A DNA stretch of 64,000 nucleotides from Acidisphaera sp. S103 (GTDB lineage: Bacteria > Pseudomonadota > Alphaproteobacteria > Acetobacterales > Acetobacteraceae): assembly GCF_009765975.1 (NCBI RefSeq), contig NZ_LMUJ01000060.1, forward strand, positions 299,207-363,206, given 5' to 3'. Every line of letters begins with the position of its first letter. Position 1 is the stretch's first letter. Below are positions 1-64,000 of the stretch, piece by piece. The position numbers and the translations under genes are program-made. The notes under the pieces were generated by a model. That model did no database searches. It was not told the origin of the DNA and saw only the letters and a program-made list of their open reading frames with translations.

Positions 1-466
1 TGGGGGCCAGGACCGGCGCCACGCCCATCACCAGGACAAGACGGGACATCATGATGGCGGCGGCCTGGCCCTCCGACAGGTCGCGCACCACGGCGCGGGC
101 GATCACCATGCCGGCGGAGGCGCCGAACGCGGCGATGGCCCTGAAGACGGCCAGCGTCGTGAGACTGGGGGCGAGCGCGCAACCGAGTGTGGCCAGGGTG
201 AACACCAGGAATCCAGCCATCAGCGGGATGCGGCGGCCGAAACGGTCCGACAGGGTGCCCTGGGTGATCTGGCCGACGGCGAGGCCGGCGAACCAGGTGG
301 CGAGGGTGAGTTGCGCGGTGCCGGGTTCGGTGCCGAAACTGGCCTCCACCGCCGGGAAGGCGGGCAAATACATGTCGGTCGCGGCAGGGCCGACGGCGAT
401 GAACAGACCGAGCAGGGAAGGCAGCCAGGTGGGGTGGGCGGTGCGGGTCGAGACTTGGATGCTCAT
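1..466 (-). CDS. Bcr/CflA-type MFS drug exporter, N-terminal part (runs off left edge)
   Basis: The minus strand encodes the first 155 residues of a multidrug/H+ antiporter-like major facilitator protein; the rest lies outside the window. The start MSIQVSTRT is followed by a hydrophobic first helix and the ATDMYLPAFP segment typical of Bcr/CflA transporters. Near residues 70-79 is the MFS loop 2-3 signature GTLSDRFGRR, followed by further hydrophobic helices and an RAVVRD segment in the TM4-TM5 region. Such proteins sit in the inner membrane and export small drugs or metabolites by proton antiport. The substrate cannot be told from this part. Confidence 0.85.
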   Translation of the reverse strand, partial: MSIQVSTRTAHPTWLPSLLGLFIAVGPAATDMYLPAFPAVEASFGTEPGTAQLTLATWFAGLAVGQITQGTLSDRFGRRIPLMAGFLVFTLATLGCALAPSLTTLAVFRAIAAFGASAGMVIARAVVRDLSEGQAAAIMMSRLVLVMGVAPVLAP

Positions 467-691
467 CCTGGCGTGGTCTTACGGTTGGGTGTGGATGAAC
501 GTCGTCCCGGGCGGTTTTTGTTTGGGGGAGAGGTGCGGGGAAAATGGCGGTGGGGTCAAGAGGCGACGAAAGGGTGCCGGATGGTTGGTGTCATGGGTGG
601 GCCTGACGGCATGGGCGTGGGAAAACCGGCGGCTTCGAACGCGCGCGTTGACAGGGATAGGGGTTTGGCTCTAGTCCCCGCTTCCCGGTCT

Positions 692-777
692 GGAGGGGTG
701 CCCGAGTGGCTAAAGGGGGCGGACTGTAAATCCGCTGGCGTGCGCCTACGTTGGTTCGAATCCAACCCCCTCCACCA
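692..777 (+). tRNA. tRNA-Tyr (anticodon GTA)
   Basis: An 86-nt cloverleaf with a long variable arm, as expected for a type II tRNA. The acceptor stem GGAGGGG pairs with CCCCTCC, followed by discriminator A and an encoded CCA. The anticodon stem GCGGA/TCCGC encloses loop CTGTAAA, giving anticodon GTA (Tyr). The T arm carries TTCGAAT. It lies alone between the MFS gene and a gene-poor stretch. A short GAAACC/GGTTTC hairpin directly follows at 778-792 but has no clear T-run. Confidence 0.96.
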
Positions 778-1564
778 GAAACCCTCGGTTTCCTGTCGAT
801 TTCAGCCCCAAAAACCACGGAAATCCGTCATCGTTGTCAATCGGCTGCTGATGCCGACACCCTCGGCGGTCCGCCGCGATCTGCCGTACCTATATTCGCA
901 CAACGTTTATGGATATTGGGACCGTTCCCAGAGGGACACCCTTTGCACTGCTGCGTTTAGGAGGGATCCGAGACGACCTTTGCGACGTCGACCGACAGGA
1001 GGTTGTGTAAGATAGCGATTTGCTCGCCGGCAATCTCGCGCACAGCGGCCACAGGGGCGATCGTTTACCTGCGGGGCCAGGAACTCGGATCAATTTCGCA
1101 CTCACGGTTTGGGTGCTGGGCAGCCATATAGCGTTGTACCATGGTTTGCGTCCGACTTCTTGGCCAGCGGAAGGCGTATCGATCAAGATACATTCCGGCA
1201 TCCACGATCACGCTTTTGAGTCGGCTCACCTCATTATGCGCCGCCTGATACCTTCGAAGATGATCCAAGTAAGTCGCCAATCCATTATCGAACCCCAATT
1301 CCATGCCGAACTGACAACTCAGACCGCATCTCTACCGCACAGACGGGCCGGCTCCCGTGACTTTGGCAAGTATGTATTTGCATCCAAGTGCACCTGCGCG
1401 CGCGCCCACGTCCACACAATCGAGGGATAACTCATGGGAAAGATTGATATGGATTTGCAACATATCGATATCACTACGTTGTCATTTCGGTATGGTTGTC
1501 CACGTAGTGCGATAAAATCGCGACGCATGGTTTCCTGTGGCGTGAAACGTAACGATGACAGCAT
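778..1564. other. Gene-poor interval between tRNA-Tyr and the giant Hint gene
   Basis: About 790 bases with base composition visibly less G+C-rich than the flanks and no convincing gene. Short open frames exist. The most protein-like is on the minus strand at 1065-1304 (79 codons, starting MELGFDNGLATYLDHLRRYQ), but it has no recognisable domain or clear ribosome-binding site and may be a remnant. I see no transposase or direct repeats that would mark an insertion. Confidence 0.5.
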
Positions 1565-4500
1565 TCAAGGCCTCGCCGCCCTCCGCACCCTCTTCTCCCG
1601 TTGTGGCTCGCCCCTGCCCTGCTGCCCCAGCATCACAGCCTGCAACGTCAACCGAACCCGAACACGATCGAGTTGCCCGTCGGTCCCAATCAGCGGCGCG
1701 TAGGCGAAATTCCGCCAGACCATGCCGACCCGGTTTTCATCCGGTGCGAAATCGGGGTGAAGGTCGATCACGCCGCCGCTGTTCTCGAACCCGGAACGGC
1801 CGCCCGTTTCGAGATACGTCTCCGCTGGCAATCCCTCCGCCAACACCACATCATGGCTCTCCAATTCAATATGATAATACGTCACGCTCGGCACATCGAT
1901 CTGCGTCACGGTCGAGCCGTTGATCAGGTGCTTGATCGGGATCATGACGTCCTCGATGAACACCGAATGATCGGGTGACAGCAGCAGCGCGCGCCTCGGC
2001 CGGTCCTCACCGAACGCGTGCGGCGCGATGCGGACCGGCTTCACCCGCTCCGGCGCGATGTGGCGGTTGCAGTCCAGGGTGCGCCGGCCGATCCACTGGA
2101 CGGGGCGTGCCTTGCCGGAGACCGTCAGCACCACATCGCCCTCCCGCAGGCGTTCGACCGTGACGGTGCCGCGCGGGGTGGCGATCCGCGTGCCGGCGGC
2201 GAAGCAGGCGATGGAATTCACCGACGTGGTGGTATCGGTCGTCGGGGTGCCGACGATGCCGTCGGTGACCGACAGGGTCATGCCGATGGTGATGGTGCGG
2301 CCGGGGACGACCTGGTCTGGAATGGCGGTGAAGATCAACGCGTCCAGCGCCGTGGTCACCGCACCCGGCGAGCCGGCGGCCAGTGTGTAGATGCCGTTGC
2401 CGATCTTGCTCAATCCGGCGCCGGACAGCGTGCCGTACACGTCCGTCGGCGTGCCGCCATACGTCAACGTGATGGTGACGGTTTCGCTGGCGCCGACGTC
2501 GGGATCGCTGATCGTTACGCCAAAGAACGGCCGGATAGTGGCGTTGTCGCTCATCCTCTGGCCGGCGACGGTGCCGGTGATGACCGGTGGGTCGTTCACG
2601 GCGGTGGCGGTGACGGTCGTGGTGTCGTCGCTGGCGATGCCGCCGGCGGTATCGGTCGCCGCGATGGTGAAGGTTGTGGTGACGGACCCGCCCGGTGCCA
2701 CCTGATGGGCGGTGGGCGTGAAGACCAAGCTGTCCAGGGCGGTGGTGACAGCGGCATCGCTACCGGTGACGCTATAGATGCCGGTGCCGCTGTCGTAGCT
2801 GCCGCCATCCAGGTTCGACAGCGTGCCGTTGGCGTCATTGGACAGGGTGACGGTGACAGTCTCGGTCTGGCCGAAATCGACGTCACTGATGCCGGCGCCG
2901 GAGAACGGATCGATCGTCGCTTCGTCGGTGGTGATCTGGCCGGCGACCGCACCGCTGATGACCGGTTGGTCGTTGACCGCGGTGGCCACCACGCTTGTGG
3001 TGCTGTTGCTGTGGGTACCGCCCGCGGTATCGGTCGCCGCGATGGTAAAGGTGGTGGTGACGGACCCGCCGGGCGCCACCTGGTGAACCGTCGGCGTGAA
3101 CACCAGGCCATCCAGCGCGATGGTGACGGCGCTGTCGCTGCCGGTGACGCTGTAGACGCCGGTAACGCTGTCGTAGCCGCCGCCGCCCAGGTTGGACAGG
3201 GCCCCGTTCGCGGTATCGGACAAGGTGACCGTCACGGTCTCGGTCTGGCCGATATCGACGTCGCTGATGGCCACGCCGGAGAACGGCGACAAGGTGCTTT
3301 CGTCGGTGGTCGTCTGGCCGGCAACGGCCCCGGTGATGGCCGGCGGGTCGTTCACCGCGGTGGCCACCACGCTGGTGCTGCTGTCGGTGGCGCTCTGGCT
3401 CAGGGTGTCGGTGACGGCGAGGGTGAAGCCGGTGGTCACCGTGCCACCAGGCACGACCTGATGGGCGGTCGGGGTGAAGACCAGCGCATCCAGCTCCGCC
3501 GTCACCGCGGTCGGGGACCCGGCCGCCAGCGTGTAGGTGCCGGTGCCGGTCTTGGTCAGGCCGGTGCCCGACAGCGTGCCGTCGGCATCGCTCAGGGTGC
3601 CGCCATTGCTGACGGTGATGGTGATCGTCTCGGTTTGGCCGCTGTTCGGATCGGTGATCGAAACGCCGGAGAACGGATCGATCGTTGCTTCATCCGTGGT
3701 GGCCTGGCCGGCGGCTGTCCCGTCGATCACCGGGGACGGCAGCGAGATATCGAGCGTGGAGGACGCGGCGGCGGAGGTGTCGACTCCGTCGTTGACGGTC
3801 CAACTGATGGTGCGGCTGGGGTCGGTGCCCGCGGCGGTGGGATCGCCGCCGTCCGGCGTGAACGTGTAGGTGATCGAGTCCAGTGCCGTCTGGTAGTCGC
3901 CGATCGTCGCATCGCCGCTGAGGGTCAGCGTGCCGGTGGCGGTGTCGTAGTTGCCGATGATGCCGTTCTGGGTGGTGAAGTTCAGTAGGTCGCCAAGGGT
4001 GAAGCCGTTGCCGATCGACACCGTCGCGGCGTGGACGGTGCCGGTGCTGTCGACGTCGGTGATGGTGACGGCGGAATCCAGCACCGTGGCGGTGCCGTCG
4101 GCGACGTACGCGACCGTCCCGGCGGCGGTGATCGTCGGGCCGACATGGACGGTGTCCAGCGTGCTGGTGCCGGTGCTGCTGACAGCGTTGGTGGTGGCGC
4201 CGTCGGTGACCAGCCAGTCGATGGTGCGGCTGGTATCGCCGCCGCCGCCAGTAGGATCGCCATCGGTGGGGTTGAAACTGTAGGTGACGCTGCGCAGCAC
4301 GTCCTGATAGTCGGTCAGGGTGTCGCTGCCGGTCAGCGTCAGCACGCCGGTCAGGGAGTCGAAGCTGGCGGTGATCGACGTGCCGATCGTGTCGGCCGAT
4401 AGGATGTCGCCCGAGACGAAGCCAGCGATGCTGACCGTGCCGCCGTTCAGCAGGCCACCGCTATCCACGTCGGTCAGCGTCAGGGTGGGATCCAGAGCTA

Positions 4501-7500
4501 CTGAATTGCCGCCGCCGGTGAAGCTGACGGTGCCCTCGGTGGTGATCGTGGGCGCCACGTGTACGGTGTCCAGCGTGCTGGTGGCCAACGGGCTGGAGGC
4601 GGCTCCGTCGTTCACCGTCCAGTTGATGGTGCGCGTGGTGTCGCCGCCGTCCGTCGGATCGCCGTCGGTCGGGTCGAACCCGTAGGTGATCGAGTCGAGC
4701 GCGGCCTGGTAGTCCGCCACCGTCGCCGAACCGGTCAGCGTCAGCGTGCCGGTGGCCGTGTCGAAGTTGCCGATGATGCCGTTCTGGTTACTGAAGTTCA
4801 GCGTGTCGCCGGCCAGGAAGCCGCCGATCGAAACCGTGCCGGCGACCAGGGTGGTGCTGTCCTGATCGGTGATGCTGAGCGTGCTGTCGAGCGTGACCGC
4901 CGGCCCGCCACCGGTGAAGGTAACGGTGCCGCCGGCGGCGATGGTCGGCGGTATCACGAAGCTGATGTCGGTGCCGCCGTCGCCGTCGTTGCCGATCAGG
5001 AAATTGTCGGTGGCGAAGGCGCCCTGGATGTTCAGGCTATCATGGTCGCCCCCGGCATTGGTCAGCACCAGCGTGTTGCTGGCGAATGTCTCGCTGACGG
5101 CGGCGAAGCCGGTCAGGTCGATGGTGTCGCCGAGGGTGAACCCGCCGATCCCAAGCGTACCGAGACCGCCGGGCACATCGTTGCCGGCCACCGTCCACTG
5201 TGCGCCGGCATCGAATACCAGCGAGGTAAAGTTGGTGACCGAAACGCCGAGGCCGGTGATCACGCCGGCGCTCGCGGCGGATGCCAGTTCCAGCGTTGCG
5301 CTGCCGCCGCCGTTGACGGTGCCGGCGAACACCGCACCGGGATCGTCGATCAGCCGAGCGGTACCGCCGGTGAAGCGCAGCGCGACTCCGTCGACGCCTT
5401 GGGTCGATCCGATCGTGCCGGCGTTGGTCACGGTGCCGCCGACGCCGACCAGGACGCCGTCGTAGCCCTGGATCAGTGACCCAGCGCCCAGGTTGCTCAG
5501 GATTCCGGCCGCGCCGATGACGATGCCGTAGTCGCCGGCCGTGCCGCCGGTGCCGATGATGCTGCCGTCATTTTGCAGCGTGCCGGTGGCGGTCAGCGAA
5601 CCGGCATTGGTCAGCGTGACGCCTGTGGCGACGGTGTTGGCGGTGCTGAGCGTCCAACGAGCGCCGGCATCGACGACAACCTGGGCGAAATGGATGAACT
5701 GGGTGCCGAGGCCGCTCAACGTGCCGGCGTCGTCGTTGGGTGCCAGTTCGAGCGTGCTGGCCGCGGTGGCGCCGATGGCGTTGCCGCCGTCGACGAGGCC
5801 GCTGAACACGGCGCCGGGGTCGAACACCAGCCGGTTGGCTGCGCCGGACGCGAATATCACGGCGTTGGTGCCGCCGATGCTGCCTGCGTTCACCACGGTG
5901 GCGCCGCCGGCGGCGAAGACACCGTCAAAGCCGGTGATCACGCCGGTCGTCAGATTGTTGACCGAACCGCCGGCGGCCAGGGAGACGCCTCGGCCGCTGA
6001 TCGTGTTGCCGTAGATACCGCCGGCATTCACCACCGTCGCGGCGCTGGTCTTGCCGTAGACGCCGACGAAACCGGTGACGGTCCCGCCCGACTGGTTGGT
6101 GAAGGACCCGCCGGAGATCAACGCCACGCCGGCCCCGGTGGCCAGCGTCGTGTTGCCGCCGATGGCGCCGGCATTGGTGACCGAACCGCCGGTCACTTCG
6201 ACGGCCTTGAGCCCGGTGATGATGCCGCCGGCCTGGTTGGTGACCGACCCGGTGCTGTTGAAATAGATACCCTCACCGACGGTTAGGTTGCCGTCGATGC
6301 TGCCGGCGTTGATGACGGTAACAGCCGCCTCATCGCCTCGGATGCCATATTGGCCGGTGATCACACCGCCGGACTGGTTGGTGATCGCACCGGCCGTCGC
6401 GATAATAATGCCGAAGCCGGCCGCCGATCCGCCGCTGATGGTGCCGGCGTTGACCACCGTGCCGGCGGCGCCGCCGATGTAGATCCCTTCCCGGCCGGCG
6501 ATGATCTGGCCGCCGGCCAGATTGGTGACCGATCCGCCGTGTCGCAGCGCAATCGCCTCGCCCGTCGAAAGTGACGAGCCGTTGCCGATGCTGCCGGCAT
6601 TCACCACCGTGGCGGGGTCCGTCGAGGCGCGCACGCCGTAAAGGCCGCTGATCGTGCCGCCCGACAGGTTCGTGACAGTTCCGCCCGACGTCAGGAGAAC
6701 GGCGAAGCCCGAGGTGGGGTTGGCGACGATGCTGCCGGTGTTCACCACCGTGGCAGCGGCTCCCTGGCCGTAGATCCCGTATTTGCCGCTGATCGTGCCG
6801 CCCGACTGGTTGGTGACCGATCCGCCGGCGTTGAGCCGGATACCGGCGTTGGTGGCCTCGATGACACCACCGGTGGCGTTGGTGATCGTGCCGGCGGACG
6901 CGAAGCTGATGCCCTGGCTGGCTATGCCGGTTTCGTCGATCAGGCCTTGGTTGACCAGGGTCCAGGTGGTACCGGACGGTCCGATGACCCCGATCCCGCC
7001 GGTGACCGAACCGGTGATGCTGGCAGTGCCGGCGATGGTCGTCGGGTTGGTCAGCAGGGTGACGCTGCTGGTGTAGGTGCCGAACACCGTGGACACGATG
7101 ACGTCGGTGGCGGTGGGGCCGTTCGGCCGCAGGGTGAAGTCGCCGGTGTCCAGCGTGGTGCCCACGGCGATCGTGCCGACCGGACTGGCGCCGGCGAACA
7201 GGGTCATGACGCCGGTGGTGACGGTTTCCGACGTCGCGATGATCCCGACCTCATCGATCGTCTCGCCATACAGCAACGGCGGGGCGCCGAAGGCGATGTC
7301 GGTGCCGCCAGTGCCGTCGCTCGATAGATGGAAATTGCCGCTGACGAAGGCGCCCTCGATGCTCAGCGTGTCGTGCCCGCCGCCGGCATCGGTCAGCACC
7401 AGCGTGTCGCTGGCAAAGGTGCTGCTGACCGCGGCGAATCCCGTCAGGTCGATGGTGTCGCCGAAGGTAAAGCCGCCGATACCCAGCGTACCCAAGCCGG

Positions 7501-10500
7501 CATCCGAATCATCGCCGGCGACGGTCCATTGCGCGCCCGCTTCGAACACCAGCGAGGTGAAATTGGTGACGGTATCGCCGAACCCAGCCAGCGTGCCGGC
7601 GCCGCCCGATCCCAACTCCAGCGTCGTCGTGCCGGCCGCGCTGAGGCTGCCGACGAACACCGCACCCGGTTCTGCGACCAGCAGGTTGGTTCCGCCGGCA
7701 AACTGGATCGCTACGCCGGATGTACCGCCGGTGGATATGATGCTGCCCGCATTCAGCACGAAGGCGTCGGCGTGGGCCTCGATCCCGATTTGCGCTTCGA
7801 TCAGTCCCGCGTTGCCGACCGTCCCGGCACCCACCATGAGGATGCCGTAGTTGCCGTTTCCGCCGCCGGTGTAGGCGATGGAGCCGAAATTGATGACGGT
7901 CCCCGACTCGGTGATGCAGACGCCGACATACGCATCGACCAGCGCGCCGGTCGCCCCGCTCGGTCCGTTGACGAACGCGCCGTTGACCAATGAGACGCCC
8001 TTGCCGCCTGGCGAGTCGATGGTGCCGTAGTTGACGACACTGCCGATTTCACCGGCCGTGCCGGTGGATTGGATTTGGACTCCGTAATTGTACCCTGAAA
8101 TCGATGCCGAACTGGCCGTCCCGCCGGCCTGCCCGTTGATGACGGTGCCGCCGTTCTTCAGGATGACACCGGGGCCATATTCCGAGAATTGGACATGGCC
8201 GAGATTGAGCACGCTGGCGCCGGTGCCATAGATGGCGATCCCGCCGTTGTGGCCGTAGACGACTCCGCCGGCCGCATTGGTGATCGTGCCGCCGCCGGCA
8301 AAGCTGATGCCGTAAGTGCTGGTGCCGGCGTTGTGGATGGTTCCTTCGTTGGTAACGGTCCAGGCGGTGCCAGCCGGTCCGAACAGGCTGGGGACGCCAC
8401 TCACCGTCCCGCTGATACTGGCGGTGCTGGCGATGGTGGTGGGGTTGGTCAGCAGTGTTACGCTGCTGGTGTAGGTGCCGAATATCGTCGACACGATGAC
8501 GTCGGTGCCGCCGGCGCCATCCGATCGAAGGGTGAAGTCGCTGCCGTCCAACGTGCCGCCGACGGCGATTGAGCCGACTGCGGTTCCGCCGCCGTTGAAC
8601 AGCGTCATGACGCCGGCGCTGACCGTTTCGGTCGTCGCGACGACGCCGGTTTCGTCCACGGTCTGGCCATACGCCAGATAGGGTTGCTCAGTAATGTTGG
8701 TGCCGCCATCGTCGTCGTCGGACAAGGCGAAGTTGCCGCTGGCGAAGTTGCCCTGGACGTTCAGCGTGACATGGGCATTGCTGGCGTTGGTCAATACCAG
8801 CGCATTGCTAGCGAAGGTTTCGCTGACCGCGGCGAAGCCGGTCAGGTCGACGGTGTCGCCGAAGGTGAACCCGACGATCGCGCCGGACAGTGCGGTGGTG
8901 GCACTCTGCAGCGTCCACGCCGCACCGGCATCGAAATCGATCGTGCTGAAATTGGTGAAGTTGGTGGCGGCCAAGGTTCCGGCGCTGGCCGCCGAGGCCA
9001 GCTCCAGCGTGCTGCTGCCGCCGATCCGGCCACCGTTGACCGCACCGACGAACACCGCGCCTGGGTCGACGATCAGCCGATCGCCGTTATTGAGTGCCAC
9101 GGCGAATTCGCCGCTGAAAGTGCCGCTGATCGTGCCGGCGTTGACGACGGTGCCCGCGCCCGACATGAGCACGCCCCAGCCGCCCGCGATCGTCCCGGTG
9201 GCGGTGTTGATGACCGTGCCGCCGCCGTCCAATTCGACGCCGACGTCAAACGCCCCATTCGGTTGAGAGGCAATCAGGCCGGCATTGGTGACCGTGCCGG
9301 CGCCGATCTCCATATCTATGGCCCGGTCGGCGGTCGTTCCGGTTGCGGCGATCGTGCCACCCGCCAGGTTCACGATGTCGACGTCAGAACTGTTGTAGAC
9401 TTGGATGCCATATCGGCCGCTGATCACGCCGCCGGCGGCGTTTGTGAGTGCGCCGGACCCGATTTGCGTGTTGCCGCCCAATTGAACGCCATTGGCGCCC
9501 GTGGTGCTGTTGACCGCTCCGTAGTTGGTGACGGTCCAGTTGGTGCCACCGGGGCCATACAACGCGGCTCCCGAGGTGGCGTTGACGGTGGCGCTGCTCG
9601 CGATCGTTGTGGGGTTAGTCAACAGCGTCACGCCGCTGGCATAGGTGCCGAACACGGTGGACACGATGACGTCGGTGCCGCCGGACCCGTCGGGCGCAAG
9701 GGTGAAATCGCTGCTGTTCAAGGTGCCGCCGACGGCAATGGTGCCCACCGCCGTTCCACCGCCGTTGAACAGCGTCATGACGCCGGTGCTGACCGTTTCG
9801 GTCACGGCGACGATGCCGGCTTCATCGATCGTCTGGCCGTAGAGCAGCGGCGCCGTGCCGAAGGCGATGTCGGTGCCGCCGTCGCCATCATTGGAGATAG
9901 CGAAGTTGCCGGTGAGAAGGTTGCCCTGGACGTGCAGCGTCTGGTGCGTGCCGCCGGCGTTCGTCAGTACCAGCGTATTGCTGACGAAGGTTTCGCTGAC
10001 GGCGGCGAAGCCGGTCAGGTCGATGGTGTCGCCGAGGGTGAAGCCGAAGATGGACCCGGACAGTGCTGTGGTCGAACCCTGCACCGTCCATGTCGCGCCG
10101 GTGTCGAAATCGATCGTGCTGAAATTGGTGAAGTTGGTGGTGGACAGGGTTCCGGCGCTGGCCGCCGACGCCAGCTCCAACGTGCTGCTGCCGCCGATCC
10201 AGCCGCCGTTGACCGCACCGGAGAAGACCGCGCCGGGATCGACGATCAGGCGATCGCCGCTACCGAGCGCCACGGCGAATTCGCCGCTGAAAGCGCCGCT
10301 GATCGTGCCGGCGTTGGTGACGGTGCCCGTCCCCGAAACGAGCACACCCCAGCCGCCGGTGATCGTTCCGGTCGCGGTGTTGGTGAGCGAGCCGCCACCA
10401 TCCAGTTCCACGCCGACGTCAAATGCCCCGCCCGTCTGGGAGAGGATCAGGCCGGCGTTGACCACCACGCCCGAGTCGACCTCCATATCGATGGCTCGGT

Positions 10501-12121
10501 CGGCGGTCGCTCCGGCTGCCGCGATCGTGGCGCCTGCCAGGTTGACGATGAGGTCGTTGGTGCCGTTGTACAGCAGCATGCCATATCGGCCGCGAATCAA
10601 GCCACCCGCTTCGTTGGTGATCGTGCTGCCGCCGACCAGCGTGTCGCCGTTGCCCAGTTGAATGCCGTTGGCGTTGGTCGCGCCGTTGACCGAGCCATAG
10701 TTGGTGATGGACCAGTTGGCTCCGCCGGGATTGGACAGGGCCGCACCGGTGGTTGCGCTGACAGACGCGGTGCTGGCGATGGTCGTGGGGTTGGTCAGCA
10801 GCGTCACGCCGGATTCGTAGGTGCCGAAGATCGTGTCCACGATGACGTCGGTGCCGCCCGACCCATCCGATCGGAGCGTGAAATCGCCGGTGGCCAGGCT
10901 GGTGCCGACACTGATGGTGCCGACCGCGGTGCCGCCGGCGTTGAACAAGGTCATGACGCCGGCACTGACGGTTTCGGTCGTCGCGACGATGCCGGTTTCG
11001 TCGATCGTCTGGCCGTAGACCAGGGCGGCGGGCGCGAGCGTGGCGAAGCCGAGGTCGGTACCGCCGTCGCCGTCATTGGCGAGGGTGAAATTGGCGGTGG
11101 CGAACGTGCCCTGCATGTGCAGCGTCACATGGGCGTTGCTGGCGTTGGTCAGCACCAGCGTGTTGGCCGAGAACGTGTCGCTGACCGCGACGAAGCCGCC
11201 CAGATCGATGGTGTCGGTGGCGCCGAAGCCGGTGATCGTCGCCGAGGCGATGGATGTCGTGGCGTTGACCCGCCAGGATGCAGACGGATCGAAGGCGAGG
11301 GTGCCGAAGTTGATGAACTGGGTGCCGATCCCGCTCAGAACACCCTGGCTGACGCTGGAGGCCAGTTCCAGCGTGGCATCAACGGCGGTACCGCCGTTGA
11401 TGGTTCCGACGAAGACCGCGCCGGGGTCGACGATGACCCGGTTCTGGAACCCGGTGGACAGCAACACCGCGTTGCCGGATCCGCCGTCGATCGTTCCGAC
11501 GTTGGTGACCGTGCCAGCGGCGCCATGGATGAATACGCCGTACGGAGGCGCACCGTGGTAAGACTCGGTGGCGCCGTTCGATGAGATCTGACCACCGGCC
11601 AGGTTGGTGACGGTGCCGCCGGCTTGCATATAGACGCCGCCGTACGCGGCGTTACCGAGGATCACGCCGGTGTTGACGAGCGTGCCGGGCGCGAGGCGGA
11701 ACAAAGCGCCGCCGTTTTCCAGCGTGCCGAAGTTGGTGACGAGGCCGCCGTGCCGCATCTCGACGGCGTTGCCCCCTTCGCCGTTGGTTGCATTGGGAGC
11801 GCCGCTGATGGTGCCGTAGTTGGTGACGGTGCCGCTGAAATTGTAGAAATTGACACCGCCCTGAACGGGTTCGGTGGCGGCGATGTATTTTCCCGCCGCG
11901 TTGATGACGCTGCCGCCGGAGCCAGTGATGTAAACCGGGACGTGTTGACCAAAAACGGTGCCGTCGTTGACCAGCGTGTCGTTGTTGCCGCTGACGATGA
12001 AGCCGAAATTGAGGCCACTGGCGCCCGGCTTGCCCTGGACGCCCGTGTTGACCAGCGTGACGCCGGATCCGGTGTAGGTGTAGTAGGAGGAGGTTGAATC
12101 GGGGAGGGTCTTGGTGGTCAT
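1565..12121 (-). CDS. Giant repeat-rich surface-type protein with C-terminal Hint domain (3518 aa)
   Basis: An uninterrupted frame of 3518 codons. Residues about 1-2390 consist of short beta-helix-like repeats (variants of GTVTNAGTISG) grouped into large units that each carry a FGTYxSxVTLLTNPTTIA signature at about residues 429, 822, 1210 and 1676. Residues about 2390-3300 hold seven cadherin/VCBS-like repeats: three of about 135 residues starting PTIxxxGTV, then four of about 125 residues with AGQxTTDEATxxPFSGV and AVNDPP. A Hint_2 domain starts at Cys3306 (CFAAGTRIATP) and contains GDVV, LSPDHSVFIED and HDVVLAEGLPAETYLETG. No Sec signal peptide is visible, so type I or another Sec-independent export is likely (inference). 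A large cell-surface or released adhesin-like protein is the best guess. The start ATG at 12121 has no strong Shine-Dalgarno sequence. Confidence 0.9.
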   Translation of the reverse strand: MTTKTLPDSTSSYYTYTGSGVTLVNTGVQGKPGASGLNFGFIVSGNNDTLVNDGTVFGQHVPVYITGSGGSVINAAGKYIAATEPVQGGVNFYNFSGTVTNYGTISGAPNATNGEGGNAVEMRHGGLVTNFGTLENGGALFRLAPGTLVNTGVILGNAAYGGVYMQAGGTVTNLAGGQISSNGATESYHGAPPYGVFIHGAAGTVTNVGTIDGGSGNAVLLSTGFQNRVIVDPGAVFVGTINGGTAVDATLELASSVSQGVLSGIGTQFINFGTLAFDPSASWRVNATTSIASATITGFGATDTIDLGGFVAVSDTFSANTLVLTNASNAHVTLHMQGTFATANFTLANDGDGGTDLGFATLAPAALVYGQTIDETGIVATTETVSAGVMTLFNAGGTAVGTISVGTSLATGDFTLRSDGSGGTDVIVDTIFGTYESGVTLLTNPTTIASTASVSATTGAALSNPGGANWSITNYGSVNGATNANGIQLGNGDTLVGGSTITNEAGGLIRGRYGMLLYNGTNDLIVNLAGATIAAAGATADRAIDMEVDSGVVVNAGLILSQTGGAFDVGVELDGGGSLTNTATGTITGGWGVLVSGTGTVTNAGTISGAFSGEFAVALGSGDRLIVDPGAVFSGAVNGGWIGGSSTLELASAASAGTLSTTNFTNFSTIDFDTGATWTVQGSTTALSGSIFGFTLGDTIDLTGFAAVSETFVSNTLVLTNAGGTHQTLHVQGNLLTGNFAISNDGDGGTDIAFGTAPLLYGQTIDEAGIVAVTETVSTGVMTLFNGGGTAVGTIAVGGTLNSSDFTLAPDGSGGTDVIVSTVFGTYASGVTLLTNPTTIASSATVNATSGAALYGPGGTNWTVTNYGAVNSTTGANGVQLGGNTQIGSGALTNAAGGVISGRYGIQVYNSSDVDIVNLAGGTIAATGTTADRAIDMEIGAGTVTNAGLIASQPNGAFDVGVELDGGGTVINTATGTIAGGWGVLMSGAGTVVNAGTISGTFSGEFAVALNNGDRLIVDPGAVFVGAVNGGRIGGSSTLELASAASAGTLAATNFTNFSTIDFDAGAAWTLQSATTALSGAIVGFTFGDTVDLTGFAAVSETFASNALVLTNASNAHVTLNVQGNFASGNFALSDDDDGGTNITEQPYLAYGQTVDETGVVATTETVSAGVMTLFNGGGTAVGSIAVGGTLDGSDFTLRSDGAGGTDVIVSTIFGTYTSSVTLLTNPTTIASTASISGTVSGVPSLFGPAGTAWTVTNEGTIHNAGTSTYGISFAGGGTITNAAGGVVYGHNGGIAIYGTGASVLNLGHVQFSEYGPGVILKNGGTVINGQAGGTASSASISGYNYGVQIQSTGTAGEIGSVVNYGTIDSPGGKGVSLVNGAFVNGPSGATGALVDAYVGVCITESGTVINFGSIAYTGGGNGNYGILMVGAGTVGNAGLIEAQIGIEAHADAFVLNAGSIISTGGTSGVAIQFAGGTNLLVAEPGAVFVGSLSAAGTTTLELGSGGAGTLAGFGDTVTNFTSLVFEAGAQWTVAGDDSDAGLGTLGIGGFTFGDTIDLTGFAAVSSTFASDTLVLTDAGGGHDTLSIEGAFVSGNFHLSSDGTGGTDIAFGAPPLLYGETIDEVGIIATSETVTTGVMTLFAGASPVGTIAVGTTLDTGDFTLRPNGPTATDVIVSTVFGTYTSSVTLLTNPTTIAGTASITGSVTGGIGVIGPSGTTWTLVNQGLIDETGIASQGISFASAGTITNATGGVIEATNAGIRLNAGGSVTNQSGGTISGKYGIYGQGAAATVVNTGSIVANPTSGFAVLLTSGGTVTNLSGGTISGLYGVRASTDPATVVNAGSIGNGSSLSTGEAIALRHGGSVTNLAGGQIIAGREGIYIGGAAGTVVNAGTISGGSAAGFGIIIATAGAITNQSGGVITGQYGIRGDEAAVTVINAGSIDGNLTVGEGIYFNSTGSVTNQAGGIITGLKAVEVTGGSVTNAGAIGGNTTLATGAGVALISGGSFTNQSGGTVTGFVGVYGKTSAATVVNAGGIYGNTISGRGVSLAAGGSVNNLTTGVITGFDGVFAAGGATVVNAGSIGGTNAVIFASGAANRLVFDPGAVFSGLVDGGNAIGATAASTLELAPNDDAGTLSGLGTQFIHFAQVVVDAGARWTLSTANTVATGVTLTNAGSLTATGTLQNDGSIIGTGGTAGDYGIVIGAAGILSNLGAGSLIQGYDGVLVGVGGTVTNAGTIGSTQGVDGVALRFTGGTARLIDDPGAVFAGTVNGGGSATLELASAASAGVITGLGVSVTNFTSLVFDAGAQWTVAGNDVPGGLGTLGIGGFTLGDTIDLTGFAAVSETFASNTLVLTNAGGDHDSLNIQGAFATDNFLIGNDGDGGTDISFVIPPTIAAGGTVTFTGGGPAVTLDSTLSITDQDSTTLVAGTVSIGGFLAGDTLNFSNQNGIIGNFDTATGTLTLTGSATVADYQAALDSITYGFDPTDGDPTDGGDTTRTINWTVNDGAASSPLATSTLDTVHVAPTITTEGTVSFTGGGNSVALDPTLTLTDVDSGGLLNGGTVSIAGFVSGDILSADTIGTSITASFDSLTGVLTLTGSDTLTDYQDVLRSVTYSFNPTDGDPTGGGGDTSRTIDWLVTDGATTNAVSSTGTSTLDTVHVGPTITAAGTVAYVADGTATVLDSAVTITDVDSTGTVHAATVSIGNGFTLGDLLNFTTQNGIIGNYDTATGTLTLSGDATIGDYQTALDSITYTFTPDGGDPTAAGTDPSRTISWTVNDGVDTSAAASSTLDISLPSPVIDGTAAGQATTDEATIDPFSGVSITDPNSGQTETITITVSNGGTLSDADGTLSGTGLTKTGTGTYTLAAGSPTAVTAELDALVFTPTAHQVVPGGTVTTGFTLAVTDTLSQSATDSSTSVVATAVNDPPAITGAVAGQTTTDESTLSPFSGVAISDVDIGQTETVTVTLSDTANGALSNLGGGGYDSVTGVYSVTGSDSAVTIALDGLVFTPTVHQVAPGGSVTTTFTIAATDTAGGTHSNSTTSVVATAVNDQPVISGAVAGQITTDEATIDPFSGAGISDVDFGQTETVTVTLSNDANGTLSNLDGGSYDSGTGIYSVTGSDAAVTTALDSLVFTPTAHQVAPGGSVTTTFTIAATDTAGGIASDDTTTVTATAVNDPPVITGTVAGQRMSDNATIRPFFGVTISDPDVGASETVTITLTYGGTPTDVYGTLSGAGLSKIGNGIYTLAAGSPGAVTTALDALIFTAIPDQVVPGRTITIGMTLSVTDGIVGTPTTDTTTSVNSIACFAAGTRIATPRGTVTVERLREGDVVLTVSGKARPVQWIGRRTLDCNRHIAPERVKPVRIAPHAFGEDRPRRALLLSPDHSVFIEDVMIPIKHLINGSTVTQIDVPSVTYYHIELESHDVVLAEGLPAETYLETGGRSGFENSGGVIDLHPDFAPDENRVGMVWRNFAYAPLIGTDGQLDRVRVRLTLQAVMLGQQGRGEPQREKRVRRAARP
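2207..4960 (-). repeat. Cadherin/VCBS-like repeat block of the giant protein
   Basis: Coding repeats inside the giant gene. Reading on the minus strand, three units start near 4955, 4550 and 4140 (each with a TLTxTG... DYQxALDSITYxF core and a WTVNDG-type end). Four more start near 3735, 3340, 2960 and 2590 (each with VxxPFSGVxISD, LDxLVFTPTxHQV and a closing AVNDPP). The repeats end just before the Hint domain. Unit boundaries are approximate. Such Ca2+-binding Ig-like repeats are common in bacterial adhesins exported by type I systems. Confidence 0.75.
7090..10850 (-). repeat. Tandem macro-repeats of about 1.2 kb in the beta-helix region
   Basis: Large in-frame tandem units begin at FGTYxSxVTLLTNPTTIA signatures whose codons lie near 10835, 9656, 8491 and 7093. 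The first two units (about 393 and 388 residues) match closely along their length, including RAIDMEx, VGVELDGGG, FSGEFAVAL, GDRLIVDPGAVF, SSTLELASAASAGTL and GDTIDLTGFAAVSETF. The third unit shares the ends but has a different centre, which suggests duplication followed by divergence or exchange of the middle. Confidence 0.75.
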
Positions 12122-12557
12122 GGGCCGACGTTTCCCGTCATGTTGGTGGCTATATCATGGGTGGTTCGGCGGATGGCTGAGCGGCAGCGAACCCAGGCGG
12201 TTACGTCGGCCGGGGTCGGCCGATAGGTTGTATAAGGTGGGAATCGCATGTCATTTCGCGTGTAATCGCGATGAACACGGCAATCGCGGATCGAGCGAAA
12301 AAGCCGCAGTAGTCCTAAATTTTTGTTGAAAAATAGAGAGGTTTGGCAATGCATACACCCATGATGCACGGCTTGGTCAAGTTATTCAACCATTGGTAGC
12401 AATCTGGATACGATTTGATGTGCCTTACCGACCATGACGCGAGCTTCAAGGATAAATGCGCGTCAACCGTTTAGGCCCCATGTGCTTCGAGGCGTTTTTC
12501 TTACTTTGTTCTTACATCGCTCATAGGAACGAGAAGTGAACATCCTTGCACCGGGCC
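12122..12557. other. Noncoding interval upstream of the giant gene
   Basis: This 436-base stretch has A+T-rich patches near 12300-12350 and 12480-12540 and no credible gene. It separates the giant gene from the WD40 gene, both on the minus strand, so it presumably holds the giant gene's promoter and leader. Apart from the candidate promoter listed separately I see no clear terminator or repeat. Confidence 0.5.
12352..12380 (-). promoter_or_regulatory. Candidate sigma-70-type promoter for the giant gene
   Basis: On the minus strand, TTGACC (complement of 12375-12380) is followed after 17 bases by TGTATG (complement of 12352-12357), about 230 bases upstream of the start codon. The -35 fits well and the -10 is poor. 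It is the best promoter-like pair I could see by eye in the 436-base gap upstream of the gene, and no transcription evidence is available. Confidence 0.3.
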
Positions 12558-13604
12558 TCAGCGTTTGGCGAAATCGATCACCGCGCTGAACCCGATTTCG
12601 GTGCCGACGGCCAGCAGCACGCCGTTCGGGCTCCAGGCCAGGGTGCTGACCGGCCCATGTTCGGGCGGCACGATCGGCAGCACGCGGGAGGAATCGATAT
12701 CCGCCACCACCACCAACCCATCGGCGAAGCCGCCGGCGACGACAAGGTTGTTCGGATTGCAGGCAACCTGCGTGCAGATGATGCCGTCACCGCCCGCAAG
12801 TTCCAGCGGTGCCTTGCCCATCGGACCGCCGCCGAAGAACGGCCACAGCACCATCGCGTCGGCGCCGCTGCTGGCCATCCATTTGCCGCTGCGCGTGAAC
12901 GACAGGCTGGCGGTCTTGGCGGGGTAGCCGCTCATGCGCATATGCTCGCCGTTGGGCAGTTTCCAGCCATGCAGGGCGTTCTCCTGCATCGCCGTGACCA
13001 CCGCATCGCCTTCCGGGTGGATGATGATGCCGGTGTGGCTGCCTTTCCATTCGAGCCTGCGCGGCGTGTCGGTCTTGGCGGCGACGAACCATAACGAGGC
13101 GCCGTTGTAGTGCGAGACGCCGATCCGCTTGCCCTTGCCGTCGAACACCAGGCCGGTGACGGTGGACGGGTGGGACAGTTCCTTCAGCAGTTGGCCCGAC
13201 TGGTCGAACAGACGCACGATCTTCCCCGCACTCGCGGCGATCAGCCCCTTGCCCTTATCGAGCGCGTAGGTGGCGACGTGCTCGACCCATTTCCCGCCGA
13301 AGCTGGCCACATCGGACACGGCGCCGTCGGCGGTGAGACGGCGAAGCTTGCCGTCGTCTCCGCCGGAGATGAAGCCGTCGCCCGCGGGGTCGGACGTGAA
13401 GTCCAGGACCGCCCCGTCATGAACGGTCACGGCGTTCCGGTCGCTCGGCCCACCTACGGCGGCGATATGTACGGTCCCATCCCCCAGGGCAAACCCGACA
13501 CGCCGGCCGTCGCGGGAGAAACGGGCGCCGACGACGAACGCGTCAAGAGCGCGGAAGGTGCCGCGGGTCTGCAGCAGGAATGTGGCTTCGGCGGTTTGGC
13601 TCAT
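12558..13604 (-). CDS. WD40-type beta-propeller protein
   Basis: 348 residues with degenerate repeats of about 40 residues resembling WD40 blades. Examples are VGARFSRDGRRVGFALGDGTVHI, LDFTSDPAGDGFISGGDDGKLRR, ASLSFTRSGKWMASSGADAMVLW and STLAWSPNGVLLAVGTE. No signal peptide is visible, so a cytoplasmic scaffold role is likely. The gene lies 67 bases downstream of the CobW-type GTPase gene on the same strand and could be cotranscribed with it; WD40 proteins next to CobW genes may belong to the same metal-related module (inference). An AGGACT element sits just upstream of the ATG. Confidence 0.8.
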   Translation of the reverse strand: MSQTAEATFLLQTRGTFRALDAFVVGARFSRDGRRVGFALGDGTVHIAAVGGPSDRNAVTVHDGAVLDFTSDPAGDGFISGGDDGKLRRLTADGAVSDVASFGGKWVEHVATYALDKGKGLIAASAGKIVRLFDQSGQLLKELSHPSTVTGLVFDGKGKRIGVSHYNGASLWFVAAKTDTPRRLEWKGSHTGIIIHPEGDAVVTAMQENALHGWKLPNGEHMRMSGYPAKTASLSFTRSGKWMASSGADAMVLWPFFGGGPMGKAPLELAGGDGIICTQVACNPNNLVVAGGFADGLVVVADIDSSRVLPIVPPEHGPVSTLAWSPNGVLLAVGTEIGFSAVIDFAKR

Positions 13605-13671
13605 GCGAGTCCTGTTTCTCTACGCGTCTTGCCGTGAGGGAGGCCTTCGCCTTTTTCGGCAGGGTGGGAGT

Positions 13672-14646
13672 CTAATCCGCCACGCAGCTTTCAAAGCCGC
13701 GGCGCAGTTGCGGGCGGTTCAGGTTGCGGCCGATGAACACCAGGCGGCTGGCCCGCGGATCGCCGTCCTTTGCCGGACCGATGAAGTCGCCGTCGGCGAT
13801 CATATGCACGGCCTGGAAGGCGAACCGCCGGTCCTCGTTGGCGTAATACAGGATGCCCTTGGTCCGCAGCAGATCCGCGCCCTTGTCCTGCAGCAGCACG
13901 CCAATCCAAGCGTTGAATTTCTCCGGGTCGATCGGCTTCTCGACCTCGAAGCTCATGGAGGAGACATCTTCATTGTGTTCGTGGTCGTCGTCGCCATCCA
14001 GGAAGTCCGGGTGCAGCGCCAGGATGCGGGCCAGGTCGAAGGCGCCGCGGTCCATCACCTGCGCGATCGGCAGTTCGGCCCGTTGCGTCCGGTGGATAAT
14101 GGCGAAGCGGTTGATCTTGCGGATCGTGGCCTCGACGGCGTCGAGCTCCTCGGGCGTCACCAGGTCGGTCTTGTTCAGCACGATGACGTCGGCAAAAGCA
14201 ATCTGGTCCGCCGCTTCATGGCTGTCGGCCAGGCGGGCGGGCAGGTGCTTGGCGTCCACGACGGTGACGATCGCGTCCAGGCGGGTCTTCGCCTTGACGG
14301 TGTCGTCGACGAAGAAGGTTTGTGCCACCGGGGCGGGGTTGGCGAGACCGGTCGTCTCTATGATGATCCCGTCGAACTTGTCGCGCCGCTTCATCAGGCC
14401 GCCGACAATGCGGATCAGGTCGCCGCGCACGGTGCAGCAGATGCAGCCGTTGTTCATCTCAAACACTTCCTCATCGCTATCCACGACGAGATCGTTGTCG
14501 ACGCCGAGTTCGCCGAATTCGTTGATCACCACGGCATATTTGCGGCCGTGATTCTCGGTCAGGATGCGGTTGAGCAGCGTGGTCTTGCCGGCGCCGAGAT
14601 AGCCGGTCAGCACCGTCACCGGCACTTGGGGGTTGATGTCAGCCAT
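13672..14646 (-). CDS. CobW/COG0523-family GTPase, putative metallochaperone
   Basis: 324 residues. The G3E GTPase features are visible: Walker A GYLGAGKT at residues 15-22, the metal-binding CxCC motif (Cys68, Cys70, Cys71) in GCICCTVRGDL, an ETTG switch segment, and NKTD for guanine recognition. An acidic/His stretch DDDHEHNED near residue 220 and a CobW C-terminal domain follow. Relatives deliver zinc or cobalt to client proteins under metal limitation. The client here is unknown. I saw no clear Zur-type palindrome upstream, so zinc control is not established. Confidence 0.92.
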   Translation of the reverse strand: MADINPQVPVTVLTGYLGAGKTTLLNRILTENHGRKYAVVINEFGELGVDNDLVVDSDEEVFEMNNGCICCTVRGDLIRIVGGLMKRRDKFDGIIIETTGLANPAPVAQTFFVDDTVKAKTRLDAIVTVVDAKHLPARLADSHEAADQIAFADVIVLNKTDLVTPEELDAVEATIRKINRFAIIHRTQRAELPIAQVMDRGAFDLARILALHPDFLDGDDDHEHNEDVSSMSFEVEKPIDPEKFNAWIGVLLQDKGADLLRTKGILYYANEDRRFAFQAVHMIADGDFIGPAKDGDPRASRLVFIGRNLNRPQLRRGFESCVAD

Positions 14647-14833
14647 GGTGGTTGGCTCCGTGATTGGCGGGCCGATCCGCCTGACGCGAGGGGGTCGGAC
14701 CGCGTGCTGTTTGGCTTAGCAATATAGGTGTGGTGCGACCCGTCAACCACCATGTGTTCGCGTCCCGACCGTGACGATGTTACGCGGGCTTTCGGGATGG
14801 CGTATAATGACGGCATAATCGGGGAGACGTCCC

Positions 14834-15610
14834 ATGAGCCTCGCGTTCGTCGTCATCATTGTGTTCTTGGTCTTGGTGATCCTGGGGCGTGTGATCCGCA
14901 TCGCCTCGGAGTGGCAGCGAGCGGTGATCCTGCGGCTCGGGCGTTTCGACAGGGTCGCCGGGCCAGGCATCTATCTGGTGTTTCCGATCGTCGATGCGGT
15001 CGCCCAGGTGATCGATCTGCGCATCCAGACCACCACGATCACCGCGGAACAGGCCTTGACCCGCGACACCGTGGCGGTGGGCGTCGATGCGATCGTGTTC
15101 TGGCAGGTGGAGAATGCTGAAGCCGCCGCCATCCGCATCGCCGACTACCGCCAGGCAATCGAGCGGGTTGCGCAGACCAGCCTGCGGGAGATGATCGGGT
15201 CCACCGACCTGTCGAGGCTGCTATCCGATCGGAAGACGGCTGATGAGCTGCTGCGGGCGGCGATCACCGGCAAAACGAGCACTTGGGGCGTCACCGCCAG
15301 CAGCGTGGAGATCAAGGATGTCTCGATCCCGCGAGAGCTGCAGGACGCGATGAGCCGTCAGGCGCAGGCGGAGCGAGAGAAGGATGCTCGTGTCACACTG
15401 GCCTCGGCGGAGCAGGCGATCGCGGAACAGATACTGGAGGCTGCCAAGCTATATGGCAGCGATCCGAACGCGCTGAAGCTGCGGCAGATGAATTTGCTGT
15501 ACGAGATGAACAAGGAACGGGGGACGACAGTGCTGATCCCGACCGACATGGCCAATAGTTTAGGCACGGTGATTGCCCTGGCGAAGGCAACGCAGGGCGA
15601 TGCTGCCTGA
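14834..15610 (+). CDS. Slipin/stomatin-like SPFH (band 7) protein
   Basis: 258 residues. One N-terminal membrane helix (about residues 4-20) precedes an SPFH domain: EWQRAVILRLGRFDRVAGPGIYLVFPIVD is followed by the RDTVAVGVDAIVFW segment and a charged C-terminal helix rich in Ala/Glu (QAQAEREKDARVTLASAEQAI). Slipins form membrane-associated oligomers in lipid microdomains and usually sit beside an NfeD gene; none is seen here. A GGGGAGA ribosome-binding site lies before the ATG. The gene is divergent from the CobW gene across 187 bases. Confidence 0.9.
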   Translation: MSLAFVVIIVFLVLVILGRVIRIASEWQRAVILRLGRFDRVAGPGIYLVFPIVDAVAQVIDLRIQTTTITAEQALTRDTVAVGVDAIVFWQVENAEAAAIRIADYRQAIERVAQTSLREMIGSTDLSRLLSDRKTADELLRAAITGKTSTWGVTASSVEIKDVSIPRELQDAMSRQAQAEREKDARVTLASAEQAIAEQILEAAKLYGSDPNALKLRQMNLLYEMNKERGTTVLIPTDMANSLGTVIALAKATQGDAA

Positions 15611-15757
15611 TTGGTGTGCGGTATGGGCGGATGTATAGAGGCATGCTCAGTTATGTAGCATATATGCAACACATCGGCTGCTCGGCGTATAAATGCTGCG
15701 GCGCAGCAAAAAACCTCTTGCATGCTGCGGGTGCAAAGGCCATTCTCTGGATCGCAG

Positions 15758-15835
15758 ACCGCGCTTAGGCGCACTGCTTTCTTGGACGTTTCCTCCCTAA
15801 ACTTCGGCGGTGCCACAAGCACCGCCGTTTTTTTT
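15758..15835 (+). ncRNA. Candidate mmgR/alpha-r8-type trans-acting small RNA
   Basis: A short segment with no open frame contains the exact 10-mer TTTCCTCCCT (15789-15798) in the context TTGGACGTTTCCTCCCTAAAC. It ends in a perfect Rho-independent terminator: CGGCGGTG (15805-15812), a 7-nt loop, CACCGCCG (15820-15827) and eight T. From memory, an unpaired UUUCCUCCCU decamer followed by such a terminator is the hallmark of the alphaproteobacterial alpha-r8/MmgR family, RNAs of about 75-80 nt. The CCUCC core could mask Shine-Dalgarno sequences. The 5' end is a guess based on family length and a weak promoter-like TTGCAT/CATTCT pair upstream. Confidence 0.65.
15805..15835 (+). terminator. Strong Rho-independent terminator
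   Basis: An 8-bp perfect G+C-rich stem, CGGCGGTG/CACCGCCG, with loop CCACAAG is followed by eight consecutive T. It lies 195 bases past the SPFH stop codon and directly after the mmgR-like decamer, so it most likely ends the small RNA. It could also stop read-through from the SPFH gene before the convergent DUF2076 gene. Confidence 0.85.
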
Positions 15836-15853
15836 CGTCCGCGGGCCGGCGGA

Positions 15854-16783
15854 TCAGAAAGTGTCGTCGGAATTGCCGCTTCCGCTGTCGCCGCTGTCCC
15901 AACCGCCGTCACTGCCGCTGCTGTTATCGCTGCCGCTGTCCCAGCCGCCATCGTTGCCGCCGCCGCTACCTCCGCTGGGTTGGTCCCAGGTGCCGTTGTC
16001 GACGTAGTCCTGGTTGCTGGCGGGGGCCGCGCCGCCGCCCTGGTCCCAGCTTCCGGTGTCGACGTAGTCCTGGTTCGGAGGGGGTGGCGACGCCCACGGG
16101 CTGGCGCCCGGGCCGCCACCGTAGCCGCCACCACCGAAAGCGCCGCCACCCTCGAAGCCCCGGTGTGGGGAAAACAGGCTCATCAGCGCCTCACCGGCGA
16201 CCATGCCACCGGCGACGCCCGCGGCCGTGGTCAGGGCGGACCCGAGGAAACCGGAGCCGCGTTGCTGGAACATGCCTTGCTGGTAGTTCGGCGGGTATTG
16301 CGGCGGCGGTGGGGCCGCCTGTTGGTAGTAGGGCTGTTGTGGCTGGGCGCCTTGATAGCCAGGGGCCGCCTGTCCGCCGCCCCAGCGTGGATCGCCGCCC
16401 TGAGGTGGGGCCTGCTGAGGCTGAGGCCGTGCGGCGCTACCGAACAAGCTACCGAAAAAACCGCCGCCAGCGGGCTTCGCCGCGGATTGTTGCGTCTGCT
16501 GGGCGGCTTGCTGGGCTTGTTGCAGTTCCCACTCCAGCCGCTGGATGCGGTTCTGCGCTTCGGCAAGCGCGTGTTCCTGCACGAACGCGAGCTGGGTGAT
16601 GCGGTAGCGCGCCTCCGGATACTGGGTGAATGACTGGCCGATGAAGGCGTCGGCGTCCCGGTCGACCGGCGGCAAGGCCGGTTGGGTGGCGGGAACCGAT
16701 CCGCTCGCGAAACCCGAGGGCTGGGCCGCGCCGCCGACACGGGCGATGAACTGGCCGATGATGTCGCGTTCTTCGTTCGTCAT
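15854..16783 (-). CDS. DUF2076 family protein
   Basis: 309 residues. The N terminus (MTNEERDIIGQFIARVGG, with DADAFIGQSFTQYPEARYRITQLAFVQE by residue 65) is the DUF2076 signature, followed by a coiled-coil Gln-rich segment (NRIQRLEWELQQAQQAAQQ). A Pro/Gln/Tyr-rich linker leads to a hydrophobic Gly/Ala segment (GFLGSALTTAAGVAGGMVAGEAL). The C terminus is low-complexity with two NQDYVDxGxWDQ copies and repeated DGGWDSG. The function is unknown; some relatives are described as periplasmic ligand-binding sensor proteins, but no signal peptide is evident. A GGGGACA ribosome-binding site precedes the ATG. Confidence 0.88.
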   Translation of the reverse strand: MTNEERDIIGQFIARVGGAAQPSGFASGSVPATQPALPPVDRDADAFIGQSFTQYPEARYRITQLAFVQEHALAEAQNRIQRLEWELQQAQQAAQQTQQSAAKPAGGGFFGSLFGSAARPQPQQAPPQGGDPRWGGGQAAPGYQGAQPQQPYYQQAAPPPPQYPPNYQQGMFQQRGSGFLGSALTTAAGVAGGMVAGEALMSLFSPHRGFEGGGAFGGGGYGGGPGASPWASPPPPNQDYVDTGSWDQGGGAAPASNQDYVDNGTWDQPSGGSGGGNDGGWDSGSDNSSGSDGGWDSGDSGSGNSDDTF

Positions 16784-16852
16784 GGGATGTCCCCTGGTGG
16801 GTCCGTCAGGATAGGCCGAACGCCCGGAATGTGGCGCTTATCAAGGTTGGGT

Positions 16853-17317
16853 TCAATGCTTTGTACGGACGGTGCCGAAGGGGCCGAGGCGGCGGTCCTC
16901 GATAACCGGGCAACGGTCCATGACGACGATAAGCCCGGCGGCGCGCGCCGTGGCGGCGGCCTGCTGGTCGATGACGCCCAACTGCATCCAGATGATCGTG
17001 GCACCAAGCTGGACGGCCTGATCGGTAAGCGCCGCGACGTGGATGGAGGCTCGGAAGACGTCGACCATTTGGAGCGGTGCCGCCTCGGCGAGGGTGGCGA
17101 CGACATTACGGCCGTGGATGGTCTGGCCGGCGAGGCCAGGGTTGACGGGGGTAACGTCGTAGCCTCGGTCGAGCAGGAACCGCATGACCTCGTGCGAGGC
17201 GCGCCACGGTTTTGCCGACGCGCCGACCAGTGCGATGCGGCTTGTCGTCGTCAGGATGTCCCGGATCGTGTCGTCTGTGTTGCCGTCGAGCATTGTGGTG
17301 TCCGTTGATGGTGGCAT
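16853..17317 (-). CDS. CoA-binding domain protein (YccU type)
   Basis: 154 residues of Rossmann-like CoA-binding fold. The core is SRIALVGASAKPWRASHEVMRFLLDRGYDVTPVNPG, followed by GRNVVATLAEA, VDVFR and the end motif MDRCPVIE, all typical of the short stand-alone CoA_binding_2 family. These proteins bind CoA or acyl-CoA; a catalytic role is not established. The start could also be the second ATG at 17293, which has GGACAC upstream. Confidence 0.88.
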   Translation of the reverse strand: MPPSTDTTMLDGNTDDTIRDILTTTSRIALVGASAKPWRASHEVMRFLLDRGYDVTPVNPGLAGQTIHGRNVVATLAEAAPLQMVDVFRASIHVAALTDQAVQLGATIIWMQLGVIDQQAAATARAAGLIVVMDRCPVIEDRRLGPFGTVRTKH

Positions 17318-17400
17318 GGACGAGAAGACACACGATCACTTGCGTTACGCCGCCGGCGGAACCGTGGATGACGGCCGGCCGCGCGGGGTATCTTCTTGCG

Positions 17401-17979
17401 CTAAAGGCGAACGGTGGCCTGGACGTCTGGCTCAGCCGTCTGGTCGAATGAAACACGTTCATATAGTCCGGCCAATGGAACGTCGATTCCGATTTCCGGC
17501 ATGCCCAGGATCGCATCGCCCGAGACAATATGTCCCACCCAATCATCGCCGACACGCGTGAACACCGTGGCTAGTTGACGGTCCTGCGCCAGCATGACGT
17601 AGCGTTTGACCGACGGCGTATCGCGGTATTCCTCGTTTTTCACCCCAATATCGGTGCTGGCCGTGCTTGGACTGAGCACTTCGAACACGACAACCGGCTC
17701 TGTCACCACCAAGGTTCCACGTGGAATTGGCGAGCACACAACAAACGCATCCGGACAGCGGATCGACCCGGCCACGAAGATTTTCAGATTACTGGTATAG
17801 GGCTGGCATGGTTTCCCACGCAGGCGGCCCGTCAGTGAGAAGATCAGGTTACGCTCGATCGCCGAATGGTCCGACGTCCCGCCGGTCGTCGCCACCGGTT
17901 CGAATCCATCGAATTCCTGCCGTTCCTCCCACGCAAGGAATTCCTCCAAACTCATCGGTGCGCGAAGAGCAATGCTCAA
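17401..17979 (-). CDS. Uma2 family (DUF820) putative restriction endonuclease-fold protein
   Basis: 192 residues starting at a TTG codon; the N-terminal MSIALRAPMSLEEFLAWEERQ matches the family, which argues for TTG over the internal ATG at 17955. PD-(D/E)XK-like residues are visible: D in RCPDAFV, E in VVVFEVLSPST and the downstream KNEEYRDTPSVKRYVML. Uma2 proteins have a nuclease fold and are often multicopy, but their biological role is largely unknown. The gene lies 18 bases downstream of the IlvD/Edd stop codon on the same strand. Confidence 0.85.
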   Translation of the reverse strand: MSIALRAPMSLEEFLAWEERQEFDGFEPVATTGGTSDHSAIERNLIFSLTGRLRGKPCQPYTSNLKIFVAGSIRCPDAFVVCSPIPRGTLVVTEPVVVFEVLSPSTASTDIGVKNEEYRDTPSVKRYVMLAQDRQLATVFTRVGDDWVGHIVSGDAILGMPEIGIDVPLAGLYERVSFDQTAEPDVQATVRL

Positions 17980-17997
17980 TAAAACTACCCTATCACA

Positions 17998-19716
17998 TCA
18001 CCCCTCCGCCCGCAGCACCGCCAGATCGCACCCCTCATCCGCCTGCAACACCTGATCCACGATCAACCTGTCCCACCCGCGCTTCGGCTTGGCCGGAGGT
18101 TTCCACAACGCCCGCCGCCGTGCCAGTTCCGCCTCGGGGACCAGCAGATCCAGCGACCGATCCTTCACGGACAGCCTGATCCGGTCCCCGCTTTCCACCA
18201 GTCCCAACGGCCCGCCAGCCGCCGCCTCGGGGGTAATGTGCAGCACGATCGTGCCGAACGCCGTGCCCGACATGCGGCAATCGCTCATGCGTACCATGTC
18301 CTTGACCCCTGCCCGAGCCAGCCGCGACGGGATCGGCAGATACCCGGCCTCCGGCATCCCGGCCGGCGTCAACGATCCAGCGTTCTTCAACACCAGGATA
18401 TCGTCAACCGTTACATCCAGCGCGGGATCGTCGATGCGGTTGGCCAGATCCTCCAGCCCATCGAAAACCACCGCCCGCGCCTCTTTCTCGAACAGCGACG
18501 GGGTCGCCGCGCTCCGCTTCAGGATCGCCCCGCGCGGCGCCAGGGACCCGAACAGCGCAACGATCCCGCCCACCGGCGACACCGGTTCGGCCCGAGCCCG
18601 TATGTAGCGCCGATCGACGAAAGCCGGCTCGACTAGTCGTTCGCCTAACGAAACACCAGCCACATCGATAGGGTCGAGGTGCAGCAGGTCGCGCAATTCC
18701 CACAACAGCGCCGGCATCCCGCCCGCCGCGTGGAAATCCTCCATATACCCTTCACCGGTCGGTTTCAGATCGACCAGCACCGGGGTGGAATCCGACAACG
18801 CGTTCAGTTTGTGCAGATCGATCTTGACCCCAAGCCGCCCGGCGATCGCCGTCAGGTGGATCAGAGCATTGGTGGACCCGCCGAGTGCCAGCAGCACGCG
18901 CAAGGCATTCTCGATCGCGTGGGGGGTCATGATTTGCGACGGCTTGATCGGGTTCGCAATCAATCGCACCGCCAGTGCGCCAGCTTCCTCCGCCGCCCGC
19001 AGGCGATCCGCGTGTACCGCGGGGATCGTCCCATGCCCCAACGGCACCATGCCCAGTGTCTCGGCGATACACGCCATTGTCGATGCCGTGCCCATCACAC
19101 CGCATGTTCCCGCCGTCGTCGCCAGGCGACCCTCCAGCAGCCCGATCCGCTCCTCACTGACCGTTCCGGCTCGGTACTGCGCCCAGTACCGCCGGCAGTC
19201 GGTGCAGGCCGACAGTCGCTCCCCCTGAAACGGAGTCGCCAGCATCGGCCCGGTCACCAGTTGCACCGCCGGGATGTCCGCAGACGCCGCCCCCATCAAC
19301 TGCGCGGGCACGGTCTTGTCGCACCCGCCGATCAGCACGGCCGCATCCATCGGCTGAGCGGTCAACATCGCCTCGGTATCCAGCGCGGCGAGGTTCCGGT
19401 AGTGCATCGAAGTCGGGAACAGCGACGGCTCACACAGCGACACCGTTGGAAACGGCATCGGCAACCCGCCGGCACCCAGGACACCGCGCTTCACCGCCTC
19501 GACCAGTTCCGGCACGGTCCGATGGCAGTTGTTGTACGCCGATCCGGTATCGACGATCCCCACCACCGGACGATCCAGCATCGCCTGGGAGTAGCCCATC
19601 GACTTGGCAAAGGATCGTCGCAGATACAGCGCAAAATCCTTGTCGCCGTAGTTGGCGGTGTTGCGGGCAAGGCCGTGTTTGGCCGCGGGATCACGCTTGG
19701 GAGGGGTGCTTGTCAT
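17998..19716 (-). CDS. IlvD/Edd family dehydratase (sugar-acid or dihydroxy-acid dehydratase)
   Basis: 572 residues from the ATG at 19716; the frame stays open upstream and ATG 19725 is an alternative start. The Fe-S cluster cysteines are present in TVSLCEP, IGGCDKTVPAQLMG and TAGTCGVMGTAST. The C-terminal half carries GGSTNALIHLTAIAGRLG and MSDCRMSGTAFGTIVLH. The enzyme removes water from 2,3-dihydroxy acids using a [2Fe-2S] cluster and Mg2+. With no Ilv genes beside it, and sugar-acid genes elsewhere in the window, an aldonate dehydratase (arabonate/xylonate/galactonate type) is more likely than the valine-pathway enzyme, but the substrate is not determined. Confidence 0.88.
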   Translation of the reverse strand: MTSTPPKRDPAAKHGLARNTANYGDKDFALYLRRSFAKSMGYSQAMLDRPVVGIVDTGSAYNNCHRTVPELVEAVKRGVLGAGGLPMPFPTVSLCEPSLFPTSMHYRNLAALDTEAMLTAQPMDAAVLIGGCDKTVPAQLMGAASADIPAVQLVTGPMLATPFQGERLSACTDCRRYWAQYRAGTVSEERIGLLEGRLATTAGTCGVMGTASTMACIAETLGMVPLGHGTIPAVHADRLRAAEEAGALAVRLIANPIKPSQIMTPHAIENALRVLLALGGSTNALIHLTAIAGRLGVKIDLHKLNALSDSTPVLVDLKPTGEGYMEDFHAAGGMPALLWELRDLLHLDPIDVAGVSLGERLVEPAFVDRRYIRARAEPVSPVGGIVALFGSLAPRGAILKRSAATPSLFEKEARAVVFDGLEDLANRIDDPALDVTVDDILVLKNAGSLTPAGMPEAGYLPIPSRLARAGVKDMVRMSDCRMSGTAFGTIVLHITPEAAAGGPLGLVESGDRIRLSVKDRSLDLLVPEAELARRRALWKPPAKPKRGWDRLIVDQVLQADEGCDLAVLRAEG

Positions 19717-19816
19717 GGCCACCATGTTACGCCCGGATATGGCCCTGCTGCAAAGACCTGTGACTTTCCCCGCGTCATCGGCTACCAAGCGCCGGCAAAC
19801 GAAGGAGCATGGCGGT

Positions 19817-20626
19817 TTGACATTCCGTTTCCTGATCCCGGCGTTGGTTCTGGCTGGCCTGTCGGGGTGCGGGCCGAGCTATTCGCCGAATACTTATGCG
19901 AGCGATGCGGCGCAGAAAGAGAACAAGGTCGAGCAGGGCGTCGTCGTCGGCGTGCGCAACGTCGCGGTCTCCGCGTCGGGCGCTGTCGGCACGGTGACGG
20001 GTGCCGCGGCCGGTGGCATCGCCGGCGCCCAGGTTGGCGTCGGGCCGACCAGCGCGTTCTCCGCACTGGGCGGGTCGCTGGTGGGCGGCCTCGCCGGATC
20101 GGCGGCCGAACACGTCACGTCCGACACGACAGCCTTCGAGTACATCGTCCGCAAGACGACCGGCGATTTGGTCAGTGTCACCCAGAGGGACAAGGTGCCG
20201 CTGACCCTCGGGGAGAAAGTGCTGGTAATCGCCGGGAACCAGGCTCGGGTCGTGCCGGATTACACCGATCCGCTTCTGTCACCCCCAGCAAAAGCGGCGG
20301 CCAAGGCCGAAGTTGCCGCGGCAACGGCCAAACCGGCCGAAGCAAAGGCCGCAGATGGGCAACCGGCCGCGGCCGTGCCGCAAACGACGCAGCCGGCCGG
20401 GACGGTGGCCGCACCGGCGGTCGCCGCGTCCGTCGCGGGGGCGCTGGATGACACCAAGCCGGCAACGTCTTCCACCCCCGGAGCCGTCGCACCCGGAACC
20501 GTTGTGCCCGGAACCGTTGCGCCGGCATCGAGTGATGCCCAGCCAGCACCAGCCGTCGCCGCGGCATTGGACGGCACCAAGCCCACGACGCAGGACGCCA
20601 AGCCGACTGGCAGCGCCACCCCCTGA
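19817..20626 (+). CDS. Lipoprotein with glycine-zipper-like segment and Ala/Pro/Thr-rich tail
   Basis: 269 residues if started at TTG 19817, which has AAGGAG upstream and gives a compact lipoprotein signal (MTFRFLIPALVLAGLSGC, lipobox LSGC, Cys18). The nearby ATG at 19809 is out of frame. The mature part resembles SlyB-type outer-membrane lipoproteins: a Gly/Ala-rich zipper (AVGTVTGAAAGGIAGAQVG and GGSLVGGLAGSAAE) followed by EYIVRKTTGDLVSVTQRDKVPL. A long low-complexity tail follows, rich in Ala, Pro and Thr. It overlaps nothing real on the plus strand and diverges from the dehydratase gene by 100 bases. A role in envelope integrity is inferred. Confidence 0.7.
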   Translation: MTFRFLIPALVLAGLSGCGPSYSPNTYASDAAQKENKVEQGVVVGVRNVAVSASGAVGTVTGAAAGGIAGAQVGVGPTSAFSALGGSLVGGLAGSAAEHVTSDTTAFEYIVRKTTGDLVSVTQRDKVPLTLGEKVLVIAGNQARVVPDYTDPLLSPPAKAAAKAEVAAATAKPAEAKAADGQPAAAVPQTTQPAGTVAAPAVAASVAGALDDTKPATSSTPGAVAPGTVVPGTVAPASSDAQPAPAVAAALDGTKPTTQDAKPTGSATP

Positions 20627-20632
20627 CGTGGG

Positions 20633-21040
20633 CTACGGGTCGGGCGGTCCTTTCAGTTCCACGATGTTGCCTTCCGGATCCGCCACGTAGATCGACGGCC
20701 CCTGACCCTCGGCACCATACCGGGACGCGACCGGCGCCGGATCGGCACCATGCGCCCGCAAATGCGCGATGATGGCATCGGCGTCGAACGGTTCAACTCG
20801 TAGACAGAAATGATCCAGGTTGCGGCCCTCCTCGCCGGGCGCCGCACCGCCCTTCGAGCCCAACGGCCCATCCACCGGCACCAGGTCGATCAGCGCGCTG
20901 CCGGCCCGAAGCTGATACAAGCCCAATGCCTCCTGCACCTTCTCCACCTGACAGCCCAGCACGTTGGCGTAGAACGCCATCATGGCCCGCAAATCCGTCA
21001 CCCGCAGTACCAGGTGATCGAGGTGCCTGATCGTCAGCAT
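20633..21040 (-). CDS. VOC (glyoxalase/dioxygenase) family protein
   Basis: 135 residues from the ATG at 21040, preceded by GGAAGGG; an upstream in-frame ATG at 21070 lacks support. The vicinal-oxygen-chelate fold is clear: HLDHLVLRVTDLRAMMAFYANVLGC begins the first beta-alpha-beta-beta-beta unit and NLDHFCLRVEPFDADAI the second, ending in IYVADPEGNIVELKG. Putative metal ligands are His in the LDHL segment, His in LDHF and the Glu of NIVELKG. The substrate is unknown. Confidence 0.88.
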   Translation of the reverse strand: MLTIRHLDHLVLRVTDLRAMMAFYANVLGCQVEKVQEALGLYQLRAGSALIDLVPVDGPLGSKGGAAPGEEGRNLDHFCLRVEPFDADAIIAHLRAHGADPAPVASRYGAEGQGPSIYVADPEGNIVELKGPPDP

Positions 21041-21087
21041 CGCGTCGCGCCCTTCCAATCCGCTTACCAAGACAGCACTATACGATC

Positions 21088-21756
21088 ATGTCCCGACGCT
21101 CCGTGGAAGTCACGACGGACCTTGTGCTGCGCGCGTACCGCCATGGGCTGTTCCCGATGGCGGAAGGACGGGCCGGCGACAAGCTGTTCTGGCTCGACCC
21201 GATCAAGCGCGGAATCCTGCCCCTGGACGAATTCCATCTGTCGCGCCGGCTGCTGCGCACGGTCCTGTCGGATCTGTACACCGTGACCGCCGACCGCAAC
21301 TTCGCCGGCACCATCGCCGGTTGCGCCACGCTGGTGCCGGATCGTGCCGATACCTGGATCAACCCGCAGATCGAACGGCTGTTCACCGCGTTGTTCCGCA
21401 TGGGTCACGCCCACTCGGTCGAGACCTGGCAGGACGGCACCTTGGTGGGCGGGCTGTATGGCGTGGCCCTTGGCGGCGCTTTCTTCGGCGAGAGCATGTT
21501 CAGCTTCGCCCGCGACGCCTCCAAGGTCGCGTTGGTGCATCTGGTCGCACGCCTGCGGCTAGGTGACTTCCGGCTGCTGGACACGCAGTTTGTCACCTCG
21601 CATCTGGCGCAGTTCGGCGCGGCGGAGATCCCGCGTGAGGTCTACAAGCAGCTTTTGGCGGATGCGGTGGATCATCCGGCTGTCTGGCTGACCGACCCGG
21701 ACCCGGACATGCTGGCGGCGGAGTTCCGCCGGCTCGCGGGACGAACTGCAGACTAG
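21088..21756 (+). CDS. aat: Leucyl/phenylalanyl-tRNA--protein transferase
   Basis: 222 residues. The enzyme adds Leu or Phe to the N terminus of proteins starting with Arg or Lys, marking them for the ClpS/ClpAP N-degron pathway in the cytoplasm. Family signatures visible are DLVLRAYRHGLFPMAE, the LFWLDPIKRGILPLDEFHLSRRL segment, AHSVETWQDG-LVGGLYGVALG, FFGESMFSF and LLDTQFVTSHL. The length is normal for the family. The gene stands alone, divergent from the VOC gene by 47 bases. Confidence 0.96.
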   Translation: MSRRSVEVTTDLVLRAYRHGLFPMAEGRAGDKLFWLDPIKRGILPLDEFHLSRRLLRTVLSDLYTVTADRNFAGTIAGCATLVPDRADTWINPQIERLFTALFRMGHAHSVETWQDGTLVGGLYGVALGGAFFGESMFSFARDASKVALVHLVARLRLGDFRLLDTQFVTSHLAQFGAAEIPREVYKQLLADAVDHPAVWLTDPDPDMLAAEFRRLAGRTAD

Positions 21757-21764
21757 TGTTCTGC

Positions 21765-21801
21765 CCCAGAAGTTCGTCGCATTCTGCGACGGATTTCTGG
21801 G
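21765..21801. other. Imperfect hairpin after aat
   Basis: CCCAGAAGTTCGTCGC (21765-21780), loop ATTCT and GCGACGGATTTCTGGG (21786-21801) can form a long stem with a 3-base internal mismatch. It begins 9 bases after the aat stop codon and may act as a transcript 3' end, but it has no T-run. Confidence 0.4.
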
Positions 21802-21911
21802 ATCGGCAGGCCACTGAAAACAAAGAACTAGTACCCGGTCGCGAAGAAGCCGTGAGTCGCAACGCGACCACGACTCGCCGCGTGAATCGGATACGTCCGG
21901 CCAAGACCGGC

Positions 21912-21938
21912 GTATCGCGCTTCTATGATGCGCGATAC
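21912..21938. other. Perfect 9-bp inverted repeat at the 3' end of the broken glycosyltransferase gene
   Basis: GTATCGCGC (21912-21920), a 9-nt loop and GCGCGATAC (21930-21938) form a perfect stem that touches the last base of the glycosyltransferase-like frame. It is probably a transcript-end hairpin for the minus-strand gene. No T-run is seen. Confidence 0.4.
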
Positions 21939-22807
21939 TAGGCCGTCAGGCCCATGCGCTTGTACAGGTCATAGAAGCGTGATGGGCCAGCGTCGGTCTC
22001 GATGACGTCCGACGAATTTGTCAGGTGCGCGACGGATATCACCCGGTCCTGCTCATGCGGATGGCGCCATGTGCCGTCCGCCCACCGAACCGGCAGCGCC
22101 AGTGAGCACAACCAGTTGCAGACCGACGGCATTCGTATCGCCCGTCCCGGTTCCAGAATGGCGATGTTCAAGGCGTCCTGCTCCCGCATCCTGTCATATC
22201 GAGCGGCGAGCGACAGATGCAGGTTGTGGCGGAACTGCCCCCAAATCGGTGAATCGCGGCGGGCGGCGAACACCCCGCTGTTGAACGGCGTATAATACCG
22301 GCATTGTTCCACCAACGCGGGATTGTAAACCTCCAGCAAGCGCGTCACACGACCGTTGTGATAATTGTAGGCCAACTTCGGGTCGGCGTTCACGCAGTAG
22401 GCACCCTCGGTTTCCTGGGCGATCGCGACCGACGCATGTGGGTCCGCCAGGCACCGGAGATAGGTCGCTAGGCCGGTTGGCAGCAGAAAGCGGATATCGC
22501 AGTCGATCCACACTTACCCGTCATATCCTGGAAAAATCCAAGGCAAATAGGGCCGGCAGGTCAATGCATAGGCGTGATCGGGCGCACCGGCGAAACACGG
22601 CAGCTCCCGCAGTCCTTTGAAGATGAGTACCTGTCTCGCTTCCAGCCAATCCTGCTGTCCCTTCGTCAAACCGATTGCGACGAAGGCGATGTCGATGGCG
22701 GAGTCCGCAATTCCGGCGATACAGTTTGTTAACGTATCGATACAGGCCTGTGCCTGATGAAAGAATCCCGCGTCGCAAGCCATTGCACAGCACACACGCA
22801 TCGCCAA
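21938..22807 (-). pseudogene. Glycosyltransferase-like gene interrupted by an in-frame TAA
   Basis: Two frames join without any shift: codons from 22807 to 22514 (MAMRVCCAMACDAGFFHQAQ to IFPGYDG) end at TAA (complement of 22514-22516), and the next codon GTG at 22513 continues VWIDCDIRFLLPTGLATYL to 21938. The stop falls directly before the DxD-like metal-binding motif IDCD of a GT-A fold. Downstream residues such as YTPFNSGVFAARR and REQDALNIAIL look like glycosyltransferase acceptor and closing motifs. Read through, the protein would be about 289 residues. The substrate is unknown. A point nonsense mutation is the simplest explanation; a sequencing error is possible. Confidence 0.7.
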
Positions 22808-22952
22808 TTCGGTACGCTAGTAGTTCAAAATCGAGTGGAACAGCCACTCGGTCATTCGTCGTCCAGCAGGGCGAATCCCGTCCGCATCGTCAAGGATCAC
22901 TTTCATCGGAACGTGATTCACAAACAGTTTTTCTCCCGAAAAGTCAATAAGC

Positions 22953-23522
22953 TCACAGCAGGTGCATGGCGACCGCGAGTGCTCCGGCAGCGGCAAGCAC
23001 GCCGATGGCCCCGGCACCAAAGGTCAGCGCACGCATCCGCGTGACGATCGAAACGGATGCCAGGACGATGGCGATTTCCAGCGCGCCCACCGCGTATTCG
23101 TAGCTGTGGTAGCGATGTTCCGCCACATCCCGATCGGCTTCTTCCGCGCTGGCCTTGTCCGCGAGTTGCTTCATGCCCTCGCCGCCCTGCGGATCGTCGC
23201 GCATCCGCGCGCTGTAATCCTTCGCTTCCTTGATGCGAGCCATGATCGCCGGGTCGGCGGCGTTCGGCAGGCTGGCGAGCAGGTCGGCCTCCGAGGTCCG
23301 TACCACCGACCGCAGGTTCTTGGCCTGATAGAACGCCCAGTCGTTCGACAGTGCCACGTGATGCGTCAGATAGGCGTTTTGCGCCGCCTTGCCGCCAATC
23401 TCCGACAGCGCCAGCACCGCGGCGAGAACGGACACCAGGATCGCCACGCCGCGCGCCCAGGGGTCGGAGTGATGGGCGTGTTCCTCGATCGTCTCGTGCG
23501 CCCGTTCCATCGATTCGCTCAT
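22953..23522 (-). CDS. DUF4337 family membrane protein
   Basis: 189 residues from the ATG at 23522 (MSESMERAHETIEEHAHH), with GGAGAAGCCAGG upstream. A transmembrane helix (ARGVAILVSVLAAVLALSEIG) follows a His/Glu-rich N terminus. A helical charged middle (KEAKDYSARMRDDPQGGEGM, then DKASAEEADRDVAEHRYHSYEYAV) leads to two C-terminal membrane helices (ALEIAIVLASVSIVTRM and FGAGAIGVLAAAGALAVAMHLL). The layout matches DUF4337 inner-membrane proteins of unknown function. It is divergent from the CoA-transferase gene by 59 bases. Confidence 0.85.
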   Translation of the reverse strand: MSESMERAHETIEEHAHHSDPWARGVAILVSVLAAVLALSEIGGKAAQNAYLTHHVALSNDWAFYQAKNLRSVVRTSEADLLASLPNAADPAIMARIKEAKDYSARMRDDPQGGEGMKQLADKASAEEADRDVAEHRYHSYEYAVGALEIAIVLASVSIVTRMRALTFGAGAIGVLAAAGALAVAMHLL

Positions 23523-23581
23523 CCTGGCTTCTCCGTGCATCGTTGCGGCAGGCTTTTGGCATAAACCGAGGAAACAACCGT

Positions 23582-24781
23582 ATGAAAGTCCTGGATGGCA
23601 TCCGCGTTGTCGATCTCAGCCGCGTTCTCGCCGGCCCGCATTGCGCCCAACTGCTGGCGGATTTCGGCGCCGACGTGGTTAAGGTCGAAAGTCCAGGTGG
23701 CGACGAAAATCGGGGCTGGCCGCCGCATGGGCCTGACGGACACAGCGCCAATTTCGCCTCCGTTAACCGTGGCAAGCGTGGCCTCGTGCTGGACCTGAAG
23801 ACACCAGCCGCTCGGGATATCCTGTTGCGGCTGGCCGCGGACGCCGACGTGCTGATCCATAGTTTCCTGCCCGATACGGCGGATCGGCTGGGCATCAGCC
23901 TGGAGCGGTTGCGCGCGGGCAATCCAAGGCTGATCGTGGCGACGATCTCGGGCTACGGCGCCGAGGGACCATTGGCGGACAAGCGTGGCTACGACCTGAT
24001 GGTACAGGCGTTCGCCGGGGTAATGTCCACCACCGGAACCGCCGGTGGGTCGCCAATTCGCTGCGGGGTGTCGTTCATCGACATGTCCACGGGGATTTCG
24101 CTGTACGCCGGCATCGTCACCGCACTGCTGGCCCGAACGGTGACGGGACGAGGGACCTGGGTGCGGGGATCGCTGCTGGAAACCGCGGTGGCCCTGCTGG
24201 GGTATCATGCGGTCGCGTGGATGCAGTCAGGGGTGTTGCCGGTGCCGCAAGGGTCTGGCAGCGGACATCTGGTGCCGTATCAGGCGTTCCGCTGCCAGGA
24301 CGGATTCATGCTGGCGGGCGCGCCGAACGACGGGGCCTGGACCCGGTTCTGCGAGGCGCTGGATTGGCCGGAACTGGCGGCCGACACCAGGTTCCACGGC
24401 AACGTCGCCCGGGTCGAGCAACGCGACGTGCTGATCCCGATGCTGGAGGACCGGTTCGGGCGCCGCCCTGTCGCCTATTGGGCGGAACGGTTCGAGGCCC
24501 GGAATGTCGCGTGCTCCCCGTTGCATACCGTGGATCAGGTGATGACGCATCCGCAGGTCATAGCCAATGCCATGCGGGTAACGGCGCGGGATGCCAAGGG
24601 GGTTGACCGCGATCTGGTCGGGACACCCTTCAAGCTGGCCGAGGGCGGCGGGGTGGCGGCGACGTCCGCACCCCGGTTAGGGGCCGACACGGTATCGGTG
24701 CTCGCCGATCGGCTTGGGCTGGCAGGCGAGGCAATCGAGCAACTGCGGGCGGAAGGGGCATTCGGCAGGGAAATCGGATAA
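23582..24781 (+). CDS. CaiB/BaiF family (class III) CoA-transferase
   Basis: 399 residues from ATG 23582, preceded by GAGG in ACCGAGGAAACAACCGT; the longer open frame upstream is antisense to the DUF4337 gene. The N-terminal MKVLDGIRVVDLSRVLAGPHCAQ and LADFGADVVKVE motifs, SVNRGKRGLVLDLK and the catalytic aspartate in GVSFIDMSTG are typical. These enzymes move CoA between organic acids through a glutamyl/aspartyl anhydride intermediate. The acid substrate is not identifiable. The neighbour downstream is a GST-like gene 220 bases away. Confidence 0.93.
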   Translation: MKVLDGIRVVDLSRVLAGPHCAQLLADFGADVVKVESPGGDENRGWPPHGPDGHSANFASVNRGKRGLVLDLKTPAARDILLRLAADADVLIHSFLPDTADRLGISLERLRAGNPRLIVATISGYGAEGPLADKRGYDLMVQAFAGVMSTTGTAGGSPIRCGVSFIDMSTGISLYAGIVTALLARTVTGRGTWVRGSLLETAVALLGYHAVAWMQSGVLPVPQGSGSGHLVPYQAFRCQDGFMLAGAPNDGAWTRFCEALDWPELAADTRFHGNVARVEQRDVLIPMLEDRFGRRPVAYWAERFEARNVACSPLHTVDQVMTHPQVIANAMRVTARDAKGVDRDLVGTPFKLAEGGGVAATSAPRLGADTVSVLADRLGLAGEAIEQLRAEGAFGREIG

Positions 24782-25001
24782 AGAATTTGGCGCTGACGCC
24801 ACCGTCCGTTGGTGGCCATCATCGAAACGTGCGGGCACCGCGCAATGGCGACAGCGAGCAGGCCACCCATCGATCGCGGTGCCCGACAGAGTTCACCGAC
24901 GACGTTGAATGCAAATTTCGGCCAGGCACGGACGCCGCCCTTTGACCCGAACCCGCCAAGGCGCGATGGTGCGTCTAACGCACCAATCAAGGGAGATGAC
25001 G

Positions 25002-25700
25002 ATGATCGAAGTCTGGACATGGCCGACGCCGAACGGCCATAAAGTCCACATCGCCCTGGAGGAACTCCGCCTCCCCTACAAAGTCATCCCGATCAACATC
25101 GGCAAAGGCGACCAGTTCAAGCCGGAGTTCCTGGCGATCACGCCGAACCACCGCATCCCCGCCATCGTCGATCCGGACGGGCCCGGCGGCAAGCCGCTCA
25201 CGCTGTTCGAGTCCGCGGCAATCATGATCTACCTCTCGGAAAAGACCGGCGGCAAGCTCATCCCCACCGATCCCGCCGGACGGTATACCTGCCTGCAATG
25301 GATGATGTTCCAGATGGGTGGCACCGGCCCGATGTTCGGCCAGTACAACCATTTCGCGAATTACGCGGTCGAAAAAATCCCCTACGCCATCGAGCGCTAC
25401 ACCAACGAAGTGAAACGCCTGCACCGCGTGCTGGACAAGCGTCTGGCCGAGTCCGAATACCTCGCCGGTCCCGACTACACGATGGCCGACATCATCAATT
25501 TCCCCTGGATCCGGAATCCCGAGCGCCGGAACATCGACCTGGCCGACTATCCCAACGTCAAGCGTTGGCACGACGTCATCGCGTCCCGTCCGGCCGTGCG
25601 GCGCGGGGTGGAAGTTCTGTCCGAAAATCAGCGCCGCGGGCAAATGACCGACGCGGAACGTGAAATCATGTTCGGCAAAACCCAGTTTCAGCCACGATAG
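25002..25700 (+). CDS. Glutathione S-transferase-like protein (YfcG/Nu class)
   Basis: 232 residues from ATG 25002, placed 6 bases after GGGAG; an ATG at 24996 abuts the GGGAG and is less likely. The start MIEVWTWPTPNGHK holds the Thr9/Asn11 pair that replaces the usual catalytic Tyr/Ser in YfcG-type enzymes, followed by INIGKGDQFKPEFLAITPNHRIPAIVD and ESAAIMIYLSEKTG. The all-alpha C-terminal domain carries LAGPDYTMADIINFPWI. Relatives bind two glutathione molecules and reduce disulfides. Expected cytoplasmic. Confidence 0.93.
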   Translation: MIEVWTWPTPNGHKVHIALEELRLPYKVIPINIGKGDQFKPEFLAITPNHRIPAIVDPDGPGGKPLTLFESAAIMIYLSEKTGGKLIPTDPAGRYTCLQWMMFQMGGTGPMFGQYNHFANYAVEKIPYAIERYTNEVKRLHRVLDKRLAESEYLAGPDYTMADIINFPWIRNPERRNIDLADYPNVKRWHDVIASRPAVRRGVEVLSENQRRGQMTDAEREIMFGKTQFQPR

Positions 25701-26199
25701 GGCGTGATCGCGCTGGGCGATCGGCGTTTCGACACCTCAGGGCGACGAAGCGCCGATCATGCTGCGTGAATGCCACAAGTCAGCGTTACGTGGGAGATCA
25801 TACCCCCGCCAAGTGGACGATTCGTTGGCAGGACATGTCTTAAGAAGGAACGATCGATCCCATGCGGCGGGATTCGCCAAGCATCGGTGGAAGAACATGC
25901 CGGAATTGGTGATTGATAAAGCCGCGAAACTTGCGTCGCAAGGCAACCCCTCAGTCAAACGCGCGCTGCTTGCTATCCATTTTTATGATATTTCCTGCAT
26001 CCAGCGATTATTCATTATTTTTGGCGAAAATTGAGCACAACACTGAAATTAGATACAATCGAAAGTTCCGTCGCGCTATCGGCCGTGTCGATGCCGCTTT
26101 TGGGGATTCCTTTGATCTGGCGAGCGGGTCGGTTATAAGCTGTCGCCATCGTGACCAATTCGTTAACGACATAAAGCTAGAGGCAAGTTCAGGCACCGA
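25701..26199. other. Noncoding leader region upstream of pleD
   Basis: About 500 bases, becoming markedly A+T-rich from 25970 to 26070. Short open frames on both strands have no recognisable domain. The right part holds the candidate promoter at 26031-26059. The left half (25701-25970) shows nothing I can name. Confidence 0.5.
26031..26059 (+). promoter_or_regulatory. Candidate sigma-70 promoter of pleD
   Basis: TTGAGC (26031-26036) and TACAAT (26054-26059) are separated by exactly 17 bases in an A+T-rich stretch about 140 bases upstream of the pleD start codon. This is the best-looking promoter in the window by eye. Confidence 0.5.
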
Positions 26200-27573
26200 A
26201 TGACCGCGCGCATTCTGATCGTGGATGACATGCCTGCGAACACGCGCTTGCTCGAAGCAAAGCTCGCCGCCGAATATTATCAGGTCAGCTCCGCCCGTGA
26301 CGGGTTCGAAGCACTCGAGATCGCCCGTGATTGGCAGCCGGACCTGATCCTGCTGGACGTGATGATGCCCGGTATGGATGGTTATGAGTGCTGCCGTCAG
26401 TTGAAAGACGACGCTGTCACACTGCACATCCCGGTTGTTATGGTGACCGCACTCGGTGAACCCGGGGAGCGGCTGCGTGGCCTGGAATCGGGCGCCGACG
26501 ATTTCCTGACCAAGCCGGTTGACTACGACACGCTGATGGCGCGGGTGCGCAGCCTGGTGCGCCTTAAGCGTCTCCTCGACGAATGGCGTGCCCGCGGCGA
26601 TACCGCCCGGGCCCTCGGCTTGAGTACCGACCGGGTGCTGATCCCCTCGATCGCGGGCGCGCGGGCGCTGGTGGTCGATGATTGGGACCAAAGCGCACAA
26701 AGCATCCAGGACGCGTTGGCTGGTGACGGCGTGATTTCCGCCTATGCCCGCGGCTGTACCGAGGCGACCAGGATGACCGCCGCGGTCAATTTCGACCTTC
26801 TGGTCATAAACCTGTCGTTGGCGGACGAAGATCCGCTGAAACTGGTTTCGATGCTGCGAGCGTCCGACGCGACGCACGAAACACCCCTGCTGCTGGTCGG
26901 TGAGCCAGGCGAGAAAGATCGCATCCTGCGTGGGTTCGAACTTGGCGCGAACGACTGGCTGGTACAGCCCATCGACCCGCATGAGCTGCGGGCTCGCGCA
27001 CGAAACCAGGTTCGCCGGAAATTCTACCAGGACCGGTTGCGGTCGGATCTGGGCACGGCGCTTGAAATGGCGCTGACCGATCCGCTGACCGGCTTATACA
27101 ATCAGCGATATCTGCGGCGTCACCTCAGCAGCCTGATGGATAGTGGCCAGGGACGGCAACTGGCGGTTCTGATGGTGGACGTCGATCACTTCAAATCGGT
27201 GAACGACCGCTATGGCCATGCCTCGGGGGACCGGGCGCTGCGGCTGATCGCCGACTCGCTGCGGGTCAATACCAGGGTGTTCGATTCCGTGGCGCGCTAT
27301 GGCGGCGAGGAGTTTGTCGTCGTCATGCCAAGCACGGGTCCGGCCGAAGCCGCCGCCGCCGCGGAGCGTCTGAGGCTGGCAATCCAGGAGATCGAGTTCA
27401 ATGCGACGGCGGGTATGCGCATACCGTTGACCGTGAGCGTCGGCGTGGCATGCACCTCGATCACCGCCGCTTTGCCCGAGGTGCTGCTACAGGCCGCCGA
27501 CACCGCACTTTACGACGCGAAGCGGAATGGCCGGAACCGTGTCGAAATGGCCCGAATCGCCGAAGCTATTTGA
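26200..27573 (+). CDS. pleD: PleD-type response regulator diguanylate cyclase
   Basis: 457 residues in REC-REC-GGDEF order. The first receiver has the acidic pair Asp9/Asp10 and phospho-acceptor Asp53 in [13 protein letters not shown]. The second receiver (from about residue 155) is degenerate, with NLSL in place of the acceptor Asp motif, as expected for a dimerisation adaptor. The catalytic GGEEF lies at residues 368-372, and the allosteric inhibitory site RxxD (RVFD) at 359-362, the same numbering I recall for Caulobacter PleD. It makes cyclic di-GMP from GTP on phosphorylation and is feedback-inhibited. Its stop overlaps the end of convergent rpmG by 8 bases. Confidence 0.95.
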
Positions 27574-27733
27574 TTTTGGCTTCCTTGAACGGGACGTGCT
27601 TCCGGACCACGGGATCGTACTTGTTCAGCTCCAGTTTGGTCGTCTGCGCGCGCGCATTCTTTTTCGTCACGTAAAAGAAGCCGGTATCCGCCGTGGATAC
27701 AAGTTTGATCTGAACGGTGTTCGACTTGGCCAT
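27566..27733 (-). CDS. rpmG: 50S ribosomal protein L33
   Basis: 55 residues from ATG 27733 ([22 protein letters not shown]), the usual length. [33 protein letters not shown] completes the family pattern. It is the zinc-free type, lacking the CxxC pairs. The longer frame start at 27760 adds nine residues not found in L33. It lies convergent to pleD with an 8-base overlap. Confidence 0.97.
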
Positions 27734-27846
27734 CAGCCTGATCCTTAAAAGGGCACTCACTTATATGGGCGCCGAAGAGGGGCGGGAAAATGCGCAACAA
27801 GACAGTCGCGGTCAAGCGTTTGCTGTGTTGCATCCTCGGCGGGCCG

Positions 27847-28779
27847 CTAAATCACCCGATTCAGCAGCGGATCGCCGGAGGCGACCCGACGGCAATTCTC
27901 TGCCGCAAGCAGAAAACTGCGATCGAACGTCCCGGTCGTCAGCCAGCCGACATGCGGCGTCACCACGACATTCGGCAGCAGCAGGACCGGGTCGCCGGCG
28001 GGCAGCGGTTCGGTCTCAAAAACATCCAGGCCAGCACCGGCGATCCGGCCGGACGACAAGGCGGCGACCAGCGCCGCCGGATCGACCAGGCCTCCGCGTC
28101 CGGTATTGATCAGAATGGCGCCGGGTTTCATGCGTCCCAGTGCCTCGGCATCAATCACATGTTCGGTTTCCGGCACCAGCGGCAGATGCAGGCTGACGAC
28201 GTCAGCCTCCACCAGAAGCTGATCCAGCGTCCGGTAGGCAGCGACCGGATCGTCCACCCGGGTGCGCGCCGTGTAGATCACCCGGCACCCCATCGCCGCC
28301 AGGATCGGCGCCAAAATCCGAGGGATCGCCCCGAACCCGACCAGCCCTACCGTCCGTCCGCCCAATTCACCAAGGCCGTCCTGCATGGCGACGTCCGTCC
28401 ACGTACCCGCCCGCAACCCCCGATCGAAGCTGGCGATGCGCCGCAGCACCGACAGCATCAAACCCAGCGCCAGCTCCGCGACAGCCCGAGCGTTGGTCCC
28501 GGGCAGGTTACAGACGGGAATCCCCCGTTGCTTCGCCGCCTCCAGGTCGATCGTGTTCACGCCCACCCCGATCTTCTGGATCAGCTTCAGCCCGGGAGCC
28601 GCCGCGATCATCTCGGCGGTGCAGCGTTGCAGCACGTGCCAGAGAACGTCGCAGTTCGGCAGCAACCGGAACAGCGCATCGGTATCGTCTTCCCGGCACA
28701 CCGACACATCAAGACCGGGCAGCCGAAACAGCCGGCCCGCCAGATCAGGTCCGGCGGAGGCGTGGAAGACGACCTTCAT
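27847..28779 (-). CDS. D-isomer-specific 2-hydroxyacid dehydrogenase
   Basis: 310 residues. The NAD(P)-binding domain carries GRTVGLVGFGAIPRILAP. The catalytic triad is visible as Arg in INTGRGGLVD, Glu in DVFETEPLP and His in VVTPHVGW. The family reduces 2-keto acids such as glyoxylate, hydroxypyruvate or phosphoglycerate-related substrates. Its ATG overlaps the stop of the enolase-like gene by four bases (ATGA), so it is the last gene of a three-gene operon with a kinase and an enolase paralogue. A hydroxypyruvate/glycerate role fits that company but is an inference. Confidence 0.92.
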   Translation of the reverse strand: MKVVFHASAGPDLAGRLFRLPGLDVSVCREDDTDALFRLLPNCDVLWHVLQRCTAEMIAAAPGLKLIQKIGVGVNTIDLEAAKQRGIPVCNLPGTNARAVAELALGLMLSVLRRIASFDRGLRAGTWTDVAMQDGLGELGGRTVGLVGFGAIPRILAPILAAMGCRVIYTARTRVDDPVAAYRTLDQLLVEADVVSLHLPLVPETEHVIDAEALGRMKPGAILINTGRGGLVDPAALVAALSSGRIAGAGLDVFETEPLPAGDPVLLLPNVVVTPHVGWLTTGTFDRSFLLAAENCRRVASGDPLLNRVI

Positions 28780-30065
28780 CCGGCGGATCGCCCCAACACC
28801 GACCCACCGGCAAACTTCGCCTTGCCGCCCAGCGCTTCCTCGATCCGCAGCATCTCATTCCACTTGGCCATGCGCTCGCCGCGCGTAAAACTGCCCACTT
28901 TCAACTGCCCGGCGGTCCAGCCGACGGCGAGGTGCGCGATCGTCACATCCTCCGTCTCCCCAGACCGGGCCGACACGATCATCGCATAGCCGCACTCCGC
29001 CGCCGCCCGCCTGGCATCGTACGTCTCGGTCAGGGTGCCGCGCTGGTTGGGCTTCAGTAGCACCGTGTTGGCCGCGCTCTTGGCCGCCGCATCGCGCACC
29101 CGGTCCGCATCGCTGACCAAAAAATCGTCGCCGACGATCTGCACCTTGCCACCGACCGCGCGCGAGAACGCGACGAACCCGTCCAAATCGTCTTCCGCCA
29201 GCGGGTCCTCGATCGACAGGATCGGATATCGCCCGATCCACCCGGTCAGCAGGTCTATCATGCCCTCGGTGCTCAGGTCCTTGCCATCCAGCGCCAGTTT
29301 GTAGCGGCCTTTCCCGCCGAATTCCGACGCCGCGATATCCAGCGCGATACCGACCTGCTCGCCCGGCCGGAATCCGGCTTTCTCGATCGCCGAGACCAGC
29401 GTGTCCAACGCCTGTTCGTTGCTGGAAAACGACGGCCACCAGCCACCCTCATCGGCGACCCCTGCCAGGCTGCCAGCCGCTTCCATCAGTTTGCCGGCGG
29501 CACGATAGACCTCGGCCGTCCAATCCAGCGCCTGGGCAAACGTCTCGGCCGCCGGGCACATGATCATGAAGTCCTGGATGTCGACCCGTCGGCCCGCATG
29601 CGCGCCGCCGCCGAAGATCTGGATCTGCGGCAACGGGATCAGCGTCGCGTCCACCCCGCCCAGATGGCGATACAGCGGTTCCCCGAGCGCCCCGGCCGCG
29701 GCGTGCGCAACCGCCATCGACACCGACAGCGTCGCATTCGCCCCGAGGCGGGTCTTGTTCCGCGTGCCATCCAGCTCGATCAGGCGCTCGTCCAGCGCTT
29801 CCTGGTCCGCCGCATCCATGCCGGCGACGGCCCGGGCGATGATCGTGTTCACGTTGCCCACGGCCTTGGTGACGTCGTAGCCGCCAAACGCCGTCCCGCC
29901 ATCGCGCAGATCGAGTGCCTCACCCGATCCCGTCGAGGCGCCGGCAGGCGCGATCGCCCGTCCCACCGCGCCGCCTTCCAGCAGCACGTCCGCCTCGACC
30001 GTCGGGCGTCCGCGGCTATCCCACACCCTGCGGGCATGCACGTAGGCGATCGTCGTATCGGTCAT
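28776..30065 (-). CDS. Divergent enolase paralogue (enolase superfamily)
   Basis: 429 residues aligning by eye along the whole of enolase: VWDSRGRPTVEADVLLEGG, APAGASTGSGEALDLRDG, and the metal ligands Asp in ALDIAASEF, Glu in SIEDPLAEDD and Asp in IVGDDFLV. Lys338 (LLKPNQRGTLTET) and Lys389 (QLKVGS) are kept, as is His156. Two conserved active-site positions differ: the SHRSGE histidine is Ala366 (SARSGETED), and the IQEFM glutamate is Asp165 (IQDFMI). The loop usually reading NGGxHA is IFGGGAHAGRR. It therefore probably acts on a PEP- or 2-phosphoglycerate-like substrate rather than as the housekeeping enolase. It overlaps both neighbours by four bases. Confidence 0.85.
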   Translation of the reverse strand: MTDTTIAYVHARRVWDSRGRPTVEADVLLEGGAVGRAIAPAGASTGSGEALDLRDGGTAFGGYDVTKAVGNVNTIIARAVAGMDAADQEALDERLIELDGTRNKTRLGANATLSVSMAVAHAAAGALGEPLYRHLGGVDATLIPLPQIQIFGGGAHAGRRVDIQDFMIMCPAAETFAQALDWTAEVYRAAGKLMEAAGSLAGVADEGGWWPSFSSNEQALDTLVSAIEKAGFRPGEQVGIALDIAASEFGGKGRYKLALDGKDLSTEGMIDLLTGWIGRYPILSIEDPLAEDDLDGFVAFSRAVGGKVQIVGDDFLVSDADRVRDAAAKSAANTVLLKPNQRGTLTETYDARRAAAECGYAMIVSARSGETEDVTIAHLAVGWTAGQLKVGSFTRGERMAKWNEMLRIEEALGGKAKFAGGSVLGRSAG

Positions 30066-31063
30066 GCGGCAATTTCCTCTTTCCAGGTTCGGGCTACATC
30101 GGCCAGCCGATCGGGCGGATCGGCCAACAGGCGGCGCGCGACCACACGCACCCTGTCACGGTCAGCCTCCCGCGTAATGTACTCGACCGGCGACTTCCCA
30201 TCCACCCGAGCCAAAAACAATGCCGGCAGCAGATGCGCTGTTCGGGTTTCCAGGGCAGCCGCCGGTTCCCACCCGACGAGCGGCAGGTACGTCACCGTCA
30301 TTGCCCGAAAACTGTCCAACAGGCCCCCCCGAACGGCCGGCACCCAAACGCACTTCAGCATCAGATGGTTCAGGCAAAACGCCAGGTCGAACGCCGGATC
30401 ACCCCACCACGCGCATTCGGCATCAAGGAACACGGGACCATCCGGCCCGCACAGAATGTTCTTCGGGCTGACATCGCCATGCACCAACGCGCGCTTGTTG
30501 CGCTGAGTCGTCTCGATCAGCCGTTGCATCCGGTCCGCCAGGTCGGGGTGCGCCCGCCCGGTCTGCGTCAGATACGGTTCCAACCTGATGTCGTGGAAAA
30601 TCCCATCGGTCGGAAACGCCGCCGCCAACGACGGATCCACCGCCGTCGCCGCATGGATCCGCCCCAGTGTACGGGCGACCGAGGCCGCGAAGCCGACGTC
30701 CACCACGCCGTCCCGCAACTGCGCTTTCCAAAGCGGATATCGCTCCGCCGGCAGATATTCCATCGCCAGCGTGCCCGTCACCTCATCCTGCCCCAACAGT
30801 GTGGGTGAGGCACCTGGCACCACCGCGTTGGCAACCCGCATCCAGCGCGCCTCGTAGAGGTTGCGTTCCACCGGCGCCTGCCAGTCGGCGTTGACCCGCA
30901 GCTTCGCCAGCGCCCGCTTGATGCAAATTGGCCCGCCTGGCAGGTCGATCCGCCAGATGTCGGACGACACGCCACCGGTCAGCGGTTGCCCGCGCGGATC
31001 AGCACCTTTCAGCAGGTGCATCCGATCCAGCGCGTCGATGATGTCCTTGGGTGGCGTTTCCAT
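30062..31063 (-). CDS. Aminoglycoside phosphotransferase-fold small-molecule kinase
   Basis: 333 residues from ATG 31063 (METPPKDIIDALDRMHLLKG); the frame stays open upstream to 31237 but that extension looks noncoding. The kinase features are GGVSSDIWRIDLPGGPICIKRAL for nucleotide binding, Brenner motif HGDVSPKNIL and the metal-binding LDAECAWWGDPAFDLAF. The family phosphorylates hydroxyl groups of antibiotics, choline, thio-sugars or organic acids. Here it heads an operon with an enolase paralogue and a 2-hydroxyacid dehydrogenase, so a hydroxy-acid or polyol substrate is more likely than an antibiotic (inference). The stop overlaps the enolase-like start by four bases. Confidence 0.82.
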   Translation of the reverse strand: METPPKDIIDALDRMHLLKGADPRGQPLTGGVSSDIWRIDLPGGPICIKRALAKLRVNADWQAPVERNLYEARWMRVANAVVPGASPTLLGQDEVTGTLAMEYLPAERYPLWKAQLRDGVVDVGFAASVARTLGRIHAATAVDPSLAAAFPTDGIFHDIRLEPYLTQTGRAHPDLADRMQRLIETTQRNKRALVHGDVSPKNILCGPDGPVFLDAECAWWGDPAFDLAFCLNHLMLKCVWVPAVRGGLLDSFRAMTVTYLPLVGWEPAAALETRTAHLLPALFLARVDGKSPVEYITREADRDRVRVVARRLLADPPDRLADVARTWKEEIAA

Positions 31064-31221
31064 CTCGGGATACAGATTACCGCGCTTGTCGAAGTCGCGA
31101 AACCAGCATGCTCCTTGTATCAAAACCCGGTTGGTCCAGCTACATGGAACCCCATAAGCGCCTAAGCATGACGGGACGATAGACGATTTCGGCACGAGGG
31201 TTCGCGGCTGGACGACTGCAG

Positions 31222-32007
31222 GTGGTGCCATTGGCATCGCCCCGCCGGCGCTTTCTGTCGATTGCGGTCTTGCTGTCTGTCGGCCTTCATCTCGTGGCCG
31301 CGCTTCTTATTGTATTCCTGCCGCGCGTGTTGCCGCGAGAAGCGGCGCCAACGGAACGGGGCACCGTCGAACTGGTGATGGTGAAGCGAGAAGGCGTCGG
31401 CGCCAGCGTTGCGGGCTCGCCGATCGATCGCCAGCCGACGCCCGTAGAGAAAGCGGAGACGCCGAAGACCGAGGCACCGAAAGCGGAACCGCAAACGGTC
31501 GCGACACCGGCACCAAAGGTCACTCCGGCGCTGCCGGTCACCGAGCATGGTAACGAAACGGTACCTCCACCGGCCAAACAGCCGCCATCACAGCCAGCCA
31601 AGGTAGACCCCCGCCCCACCCCGAAACCGATCGAGGCGCAACCGACGCCACCACCACCGCAGGAAGCGCCCGTCTTCGACCTCACGAGCACCGAAAGCGG
31701 AACTGACCCGCTCGCGATGGGCCTGGGCATTCTGCCGGCCTCGCCTGATGACAGGTTCCAGAACAGGCCGCCGACCTACCCGATCGAAGCACAACTGCAC
31801 AACGAGCACGGTTCGGTGGTCGTCGTAATCCACGTGTCGGAAAATGGCTTCGCCACCGGTGTCGATGTGCAGCAAAGCTCGGGGGTGGACCAACTGGATC
31901 AGGCCGCCGTCGCCGCGGTCCGCAAATGGCACTTCCACCCGGCGATGAAGGACGGGCACGCCGTCCCGTTCGATTTTCCGTTCGAGTTCATTTTCGAACC
32001 CCGTTAA
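31222..32007 (+). CDS. TonB-like energy-transducing protein
   Basis: 261 residues from a GTG start at 31222 (GTG 31225 or TTG 31231 are possible). One membrane helix near residues 11-33 (LSIAVLLSVGLHLVAALLIVFLP) is followed by a Pro/Lys/Glu-rich periplasm-spanning linker (about 60-155). The C-terminal TonB fold includes NRPPTYPIEAQLHNEHGSVVV, the SGVDQLDQAAVAAVRKWHFHPA segment and VPFDFPFEF. It would couple the proton motive force to an outer-membrane transporter; no ExbB/ExbD or receptor gene lies in the window. Confidence 0.87.
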   Translation: MVPLASPRRRFLSIAVLLSVGLHLVAALLIVFLPRVLPREAAPTERGTVELVMVKREGVGASVAGSPIDRQPTPVEKAETPKTEAPKAEPQTVATPAPKVTPALPVTEHGNETVPPPAKQPPSQPAKVDPRPTPKPIEAQPTPPPPQEAPVFDLTSTESGTDPLAMGLGILPASPDDRFQNRPPTYPIEAQLHNEHGSVVVVIHVSENGFATGVDVQQSSGVDQLDQAAVAAVRKWHFHPAMKDGHAVPFDFPFEFIFEPR

Positions 32008-32018
32008 GGAGTCGTCTC

Positions 32019-32573
32019 ATGGTGCGTATCGATCGGGTGGTGACCAAGGGTGGCGACAAAGGCGAGACATCCCTGGGTGACGGCACCCGAATCTCTAAAG
32101 CCGATCCGCGGATCGAGGCGATGGGTGCCGTCGATGAGGCCAACGCCACCATCGGGGTATTGCGCATCCATACGCGATCCCGGGCGATCGAAGACACGAT
32201 GCTGGCCCGGGTGCAAAACGATCTGTTCGATGTCGGCGCCGATCTGTGTGTGCCCGGACTCGATGAAGACCGGCTACGCGTCACCGACGCCGCCGTGACG
32301 CGCCTGGAAGCCGAGGTCGAGCAAATGAACGTGACCCTGCCGGCGTTGAAAAGCTTCATCCTGCCCGGCGGTACCGATGCGGCCGCCTTCGCCCACATGG
32401 CACGCGTCGCCGTCCGCAGGGCGGAGCGAACGGTGGTGGCGGTCACCGGCGTCAATCCGACAGTCCAGCGCTATCTGAATCGACTGTCCGACCATCTTTT
32501 CGTTCTCGCCCGCGTACTCAACGAAAATGCCGCCACCGACGTGTTGTGGGTGCCAGGCGCCAACCGGCTGTGA
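32019..32573 (+). CDS. PduO-type cob(I)alamin adenosyltransferase
   Basis: 184 residues from ATG 32019, with AAGGAG seven to ten bases upstream. The nucleotide-binding N terminus reads VVTKGGDKGETSLGDGTRISK, followed by GAVDEANATIGVLR, NDLFDVGADLC and the active-site helix RVAVRRAERTVVAV. The enzyme transfers the adenosyl group of ATP to cob(I)alamin, making coenzyme B12 in the cytoplasm. It begins 11 bases after the TonB-like stop, so the two are probably cotranscribed. That would fit B12 uptake and activation, though the link is inferred. Confidence 0.93.
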   Translation: MVRIDRVVTKGGDKGETSLGDGTRISKADPRIEAMGAVDEANATIGVLRIHTRSRAIEDTMLARVQNDLFDVGADLCVPGLDEDRLRVTDAAVTRLEAEVEQMNVTLPALKSFILPGGTDAAAFAHMARVAVRRAERTVVAVTGVNPTVQRYLNRLSDHLFVLARVLNENAATDVLWVPGANRL

Positions 32574-32652
32574 CGGTGCCACTCTTGACAGCCCCCTTAA
32601 GCCGGTTTCGCATCCGCTCTTTCGATCTGGCCTTCGATCTGGGACATTGTCC

Positions 32653-33108
32653 GTGCCGCAGCTTTCGCTTCACACGCCGGTGGGAGACATCACCGTCTTC
32701 GAGGAAGACGGAGCGATCGTCTCGCTGGATTGGGGCTGGGTGCCGGATCAGGCATCTTCGCCGGTCCTCGATCGGGCACGATCGCAGCTCCATGCGTATT
32801 TCGATGGCGATCTCAAGGAATTCGACCTGCCGCTGGCACCCGCCGGTACAGCCTACCGTCGCGGAGTCTGGCAGGCGCTTTGCGGCATTCCCTATGGCGA
32901 GACATGCAGCTACCAGGATATCGCCGCGAAAGCGGGCGGCAGCGCACGATCCGTCGGGCAGGCCAACGGCCACAATCCGATCCCTCTGATCATACCCTGT
33001 CATCGGGTTGTTGCGGCCACACACATTGGCGGCTACTCCGGCGGTGACGGATTGCCAACCAAGCGCTGGCTGCTGGCCTTGGAAAATCCACATCGCACTT
33101 TGCTCTGA
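32653..33108 (+). CDS. ogt: Methylated-DNA--[protein]-cysteine S-methyltransferase
   Basis: 151 residues from GTG 32653 (VPQLSLHTPVGDITVFEEDG); no ATG suits the N terminus and GGGAC lies upstream. The active-site motif PCHRVV holds acceptor Cys116, preceded by the VWQALCGIPYGETCSYQDIA helix-turn-helix region and ARSVGQANGHNPIPLIIPCH, followed by GGYSGGDGLPTKRWLLALE. It repairs O6-alkylguanine by irreversible transfer to cysteine. It follows the adenosyltransferase by 79 bases on the same strand. Confidence 0.94.
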   Translation: MPQLSLHTPVGDITVFEEDGAIVSLDWGWVPDQASSPVLDRARSQLHAYFDGDLKEFDLPLAPAGTAYRRGVWQALCGIPYGETCSYQDIAAKAGGSARSVGQANGHNPIPLIIPCHRVVAATHIGGYSGGDGLPTKRWLLALENPHRTLL

Positions 33109-33133
33109 ACCACTCGCCGCATAGGGACACGAT

Positions 33134-34105
33134 ATGACAAAGGCAATCCGCATACACGCCAACGGCGGCCCGGAGGTCATGGTATGGGAAGACGTCCCGA
33201 CTCCCGAACCCGGCCCCGGCGAGGCGCTGATCAAGCACGAGGCAATCGGCCTTAATTTCATCGACGTGTATTTTCGCTCAGGCTTGTACAAAGCACCGAA
33301 CCTGCCGCTGGTCATCGGCCAGGAAGGCGCCGGCACGGTGTTGGCCGTCGGTGCCAACGTCACCAACGTCGCCGTCGGCGACCGTGTGGCGTATGCTGGT
33401 CCATTGGGCGGATACGCAACGGAGCGAGCGATTCCCGCCGATCGCCTGGTCAAGCTGCCCGCCAACATCGACTTCAAGACGGGTGCCGCGATGATGCTGC
33501 AGGGCATGACTGCGCAATATCTGCTGCGCCGCACCCATGCGGTGAAATCCGGCGATACGATCGTCGTGCATGCGGCGGCCGGCGGTGTCGGGCTGATCAT
33601 GTGCCAATGGGCAAAGCACCTCGGCGTCACCGTGATCGGGGTCGTCTCCAATGAGGAGAAGGCGGCACTGGCCCGCGCGAACGGTGCCGCGCACACGGTT
33701 ATCGGGCATGCGACGCTGGTTTCCGAGGTCAAGCGGATCACCGGGGGGGCGATGGTGCCCGTGGTCTATGACAGTGTGGGCAAGGACACATTCCTGGCCA
33801 GCATCGACTGCCTGGCGCCGCTGGGTTTGATGGCCAGCTATGGTAGCGCCTCGGGACCGGTACCGCCTGTCGATCTGGGATTGCTGGCCGCCAAAGGCAG
33901 CCTGTTCCTGACAAGGCCGACCTTGGTGACCTACACGGCGAAACGGAGCGATCTGGAGAGCGTAGCCGCCGACCTGTTCGATGTGGTCGGCAGCGGCGCG
34001 GTGAAAATCCGGGTCAATCAGACGTTCGCCCTGAAAGACGCCGGCGCGGCGCACACCGCGCTGGAGACCCGGAAGACGACCGGTAGCACGGTGCTGCTGC
34101 CGTAA
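33134..34105 (+). CDS. qor: NADPH:quinone oxidoreductase (zeta-crystallin type)
   Basis: 323 residues. MDR-family fold without the catalytic-zinc residues: MTKAIRIHANGGPEVMVWEDV, GLNFIDVYFRSGLYKAPNLPLVIGQEGAGTV, the nucleotide-binding HAAAGGVGLIMCQWAKHLG and a C-terminal KIRVNQTFALKDAGAAHTALETRKTTGSTVLLP. The order and length match quinone oxidoreductase, which reduces quinones by one electron with NADPH. An AGGGA ribosome-binding site lies before the ATG, and the gene is 25 bases after ogt. Confidence 0.94.
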   Translation: MTKAIRIHANGGPEVMVWEDVPTPEPGPGEALIKHEAIGLNFIDVYFRSGLYKAPNLPLVIGQEGAGTVLAVGANVTNVAVGDRVAYAGPLGGYATERAIPADRLVKLPANIDFKTGAAMMLQGMTAQYLLRRTHAVKSGDTIVVHAAAGGVGLIMCQWAKHLGVTVIGVVSNEEKAALARANGAAHTVIGHATLVSEVKRITGGAMVPVVYDSVGKDTFLASIDCLAPLGLMASYGSASGPVPPVDLGLLAAKGSLFLTRPTLVTYTAKRSDLESVAADLFDVVGSGAVKIRVNQTFALKDAGAAHTALETRKTTGSTVLLP

Positions 34106-34128
34106 GGCGATGCCCAAGGACGACCGCG

Positions 34129-34347
34129 TCAGATCGTGTCGTTCCAGTCCGGGTGTAACGTTTCACCCTTGATATTAAGGGTCGCGACCTCTACGCCGCC
34201 GACCCTGATGTCCGTCCGATAGCCGCGTGCATCAGGCTCGCGTGACACCGTCAGGTCGGCGTCCAACGACGGCTGGACAAGCGGCCCGCCGGCCCACAGG
34301 CTCTGACCTTCGGTGACCAGGGGGAACGGGATTATGACCACACGCAT
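34129..34347 (-). CDS. Small conserved-looking protein antisense to the dapB start
   Basis: A 72-codon frame from ATG 34347 (ATG 34353 or GTG 34341 are alternatives) whose product has a natural composition, ending GGVEVATLNIKGETLHPDWNDTI. It fills the 228-base gap between qor and dapB on the opposite strand and overlaps the first 14 bases of dapB. I do not recognise the family. The lack of a strong ribosome-binding site keeps confidence low, but its amino-acid pattern is unlike the Arg/Pro-rich shadow frames around it. Confidence 0.4.
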   Translation of the reverse strand: MRVVIIPFPLVTEGQSLWAGGPLVQPSLDADLTVSREPDARGYRTDIRVGGVEVATLNIKGETLHPDWNDTI

Positions 34348-35074
34348 CGGCATCGCCGGCATCACCGGCCGCATGGGGCAGCTTCTGACCGAGGAAATCG
34401 CCGCCGCCGGCGCCACCCTGGCCGGTGGTACCAGCCGGACCAATCCCGACCTCGCGGCTCTAGCCGCGACCTGCGACGTCGTGATCGACTTCACCAACGC
34501 CGCCACTGCACAGGCCAACGCCCGAATCATGGTGGACTCCCGCAAGGCATGGGTCCTCGGTACCTCCGGACTGTCCGCCGCCGACGAAGCCGCGGTCCAG
34601 GCCGCGGCCCAAAGCATTCCGGTCGTCTATGCCTCCAACTTCTCCGCTGGCGTCAACCTGGTCCTGGCGCTGGCCGAGCGCATGGGCGCCGCCCTGCCCG
34701 CCGACGCCTACGACGCCGAGATTGTGGAAATGCATCACCGCCAGAAAGTGGATGCCCCCTCCGGCACCGCCGTCGGCATGGGCCGAGCGGTCGCCAAGGG
34801 CCGAGGGGTGAAGCTGGACGATGTGATGGAAAGCGGCCGGCATGGTCATACCGGTGCGCGCAAGACGGGTGCCATCGGCTTCGCCGCCCTGCGTGGCGGC
34901 CAGGTGGTGGGGGAACACAGCCTGATCTTCGCCGCCGGCAGCGAACACATCGTGCTGACCCACAGGGCCTTCGACCGCCGCACCTTCGCGACCGGCGCGG
35001 TACGGGCGGCGCTGTGGGCGGTATCGCAACCGCCCCGCCTGTATTCCATGATGGACGTCCTCGGCATGGCCTAA
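34334..35074 (+). CDS. dapB: 4-hydroxy-tetrahydrodipicolinate reductase
   Basis: 246 residues from ATG 34334, with GGGGAACGGG upstream. The NAD(P)-binding start is IGIAGITGRMGQLLTEE, and the catalytic signature EMHHRQKVDAPSGTA follows near residues 135-149. The enzyme reduces the dapA product in the diaminopimelate/lysine pathway. The length is slightly short for the family but complete. It precedes metK, separated by a hairpin with a T-run. Confidence 0.95.
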   Translation: MTTRIGIAGITGRMGQLLTEEIAAAGATLAGGTSRTNPDLAALAATCDVVIDFTNAATAQANARIMVDSRKAWVLGTSGLSAADEAAVQAAAQSIPVVYASNFSAGVNLVLALAERMGAALPADAYDAEIVEMHHRQKVDAPSGTAVGMGRAVAKGRGVKLDDVMESGRHGHTGARKTGAIGFAALRGGQVVGEHSLIFAAGSEHIVLTHRAFDRRTFATGAVRAALWAVSQPPRLYSMMDVLGMA

Positions 35075-35098
35075 AGGCGGGCCAGGAAGCTTGACCCT

Positions 35099-35157
35099 GG
35101 CGGCGCTTTCGGTCACACACCGCCGACTTCGGCACTCCGCCGAAAGCCGCCTTTTTT
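35099..35157 (+). terminator. Rho-independent terminator or attenuator between dapB and metK
   Basis: GGCGGCGCTTTCGG (35099-35112) can pair with CCGAAAGCCGCC (35140-35151), directly followed by TTTTTT. A competing fold pairs GGCGG (35099-35103) with CCGCC (35120-35124) and TTCGGC (35128-35133) with GCCGAA (35139-35144), which would break the terminator stem. The simplest role is a dapB terminator. The alternative pairing and its position 38 bases before metK leave room for leader regulation. It does not match the SAM-II motif. Confidence 0.6.
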
Positions 35158-35194
35158 GGCTGGCCATAACCTATCGAGACGCGAGAGATAACCC

Positions 35195-36382
35195 ATGCGG
35201 GACACGGGCGAATATCTTTTTACCTCGGAATCGGTATCCGAGGGCCATCCCGACAAGGTCGCGGATCGGATCAGCGACACGGTGCTGGATGCCTTCCTGA
35301 CGGCCGATCCTTACTCCCGCGTCGCCTGCGAAACCCTGGTCACCACCAATCGCGTCGTGCTCGCCGGTGAGACCCGCGGCCCGGAGACGGTCACGCCGGA
35401 ATTGCTCACCCACCTGACCCGCATGGCGATCCGCGACATCGGCTATGAGCAGGACGGCTTTCACTGGGCCAACGCCGACGTCGCGGTTCACCTGCACTCG
35501 CAGTCCTCCGATATCGCCCAGGGCGTCGACAGCGCGGGCAACAAGGATGAGGGCGCCGGCGACCAAGGCATCATGTTCGGCTATGCCTGCCGGGAAACCG
35601 ACACGCTGATGCCGGCGCCACTCTATTATTCGCACGAGATTCTGCGCACGATCCGCGACCTGCGGAAGGCCGGCGATCGGTCGGTGAAGGGGCTGCTGCC
35701 GGACGCCAAAAGCCAGGTCACCCTGCGCTATGTCGATGGCAAGCCAGTCGGTGCCACCTCGGTCGTGGTGTCCACCCAGCACGAAGCCGGTCTGGAACAG
35801 CGCGAGATCAAGCGCCTGCTGTGGCCGCTGGTCGAAAGCGTCCTGCCCCGCGGCTGGATGTGCAGCGAGGAAGAATTCCACGTCAATCCCACAGGCAATT
35901 TCGTCATTGGCGGTCCGGATGGCGACTGTGGCCTGACTGGCCGGAAGATCATCGTCGATACCTACGGCGGCTCCTCCCCGCACGGCGGCGGCGCGTTCAG
36001 CGGCAAGGACCCGACCAAGGTCGACCGCTCCGCCGCCTATGCCTGCCGGTATCTGGCGAAGAACGTTGTCGCGGCTGGCCTTGCGGATCGCTGCACCCTG
36101 CAGATCAGCTACGCCATCGGCGTTGCGCGTCCCCTGTCGGTCTATGTGGACCTGCAGGGCACCGGCAAGGACGTGGACGAAACCCGGCTGGAGAAGACGC
36201 TGCGCGACGTGATGAACCTGTCGCCGCGCGGCATTCGGGAGCATCTGCACCTGAACCGGCCGATCTATGTGCCGACCTCGGCCTATGGGCATTTCGGTCG
36301 CGAGCCGGACGAGGCAAAGGGCACCTTCACGTGGGAAAAGACCGATCTGGTGCCGGCGCTGAAGGCGGCGTTCGGCCGATAA
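35195..36382 (+). CDS. metK: S-adenosylmethionine synthetase
   Basis: 395 residues. Signature segments are [20 protein letters not shown], the [12 protein letters not shown] nucleotide/metal motif, [12 protein letters not shown] and [19 protein letters not shown]. The enzyme forms SAM from methionine and ATP in the cytoplasm as a tetramer. GAGAGA lies before the ATG. The TAA stop is embedded in an ATAA sequence where the trmB coding sequence takes over, so the two genes form one transcript. A hairpin-rich leader lies upstream. Confidence 0.97.
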
Positions 36383-37050
36383 ATCCCACAACCGCCAAGC
36401 CACCGCCGGATCGCCTGTACGGGCGCGCCCGTGGCCACAAGCTGCGGCCGCGCCAGGAACGCCTGCTGGAGGTAACGCTGCCTCGGCTCGCGTTGGCCGA
36501 AGTTCTGCCCTCCGGCCCGCTGTGGCTGGAGGTCGGCTTCGGCGGCGGCGAACACGCATTGGCGCAAGTGCGGGCGCATCCGGAGGCGACGTTGATCGCC
36601 TGCGAGGTGTTTGAGAACGGCATCTGCTCCCTGCTGTCCGCACTGGTGCCGGAAGGCGATGAGGCGCTAGCGCCGCTGCCCCCAAATCTGCGCCTGTGGA
36701 CCGACGATGCACGCGTCCTGCTGCGGACCCTGCCGGACGCCAGCCTCGACCGCCTGTTCCTGCTGTTCCCCGACCCGTGGCCGAAGGCTCGGCATGCTAA
36801 GCGCCGCTTCGTCCACCCGGCGACGCTGCCGTTGCTGGCGCGCGTGCTGAAGCCCGGGGCCACATGGCGGGTGGCCAGTGACGATCCCACGTACCAAGCC
36901 TGGGTGCGCGACGTGATGGCCGAACAGACATCGTTCGACACCGAGGAACCGGCAACGGCTCGACCGGACGGCTGGCCATCGACCCGATACGAAGCCAAGG
37001 CCCTGCGCGCCGGGCGCCAGCCGCTGTATTGGGTATTCCGCCGGCGCTGA
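36331..37050 (+). CDS. trmB: tRNA (guanine-N7-)-methyltransferase
   Basis: Up to 239 residues. The SAM-binding core is [15 protein letters not shown] and ACEVFENGI, and the family signature is [22 protein letters not shown]. The enzyme methylates G46 in the tRNA variable loop. The start is uncertain: GTG 36331 is the only canonical start but lies 52 bases inside metK and adds unusual residues; the conserved part begins at [17 protein letters not shown]. An ATA at 36379, overlapping the metK stop as ATAA with AAGGCGG upstream, may be the true initiator. The body of the gene is secure. Confidence 0.9.
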
Positions 37051-37137
37051 CCCTGGCTGCAACATCTTCGAATTTTTCCGCAGACTTGCCCTTGATCCGG
37101 TGGAACGACGTGGCTATACCCCCTGCCTCCACCGGTC

Positions 37138-37213
37138 GGGGCCGTAGCTCAGTTGGGAGAGCGCCTGAATGGCATTCAGGAGGTCAGGGGTTCGATTCCC
37201 CTCGGCTCCACCA
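37138..37213 (+). tRNA. tRNA-Ala (anticodon GGC)
   Basis: A 76-nt cloverleaf: acceptor GGGGCCG/CGGCTCC with one G-U pair, D arm GCTCAGTTGGGAGAGC, anticodon stem CCTGA/TCAGG with loop ATGGCAT (anticodon GGC, Ala), T arm TTCGATT and encoded CCA. It lies 87 bases after trmB. Confidence 0.97.
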
Positions 37214-37344
37214 GTTCCCCGCGGTGGCATTCAGCATTCAATCTCCATCCGGCGACGGCGAACTGGTAGCACGCTGTTGGACCGTGATCGCCTGAGGCCG
37301 CAGGCCAGAAGGCGTGAATCACGCGATACCACAGAGGTAACCCG

Positions 37345-38388
37345 ATGACCCGCTTCGCCGTAATCGGCCTCGACCATCGCCACGTCTACGAAATGACAGA
37401 GGAGCTGATCGCCGCCGGCATGACGTGCGCTGGCTATTGGCCGGAGACCTCCGATCCGCGCGTGCTCCAGGGCTTCCAAAATCGGTTCCCCGACCTGCCG
37501 GCGGTCACCGACCGTGATACGCTGCTGGAGGATCCCTCGATCGGCGTCATCGTCATCGGTGCCATCCCACGAGACCGAGCGGCCCTGGCGATGACGGCGA
37601 TGCGCAACGGCAAGGACGTCATGTCGGACAAGCCCGGCGTGACCACGCTGGCCCAGCTTGCCGATCTGGAGCGGGTCATTGCCGAAACCGGCCGCATCTT
37701 CTCGATCTGCTTCTCGGAGCGCTTCCAGGTGCCCGCGGTCGGCGCCGCGCTGCGCCTGGTCGAGGCCGGTGAGATCGGCCGTGTAGTCCAGACCGTCAAT
37801 TTGGCGCCGCATCGCCTGAACCGCGCGATTCGCCCGGCCTGGTTCTTCGAGAAGGACGCGCATGGCGGCATCTTGTGCGACATCGGCTCCCACCAGATCG
37901 ACCAGTTCCTGGTGTTCACCGGATCCGAACACACTGAAATAACCAGCAGCACGACCGGCAGCTTCGGCGATCTGCCGGCGCTGGGCTTCGAAAACTTCGG
38001 CGAAATCGTGCTGAGCAGTGAGCGTGCGCGCGGCTACGTGCGGGTGGACTGGTTCACGCCGGACGGGCTGGCGACCTGGGGCGATGGACGACTGGTCGTG
38101 CTGGGCACCGAGGGCACGATCGAGCTGCGCAAATACATCGACGTCGAGGGCCGCCCCGGCACCGACCATCTGTTCCTGGTCAACAACGCCGGCACCCGCC
38201 ACATCGACTGTTCCGGCGAGCCACTGACCTATTTCCGAGCGTTTGCCGCTGATGTGCGGGACCGTTCGGCTACCGCCATGCCGCAACAGCATGTGTTCAC
38301 CGTATGCCGCCTCGCGTTGCAGGCACAGGCGCAGGCCCGCCACGTCGTGTTGCCTGGTGGCGTGCCCAACCCGGGACCCGTCGCATGA
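37345..38388 (+). CDS. Gfo/Idh/MocA family oxidoreductase (first of a pair)
   Basis: 347 residues with AGAGGT before the ATG. The Rossmann N terminus (RFAVIGLDHRHVYEMTEELI) departs from the usual GxGxxG; the cofactor and substrate region includes KDVMSDKPGVTTLAQLADLE in place of the common EKP motif, then GGILCDIGSHQIDQFLVF with the catalytic Asp/His pattern. Such enzymes oxidise or reduce sugars, inositols or sugar acids with NAD(P). The stop overlaps the next paralogue by four bases, so the two act in one operon. The substrate is unknown. Confidence 0.88.
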   Translation: MTRFAVIGLDHRHVYEMTEELIAAGMTCAGYWPETSDPRVLQGFQNRFPDLPAVTDRDTLLEDPSIGVIVIGAIPRDRAALAMTAMRNGKDVMSDKPGVTTLAQLADLERVIAETGRIFSICFSERFQVPAVGAALRLVEAGEIGRVVQTVNLAPHRLNRAIRPAWFFEKDAHGGILCDIGSHQIDQFLVFTGSEHTEITSSTTGSFGDLPALGFENFGEIVLSSERARGYVRVDWFTPDGLATWGDGRLVVLGTEGTIELRKYIDVEGRPGTDHLFLVNNAGTRHIDCSGEPLTYFRAFAADVRDRSATAMPQQHVFTVCRLALQAQAQARHVVLPGGVPNPGPVA

Positions 38389-39392
38389 GCCGCACTGGAA
38401 TCGCCGTCATCGGTCTTGGGCCGGCGGCCCAGCCACACGCGCAAAGCCTGCTGGACTTGGCCGACCGGGTGGAGGTCCGCTGGGCTGTCACGCGCAGTCA
38501 GGTCCGGGCCGAAGCAGCGGCTTCCCGCTATCCCTTCCCCATCACCACCGATCTGGACCGGGCAATCGCCGATCCGGCCGTCCAGGCCGTGCTGTTGCTG
38601 ACGCCGCCCGGCGCGCATTTGGAACTGGCCGAACGCTGCCTGTCCGCCGGCAAGCATGTGCTGGTGGAAAAGCCGCTGGAACGCTCCGTCGAACGGGGGC
38701 GGCTTCTGGTTGCCGCCGGCCGGGCCGCCGGCTTGCGCGTCGGCGTGGTGCTGCAGCATCGCTTCCGGCCGGGTGCTATGCGCCTGCGCGCGCTGTTGAC
38801 AGACGGCGCCCTGGGTGAACTGGCTGCGGGTTGGGTGACGGTGCCATGGTGGCGCCCGCAAGCCTACTACGACGAACCCGGACGCGGCACCTTGGCGCGT
38901 GATGGCGGCGGCGTGCTGCTGACCCAGGCGATCCATACGATCGACCTGTTCCGCTCCCTGGTCGGCGTTTCCGAGGTCGTGTCGGCGATGGCCACCACCA
39001 CCAAGCTGCATCGTATGGAAACCGAGGACTACGTCACCGCCCAGTTCCGCCTCGGCAACGGCGCACCGGGCATGCTGGCTGCCACCACCGCCTTCCCGTC
39101 GGGGCGGCCGGAACGTATCGAAATCTTCGGAACGAAAGGCGCCGCTGTGCTGGCCGGCGGTAGCCTGCAAGTGGATTACCTCGACGGACGGCAGGAAATG
39201 CTGGATGCCGGGGAACGCACTGGCAGCGGCGCGAACATCATGGATTTCCCCAACGATGCGCACTGCGCCGTACTGGCCGACTTCCTGGATGCGATCGTAA
39301 CCGGACGCGATCCGGCGGTACCGGCGGAGGAAGCCCTGGCCACCCAGGAATTGATCGACGCCATACTGGCGCGTAGCGGTTTCGCCGCCTGA
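38385..39392 (+). CDS. Gfo/Idh/MocA family oxidoreductase (second of a pair)
   Basis: 335 residues from ATG 38385, overlapping the preceding stop (ATGA). It shows GIAVIGLGPAAQPHAQSL for nucleotide binding, GKHVLVEKPLERSVERGRLL with the classic EKP lysine, and the GGGVLLTQAIHTIDLFRSLVG catalytic region. The pairing of two diverged paralogues suggests successive steps on one sugar or cyclitol, or opposite oxidation/reduction steps (inference). Confidence 0.9.
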   Translation: MSRTGIAVIGLGPAAQPHAQSLLDLADRVEVRWAVTRSQVRAEAAASRYPFPITTDLDRAIADPAVQAVLLLTPPGAHLELAERCLSAGKHVLVEKPLERSVERGRLLVAAGRAAGLRVGVVLQHRFRPGAMRLRALLTDGALGELAAGWVTVPWWRPQAYYDEPGRGTLARDGGGVLLTQAIHTIDLFRSLVGVSEVVSAMATTTKLHRMETEDYVTAQFRLGNGAPGMLAATTAFPSGRPERIEIFGTKGAAVLAGGSLQVDYLDGRQEMLDAGERTGSGANIMDFPNDAHCAVLADFLDAIVTGRDPAVPAEEALATQELIDAILARSGFAA

Positions 39393-39401
39393 CACTTACC
39401 C

Positions 39402-40838
39402 TCAGGTACCGCAGAACGTCTGTAACACCCGCTCCTCCTCCCGAGCGGGCAGGGTGTAACGTTCGAACGTGGGGTCATCGTCGTAGGGCCGGGACAGGAC
39501 ACGCAGCAGTTCCTCGAACGGTGCGTAATCGGCACGTTCGACCGCGGCGGCAATGGCCGCTTCCACCAGATGGTTGCGCGGGATGAAGGCCGGATTGGTC
39601 GCACGCATCGTTGCCGCCGGCGCTACCTCCGCGGCCAACCGGGCACGCCAGCGAACCGCCCACGCATCATAAGCGGCAGCATCCTTGAACGGAGCCTCTA
39701 CCGCCGCATCTTCGGCCGCCGCGCACAAGCGCCGGAATGTGAGCGTGAAATCGGCGCCATCCGCCGCCATCAGTTTCAGCCAGTCCCCCGTCAGGTCGTC
39801 GTCACCCGGCTGTTCCGTCAGCAGACCGATTTTCCGGCGCAGGCCGCCCAGATAGCTGGCCTCAAAGCGGGACGCGAACGCCGTCAGCGCTTCCTTCGCA
39901 GACTCTTCGCCGCCAGCCAGCAGCGGGATCAAGCATTCCGCCAGCCGGGTGAGGTTCCACAGCACGATGCGTGGCTGGTTGCCGTAAGCGTAGCGGCCGT
40001 GATGATCGATCGAGCTGAAGACGGTGCCGGGATGGTACGCCTCCATGAAGGCGCACGGCCCGTAGTCGATCGTTTCACCTGATATGGCGCAGTTGTCGGT
40101 GTTCATCACGCCATGGATGAAGCCGACCAGCAGCCATCGCGCCACCAGGTCCGCCTGCCGGCCGACAACACCGTCCAGGAACGCCCGAAACGGGTCCGCC
40201 GCTGACGCGGCATCGGGGTAGTGCCGAGCGATCGCGTATTCGGCGAGCAGTCGCAGACCTGCCTCATCCCCTCGGGCGGCGAGATACTGGAAGGTGCCGA
40301 CGCGGATATGACTGGCCGCGACGCGGGTCAGTACCGCGCCGGGCTGCATCGTCTCACGCCACACGGACTCGCCGGTGCTGACTGCGGCCAGCGCCCGCGT
40401 GGTAGGAATGCCCAACGCCGCCATCGCCTCACTAACCAGATATTCGCGCAGCACCGGTCCCAGCGCTGCTCGTCCGTCGCCCCGGCGGGAAAACGGCGTC
40501 GGGCCCGATCCTTTCAACTGGATGTCACGGCGGATGCCGTCGCGCCCCACGACTTCGCCCAGCAGGTTGGCACGACCGTCGCCGAGTTGCGGCACGAAAT
40601 GCCCGAACTGATGTCCGGCATAGGCCAGAGCCATCGGCTCCGCCCCCGACGGCACGCAATTGCCAGCCAGGACTGCAACCCCATCCGGTGAGGCCAGCGC
40701 ATCAGGATCGATCCCCAGGTCCCGCGCCAAAGCGTCGTTCACACGGATCAGCTTCGGGGCGGCCACCGGCTCCGGATCCAAACGAGCATAAAACCGGTCC
40801 GGCAGGCGGGCGTAGCTGTTTTCGAATGGAATGTGCAT
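39402..40838 (-). CDS. selO: Protein adenylyltransferase SelO (YdiU)
   Basis: 478 residues, the usual bacterial length. The pseudokinase-fold signature is clear: [65 protein letters not shown]-like [16 protein letters not shown], and [25 protein letters not shown]. The C terminus is TFCGT, with a cysteine at the third-last position where animal SELO has selenocysteine. The family transfers AMP from ATP to proteins and is linked to redox stress. The gene is divergent from the LLM oxidoreductase gene by 55 bases. Confidence 0.95.
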
Positions 40839-40893
40839 GGTCCGATCCTATCGTGATATTCCGTCCACGTGCATCCCACACTATGTAGTGTGG

Positions 40894-41886
40894 ATGATCC
40901 CATTGTCCGTTCTCGATCTCTCCCCGGTCCCCGAAGGCAGCGACGCCGGCCAGGCATTGCGCAATTCGGTCGACCTCGCCCGCCACGCCGAAGCCCTGGG
41001 CTACGGCCGCTACTGGATGGCGGAGCACCACAACATGCCGGGGATCGCCAGCGCGGCGACATCCGTGGCACTGGCACATGTGGCGGTGGCCACCAATACC
41101 ATTCGCATTGGCGCCGGCGGCATCATGCTGCCGAACCACGCGCCGCTGATGATCGCCGAACAGTTCGGCACGCTGGCGGCGCTGCATCCGCACCGGATCG
41201 ACCTGGGCCTCGGACGCGCGCCCGGCTCCGACCAGATCGCCGCGCGCGCCATGCGGCGGAACCTGACGGGCGACGTGGATCAGTTCCCGTCTGATGTGGT
41301 CGAGTTGATGCACTATTTCCAGCCCACCGAACCCGGCCAGACGCTGCAGGCCGTGCCCGGCGCCGGTCAGGATGTCGCGGTCTGGATCCTCGGTTCCAGC
41401 ACTTATGGTGCGCAACTGGCGGCACATCTGGGCTTGCCGTACGCCTTCGCCTCGCATTTCGCCCCCGGCCAGATGCGGGAAGCGATGGCGATCTACCGGG
41501 AGCGTTTCCGGCCGTCGGATCGGTTGGCGGCGCCTCGCGTCATGCTGGGTGTGAACGTCTTCGCCGCCGACACCGATGCCGAGGCCCGTCTGCTGTTTTC
41601 GTCGCAGCAACAGGCGTTCCTCAACCTGCGGCGCGGCCGGCCCGGCAAGCTGCCACCGCCGGTCGAAGACTTCGAGGCGAGCGTCGACCGCTACGGCCGA
41701 GCGATGCTGGCCGACGCGCTGGCGTGTGCGGTTGTGGGCGGGCCGGACACGGTGCGGGATGGACTGCGCGCGTTCGTCGCCTCGACCGGCGCGGACGAAC
41801 TGATGGTAACGGCGCAGATTTTCGACCACACCACCCGCAAGCATTCCTTCGAAATCCTGGCTCGGGAAGCCGCAAAGGCGGATTGA
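40894..41886 (+). CDS. LLM-class flavin-dependent oxidoreductase (MsnO8-like)
   Basis: 330 residues from ATG 40894 ([20 protein letters not shown]). The luciferase-like TIM barrel is marked by [48 protein letters not shown], and the [20 protein letters not shown] segment. The MsnO8 group uses reduced flavin and oxygen; partner reductase and substrate are unknown. The start at ATG 40894 fits the family N terminus better than the longer frame, which begins inside the intergenic region. Confidence 0.9.
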
Positions 41887-42019
41887 CATCGCTATCAGCA
41901 TTGTCAATACAAATGCATTATAACAAAACTGTTCATTGAGACTGTATTAGTCAAGATAAAATTAAATTTGCATTTACAATCGAAAAAATTCGAGTGGCAC
42001 TGTTGCGGTTTGTCACGAT

Positions 42020-42040
42020 ATCCCGTGTCCTGAACGGGAT
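42020..42040. promoter_or_regulatory. 21-bp interrupted palindrome upstream of the RND operon
   Basis: ATCCCGT (42020-42026), 7-base spacer GTCCTGA and ACGGGAT (42034-42040) form a perfect inverted repeat 83 bases before the RND permease start codon, inside an A+T-rich gap. Spacing suits a dimeric repressor operator (TetR or MarR style), but the same sequence could be a transcript-end hairpin of the LLM gene. No regulator gene lies adjacent. Confidence 0.35.
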
Positions 42041-42071
42041 TTAATTCAATTCCACCGTTTTGACACGATTT

Positions 42072-42107
42072 TGCTGCACCGCAGCACTTGCGCGCGGCAT
42101 CGCGCGC
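42072..42107 (+). other. Two tandem hairpins in the RND operon leader
   Basis: TGCTGC/GCAGCA with loop ACC (42072-42086) is followed three bases on by GCGCGCG/CGCGCGC with loop GCAT (42090-42107), ending 15 bases before the ATG. A very stable stem so near the start codon, with no visible Shine-Dalgarno sequence, could restrain translation. Confidence 0.5.
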
Positions 42108-42122
42108 CACTGATAATGCGGT

Positions 42123-45100
42123 ATGGGTCTCGTCATTTACGCGCTTAAATTCCGAGTCACATTCTATGTGATGTCGGTTCTGATCCTTCTCGCCGGGATC
42201 GGCGGATACATCGTGATGCCGAAGGATGTGCTGCCTGAGGTCAACATTCCTGTTGTTACAATCGTATGGACATACACGGGTCTCGACACGCCGACGATGG
42301 AACGGCGGGTGACCACCTATTCGGAGTTCGCCCTTAGTAACAACGTCAACGGTATCCGCAATATGGAGAGCACGACGCTGCAAGGCGTCACCATTACGCG
42401 GGTCTACTTCCAGCCGGACGTCAGCATCGATCTCGCACTGTCCCAGGTCACCGCGGCCACCAACTCGGTGCGCGCCGCCCTGCCGCCGGGCATCAATCCG
42501 CCGGTCGTCATGCGTTTCTCGGCCTCCACAGTTCCGGTCATCCAGTTGGCGCTGAGTTCCAACCAGGAGAATGAACGGCAACTCTACGACTACGCCCAGT
42601 ACCGCATCCGCCAGACACTGACCACCGTGCCGGGATCGACATTGCCATCGCCTTACGGCGGCGCACCGCGGCAGATCATGGTCGATCTGGACCTGCACGC
42701 CTTGCAGGCGTACGGGTTGACTCCGGCCGATGTCACCAACGCCATGACCGCGCAGAACATCACGGTTCCCTCCGGTCTGGCGAAGTTTGGTACGCAGCAA
42801 TATGTGGTCCGGCTGAACTCGACACCCGAGGCGATTGCCACGCTAAACGAGGTACCGGTCAAGATCGTCAACGGGTCACCGATCCTGGTGCGCGACGTCG
42901 CCTACGTCCGCGACGGCGGACCGCCGCAGCAGAATATCGTGCGGCAGGACGGGGTACGCGGGGTGCTGCTGACGATCCTGAAGAACGGCAATGCCTCGAC
43001 CCTGTCGGTGGTCAACACCGTGAAGTCGTTGCTGCCGGGGATCAGGGCCGCGGCACCGAAAGATATGAAAATCACACCGCTGTTCGACCAATCGACGTTC
43101 GTCGCCGGCGCGATCAGCGACGTGATCCGTGAAGGGGCGATCGCCGCTGGACTAACCGGGCTGATGATCCTGCTGTTCCTGGGATCATGGCGCTCGACGC
43201 TGATCGTGTTGGTATCGATCCCGTTGTCGATCCTGACATCGCTGGCGGTGCTGGCGGCCCTGGGTGAGACGGTCAACATCATGACGCTGGGCGGGCTGGC
43301 GCTGGCGGTCGGCATTCTGGTGGACGACGCGACCGTGGCGATCGAGAACACCTATCGGCTGCTGGAAGAAGGCAAGGAATTCAAGCACGCCGTGGTGTAT
43401 GGCGCGGCCGGCATCGCCAAGCCGGCCCTGATCTCGACACTATCGATCTGCTGCGCCTTCGTCTCGGTGACGTTCCTGACCGACGCGCCGAAATTCCTGT
43501 TTACGCCACAGGCACTGGCGGTGGTGTTCGGGATGCTGGCGTCCTATGTCCTGTCGCGCACCCTGGTCCCGATCCTGATCGATGTGCTGGTGAAGCACGA
43601 ACATCACGGCCATGATCCCCACGCCACCCCGACCAACGTGTTCGGCCATATCAGAGCGGGGTTCGAGCGAGGGTTCACAAAATTCCATCGGGGCTATGTC
43701 GGCCTGTTGCACGCCGTCTTGCTGCACCGGGTGATGACCCTGAGCGTGGTGGGTTCGATCATGGCCTGCGCCGCCGTCCTGTTCATGTTCGTGGGCACGG
43801 ACTACTTCCCGGCGATCGACGCCGGACAGATGACGCTGCACGTGCGCGCGCCACCCGGAATGCGCATCGAGCAGGCGGAAGTCCTGTTCCAGCAAGTCGA
43901 GGACACGATCCGCCAGGTCGTTCCGCGCAACGAACTGGGGACCATCATCGACAATATCGGCCTGCCCGCGTCGAACTATAACTTCGCTTTCGGCAACGGC
44001 ACGTTCGTCGCCTATAACGACGGCGAGGTCCTGGTGACGCTGGCGCCCGAACACGGCTCGACCTTCGCCTATCAGAAGCGGCTGCGCACAATCCTGCACC
44101 AGCGCTTTCCGGACGCGATCTTCTATTTCGAAGCCGCGGACATGATCACCCAAATCCTGGATTTCGGTGTGCCGGCGCAGATCGATGTGCAGGTTAACGG
44201 CCGCCATCCGGCCAAGGATCTGCAGGTCGCCCAGACGATCGCCAGCAAACTGCGGCTGGTGCGCGGCGCGGTCGATGTCCACGTGCAGCAGATCACCAAT
44301 GCGCCGGAGTTCTTTGTCCAGGTCGATCGCCAGCGTGCCGCGGAACTCGGCCTGACCGAACAGCAGGTCGCCACCGACATGAACGTTTCGCTGAGCGGCA
44401 GCTTCCAGGTCAGTCCGAATTTCTGGTCCGATCCGCAGACCGGCATTCCCTACCAGATCTGGGTGCAGACACCGGAGTACCGGAACGACAGCATGACGTC
44501 GCTGACCAACACGCCGCTGCTGATCTCGGCCGGTTCGGCATCGGGTCCCAGTCCGTTGCAGCTTCTGTCCAACGTCGCAACGCTGAAGCGTGGCAGCGAG
44601 CAGACGGTGTCCAATCATGTCAACACGCAGCCGACCTATGACGTCTATGCGGCGGTGCAGGACCGCGACCTGGGCGGGGTGGAAAGCGACCTCGGCCGCA
44701 TTGTCGCCGACCAGCAGAAACAACTGGAGGCACCGGACAAGATCGCGGTACGGGGCCAGATCCAAAGCAAGGACCAGGCGTTCCTGCATATCGGTATCGG
44801 CCTGATCGTTGCTATGGTCGCCGTTTATCTGCTGATGGTGCTGAACTTCCAGAACTGGGGCGATCCATTCGTCGTGCTCGCTGCGTTACCGCTGGCGTTC
44901 TGCGGCATTGTCGCCAGCCTGTTCATCACCCAGACCACGTTCTCCATCCCGTCGCTGATGGGCGCGATCATGAGTGTCGGCGTTGCCTCGGCGAACTCGA
45001 TCCTGCTGGTGACCTTCGCGCGGGAGCATCGGGAAAGCACCGGATGCAGCGCGTTACAGGCCGCCATCGCCGCGGGCGAAACCAGGCTGCGGCCGGTGCT

Positions 45101-45299
45101 GATGACCGCCGGCGCGATGTTCGTGGGCCTGCTGCCGATGGCACTGGGCATCGGCGAGGGCAGCGAGCAGAACGCCGCGCTGGCCCGAGCGGTGCTGGGC
45201 GGAATCGCGGTGGGAACCTGCTCGACGTTGCTGTTCGTACCATTCCTCTATGCGCTTTTACGCGGCAGCGAGGCCAAACCTCTGGAAGATTACCTATGA
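42123..45299 (+). CDS. RND-family efflux permease (AcrB/AcrD/AcrF superfamily)
   Basis: 1058 residues with the duplicated 6+6 helix plan. The N terminus is MGLVIYALKFRVTFYVMSVLILLAGIGGYIVMPKDVLPEV, followed by a large periplasmic porter domain and then helices 2-6. The TM4 proton-relay pair is Asp401/Asp402 in GILVDDATVAIENTYRLLEEG. In TM10 the equivalent of AcrB Lys940 is Ala957 (SVGVASANSILLV), as in a subset of RND pumps. It overlaps the adaptor gene by four bases and no outer-membrane factor gene follows, so it probably uses one encoded elsewhere. Substrate unknown. Confidence 0.93.
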   Translation: MGLVIYALKFRVTFYVMSVLILLAGIGGYIVMPKDVLPEVNIPVVTIVWTYTGLDTPTMERRVTTYSEFALSNNVNGIRNMESTTLQGVTITRVYFQPDVSIDLALSQVTAATNSVRAALPPGINPPVVMRFSASTVPVIQLALSSNQENERQLYDYAQYRIRQTLTTVPGSTLPSPYGGAPRQIMVDLDLHALQAYGLTPADVTNAMTAQNITVPSGLAKFGTQQYVVRLNSTPEAIATLNEVPVKIVNGSPILVRDVAYVRDGGPPQQNIVRQDGVRGVLLTILKNGNASTLSVVNTVKSLLPGIRAAAPKDMKITPLFDQSTFVAGAISDVIREGAIAAGLTGLMILLFLGSWRSTLIVLVSIPLSILTSLAVLAALGETVNIMTLGGLALAVGILVDDATVAIENTYRLLEEGKEFKHAVVYGAAGIAKPALISTLSICCAFVSVTFLTDAPKFLFTPQALAVVFGMLASYVLSRTLVPILIDVLVKHEHHGHDPHATPTNVFGHIRAGFERGFTKFHRGYVGLLHAVLLHRVMTLSVVGSIMACAAVLFMFVGTDYFPAIDAGQMTLHVRAPPGMRIEQAEVLFQQVEDTIRQVVPRNELGTIIDNIGLPASNYNFAFGNGTFVAYNDGEVLVTLAPEHGSTFAYQKRLRTILHQRFPDAIFYFEAADMITQILDFGVPAQIDVQVNGRHPAKDLQVAQTIASKLRLVRGAVDVHVQQITNAPEFFVQVDRQRAAELGLTEQQVATDMNVSLSGSFQVSPNFWSDPQTGIPYQIWVQTPEYRNDSMTSLTNTPLLISAGSASGPSPLQLLSNVATLKRGSEQTVSNHVNTQPTYDVYAAVQDRDLGGVESDLGRIVADQQKQLEAPDKIAVRGQIQSKDQAFLHIGIGLIVAMVAVYLLMVLNFQNWGDPFVVLAALPLAFCGIVASLFITQTTFSIPSLMGAIMSVGVASANSILLVTFAREHRESTGCSALQAAIAAGETRLRPVLMTAGAMFVGLLPMALGIGEGSEQNAALARAVLGGIAVGTCSTLLFVPFLYALLRGSEAKPLEDYL

Positions 45300-46570
45300 C
45301 CGACTCTGACCGGACACCGCCTGCCCCACCGCGTAAGCGCATCGGGCTCTACGTGCTCGTGCCCGTCCTGGCGCTGCTGAGCGTCGGCGGCTACCAACAC
45401 TTCCGGACCTACGCCAACGCGGCGGAGACTCAGAAGGAGCAAGAGGATTTCGTTCCACAGGTACGCACGATGCAGGCGCGGAAGATCGATACGCCCGTCG
45501 AACTGACCTTGCCGGGCCAGACCGAGGCGTTCGACGTCGCCAACCTGTATCCGCGCGCCACCGGCTATGTGGCGGAGCGGCGGGTCGATATCGGCAGCCA
45601 TGTCAAGGCCGGCGACCTTCTGCTGCGCATCGAGGCCCCCGACCTCGACCAGCAGCTTGCCCAGGCGCAGGCGCAGTTGGGCCAGAACCAGGCGGCGGTG
45701 CAGCAGGCGGAAGCGCAGGTGCTATCCGCGCAGGCAAACACCAGGCTGGCGAACCTGACGAAGTATCGCGAAACAACTTTGGCAAGGCAAGGATGGGAAC
45801 CGGAACAGACCGCCGACAATGCGACGGCGAACTTGTCGGTGCAGGCCGCGGGGATCGCCAACGCCGTGGCCGGCGTGGCGGTCGCTCAGGCCAATCTGAA
45901 GGCGCAACAGGCGACAGTGGACCGGCTAAGCGCGCTGACGGCGTTCGAACTGGTGAAGGCGCCGTTCGGCGGTGTGATCACGGCACGTAACGTCGACAAG
46001 GGCGACCTGCTGACCCAGGACAGCGCCGGCGGCCCACCCATGTTCAGCATTGCCCGCGATGACGTGCTGCGTATCGCCGTCTATGTGCCGCAGAGCAGCG
46101 CCGTCGGCATCCGCGACGGGATCGAGACGCAGGTGACCGTGCCGGAGATGCCCGGACGCATCTTCCGGGGCCGCGTGGCCCGCAGTGCCGTCGCCTTGCA
46201 GGCGGCGTCACGCTCGATGCTGACCGAGGTCGATGTGCCCAACCCGGACGGCATTCTGCGGCCGGGTCTGTTCGTGAACGTGGCATTTTCCATTCCGCGG
46301 CAGACGCCGGCGATCGTGGTGCCGGACGCGGCGCTGGTGTTCAACGCGAGTGGATTGCAAGTGGCGACGGTGGACGCCGACAGCAGGGTGCGGTTCCAGA
46401 AGGTGACGATCTACCGGGATTTCGGCACCACGGCGGAATTGCGCGACGGGCTGGTGGGCGGGGAAAGCCTGGTCCTGAGCCCGCCGGCTGACCTCGCCGA
46501 CGGCAGCAAGGTGCAGTTGGCAAGTCCGCTGCCCCAGCCGAACGCCCCCAGGCGAACCGCCAGCCGCTGA
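45296..46570 (+). CDS. RND efflux periplasmic adaptor (HlyD/MFP family)
   Basis: 424 residues from ATG 45296, sharing ATGA with the permease stop. One N-terminal membrane anchor (RIGLYVLVPVLALLSVGGYQHF) precedes the lipoyl-like halves (LYPRATGYVAERRVDIGSHVKAGDLLLRIEAPDLDQQL and APFGGVITARNVDKGDLLTQ), split by an alpha-helical hairpin rich in Ala/Gln. Beta-barrel and membrane-proximal domains follow (FRGRVARSAVALQAASRSMLTEVDVPNPDGILRPGLFVNV). It links the permease to an outer-membrane channel. The gene order permease-adaptor is the reverse of acrAB. Confidence 0.93.
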   Translation: MTDSDRTPPAPPRKRIGLYVLVPVLALLSVGGYQHFRTYANAAETQKEQEDFVPQVRTMQARKIDTPVELTLPGQTEAFDVANLYPRATGYVAERRVDIGSHVKAGDLLLRIEAPDLDQQLAQAQAQLGQNQAAVQQAEAQVLSAQANTRLANLTKYRETTLARQGWEPEQTADNATANLSVQAAGIANAVAGVAVAQANLKAQQATVDRLSALTAFELVKAPFGGVITARNVDKGDLLTQDSAGGPPMFSIARDDVLRIAVYVPQSSAVGIRDGIETQVTVPEMPGRIFRGRVARSAVALQAASRSMLTEVDVPNPDGILRPGLFVNVAFSIPRQTPAIVVPDAALVFNASGLQVATVDADSRVRFQKVTIYRDFGTTAELRDGLVGGESLVLSPPADLADGSKVQLASPLPQPNAPRRTASR

Positions 46571-46775
46571 CCTAGGAAAGACGCGGGCTGGCGACGCCCA
46601 CTATGGCTTTGATATTCGCCGCCTCGACAGCATGCATCGAACTTCTATGCCGGACTGACCAATCTTCTCGGCGCCAGATCGGCGGTCACCCATAGGGGGC
46701 CGGCAGCCGCTTCCGGCAAAACCCAAGCGCAGTGCGCCGATGCAATCGGCGCCCGAGCCGAGAGGATTTGTTCGA

Positions 46776-47219
46776 ATGATCCAAGCGTCCGTTGCCGCGC
46801 CCTTGCAGGCGCCGCCACAGCCCGACACCAAGGAAAGCGACCTCCTCGACCCGCTCGGGCGATTGGCCGGGGATATGACCAACGCCCGCGTGCTGATCGT
46901 CGCCGATCACGGGCTCGATTTGATGTGCGGGCTGATCCGGCGAGGCTGTCTGGCAGCGACCGTCCTCCACCCCGGCGACAAACCCGATGCGGATAACTAC
47001 GACGTCGTCTTCGTCCCGCTTGCCACATCCCCCGATGACGTCATCCGGCTTGCCGGCAGAGCGCTCGCCCCGAACGGCCGCCTGGTCGCCGGCGTCGGGC
47101 ATGCGGCCGCCGCGGTCGCCCTGGCGCGCCGCCTGCAGCTGAACGGGTTTTCCGCCCCGCATTCAATCCACCTGCCCGGTCTGATCCTGCTGCGTGCCAA
47201 TGTTCGGAGGCCATCATGA
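46776..47219 (+). CDS. Small uncharacterised protein preceding the dapA-like gene
   Basis: 147 residues from ATG 46776, with GAGAGGA upstream; an in-frame ATG at 46740 is less likely. The segment ARVLIVADHGLDLMCGLIRRGCLAATVLHP, then YDVVFVPLATSPDDVIRLAGRALAPNGRLVAGVG, has the alternating pattern of a Rossmann-like SAM methyltransferase but lacks the full GxGxG motif. It overlaps the dapA-like start by four bases, so the two are cotranscribed. The function is not recognised. Confidence 0.7.
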   Translation: MIQASVAAPLQAPPQPDTKESDLLDPLGRLAGDMTNARVLIVADHGLDLMCGLIRRGCLAATVLHPGDKPDADNYDVVFVPLATSPDDVIRLAGRALAPNGRLVAGVGHAAAAVALARRLQLNGFSAPHSIHLPGLILLRANVRRPS

Positions 47220-48148
47220 ACCGTACACCCCGTCTCTTCGGCGGCTCGATGACCGCCCTGGCCACGCCATTCAAGGACGGCCGAATCGACGAGCGCGCCT
47301 TCGTCCGCCTGTGCCAACGCCAGATCGAGCGCGGTACCACGGCCCTGGTCACCTGCGGCAGCACGGGTGAGGCCGCCGCACTGAGCCCTGATGAGCAGGC
47401 GGCGTTGATCCGCATGGCCGTCGTGGCGGCCGGCGGCCAGATCCCGGTGATCGCCGGTTGCGGCGGTTCCTGCACCGAGGCAGCCGCTTCGATCGCCCAG
47501 CTCGCGGCAGCATGCGGCGCGACCGCCCTGCTGTGTGCGCCGACGCCTTATGTCAAACCATCCCAGGATGGGATCATCGCGCATATGCGCGTGCTGGCGC
47601 ATGCCGCCGACCTGCCGTTGATCGCCTACGACGTGCCCAGCCGCGCCGGCGTTGCGATCAGGGATGAGACCGTCGCCACGCTGTTCGAGCGCGGGCTGAT
47701 CGCCGGCATCAAAGATGCCACCGCCGATCTGGCCCGTCCGCCGCGCCTGCGGGCGTTGTGTGGGCCGGCGTTCCTGCAGTTCAGCGGCGACGATGCCACC
47801 GCCGCCGCCTATCGGGCCACCGGCGGCCACGGCTGCATCTCGGTCACCGCCAATGTGGCGCCGTCCCTTTGCGCCTCGATGCATCTGGCCTGGGACAAGG
47901 GCGACCTGGCCACCTTTGCCCATGGCCGTGACCTGCTGGCGCCCCTGCACGACGCGCTGTTCACCGAAAGTAATCCAGTACCGCTGAAGGCCGCGCTGGC
48001 GCTGTTGAACCTGGCGACAAGCGAGGTGCGGCTACCACTCCTCCGCGCGACCGAAGCCACCAAGGAAAAACTCGCCGAAGCCATGGCCCCGATCATGAGT
48101 CAAGAGGAATGGCTCTCCTCCCATCCCCGCTATGCGCTGGCGAGTTGA
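47216..48148 (+). CDS. dapA: 4-hydroxy-tetrahydrodipicolinate synthase-type lyase
   Basis: 310 residues, (beta/alpha)8 aldolase fold. Visible are GSMTALATPFKDGRIDERAF, the active-site loop CGSTGEAAALSPDEQ (Ser where many enzymes have Thr), the catalytic Tyr in IAYDVPSRAGVAI and the Schiff-base lysine in LIAGIKDATAD. The typical role is condensing pyruvate with aspartate semialdehyde for lysine and peptidoglycan. The gene is about 12 kb from dapB, and the family also includes other pyruvate lyases, so a related aldolase role is possible. Confidence 0.88.
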   Translation: MNRTPRLFGGSMTALATPFKDGRIDERAFVRLCQRQIERGTTALVTCGSTGEAAALSPDEQAALIRMAVVAAGGQIPVIAGCGGSCTEAAASIAQLAAACGATALLCAPTPYVKPSQDGIIAHMRVLAHAADLPLIAYDVPSRAGVAIRDETVATLFERGLIAGIKDATADLARPPRLRALCGPAFLQFSGDDATAAAYRATGGHGCISVTANVAPSLCASMHLAWDKGDLATFAHGRDLLAPLHDALFTESNPVPLKAALALLNLATSEVRLPLLRATEATKEKLAEAMAPIMSQEEWLSSHPRYALAS

Positions 48149-48302
48149 CCGCACGGGGCTGTTTCGGCACCTGGTATGGGCCGGCCTCGTCCTGGCGGTG
48201 GCGGCCTATGGTTCGGTTGTCGTGCGCAACGTGACCGACACACTGGTGGGGATCGCCACCCACCAGCCGTCGATGGTCATCGCCCAGCAGCCCTACCGGT
48301 AG
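48132..48302 (+). CDS. Small single-span membrane protein
   Basis: 56 residues starting 17 bases inside the end of dapA in another frame (MRWRVDRTGLFRHLVWAG). One hydrophobic helix (HLVWAGLVLAVAAYGSVVV) is followed by a short polar tail ending QQPYR. GAGGAATGGC lies some 25 bases upstream, and translational coupling to dapA is likely. No family is recognised; the arrangement and clean TM helix support a real gene. Confidence 0.55.
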   Translation: MRWRVDRTGLFRHLVWAGLVLAVAAYGSVVVRNVTDTLVGIATHQPSMVIAQQPYR

Positions 48303-48487
48303 TCACCGGGGGGCGGCGGCGGATAACCCGGAGGCGGTGGCCCGCGCCCATCGGGCGGCGGCGGAGGCGGATGCCCGTAATCCAAAGGCGGTGGCGGCGG
48401 GGGACGATGATGGTCTGGTGTCTCGACAACGCAGCCGGCCAGCCCGATCGCCGCCGTCAGGATGATCGCGGTGTTCAGAAAACGCAT
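48293..48487 (-). CDS. Small proline-rich lipoprotein
   Basis: 64 residues: a lipoprotein signal MRFLNTAIILTAAIGLAGC with lipobox LAGC (Cys19), then a tail dominated by Pro, Gly, Tyr and His (runs of PPPPP). Likely anchored to the outer membrane and extended across the periplasm; the function is unknown. Its end overlaps the small membrane protein gene on the other strand by 10 bases. Such low-complexity lipoproteins are common and poorly conserved. Confidence 0.75.
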   Translation of the reverse strand: MRFLNTAIILTAAIGLAGCVVETPDHHRPPPPPPLDYGHPPPPPPDGRGPPPPGYPPPPPGDYR

Positions 48488-48574
48488 ACACAGGTCCTCG
48501 GACTGAAGGTTGCGGTGGCCAGCACAGCGCCGCCATCCCTTTGCCTAACGCCCGTCGATGCAACCTGGTTGCGT

Positions 48575-49654
48575 CTACCCCAGCAGGCCGCGCGCGCCTT
48601 CCCAAACATCACGGGCAATGTCGCCGGCGGCCCGAGCCAGCGCGAGGCCGCTCGATTGCCCGGCCCAGAGTTGCATGCGATCGACGTCACCAGCCTTGCC
48701 CGCTGCGTCGCGCATCGCCTGCGTCAAGGCACGCTGCACGGGATAAGGCGCCGGTGACGGAGCATCCGGCGCGGCCGCCGCCCGGACATATGCAGTCGTG
48801 ATGCTGCGCCCAGCACGGCCGGAGAAAGCACGCGTAACCACGGTTTCTTCTGGCCGAGTGCGGCCGATCGCATCGGCCCAGGCCGGTGCCAGCTTCGCTT
48901 CCGGGCTGCGCAGAAAACCGGTGCCAATCTGGACGGCGGACGCACCCAGCAGCAGCGCGGCAGCGGCACCCCGGGCATCGGCGATCCCGCCGGCGGCGAT
49001 CACCGGCAATTTCACCGCATCGGCGATCGCCGGCAGCAATGCGAACAGCCCGACCTGACTCGCCTCGGCATACGCCGGATCGAAGGCACCGCGATGACCG
49101 CCAGCCTCCATGCCCTGGGCAACGATGGCATCGGCCCCCGCGGCCTCGGCTTCCAGCGCTTCCCGCACCGTGGTGACGGTGGCGAACCACCTGATGCCCC
49201 GCGCCTTCATCCGCGCGACGAAGTCACGCGGATAGACCCCCATGACTGACGAAATGACAGAGGGACCGACCTCCAGCAGCGCCTCGCACTGGGCGGCGAA
49301 ATCCGGTGGTGTCGTGTTACCCGCCTCGGGCGGAACCGCGGGGCCCCAACCGCCGAGGAAAGTCCGGATCGCGGCCTCGGCCGCTTCGTCACGGATTGGC
49401 GGCGGGTCTGGGATCCAAAGATTGACCTGAAACCCACCATTCGTCCCCGCTCGGACCTCCGCCGCCCATGCCTTGATCGCGGCCGGCTGCATCAGCAGGC
49501 TGCCGCAACCGCCCAGGCCGCCGGCGTTGGCGACGGCAATGGACAGGGACGCCGGACAGGCACCGGCCATCGGAGCGACCAACACAGGAATGCGCAGGCC
49601 ATACGCCGCGCAGAACGCTTCCGTTCGGACCAAAGCCGGACGAGATGCTGGCAT
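48575..49654 (-). CDS. Nitronate monooxygenase family FMN enzyme
   Basis: 359 residues from ATG 49654, eight bases after GGAGG. The frame opens upstream at a GTG (49672) that overlaps that ribosome-binding site and is unlikely. FMN-binding TIM-barrel motifs are [33 protein letters not shown], then [14 protein letters not shown] with the catalytic-type His, [32 protein letters not shown]. The family oxidises alkyl nitronates, detoxifying propionate-3-nitronate. Some members are enoyl-ACP reductases, which cannot be excluded. Confidence 0.9.
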
Positions 49655-49824
49655 GATCGGTGCCTCCTTCACCGGACAGAATAGGCAATAAAGGGCCAGG
49701 TAAGGTCATATTTTGATCAGATCGCTGCTATCGTTTGAAATGTTCCCTGTATTTTCGGGCACGCCTCATCCCGCCGGTTCATCAAACGCTTTCTATCAGC
49801 ATCGAACCGAGTCATAGAAAGCGG

Positions 49825-50355
49825 ATGCTTCCCGCCACCTTCCGCACGCCGCGCCTCACGTTACGCCCGATCGCCATGGCCGATGCGGGGCCGATTTTCA
49901 GCGCCTATTCGCGGGACCCCGAGGTCACTCAGTTTCTGATCTGGCGGCCGCACCGGACCCGCCAGGATATCGAGGCCTATATTCGCAGTTGTCTCCATAC
50001 CCCGCCGCATCGGGCGCGCACCTATGTGATGGTCGGACGAAAGGACAGCGTGATTCGGGGTTGCCTCGACCTGCGACAAGTCGACCGGCATCGCCTGGAA
50101 TTCGGCTACGTGCTGGCTCGGGCATTCTGGGGCCAGGGACTGATGACCGAGGCCCTCACCGAGATCGTGCGATGGGGACTGGCGCAGCCATCGATCTTCC
50201 GCATCAGCGCGGTGTGCGACGTGGAGAATATCGGCTCCGCCCGCGTGATGGAAAAGTCCGGATTGGTCAGGGAGGGACTGTTGCGACGGTACCTCGTCCA
50301 TCCAGCCATCAGTAAAGAGCCGAGAGACTGCTTCAGCTATGCCAAGGTACGATGA
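49825..50355 (+). CDS. GNAT family N-acetyltransferase (RimJ/RimL-like)
   Basis: 176 residues from ATG 49825 (MLPATFRTPRLTLRPIAMAD). The typical order is TPRLTLRPIAMADAGPIFSAYSRDPEV, LEFGYVLARAFWGQGLMTEAL (acetyl-CoA loop), VCDVENIGSARVMEKSGLVREGLLRRYLVHP. This subgroup acetylates protein N termini or small amines. The substrate is unknown. It is convergent to the ABC ATPase gene, 17 bases apart. Confidence 0.9.
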   Translation: MLPATFRTPRLTLRPIAMADAGPIFSAYSRDPEVTQFLIWRPHRTRQDIEAYIRSCLHTPPHRARTYVMVGRKDSVIRGCLDLRQVDRHRLEFGYVLARAFWGQGLMTEALTEIVRWGLAQPSIFRISAVCDVENIGSARVMEKSGLVREGLLRRYLVHPAISKEPRDCFSYAKVR

Positions 50356-50372
50356 CGGCTGACGCGCCGGAA

Positions 50373-51488
50373 TCACGCGATCAGACGCTCCGTGGCCGGA
50401 TCGAACAGACATAGTTTCCGCGTGTCGATGGAAAACCGCTGCGTACTGCCGACGGGCAGCCGCATATCGGCGGCGACACGACCGATGGTACGCTGACCGC
50501 CCAGGCCCAGCATCACGATCGTTTCGGCACCCGTCGGTTCGGTCATTTCGACGACCGCATCGATCATTGTCGGCGGGGCATCATCGGCACCGAAGCGCCG
50601 TTGTGGCTCCGCGATGCACTCGGGACGGATACCCAGTACCACGCCGGTGCCCCGGTAAGGCAGGAACCGATCGGCGGCACCGGATACCGCCAGCCGGACC
50701 GCGTTGTCTCCAGTGCCGATCACAGCCTGCACCGCATCGCCGTCGCCTTCCAACCGAGCCTGCATCGTATTCATCGGCGGTGCGCCCATGAAGCGGGCGA
50801 CGAAGAGGTTGGCGGGACGGTTGTAGATCGTGTCGGGATCGGCGAACTGCTGGACTTTCCCCTGGTTCATCACCGCGATGCGTGTGGCCATCGTCATCGC
50901 TTCCACCTGGTCATGGGTCACATAGACGCAGGTCGTGCCGATGCGGGCGTGCAACTGCTTGATCTCGGCACGCATCTCCACCCGCAACTGCGCGTCCAGG
51001 TTGGACAGCGGCTCATCGAACAGGAACAGCGCCGGATCGCGCACCAGCGCCCGCCCCATCGCGACGCGCTGGCGCTGGCCGCCGGAAAGCTGCGCCGGGC
51101 GGCGATCCAGCAGAGGTTCGATCTGCAGCAGGCGCGCGACGCGTTCAACCGCTTCCTTCTGGCGGGCTTTCGGCACGCCACGGCATTCCATCCCGAACGT
51201 CACATTCTGCCGCACCGTCATCGCCGGATACAGCGCGTAGGTTTGGAACACCATGGCGATGTTGCGGTTCTTCGCCGCCACGCCGTTCATCGATCGGCCG
51301 CCGATTTCAATGTCACCGGCGCTTGCCGTCTCCAGTCCGGCGATGATGCTGAGCAGAGTCGATTTGCCGCAGCCGGACGGACCGACCAGCACGGTGAATG
51401 CACCGTCCTCGATATCGAGGCTGACGTCTTTCAGCACCTCGACTGCTCCGAAGCGCTTGGAAACCTGGCGTACCGTCAATCCTGCCAT
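50373..51488 (-). CDS. Sugar-type ABC importer ATPase (MalK/UgpC family)
   Basis: 371 residues. Walker A GPSGCGKST at 37-45, Q-loop MVFQTYALYP, signature LSGGQRQRVAMGRAL, Walker B ALFLFDEPLSNLDA and switch His in YVTHDQVEAMT are intact. A C-terminal OB/TOBE regulatory domain (from about 240) contains VVLGIRPECIAEPQ. It powers uptake by the two permeases encoded just upstream. It is the last gene of the four-gene operon, 8 bases after the second permease. Confidence 0.95.
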   Translation of the reverse strand: MAGLTVRQVSKRFGAVEVLKDVSLDIEDGAFTVLVGPSGCGKSTLLSIIAGLETASAGDIEIGGRSMNGVAAKNRNIAMVFQTYALYPAMTVRQNVTFGMECRGVPKARQKEAVERVARLLQIEPLLDRRPAQLSGGQRQRVAMGRALVRDPALFLFDEPLSNLDAQLRVEMRAEIKQLHARIGTTCVYVTHDQVEAMTMATRIAVMNQGKVQQFADPDTIYNRPANLFVARFMGAPPMNTMQARLEGDGDAVQAVIGTGDNAVRLAVSGAADRFLPYRGTGVVLGIRPECIAEPQRRFGADDAPPTMIDAVVEMTEPTGAETIVMLGLGGQRTIGRVAADMRLPVGSTQRFSIDTRKLCLFDPATERLIA

Positions 51489-51496
51489 GCCTGCCC

Positions 51497-52339
51497 CTAC
51501 CGCACCGCGCCGGCGGTCAGGCCGCGCATGAAATACTTTCCGCCGAACAGGTAGACCGCCAGGGTCGGCACCGCCGCCAGCAGCACCGCCGCGCTTTGGA
51601 CTCCGTACTGCGGTGTCGTCGTCACGGTGGCGCTGATGGCGATGATCGCCGCGGTGATTGGCTGCTCCGGCCCGGTCAGGAAGGTGACACCGTACAGGAA
51701 CTCGTTCCAGATGCCGGTGAATTGCCAGATCGTGCAGACGATCAGGATCGGCGGCGACAACGGCAGCACGATGCGCCAGAAGATGCGGTAAAACCCCGCA
51801 CCATCGATCCGAGCGGCCTTGATCAGGTCCTGCGGGATGGCGGCGTAGTAGTTGCGGCAGAACAACGTGGTAAAGCTGAGCCCCTGCACGACATGAACCA
51901 GGACCAGGCCGGCGATGGTGTTGGGCAGGCCGATGTCGCGCAGCACGATCACCCAGGGGATCAGCCGCATCTGCTCCGGCAGGAACACCCCCAGCGTCAC
52001 CAGCGCGAACACCGCGGTATCACCGGGAAACCGCCATAGCGCGATCGAGAACCCCGCCACCGCCCCCAGCAACGTCGAAATGATCGTCGCCGGCACCGTC
52101 ATCAGCAATGAGTTGACGATATACGGCGCGACCCCGGTGCAGCGTTCGGCAATGCAGAAATGGCTCCACGCCATGGCGTAGTTCGCCAGCGTGACGGTCT
52201 GCGGCCAGCCGATCAGCGAGCGCTGCGCCATCTCCTCATTCGGCCGCAACGAGGTCAGCACGACGATCACCAGCGGCGTCAGAAAAAACGCCGCCAAGGC
52301 CAGCAACGCCGCATAGAGAACCCAACGGCCACGGATCAT
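51497..52339 (-). CDS. Carbohydrate ABC transporter permease (MalG type)
   Basis: 280 residues with about six membrane helices. The binding-protein-dependent transport signature that contacts the ATPase is the EAA-like loop QDLIKAARIDGAGFYRIFWRIVLPLSPPILIVCT. The N terminus (RWVLYAALLALAAFFLTPLVIVVLTSL) and C terminus (VYLFGGKYFMRGLTAGAVR) match MalG-family proteins. It overlaps the preceding permease gene by four bases. Confidence 0.94.
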   Translation of the reverse strand: MIRGRWVLYAALLALAAFFLTPLVIVVLTSLRPNEEMAQRSLIGWPQTVTLANYAMAWSHFCIAERCTGVAPYIVNSLLMTVPATIISTLLGAVAGFSIALWRFPGDTAVFALVTLGVFLPEQMRLIPWVIVLRDIGLPNTIAGLVLVHVVQGLSFTTLFCRNYYAAIPQDLIKAARIDGAGFYRIFWRIVLPLSPPILIVCTIWQFTGIWNEFLYGVTFLTGPEQPITAAIIAISATVTTTPQYGVQSAAVLLAAVPTLAVYLFGGKYFMRGLTAGAVR

Positions 52340-53223
52340 GACCTGGCCCGCCAGCGTTCATGCAGCTTGTAGGGGACGATGACGACGACCAGGGCCAGCA
52401 GCATCAGCATTGCCGCCGCCGCGCCACGCCCGATCTGGCCCCGCTGAAACATGAAGTCGTAGACGACGGTGGCAGGCATGTTGGTGGCGATCCCGGGCCC
52501 TCCGCCGGTCAGCGCGCGTACCAGGTCGAAGGTCTTGATCGCCATCTGCAACAGGATGACCATCACCGCCAGCACGATCGGTCCCATGGTCGGCAGCACC
52601 ACGCGGCGATAGATCCGCCACGCGCTGGCACCGTCGATCTGCGCCGCCTTGATGATCTCCGCATCGACCGAACGCAGACCGGCCAGGAACAATGCCATCG
52701 CAAACCCCGCAGCCTGCCAGGCCCCGGCGATCACCAGCGTGTAGATCGCCATGTCCCGGTCCACCAGCCAGTCGAACCGGAAGCCGGTCCAGCCCCAGCC
52801 CTGCACCAGACGCTGGATACCGATGCCGGGATTGAGCAGCCAGCTCCAGATCGTTCCTGTGACCACGAAGGACACCGCCATCGGATACAGGAAGATCGTG
52901 CGGAAGACGTTTTCCCCGCGCACCCGTTGGTCCAGCAGGATCGCCAGCAGCAGGCCCAACGCGCTGGTCAGGACGACGAAGCAGACGCCGAAGATGACGA
53001 TGTTGACGTAGGCGACATGAAAATTCCGCGTCGCCATGATGGCAATATAGTTGCGCCAGCCGACATACCCGGACTCGGGCAGCAGGGTCGAGGGCGTGAA
53101 CGACAGCCAGGCCGTCCACACCGTGAACGCCACGACATGCCCGGCCGACAGGATCAGCGGCGGCCAGATTGCCAGCGCCGGCGCCACAGCCTCCCAAGAC
53201 CGGCGCAACCAGCCAGGCCGCAT
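52336..53223 (-). CDS. Carbohydrate ABC transporter permease (MalF type)
   Basis: 295 residues from ATG 53223 (MRPGWLRRSWEAVAPALAIWPPL), sharing its A with the TGA of the binding-protein gene (TGATG). The longer open frame upstream is noncoding on that gene. About six helices and the EAA loop AEIIKAAQIDGASAWRIYRRVVLPTMGPI mark the permease. Together with the MalG-type partner it forms the membrane channel. Confidence 0.94.
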   Translation of the reverse strand: MRPGWLRRSWEAVAPALAIWPPLILSAGHVVAFTVWTAWLSFTPSTLLPESGYVGWRNYIAIMATRNFHVAYVNIVIFGVCFVVLTSALGLLLAILLDQRVRGENVFRTIFLYPMAVSFVVTGTIWSWLLNPGIGIQRLVQGWGWTGFRFDWLVDRDMAIYTLVIAGAWQAAGFAMALFLAGLRSVDAEIIKAAQIDGASAWRIYRRVVLPTMGPIVLAVMVILLQMAIKTFDLVRALTGGGPGIATNMPATVVYDFMFQRGQIGRGAAAAMLMLLALVVVIVPYKLHERWRARS

Positions 53224-54500
53224 CAGCGCGCGCTGTCGATCGCGTCCGCCAGACGCTGCTGCGCCTCCTTCGGCTTCAGGTCCTTGTTGTGGACGAACTC
53301 GGTGAGCACATCGATCATCGCCGCGGTGATCTGGTTCGGCTGTGCCATGTTGTGCGCCAGGCTCAGCACCACCTGGTTTTCCTTCACTGCATCTTTCAGC
53401 CCCTGCGCGCTGCTGCGCTGCGCATCCGACCAACCCTGGCCGCTGAGGTCCGCATCGGTGCGGACCGGGATCGATCCGGTGATGTGCGAATACATCTCCT
53501 GAGTCGACAGCTCCATCACCAGCTTGGCGAACAGCAACTGGCCGGCTTGCAGATCGGGCGCCTTCTGCTTCCACAGGATGAAGGCATCCGCATTCATGAT
53601 GTAGGCCGCCTTGCCGTTATCCTGCGGCGCCGGCCCGCTCATGAAATCGGCGAAGGTGAAGCCGCCGTTGATGATATTGCCCTGCGCCCAGCCGCCCATC
53701 AGCACCATGCCGAGTTCACCGCGGATGAACGGCGCCACCTGCACGCTCCAGCTCTGCGCGGCGATCGACGGGTTCATCCAGTCCGCCAGCTTGCGGGTCT
53801 GCTCGAACGCGGCCAGCACCTCCGGCCCCATCAGGGTGCCGGCGTCCAGTTGCATCACCGCCTTGCGATAGGCAGCGGGGCTGATGCCGTTCAGGGCGAT
53901 CTCCCATTTCATACCGTCATCCCAACGGATACCGCCGTTGGCGAGCGGAATGATCCCTGCCGCCTGCATCTTCGCCGCCAGCGCATTGAACTCCGCCCAG
54001 GTCGCCGGCAGTTTCGTGGCACCCACCTTGTCCATCGCCTTCTTCGAGGCAAACAGCGTGTTGATCCGGTAGAGTTGCAGTGGCAGCGCGATCCAATGGC
54101 CATACGGCTTGTGCAGCGCGGCCAGTTCCGGCGCGACGAATTTCTCGTAGCCCGCCGCCGCCACGGCATCATCCAGATCGACGGTCGGCGCGATCTTCGA
54201 CCAGGCCGCGATCTCTGGCCCTTTGAGCTGGGACGCCGCCGGTGGATCGCCCGACATGATCTCCGCCCGCAGCTTGTTCATCATCTCAGTGGTGAAGCCC
54301 GGTACCGGGTTATGCTGCCAGATGCCGCCATTCTGCTCGAACAGCTTCCCCAGCGCGGTGATCGCGGCCCCGTCGCTGCCCGCCGACCACTGCGAGATCA
54401 CCGTCAGGCGCGGCTTCACCGTGTCGGCGCGCGCCATACCCGGCAGCGCCCACGCTGCACCCGAGGCTGCCAGAACACTTCGGCGAGACAGGTTGGCCAT
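53223..54500 (-). CDS. Extracellular sugar-binding protein of the ABC importer, Tat signal
   Basis: 425 residues from ATG 54500, preceded by GGGGGAAACC; ATG 54539 would add residues before the signal. The N terminus MANLSRRSVLAASGAAWALP carries a twin-arginine motif and an AxA-like cleavage site (GMARA/DTV). The mature protein shows SBP family 1 features (SQWSAGSDGAAITALGKLFEQNG; NTLFASKKAMDKVGATKLPATWAEF; GELGMVLMGGWAQGN). It captures the sugar in the periplasm. It is the first gene of the operon; the substrate is unknown (mono- or oligosaccharide or sugar alcohol). Confidence 0.93.
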   Translation of the reverse strand: MANLSRRSVLAASGAAWALPGMARADTVKPRLTVISQWSAGSDGAAITALGKLFEQNGGIWQHNPVPGFTTEMMNKLRAEIMSGDPPAASQLKGPEIAAWSKIAPTVDLDDAVAAAGYEKFVAPELAALHKPYGHWIALPLQLYRINTLFASKKAMDKVGATKLPATWAEFNALAAKMQAAGIIPLANGGIRWDDGMKWEIALNGISPAAYRKAVMQLDAGTLMGPEVLAAFEQTRKLADWMNPSIAAQSWSVQVAPFIRGELGMVLMGGWAQGNIINGGFTFADFMSGPAPQDNGKAAYIMNADAFILWKQKAPDLQAGQLLFAKLVMELSTQEMYSHITGSIPVRTDADLSGQGWSDAQRSSAQGLKDAVKENQVVLSLAHNMAQPNQITAAMIDVLTEFVHNKDLKPKEAQQRLADAIDSAR

Positions 54501-54606
54501 GGTTTCCCCCATTGACGGGCGCTTCAGCGGCACCCTCATGCGGCAAACCTAGTCAACCCTTCGACCGGCGTCATCAGGAAGATGACGCCTGGTGGGACCG
54601 AGCGGC

Positions 54607-55326
54607 TCAGACGTAATTGCCGGGATAGAGCAGCGGTACCAGCGAACTGACCTCCGGCAGAACGAAATCCGGCCTCGGCACGCTGGGATGCAGTTCCAGC
54701 CCGTGGCGATTGATCCAGGCGATCGTCAGACCGAGCGGCTTGCCACCGACCATGTCAGTGAATTGCGATTGTCCGGAATGCAGGATTTCTTCGCGTTGCA
54801 CGCCGGCATGATCCAGCAGATACCGGAACAACGTCCCATCGGGCTTGTAGCCATGCGCCCGTTCGGCTGTGCAAACCAGATCGAACTGGCGGCCGATCGG
54901 CGTAACACCGAGCAGATCGTCGTCTATGTTTGAAACGATCGCCAGCCGGTGGTGCCGCGCCAGGGCATCCAATGCGCGCGGCACGTCCGGGTAGAGTTGA
55001 AACCGCGCATAAGCCTCGAAATAGCGCTCGATCAGCGATCCGTCGGCGCCATGCAGGCCGAAATGCGCGAAGGTCTCTTCAAGCGCGAGACGGCAGATTT
55101 CCTTGTAAGACCGATAAGGCTCGCCGTAGTGAGCGATGTTGCGCTTCTGCCAGTAGGCCCAGAATGGGCGCAGTTCCATTTCCCGCCCACCGGCATCGTC
55201 AAGGATCGAGCGGTAGGCGGCATAGGTGCCGAAATTTGTGTCGATGAGCGTGCCAAAAACGTCGAACGACAACAGTTTCGGCAGCCCCGCCGGCCACGGA
55301 CCGGCATTATGGAGTGTGTTTTGCAT
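54607..55326 (-). CDS. HAD-superfamily hydrolase (haloacid dehalogenase-like)
   Basis: 239 residues from ATG 55326 (MQNTLHNAGPWPAGLPKLLSF). The nucleophile is Asp22 in LSFDVFGTLIDTN, the type II haloacid dehalogenase pattern, with motif II IVSNIDDDLL and C-terminal KPLGLTIAWINRHG. Substrates in this subfamily range from haloacids to phosphate esters. It is upstream of the ABC operon on the same strand, separated by 106 bases, and divergent from the LysR gene, so the LysR protein might regulate it (inference). Confidence 0.88.
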   Translation of the reverse strand: MQNTLHNAGPWPAGLPKLLSFDVFGTLIDTNFGTYAAYRSILDDAGGREMELRPFWAYWQKRNIAHYGEPYRSYKEICRLALEETFAHFGLHGADGSLIERYFEAYARFQLYPDVPRALDALARHHRLAIVSNIDDDLLGVTPIGRQFDLVCTAERAHGYKPDGTLFRYLLDHAGVQREEILHSGQSQFTDMVGGKPLGLTIAWINRHGLELHPSVPRPDFVLPEVSSLVPLLYPGNYV

Positions 55327-55485
55327 CGGCCGATCACAGGCCCCTTTCACCGACAGAACCAGTCCGCACGGCGGCGAACCGGATTTGCAGAAATGCACCC
55401 CCTGCCGATAGCAGGCAGACCGTATCGGCTTGCAAGATCGCCTTCCGATGCCATGCTGTGATGGTCAAGCAATCCGAGGGAAGCT

Positions 55486-56400
55486 TTGCCGCAATGGGAC
55501 GACATTCGGCTGCTTCTGGCGGTCGCCAGCCAGGGAAGCTACGCCCGAGCAGCGCGGCACACCGGGGTCAGCCTCGCCACCGTCAGCCGCCGCCTGCGTG
55601 CCCTTGAGCAATCGCTGGGTGTGGTCCTGGTGGAGCGGCGAGCCGACGGGCACCGCCTGACCCCACAGGCCCAGGCGTTGCTGCCCGCCGCCAGCCGGAT
55701 GGCAGCAGCGGCGGGGGATCTGCGTGCCAGCGCCGGCCCCGGCCACGCCGAAATCCGCATCCTGGCCCGTGAATGGGAAGCGTTGTTCCTGATCAGGCAC
55801 TTGCCGGCGCTAACCGCTGCGCTGCCCAACATTGAAATCGAGATCGGCTACAAGCACTGGCCTGACCTGGCCCGATGGGAAGCCGATCTGGTGCTGACCG
55901 ATCACACCTCCACCGCCGCCAATGTCATCGCTCGGAAACTCGGTCGCATGGCCTTCGCGGTGTATGGCAGCCGGACCTATGTCGCGGACAAGCAACAGGC
56001 GTTTTCGCCGGACCGTTATCACGACTGCGCCTGGGTCGGCTTCACGGCCGCCCATCGTTACTTTTCCGCCGAACAATGGCTGGCACGCCAGCGTCCGGAC
56101 GGCGCCCCGGCGACCCATCGGTTCGACAACGCATTCATGCTGCTGGAAGCCGTCCGCGGCGGCATCGGCCTGGGCCTGCTGCCGGTGTGGCTGGGCGAAC
56201 AGGACCCGGTGCTGGTGCGCGTGTCGGAGGTCCTACCGGATCTGATCCATCAGACGAGCTACCTGATGAACGACGACCTGCGCCACGAACCCCGCCTGCG
56301 CGCCGTCGCCGATGCCATTGCCCTGCTGTTCCGCCGCGAACGGCCGAACATTGCCGGCGAGGGTCAGCTCGTCCGCCCCAACAGCTTGGACATCGGATAG
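55486..56400 (+). CDS. LysR-family transcriptional regulator
   Basis: 304 residues from a TTG start at 55486, five bases after GAGGG; a clear in-frame ATG near the N terminus is absent. The helix-turn-helix spans about residues 3-60 (DDIRLLLAVASQGSYARAARHTGVSLATVSRRLRALEQSLGVVLVERR). The effector domain follows, with the GIGLGLLPVWLG stretch typical of the co-inducer domain. Divergent HAD gene 159 bases upstream is the obvious candidate target. The gene ends inside the convergent GNAT gene. Confidence 0.92.
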   Translation: MPQWDDIRLLLAVASQGSYARAARHTGVSLATVSRRLRALEQSLGVVLVERRADGHRLTPQAQALLPAASRMAAAAGDLRASAGPGHAEIRILAREWEALFLIRHLPALTAALPNIEIEIGYKHWPDLARWEADLVLTDHTSTAANVIARKLGRMAFAVYGSRTYVADKQQAFSPDRYHDCAWVGFTAAHRYFSAEQWLARQRPDGAPATHRFDNAFMLLEAVRGGIGLGLLPVWLGEQDPVLVRVSEVLPDLIHQTSYLMNDDLRHEPRLRAVADAIALLFRRERPNIAGEGQLVRPNSLDIG

Positions 56401-56840
56401 CTTCCAGTCGAGCCGAACTTCCCCACGGGCGACCCGTCCTCGGTGTAGCCAGCCCGGTGGTAGAAGCCGCGCGCCGTCTCGGTGCTGAGCAGATGACATC
56501 GCGTGTTGCCCTGCTTCATCGCCTGTTGTTCTAGCCCATCGATCACCGCTCGGCTGACGCCGCGAAAGCGAGCATCCGGGGAGACGTAGTTCAGAGTGAT
56601 CTCACCGGCGTCGGTGACGGATCCGACGCCAAGGATCGCAGCGTCCCCAACCGCCACCAACACCGTGTTGCCCGGCTTCGCAATCCAGGACGCAATGATC
56701 TCCGGCTGCTTGTTCGCCAGCCAGCGATCCAGGATCGCCGGGTCGTTGTGATGATCGGCAACGCAAAGCTCCACGATCGACCGCCTGAGCACGTCACAGG
56801 CAGCCGGTGCGTCCTCGATCACGGCCTGACGGATTTCCAT
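56364..56840 (-). CDS. GNAT family N-acetyltransferase
   Basis: 158 residues from ATG 56840 (MEIRQAVIEDAPAACDVLRRSI), after AGGATAG. The acetyl-CoA binding loop is PDARFRGVSRAVIDGLEQQA, with GFYHRAGYTEDG near the end. The substrate is unknown. The last 37 bases overlap the 3' end of the LysR gene on the opposite strand. Confidence 0.88.
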   Translation of the reverse strand: MEIRQAVIEDAPAACDVLRRSIVELCVADHHNDPAILDRWLANKQPEIIASWIAKPGNTVLVAVGDAAILGVGSVTDAGEITLNYVSPDARFRGVSRAVIDGLEQQAMKQGNTRCHLLSTETARGFYHRAGYTEDGSPVGKFGSTGSYPMSKLLGRTS

Positions 56841-56888
56841 CCGACTATCCTGTCGGAATAGAGGGTCAGCTTTCAAGTATCGTCCGCG

Positions 56889-57437
56889 CTATTCCGGTAG
56901 GGTCGCAGTCAGTCCCGCCAGTCGGCGCTCCAGTTCACTGACATCAGGCGCTGCTTCGGGCAGACCTTTTCGCAGCAACGCCCCTACGCGCTTGGCATTT
57001 GCCACGTCGGCTTGGAAGGCGGCACGCAACCAATCCCGATCCTTGTCGCGGCCTGCACACAGCTTGGCCACCGCGATATCGTCTGCACTCGGGCAGATCG
57101 CCACCGCACTGCCATCTGGAACATCATATTCAGTGGCTCGGGTGCGCCAGTCCGCTGGCATGATCGCGGTGCCCGGACTGACACCGTCGCCGTAATAGTG
57201 AAAAGTCCGGTGAAACATCGATCCGTGGCCGATGGTAGCGTCGATCAGATCGGAGATCGGTTCCGGGTCGGCCACACCGTCGGCATACAAATCGATTTCC
57301 GCGGTCATCATCATTGCGGCAGGGATATGCTTTGCGGTGATGATCACCGCGCCGGTTCCCACCACCACGAACCGTGTGTGATTGCTGAGAACGGCCGCGG
57401 CACGCAGAATATGATCGATGTCAGGACGCCGCAGCAT
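56889..57437 (-). CDS. Putative nucleotidyltransferase (DUF6036/AbiEii-like)
   Basis: 182 residues from ATG 57437. The N-terminal part RFVVVGTGAVIITAKHIPAAMMMTAEIDLYADG has the beta-hairpin, small-residue GxG turn and DxD-like acidic pattern (EIDLY) of minimal nucleotidyltransferases. A later DIAVAKLCAGRDKDRDWLRAA matches the KLxAxRxKDxxD segment of that superfamily. It overlaps the upstream partner by 17 bases, a pattern seen in toxin-antitoxin-like or regulatory NTase pairs. Activity is not established; the family label is by motif recall. Confidence 0.65.
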   Translation of the reverse strand: MLRRPDIDHILRAAAVLSNHTRFVVVGTGAVIITAKHIPAAMMMTAEIDLYADGVADPEPISDLIDATIGHGSMFHRTFHYYGDGVSPGTAIMPADWRTRATEYDVPDGSAVAICPSADDIAVAKLCAGRDKDRDWLRAAFQADVANAKRVGALLRKGLPEAAPDVSELERRLAGLTATLPE

Positions 57438-57750
57438 CCGCTGCCTCCAGCAACGCAACCACCTCCCGCGAGGACAGGCCCTTGCCAAACACCGGACGTG
57501 TTTCACGCAGCAATTGACCACGTGGTGTGTCCTCGACCAGCGCCTCGGCAATCTCGGCCGGCGAACGCCGCAGCAAGGCTCGCCACATTTCTGCGTGGAT
57601 GCGTTGATGCGGATCGGCCAACATCACCGTTTCCACGAAATCCCGGGCAGTCGCAATCAGCAGCGGGTCGTCGACGATCCGCCGCGCTACCTCACAGACC
57701 TTGAGGTAGTCGACACGGTCATGGCGGTCGCAAAAGCACGTCTTCATCAT
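57421..57750 (-). CDS. Uncharacterised partner of the nucleotidyltransferase
   Basis: 109 residues from ATG 57750 (MMKTCFCDRHDRVDYLKVCE), after GGGGGCG. The protein is helical and charged, with DPLLIATARDFVETVMLADPHQRIHAEMWRALLRRSPAEIAEALVEDTPRG. It resembles nothing I can name. The upstream position and 17-base overlap with the nucleotidyltransferase gene suggest a coupled partner, perhaps an antitoxin-type or substrate protein. Confidence 0.6.
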   Translation of the reverse strand: MMKTCFCDRHDRVDYLKVCEVARRIVDDPLLIATARDFVETVMLADPHQRIHAEMWRALLRRSPAEIAEALVEDTPRGQLLRETRPVFGKGLSSREVVALLEAADAAAS

Positions 57751-57803
57751 CACGCCCCCGCTGGCTGCATCAACCGGCCGGGCGCGGTGCCCGACGCAGC
57801 GGC

Positions 57804-60263
57804 CTAGCAATCCATATCGTCGTTCGTCCGGCGCACCAGAATCTCCCGCTTCCCGACATGGTTCGCCGTGCCGATGATGCCTTCCTTCTCCATCTGCTCG
57901 ATCAGCTTGGCGGCCTTGTTATAGCCGATGTTCAGATGCCGCTGAATGAACGACGTGGACGCCTTGCCCTCACGCGCAACGATGTCGACCGCCTGATCGA
58001 ACAGACTCTTGTCGCTGTCGCTCGCCCCCGCGATCCCCGACAGCATCGGATCGCCATCGCCGCCGCCGCCCGAACCCTCCATCGGTTCTGTGACATCATC
58101 CAGGTACGCCGGTTCGCCTTGCTCACGCAGGAACGCGACCACTTTCTCCACTTCATCGTCCGACACGAACGGGCCATGCACGCGGGTCACCCGCCCGCCA
58201 CCCTGCATGAACAGCATGTCGCCCATACCCAGCAATTGCTCCGCCCCCTGCTCGCCCAGGATCGTCCGGCTGTCGAATTTGGAGATCACCTGGAAGCTGA
58301 TCCGCGTCGGGAAGTTCGCCTTGATCGTGCCGGTGATCACGTCCACCGACGGCCGCTGAGTCGCCATGATCACGTGGATACCAGCCGCGCGCGCCATCTG
58401 CGCCAGCCGCTGCACGGCCTGCTCGATCTCCTTGCCGGCAACCATCATCAGGTCGGCCATTTCGTCCACCACCACGACGATGAACGGCAGGGGCTCCAGC
58501 GCCAGCGGCTGTTCCTCGAATGTCGGGCGGCCGGTGTCGGGGTCGAAACCGGTCTGCACCTTGCGGGTCACGACCTCGCCCTTGGCCCGAGCCTCGGCGA
58601 CGCGGTCGTTGAAGCCGCCGACATTGCGTACGCCGAGCTGGCTCATCGCGCGATACCGCCGCTCCATCTCCCGCACCGTCCACTTCAGCGCGGTCACCGC
58701 CTTGGCCGGTTCGGTCACCACCGGCGCCATCAGATGCGGAATGCCCTCATAAATCGACAGTTCCAGCATCTTCGGGTCAATCAGGATCAACCGGCACTGA
58801 TCCGGCGACAGCCGGTACAGCAACGACAAGATCATCGCGTTCACACCGACCGATTTGCCCGACCCGGTGGTGCCGGCGATCATCAGATGCGGCATCCTGG
58901 CCAGGTCGGCGACGATCGCCTTGCCGCTGATATCCTTGCCCAAAGCCATCGACAGCTTGCCGGCGGATTTCAGCACCTCCTCACTGGACAGGATCTCGCT
59001 CAGATAGACGGTTTCGCGCTTGCTGTTCGGCACCTCGATGCCGATCACGTTGCGGCCGGACACCGTGGCGATGCGCACCGCCGTCACCGACAGGCTGCGC
59101 GCCACGTCATCGGCCAAGCCGATGACCCTGGCGCTGCGGATGCCAGGCGCGGGCACCAGTTCATACAGCGTGACCACGGGGCCGGGCCTGATCTCGACGA
59201 TCTCACCCTGCACACCGTAGTCGGACAGGACCGTCTCCAGCAGCCGGGCATTGGCTTGCAGCGATTCCTCGCTGGGGCCGGTGCTGGCGTGCGGTGGCGG
59301 TTCCTTCAGCAACGCCAGCGGCGGGAACTTCCAACCGATTTCCTGCAACGGCAGGTTTTGCTGCTCCGGCTTGCGGGACGGCGGCGCCGCCGGCTTCGCG
59401 CCACGCACCGGCGGCGCGGGGATGGCGGTCTGTTCGGCCTGGACCGCGTTGCGCGTCCTGGGTTCCTCCCGCCCGTCTTCCCGCACCACCGGGGGCACAC
59501 GCAACGACGGATCGGGCGGCGCATCCGGCGCCAGTCCCGGTCCCCGGTTCACCAGGTTCACGAGCCACCCGGAGGCATCGCTGACCCCGCCCGCACCGCG
59601 CGAGATCACACCGACAGCGCCGATGCCGCCCGACACCGAGAATCGGGCCGCGACTCCGGCTGCGTGGCCGGCGCTACGCCATTCGGAGCGCGACAGACCC
59701 AGCGACAGCAGCCCCAAGACAATCGCCAGCGCGGTGCTCAACAGCCACACCGACGCGGACCCGACGATGCCGAGCAGCATGTGGCCAGCGTTCGACTCGG
59801 CGTGGAAGACGATCTGTCCGATCGAGCCGCCGATCCCGGCCATCACCGGCCATGGTGTGCCGCGCGGCATGGGCACGACCGATATGGAAGCCGCCAGCAG
59901 CGGCATGGCCGCCAGCAGCGCCGCGATCCGGCCGCCGAAGCTGCCCAGCCCGCGACGCGACGCGATGCGCCAGCACCATGTCAGCATGGCGATGCCCGGC
60001 AGCGCGCCGAACACCCCGAAACCCTGCAGCAATGCGTCGGCCAGCATCGCCCCAGCCGGCCCGGCCAGGTTGGAGACATGCCGCGTCGTGGCGGTATCCA
60101 GCGACGGATCGCGCGGATCATAGGTCGCCAGCGCCACCAGGACCGCCAGCCCCAGCAGACCCAGCAGCAACCCGCCAAATTCCGAGCTGCGCTGGGTCAT
60201 CAACGCCCTAACCGCTGGTGAGGCGAACTTTCGAGATTCCATCGTCGATGATCGGGCGGCCAT
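57804..60263 (-). CDS. ftsK: DNA translocase FtsK
   Basis: 819 residues. Four N-terminal membrane helices (about residues 25-190) anchor it at the division septum. A Pro/Ala-rich linker leads to the RecA-like motor: Walker A GTTGSGKS at about 463-470, Walker B VVVDEMADLMM near 598, GMGDMLF region after. The C-terminal winged-helix gamma domain (about 755-815, ASTSFIQRHLNIGYNKAAKLIEQMEKEGIIG) reads KOPS-type DNA polarity. It pumps DNA at the septum and activates XerCD at dif. The linker is short, as in many alphaproteobacteria. Confidence 0.97.
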   Translation of the reverse strand: MAARSSTMESRKFASPAVRALMTQRSSEFGGLLLGLLGLAVLVALATYDPRDPSLDTATTRHVSNLAGPAGAMLADALLQGFGVFGALPGIAMLTWCWRIASRRGLGSFGGRIAALLAAMPLLAASISVVPMPRGTPWPVMAGIGGSIGQIVFHAESNAGHMLLGIVGSASVWLLSTALAIVLGLLSLGLSRSEWRSAGHAAGVAARFSVSGGIGAVGVISRGAGGVSDASGWLVNLVNRGPGLAPDAPPDPSLRVPPVVREDGREEPRTRNAVQAEQTAIPAPPVRGAKPAAPPSRKPEQQNLPLQEIGWKFPPLALLKEPPPHASTGPSEESLQANARLLETVLSDYGVQGEIVEIRPGPVVTLYELVPAPGIRSARVIGLADDVARSLSVTAVRIATVSGRNVIGIEVPNSKRETVYLSEILSSEEVLKSAGKLSMALGKDISGKAIVADLARMPHLMIAGTTGSGKSVGVNAMILSLLYRLSPDQCRLILIDPKMLELSIYEGIPHLMAPVVTEPAKAVTALKWTVREMERRYRAMSQLGVRNVGGFNDRVAEARAKGEVVTRKVQTGFDPDTGRPTFEEQPLALEPLPFIVVVVDEMADLMMVAGKEIEQAVQRLAQMARAAGIHVIMATQRPSVDVITGTIKANFPTRISFQVISKFDSRTILGEQGAEQLLGMGDMLFMQGGGRVTRVHGPFVSDDEVEKVVAFLREQGEPAYLDDVTEPMEGSGGGGDGDPMLSGIAGASDSDKSLFDQAVDIVAREGKASTSFIQRHLNIGYNKAAKLIEQMEKEGIIGTANHVGKREILVRRTNDDMDC

Positions 60264-60399
60264 TTGTCCTGCCTGTGTCCTTGCGGCGTCACGCGAACTA
60301 TACGCGGGAACACACTGATAAATGAAGCACGATCAGAGCAACACTTCCCAGGGCCGCCGCAAGTGGTAGAAACCGGCCATCAACGCGAAGGAGATGGTC

Positions 60400-62385
60400 A
60401 TGACGGAACCCGCACCTCGGTTGCTGGCGAACGCGCTGCGCTTCCTGGCAATGGACTCGGTGGAGAAGGCGAATTCGGGCCACCCCGGTATGCCGATGGG
60501 CATGGCCGACATTGCCGAGGTGCTATGGCGCCACCACCTGCGCCACAACCCGGCCGATCCGAAATGGCCGGGCCGCGACCGCTTCGTGCTGTCCAACGGC
60601 CACGGGTCGATGCTGCTGTATGGGCTGCTGCACCTGACCGGCTATGACCTGCCGATGGACGAACTGAAACAGTTCCGCCAGCTCCATTCCAAGACGCCAG
60701 GCCACCCCGAATACGGCCTGACCCCCGGCATTGAAACCACCACCGGACCGCTGGGCCAAGGCCTGGCCACGGCGGTCGGCATGGCGCTGGCCGAACAGCA
60801 GCTCGCGCTGGCGTTCAACCGCGGTGATCACGCGATCGTCAACCATCGCACCTTCGTGTTCTGCGGCGACGGCTGCCTGATGGAGGGCATCTCGCACGAG
60901 GCCTGCTCCTTCGCCGGATCGATGAAGCTGGAGAAGCTGATCGTCTTCTATGACGACAACGGCATTTCCATCGACGGCCACGTGGACGGCTGGTTCAACG
61001 ACGACACCCCCAAGCGCTTCGAGGCCTACGGCTGGCGGGTCATCCGCAACGTAGATGGCCTGGACAGCGAGGCGGTGGAGGTCGCTGTCGCCGAAGCGGT
61101 CACCCCTTGCGGCCGGCCGACGCTGGTCTGCTGCAAGACCATTATCGGCTACGGTGCCCCCAAACTGGCCGGCACCCACCAATCCCACGGCGCCGCGCTC
61201 GGTGCCACCGAAGTCGCCGCAACCCGAGCGGCGCTTGAGTGGCCGTATCCGCCGTTCGAGGTGCCCGCGGATATTCGCACCGCCTGGAATGCCCACGAAG
61301 CCGGCGCCGCCAGGCAGGCCGAGTGGCAGAAAATGTTCGACGCCTACGCCGCTGCCTTCCCCGCCGAGGCGGCGGAGTTCAAGCGTCGCGTCTCCGGCGC
61401 CCTGCCGGCGGATTTCGCCGCGAAAGCGGACGGCGTGATCGCCGAGGCCGCCGCCGTGACGGATCCTATCGCCACCCGCAAGACGTCACAGAACGCGATC
61501 CAGGCATTCGCCGCGTTCCTGCCGGAGTTCTTCGGCGGATCGGCCGACCTGACCGGATCGAACCTGACCAACTGGAAGGGCTGCATCACCATCGATCACG
61601 GCAAGGCCGGCAACTACCTGCATTACGGCGTGCGGGAATTCGGCATGTGCGCGATGTTGAGCGGCATCGCCCTGCACGGCGGCTACATCCCGTTCGGCGG
61701 CACGTTCGTAACGTTCTCCGACTACGCCCGCAACGCGATCCGGCTGGCGGCGCTGATGGGCATCCGCTCGATCTACGTGCTGACCCACGACAGTATCGGC
61801 CTGGGCGAGGATGGCCCGACCCATCAACCGATCGAGCACGCTGCCTCCCTACGGCTGATCCCTGGCCTGGATGTCTGGCGCCCGTGCGACATGCTGGAAA
61901 CCGCCGCGGCATGGCGTTACGCACTGGAACGGCAGCACGGGCCGAGTGTGTTGCTGCTGACCCGGCAGAATCTGCCCCAACATAGCGGCGGCGTGGATCG
62001 TGCCGCCCTGGTGGCTCGGGGTGGCTACGTGCTGTCGGACGTGGACGGCACGCCTGACGTCGTGCTGATCGCCACCGGTTCGGAGGTCGGCATCACTACC
62101 GGCGCCCGCGACCTGCTGGCCGCGCGCGGCGTCAAAGCCCGCGTCGTTTCGATGCCGTGTTCCGATTTGTTCGACCGGCAGGACAAGGCCTGGCGGGATT
62201 CGGTGCTGCCGCCCGGCATCCGCCGCGTGGCGGTGGAGGCTGGAAGCACGACCGGCTGGTACAAATATGTCGGTCTTGAGGGCGCGGTCGTCGGCATCGA
62301 CCGGTTCGGCGAGTCGGCACAAGGCCCGGCGGTAATGAAGTATTTCGGCTTCACCGCGGAGCATGTGGCGGAGGTCGTTGGGTAG
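60400..62385 (+). CDS. tkt: Transketolase
   Basis: 661 residues from ATG 60400, with GAAGGAG six bases upstream; ATG 60394 sits too close to it. TPP- and Mg2+-binding motif [18 protein letters not shown]...[10 protein letters not shown]-terminal [18 protein letters not shown], and the central [20 protein letters not shown] with the catalytic Glu are all present, plus [17 protein letters not shown]. The enzyme moves two-carbon units between sugar phosphates in the pentose phosphate pathway. It is divergent from ftsK by 136 bases, and the neighbouring uxu-type genes fit a sugar-catabolism locus. Confidence 0.96.
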
Positions 62386-62397
62386 ACGAACGACGAG

Positions 62398-62444
62398 GCC
62401 TGATGCCCGAATAGGTAAACGGGCATCAGGCACAGTCGTTTACC
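62398..62444 (+). other. Perfect 12-bp hairpin with potential pseudoknot after tkt
   Basis: GCCTGATGCCCG (62398-62409), loop AATAGGTAAA and CGGGCATCAGGC (62420-62431) form a perfect stem. The loop sequence GGTAAA (62414-62419) is complementary to TTTACC at 62439-62444, allowing an H-type pseudoknot. There is no T-run, so it may protect or end the tkt or the convergent uxuA transcript. Confidence 0.55.
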
Positions 62445-62452
62445 TTGTGTCA

Positions 62453-62473
62453 TGACCGGGCTTGGCCCGGTCA
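62453..62473. other. Perfect 9-bp hairpin between tkt and uxuA
   Basis: TGACCGGGC (62453-62461), loop TTG and GCCCGGTCA (62465-62473) form a perfect G+C-rich stem ten bases from the uxuA stop codon. It may serve as a bidirectional transcript end for the convergent genes. A clean T-run is absent on both strands. Confidence 0.5.
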
Positions 62474-62482
62474 CCCACGACT

Positions 62483-63670
62483 TCAAACCGGGTAGCCCCT
62501 TAACGAAGCCACCGCCGTCATAACCCCACGCAATTCCGCCAATCCCCGCAGACGCCCGATCAGCGGATAGCCGGGATGGGTCTTCCGCTGCCCATCATCC
62601 AGCAGTTCATGCCCATGATCCGGACGGAACGGAATGCGCCAGTCGGCGTCCCCGTTTTCCCGCCGGCGTCCCTGCTCCGCCAGGATCGCGGTCACCACCG
62701 CGACCATATCGACGTCCCCACCCAGATGAGTCGCTTCCTCGAACGACCCATCCGCGTCCTTGGTCACGTTCCGCAGGTGGACGAAATGCGTCCGCCCCGC
62801 AAACCGCCGGGCGATCGCCGGCAGATCATTCGTCGGCCCTGCCCCCAGAGAGCCGGTACACAGCGTCAACCCATTCTCATGCACATCCACGGCGTCGAGC
62901 AGGAACGCGATATCGTCCTCATTCGACACCACGCGCGGCAGGCCGAATAGCGGGCGCGGTGGATCGTCGGGATGGACGCATAGCCGGACACCGACCTCGG
63001 CGGCGGTCGGGATCACGGCTCGCAGGAAATCCGCCAGCCTGGCGCGCAGATCGTCACGGGTGATACCGCGATAGGCGTCCAGCACGCGGCGCAGGCCAGG
63101 CACATCATAACGCTGATATGACCCCGGCAACCCAGCCATGATGGTGGCCAGCAGCGCGTCCTTGGTCGACTCCGATGCCGCGTCGAACCAGGCACGCGCA
63201 CGAGCCAGTACCTCCGGCTTATGTTCAGCCTCCGCCCCCGGCCGTTGCAGCATAAAGCAGTCGAACGCCGCGTGTTCGTGGGCGTTGAACCGCAGCGCCG
63301 TGCCGCCACCCGGCAGCGGCACGGCCAGTTGCGTCCGAGTCCAGTCCAGCACCGGCATGAAATTGTAGCAGACGCAGTCCACACCTTGCGCCGCAAGATT
63401 ACGCAACGACTCGCGATAGTTCGCGAACAGCGGTTCCAGGTCGCCGTCTCCCAGCTTGATCGCCTCGGAGACCGGCAAGCTTTCGACGACGCTCCACCGC
63501 AGTCCGGCGGCCTCTATCATCGCCTTGCGTTCAGCAATGGCCTCCTGCGACCAGACGACGCCATAGGGGATGTCGTGCAGAGCGGTGACGATGCCCGTCG
63601 CCCCGGTCTGGCGAATTTCGTGAAGCTGGACCGCATCGGCCGGCCCGAACCAGCGCCATGTCTGTTCCAT
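62483..63670 (-). CDS. uxuA: Mannonate dehydratase
   Basis: 395 residues from ATG 63670 (MEQTWRWFGPADAVQLHEIRQ), after GGGGACG; the longer frame begins in the intergenic region. Signatures are RQTGATGIVTALHDIPYGVVW, YNFMPVLDWTRT, and the metal-binding CVHPDDPPRPLFGLPRVVS near the middle, with FVHLRNVTKD and DHGHELLDD near the end. It dehydrates D-mannonate to 2-keto-3-deoxygluconate in hexuronate breakdown. It follows a mannitol dehydrogenase/fructuronate reductase gene by 10 bases, a natural uxuB-uxuA pair. Confidence 0.95.
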   Translation of the reverse strand: MEQTWRWFGPADAVQLHEIRQTGATGIVTALHDIPYGVVWSQEAIAERKAMIEAAGLRWSVVESLPVSEAIKLGDGDLEPLFANYRESLRNLAAQGVDCVCYNFMPVLDWTRTQLAVPLPGGGTALRFNAHEHAAFDCFMLQRPGAEAEHKPEVLARARAWFDAASESTKDALLATIMAGLPGSYQRYDVPGLRRVLDAYRGITRDDLRARLADFLRAVIPTAAEVGVRLCVHPDDPPRPLFGLPRVVSNEDDIAFLLDAVDVHENGLTLCTGSLGAGPTNDLPAIARRFAGRTHFVHLRNVTKDADGSFEEATHLGGDVDMVAVVTAILAEQGRRRENGDADWRIPFRPDHGHELLDDGQRKTHPGYPLIGRLRGLAELRGVMTAVASLRGYPV

Positions 63671-63680
63671 TTTCGTCCCC

Positions 63681-64000
63681 CTACTGTGCCACCACTTGAG
63701 CGCCATACTGGCGCAGGCGGCGATAAGCCTCGGTCACCGGCCCGACGAAGGCCGGATCGGCCGGCAAATCGGTGCCGAAGATCTCCGTCACGGCCAGAAC
63801 ACGTGTCACCGCGTCGTCGCCACCAGCCAGCGCACGCAACCGGACCGCGAGCGGATCGCGCACATCGATCGGCTGCCCTTTTTCATCGACGCCGCCGACG
63901 TAACGAATCCATGCGGCGACCGAAAGCGCCAGTGACGGGATCGGCAGACCCGCGGCCAACCGCTCGCGAATAGTGCCCAGCAACCGCTGCGGCAGTTTCT
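63681..64000 (-). CDS. Mannitol dehydrogenase family protein / fructuronate reductase, C-terminal part (runs off right edge)
   Basis: The visible 105 codons end a gene that starts beyond the window. The segment KLPQRLLGTIRERLAAGLPIPSLALSVAAWIRYVGG is the C-terminal helical signature of the mannitol dehydrogenase/fructuronate reductase family, followed by DVRDPLAVRL and a typical C-terminal tail. The position directly before uxuA favours D-fructuronate reductase (uxuB), which makes D-mannonate for UxuA. Only the C-terminal domain is seen, so the substrate assignment rests on context. Confidence 0.85.
   Translation of the reverse strand, partial: KLPQRLLGTIRERLAAGLPIPSLALSVAAWIRYVGGVDEKGQPIDVRDPLAVRLRALAGGDDAVTRVLAVTEIFGTDLPADPAFVGPVTEAYRRLRQYGAQVVAQ

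Follow-up and report, generated by a model that had tools for sequence, protein, structure and literature searches.

One segment of the serine cycle is made up of hydroxypyruvate reductase, glycerate 2-kinase, enolase and PEP carboxylase, and to our knowledge enolase proper is commonly treated as a single-function enzyme. In the plasmid-borne tartrate utilisation (ttu) system of Agrobacterium vitis, TtuD was likened to (class II) glycerate kinase, and the available part of that report mentions no dedicated enolase paralogue (PMC2063504). A preliminary description of the locus studied here, which lies in a 64 000-nucleotide stretch of DNA from Acidisphaera sp. S103 (the window), knew of no described pathway that contains its set of a kinase, an enolase-like protein and a 2-hydroxyacid dehydrogenase. 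Taken with the PEP carboxylase of Rhizobium-type clusters, the set matches the reaction types of a serine-cycle segment, so the logic of the module is not itself unprecedented; the differences lie in the protein families used and in the active site of the enolase. The D-2-hydroxyacid dehydrogenase family is also common to both, as is PEP carboxylase in Rhizobium-type clusters and one Cupriavidus cluster, whereas the module has an APH-fold kinase rather than a MOFRL kinase, a dedicated altered enolase and, in those clusters, a setting of aromatic- or sugar-type catabolic genes. A partial literature search, covering titles and abstract openings and few subscription journals, recognised no paper describing the gene set, and the terms sought were absent from the main text of a 2022 gap-filling paper in PLoS Genet (PMC9007349).

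All three genes lie on the minus strand. From its ORF, Pfam matches and fold match, the first encodes an APH-fold small-molecule kinase of 333 aa (KIN, 30062–31063, start at 31063); the second encodes an enolase paralogue of 429 aa (ENOL, 28776–30065; ORF, Pfam, NCBIfam and alignment) and the third a D-isomer-specific 2-hydroxyacid dehydrogenase of 310 aa (DH, 27847–28779; ORF, Pfam and alignment). The interval 28776–31063 originally given for the trio holds KIN and ENOL, while DH falls outside it. The four-base overlaps reported at both junctions were read in the sequence as ATGA, at 30062–30065 (KIN stop, ENOL start) and 28776–28779 (ENOL stop, DH start), and suggest that the three genes are translationally coupled. 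No evident phosphatase or aldolase was seen among the genes surrounding the operon in the window or at a further locus (L033), where neighbours were judged by eye, suggesting that the product is used directly.

KIN matched only the APH, EcKL and fructosamine-kinase Pfam models and has no MOFRL domain. In addition to the APH domain and the kinase fold, alignment located the His-Gly-Asp catalytic-loop motif at residues 195–197 (30473–30481, minus strand), and this motif and the C-terminal residues of the R-DGKSPVEY block are conserved in an alignment of 35 kinase members. The closest solved fold is 5-methylthioribose kinase (Foldseek E 6.4e-17, TM 0.82 on the query), although identity is 16% and the score against the NCBIfam MTRK model is far below its cut-off (40.3 vs 275 bits). 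An antibiotic-resistance kinase was rejected, as the APH label is at the level of fold only, the nearest fold is methylthioribose kinase and the neighbours are catabolic in most annotated records. A MOFRL glycerate kinase is encoded by a separate gene of the same genome (G000:C101) and was found in 10 of 15 kinase-bearing genomes, this one included, which argues that the substrate is not plain D-glycerate; it is absent from the other 5, and in those genomes the redundancy argument fails.

ENOL has the Enolase_N and Enolase_C Pfam domains and scores above the cut-off of the NCBIfam phosphopyruvate hydratase equivalog, TIGR01060 (505.9 vs 300 bits); public records label its relatives phosphopyruvate hydratase or enolase. 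As the preliminary description stated, the alignment shows all metal ligands (Asp243, Glu286, Asp313 and Ser44) and both active-site lysines (Lys338 and Lys389) to be kept, and the phosphate and carboxylate contacts are likewise those of canonical enolases. Lys338 (codon 29052–29054, minus strand), which we take to be the catalytic base Lys345 of the yeast enzyme, is kept in 113/113 paralogues. The two reported replacements were located as well, Asp165 (29571–29573, minus strand) for the Glu of IQEFM and Ala366 (28968–28970, minus strand) for the His of SHRSGE, which presumably correspond to Glu168 and His373 in yeast numbering. We take these two yeast residues to contact the C3 hydroxyl and to be needed for dehydration of D-2-phosphoglycerate. 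Because Ala366 and Asp165 stand where the C3-hydroxyl site of canonical enolases has His (SHRSGE) and Glu (QEF), ENOL was not filed as a functional enolase, and its substrate likely differs from 2-phosphoglycerate. The separate canonical eno that had been asked for is present at G000:C40:66093-67352 and is 47% identical to ENOL, which rules out ENOL as the sole enolase encoded there. Given the kept catalytic set and the conservation across the family, ENOL is neither a pseudogene nor a chance ORF.

Ala366 and a length of 380 aa or more defined the paralogue set, which comprised 113 proteins among 145 full-length enolase-like rows in the collected loci; 31 of the remaining rows have His (30 distinct genes, the enolase of this genome appearing twice, in L002 and L123) and one has Gly (L089). 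Relatives of ENOL occur in at least 80 loci of other genomes. These are the 80 best among at least 445 that one scan confirmed, and as they make up 80 of the collected loci, near relatives are over-represented. Asp165 and Ala366 are signatures of the family, Ala366 circularly so, being the residue used for selection; Asp165, which is free of this circularity, occurs in 113/113 paralogues, whereas His and Glu occur in 30/30 distinct canonical enolases (31 rows). One supported branch separates the two groups in a tree made by a quick method with the signature columns included. With 64 of the 113 rows grouped by context, the family-diagnostic positions 149, 152, 165, 204 and 366 are identical across the sugar-, PanE-, trio- and molybdo-oxidoreductase-type groups, and 14 of the 17 dioxygenase-type rows agree with them, which fits one small shared intermediate; positions 149 and 152 deviate in 3 haloarchaeal rows and in 3 of the 17 dioxygenase-type rows, so a single common substrate is not certain.

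A kinase gene is present at 107 of the 113 paralogue loci, counting kinases of at least 280 aa, and in 92 of these it is adjacent on the same strand, with a four-base overlap in 75. The distance matrices of the two proteins correlate with r=0.84, a value inflated by shared ancestry and equalled in 0 of 1000 permutations. Fourteen of 15 kinase genomes also carry the paralogue; G038 has a kinase homologue without it. The module is patchy, occurring in 10 of 397 genomes of the same phylum (one genome survey took matches at E ≤ 1e-30 and only genomes at least 90% complete), whereas a canonical enolase was found in 60/60 genomes; in 15/15 kinase genomes there is an enolase match in the canonical range, called by identity (47–49%). 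Carriers span bacteria and archaea, including rhizobia, Burkholderiales, Rhodococcus and haloarchaea. A phage-borne module was rejected, as a search of 50,697 phage records gave no match at E 1e-10. Beside the glycolytic enolase, some microbes of soil or plants appear to have a second, altered one, coupled to a kinase and often to a reductase. The overlapping operon, the separate housekeeping enolase and the conserved altered active site support a specialised paralogue that would work with the kinase.

The reductase slot is less constant. DH has the 2-Hacid_dh and 2-Hacid_dh_C Pfam domains and Arg/Glu/His at what we take to be the catalytic positions, as in D-isomer-specific 2-hydroxyacid dehydrogenases. 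Its NAD motif reads GFGAIP, with the third Gly replaced, likewise in several other members. Over the 113 loci the third gene is a CtBP-type dehydrogenase in 59 and an unrelated PanE-type reductase in 14, and none lies within 1.5 kb in 40, some of which are explained by contig ends. In L033 the PanE-type gene is at 6048–7001. Of the proposed conservation of the trio, the kinase–paralogue pair therefore held and the dehydrogenase proved variable. The CtBP-type D-2-hydroxyacid dehydrogenase and PanE-type families are both (R)-specific.

Among 100 genomes of the Rhizobium-type genus, PEP carboxylase was found in 13, all within the 14 kinase-bearing genomes and about 1 kb from the kinase, and in 0 of 86 kinase-free genomes (Fisher 2e-15, relatedness ignored); G468 carries the kinase without PEP carboxylase and G163 has a partial match. 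In annotated Rhizobium clusters with the four-gene set the enolase gene is on the opposite strand, a few genes off. Rhizobium strains CIAT894 and N324 are among those with the cluster on a plasmid. A Cupriavidus plasmid cluster (L094) has a PEP-carboxylase-like gene, 50% identical, so that reductase, kinase, enolase and PEP carboxylase occur together in two lineages, one resting on a BLAST label. In 12 kinase genomes tested, PEP carboxylase was in the cluster in 2, elsewhere in 4 and absent from 6, among them the genome studied here. Its confinement to kinase-bearing genomes of the Rhizobium-type genus, beside the kinase, points to PEP as the product.

The module occurs in several catabolic contexts, and annotated-record neighbourhoods are mostly of catabolic type; some neighbour labels come from BLAST against a set hand-labelled from record annotation, from Pfam or by eye (PdxA-like, PLP-type). 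A gene with SBD_N/NBD_C (four-carbon acid-sugar kinase) domains, which we take to be DUF1537, lies near the module in L006 (assigned by Pfam), L015, L019, L066, L118 and L119, with a PdxA-like gene, identified by eye, in all of these but L006. Three haloarchaeal plasmids have a gene annotated as ketol-acid reductoisomerase close to the module, and one Rhizobium cluster has a neighbouring gene annotated as S-(hydroxymethyl)glutathione synthase. Relatives of the kinase and the enolase also occur in a diverged cluster on an Enterobacter plasmid, accompanied by an aminotransferase and a 2-hydroxyacid dehydrogenase. Paracoccus/Roseibium-type loci have FAH and SDR neighbours, which might liberate pyruvate together with a C3 acid. 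The gene content of the extradiol-type dioxygenase clusters does not make the upstream substrate evident. No sulfite-handling gene was noticed, which weakly argues against a route from sulfolactate in which sulfite would be the group that leaves.

We propose, with a probability of about 0.4, a horizontally spread catabolic end-module whose substrate would differ from D-2-phosphoglycerate and would undergo reduction where needed, O2-phosphorylation and then loss of water to give PEP. We infer the reactions, their order, the substrate and the stereochemistry as follows. Where present, a CtBP-type or PanE-type reductase would form or interconvert a 2-hydroxy acid; the kinase would transfer phosphate from ATP to the C2 hydroxyl of a small 2,3-dihydroxy acid; and the paralogue would remove water to give phosphoenolpyruvate, which would enter central metabolism directly. 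In Rhizobium-type clusters, and probably in the Cupriavidus cluster, PEP would then be carboxylated by the co-encoded PEP carboxylase. On this proposal the paralogue would be re-shaped around C3 and the leaving hydroxyl (Glu168 to Asp and His373 to Ala, yeast numbering), with the carboxylate and phosphate contacts kept, because the substrate is not D-2-phosphoglycerate. Should the product be PEP, the opposite enantiomer of 2-phosphoglycerate is a candidate that the preliminary description did not raise, and our leading guess is the series L-glycerate, L-2-phosphoglycerate, PEP. A mirror-image branch of lower glycolysis in bacteria and haloarchaea, common to several catabolic pathways as their end-module, in which the kinase makes L-2-phosphoglycerate and the enolase converts it to PEP through a proton-abstraction geometry changed by the two replacements, is in itself doubtful: the lysine base that is kept suits the (2R) face, and the (R)-specificity of both reductase families suggests D-configured products.

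Possible, although on the unlikely side, is a substrate bearing a group on C3, that is, a 2,3-dihydroxy acid of four or more carbons; erythronate, threonate and 2,3-dihydroxybutanoate are examples. The combined action of reductase, kinase and paralogue would then be that of an ATP-dependent dihydroxy-acid dehydratase, whose product, a PEP with a substituent, would be equivalent to a 3-deoxy-2-keto acid. Both changed residues presumably contact the C3 hydroxyl, where the loss of His would make room, and the other checked first-shell residues are kept, so the geometry at C2 presumably is too. The SBD_N/NBD_C, PdxA-like and ketol-acid reductoisomerase neighbours and the Enterobacter cluster agree with such a substrate, and S-(hydroxymethyl)glutathione synthase could handle formaldehyde from such a route. 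The PEP carboxylase linkage and the standalone operons without evident phosphatase or aldolase fit PEP itself better.

That ENOL is an isozyme for the ordinary substrate, in a serine-cycle segment built from other families (hydroxypyruvate, D-glycerate, D-2-phosphoglycerate, PEP), we consider rather unlikely. It would account for the four-gene set with PEP carboxylase, the (R)-specific reductases, the TIGR01060 score and the 5 genomes without a MOFRL kinase, but it runs against the invariant loss of two residues presumably needed for D-2-phosphoglycerate dehydration and against the canonical enolase and MOFRL kinase already in this genome. It is improbable that the paralogue catalyses some other reaction, with another leaving group or as a biosynthetic hydration, or that it has a regulatory or binding role, since the paralogues keep metal ligands and lysines in mostly catabolic-type neighbourhoods, although one diverged relative (Gly366, Asp165, Lys for Glu206) sits in a biosynthetic-looking cluster.

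The end-module favoured here looks like an undescribed route through which an unusual hydroxy acid would reach central metabolism. If so, it would constitute a second function within the enolase subgroup proper and would supply the last step that several unassigned catabolic clusters lack, among them clusters of rhizobia, Burkholderiales, Rhodococcus and haloarchaea, and metabolic models that count these paralogues as glycolytic enolase would be misled.

Three open reading frames on the minus strand of the window form the operon: KIN (31063-30062, 333 aa, Pfam APH), coding for an APH-fold kinase; ENOL (30065-28776, 429 aa, Enolase_N and Enolase_C), coding for the enolase paralogue; and DH (28779-27847, 310 aa, 2-Hacid_dh and 2-Hacid_dh_C), coding for a CtBP-type 2-hydroxyacid dehydrogenase. 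Both junctions, KIN/ENOL and ENOL/DH, are ATGA overlaps, in agreement with the four-base overlaps of the preliminary description, but its interval for the whole operon, 28776-31063, leaves DH outside. KIN has an alternative, longer in-frame start at 31237; its relatives are mostly about 310-350 aa. The predicted KIN structure (mean pLDDT 95.6) is nearest in fold to 5-methylthioribose kinase, a match that does not identify the acceptor. Unrelated genes surround the operon, by Pfam a TonB-like gene and a cobalamin adenosyltransferase gene divergently upstream and a response-regulator GGDEF gene downstream. The window also holds a 3518-aa ORF (1565-12121, minus strand). The source genome comprises 8.37 Mb in 116 contigs, and ENOL is nearest to Rhodopila sequences.

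Among 145 full-length enolase-like rows, 113 carried Ala366, and all 113 of these paralogues also had Asp165, while every one of the 31 canonical rows had His and Glu there; because the genome's own enolase was entered twice, these rows represent 30 distinct genes. A single row, L089, had Gly366 with Asp165. The metal ligands, one of the two lysines, His156, Gln164, Arg367 and Ser368 were each kept in 113/113 paralogues, and the loop serine and the other lysine in 112 with one gap. Asp165 and the retained metal ligands and lysines first noticed in ENOL are shared by this set, which was itself chosen by Ala366. In a tree built by a quick method from an alignment retaining the signature columns, one branch split paralogues from canonical enolases (SH-aLRT 100, L089 left aside); the eight paralogues nearest the canonical side came from Rhodococcus, Sphingobium, Methylobacterium nodulans, Embleya and haloarchaea. 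In yeast enolase, Glu168, Glu211 and His373 are located at the C3 hydroxyl, and mutants at these residues are poorly active. The separate canonical eno expected in the genome was found on contig C40 (66093-67352; 47 % identity to ENOL) and keeps His and Glu where ENOL is altered, so ENOL is not the sole enolase. The paralogue and a second, canonical-range match were present in 14 of the 15 other kinase-bearing genomes checked; the remaining one, G038, has a kinase homologue (L112:9576-10574, 48 % identity) and a canonical-range copy only, without the paralogue.

In 107 of the 113 paralogue loci a kinase of 280 aa or longer was also present. In four of the other six (L012, L023, L029 and L030) the kinase was fragmentary, either broken or cut off by a contig end, and none was present in the covered stretch of L032 or L067. 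Three kinase loci had no full-length paralogue with Ala366: L112; L117, where the contig ends; and L089, which has Gly366. The kinase lay directly upstream of the paralogue (within 150 nt) in 89 of the 107 loci, directly downstream in three, and apart or on the opposite strand in 15, with the exact four-base overlap in 75 of the 92 adjacent pairs. Kinase and paralogue distances were correlated (r = 0.84; 0/1000 permutations as high), which shared ancestry can partly explain. Within 1.5 kb of the paralogue, a CtBP-type reductase was present in 59 of the 113 loci, a PanE-type in 14, both in none and neither in 40, some of which are contig ends (e.g. L003); in the haloarchaeal L090 the CtBP-type gene lies beyond 1.5 kb. 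The constant unit is thus kinase and paralogue, and conservation of the originally proposed trio holds for these two but not for the dehydrogenase. Two unrelated ketoacid-reductase families occupy this third position, which suggests that what matters there is the reaction itself, 2-keto acid reduction.

The neighbourhoods differed between lineages. Rhizobium, Burkholderiales, Cupriavidus, Rhodococcus and Sphingobium loci carried, varying by locus, genes for a homoprotocatechuate-dioxygenase-like VOC enzyme, a cupin, a carboxymuconolactone-decarboxylase-like protein, a zinc alcohol dehydrogenase and a fumarylacetoacetate-hydrolase-like (FAH) protein. This VOC subfamily (L087:16151-17152 and relatives) was found at 58 % identity or more on 15 plasmid records, 14 of which carried the kinase as well; the remaining one, CP003955.1, belongs to Rhodococcus opacus PD630, a strain with the kinase on a different record of the kinase list. 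Among the matches listed, the next relatives fell to 46 %. Other kinase plasmids, for example from Paracoccus, Roseibium and Methylobacterium, were absent from the 15, the association being one-way. Paracoccus/Roseibium-type loci contained LacI, kinase, paralogue, FAH and SDR genes, mostly with a sugar ABC transporter, and haloarchaeal plasmids contained mandelate-racemase-type, SDR and cupin genes and a ketol-acid reductoisomerase homologue. In Acetobacteraceae and Limnohabitans-type loci the reductase, kinase and paralogue operon stood nearly alone, some loci having GMC oxidoreductase, SBD_N/NBD_C kinase and PdxA-like genes in the vicinity. On the Enterobacter chuandaensis plasmid, L089:7196-16645 pairs a kinase with a divergent enolase relative that has Gly366, Asp165 and, replacing Glu206, Lys. 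Alongside are genes for a 2-hydroxyacid dehydrogenase, a haem-oxygenase-like enzyme and an aminotransferase of class I/II, plus a weak match to U32 peptidases, and the whole looks like a small biosynthetic cluster. Its kinase and enolase relative were found in two Enterobacter plasmids. Close to the Rhizobium sp. N324 cluster, L155:3719-4291 is annotated as S-(hydroxymethyl)glutathione synthase, hinting at formaldehyde release.

The kinase occurred in 14 of 100 genomes of the Rhizobium-type genus (E <= 1e-40). PEP carboxylase was present in 13, all kinase carriers (the match in G163 being partial), about 1 kb from the kinase in 13/13, and in none of the 86 kinase-less genomes; G468 has the kinase without it (Fisher's test, 2e-15, for genomes related to one another). 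In two annotated plasmids PEP carboxylase, dehydrogenase and kinase follow in order on the same strand, with the paralogue a few genes off on the opposite strand. The link does not seem general: across 12 kinase genomes, PEP carboxylase was within the cluster in two, elsewhere in four and absent from six, including the source genome. The Rhizobium-type co-occurrence provides moderate evidence that the paralogue product is PEP.

If so, 2-phosphoglycerate in its D- or L-form would be the substrate, unless the leaving group is something other than water. Of 15 kinase genomes, 10 in total have a MOFRL glycerate kinase, the source genome among them. D-2-phosphoglycerate from this kinase is used by the canonical enolase, and a dedicated pair would be redundant where the MOFRL kinase occurs; this redundancy, with changes at residues expected to matter, favours L-2-phosphoglycerate as the putative substrate. 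Against an L-substrate, both reductase families are (R)-specific, the kept lysine base suits the (2R) isomer, and five of the 15 genomes have no MOFRL kinase. These points are consistent with a substrate normal at C2 and changed at C3. They also suit an ordinary D-2-phosphoglycerate isozyme, against which stand its redundancy in genomes with both MOFRL kinase and canonical enolase and the alteration of precisely the two residues expected to matter. From sequence, L-2-phosphoglycerate is a tentative leading candidate beside these two alternatives.

Among the papers listed, judged by title and opening of the abstract, no description of a reductase, kinase and altered-enolase set was found; the proposed reaction set itself resembles a known pathway. 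According to PMC2063504, plasmid tartrate clusters have reactions in common with the serine cycle, and D-glycerate-specific kinases have 13-34 % side activity on L-glycerate. The present module is like these systems in its proposed reactions but differs in its kinase family and enolase active site.

In the phylum of the window 10 of 397 genomes were positive (E <= 1e-30, own genome counted), and in its genus 27 of 33 (E <= 0.001, one partial). Kinase matches occurred in 32 of 72,556 plasmid records, including Rhodococcus and haloarchaea (E <= 1e-20; identity down to 34 %, the weakest possibly other kinases), and the search of phage records gave no match. L035 clusters with Limnohabitans, its MAG being titled Akkermansia muciniphila, and two loci from MAGs under the name Asaia bogorensis (L006 and L007) are interspersed among genomes of the window's genus; these titles seem not to fit. 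Taken together, the kinase-paralogue module is real, conserved and patchy, an accessory trait that looks horizontally spread, and ENOL is a specialised enolase paralogue with a putative substrate and activity.
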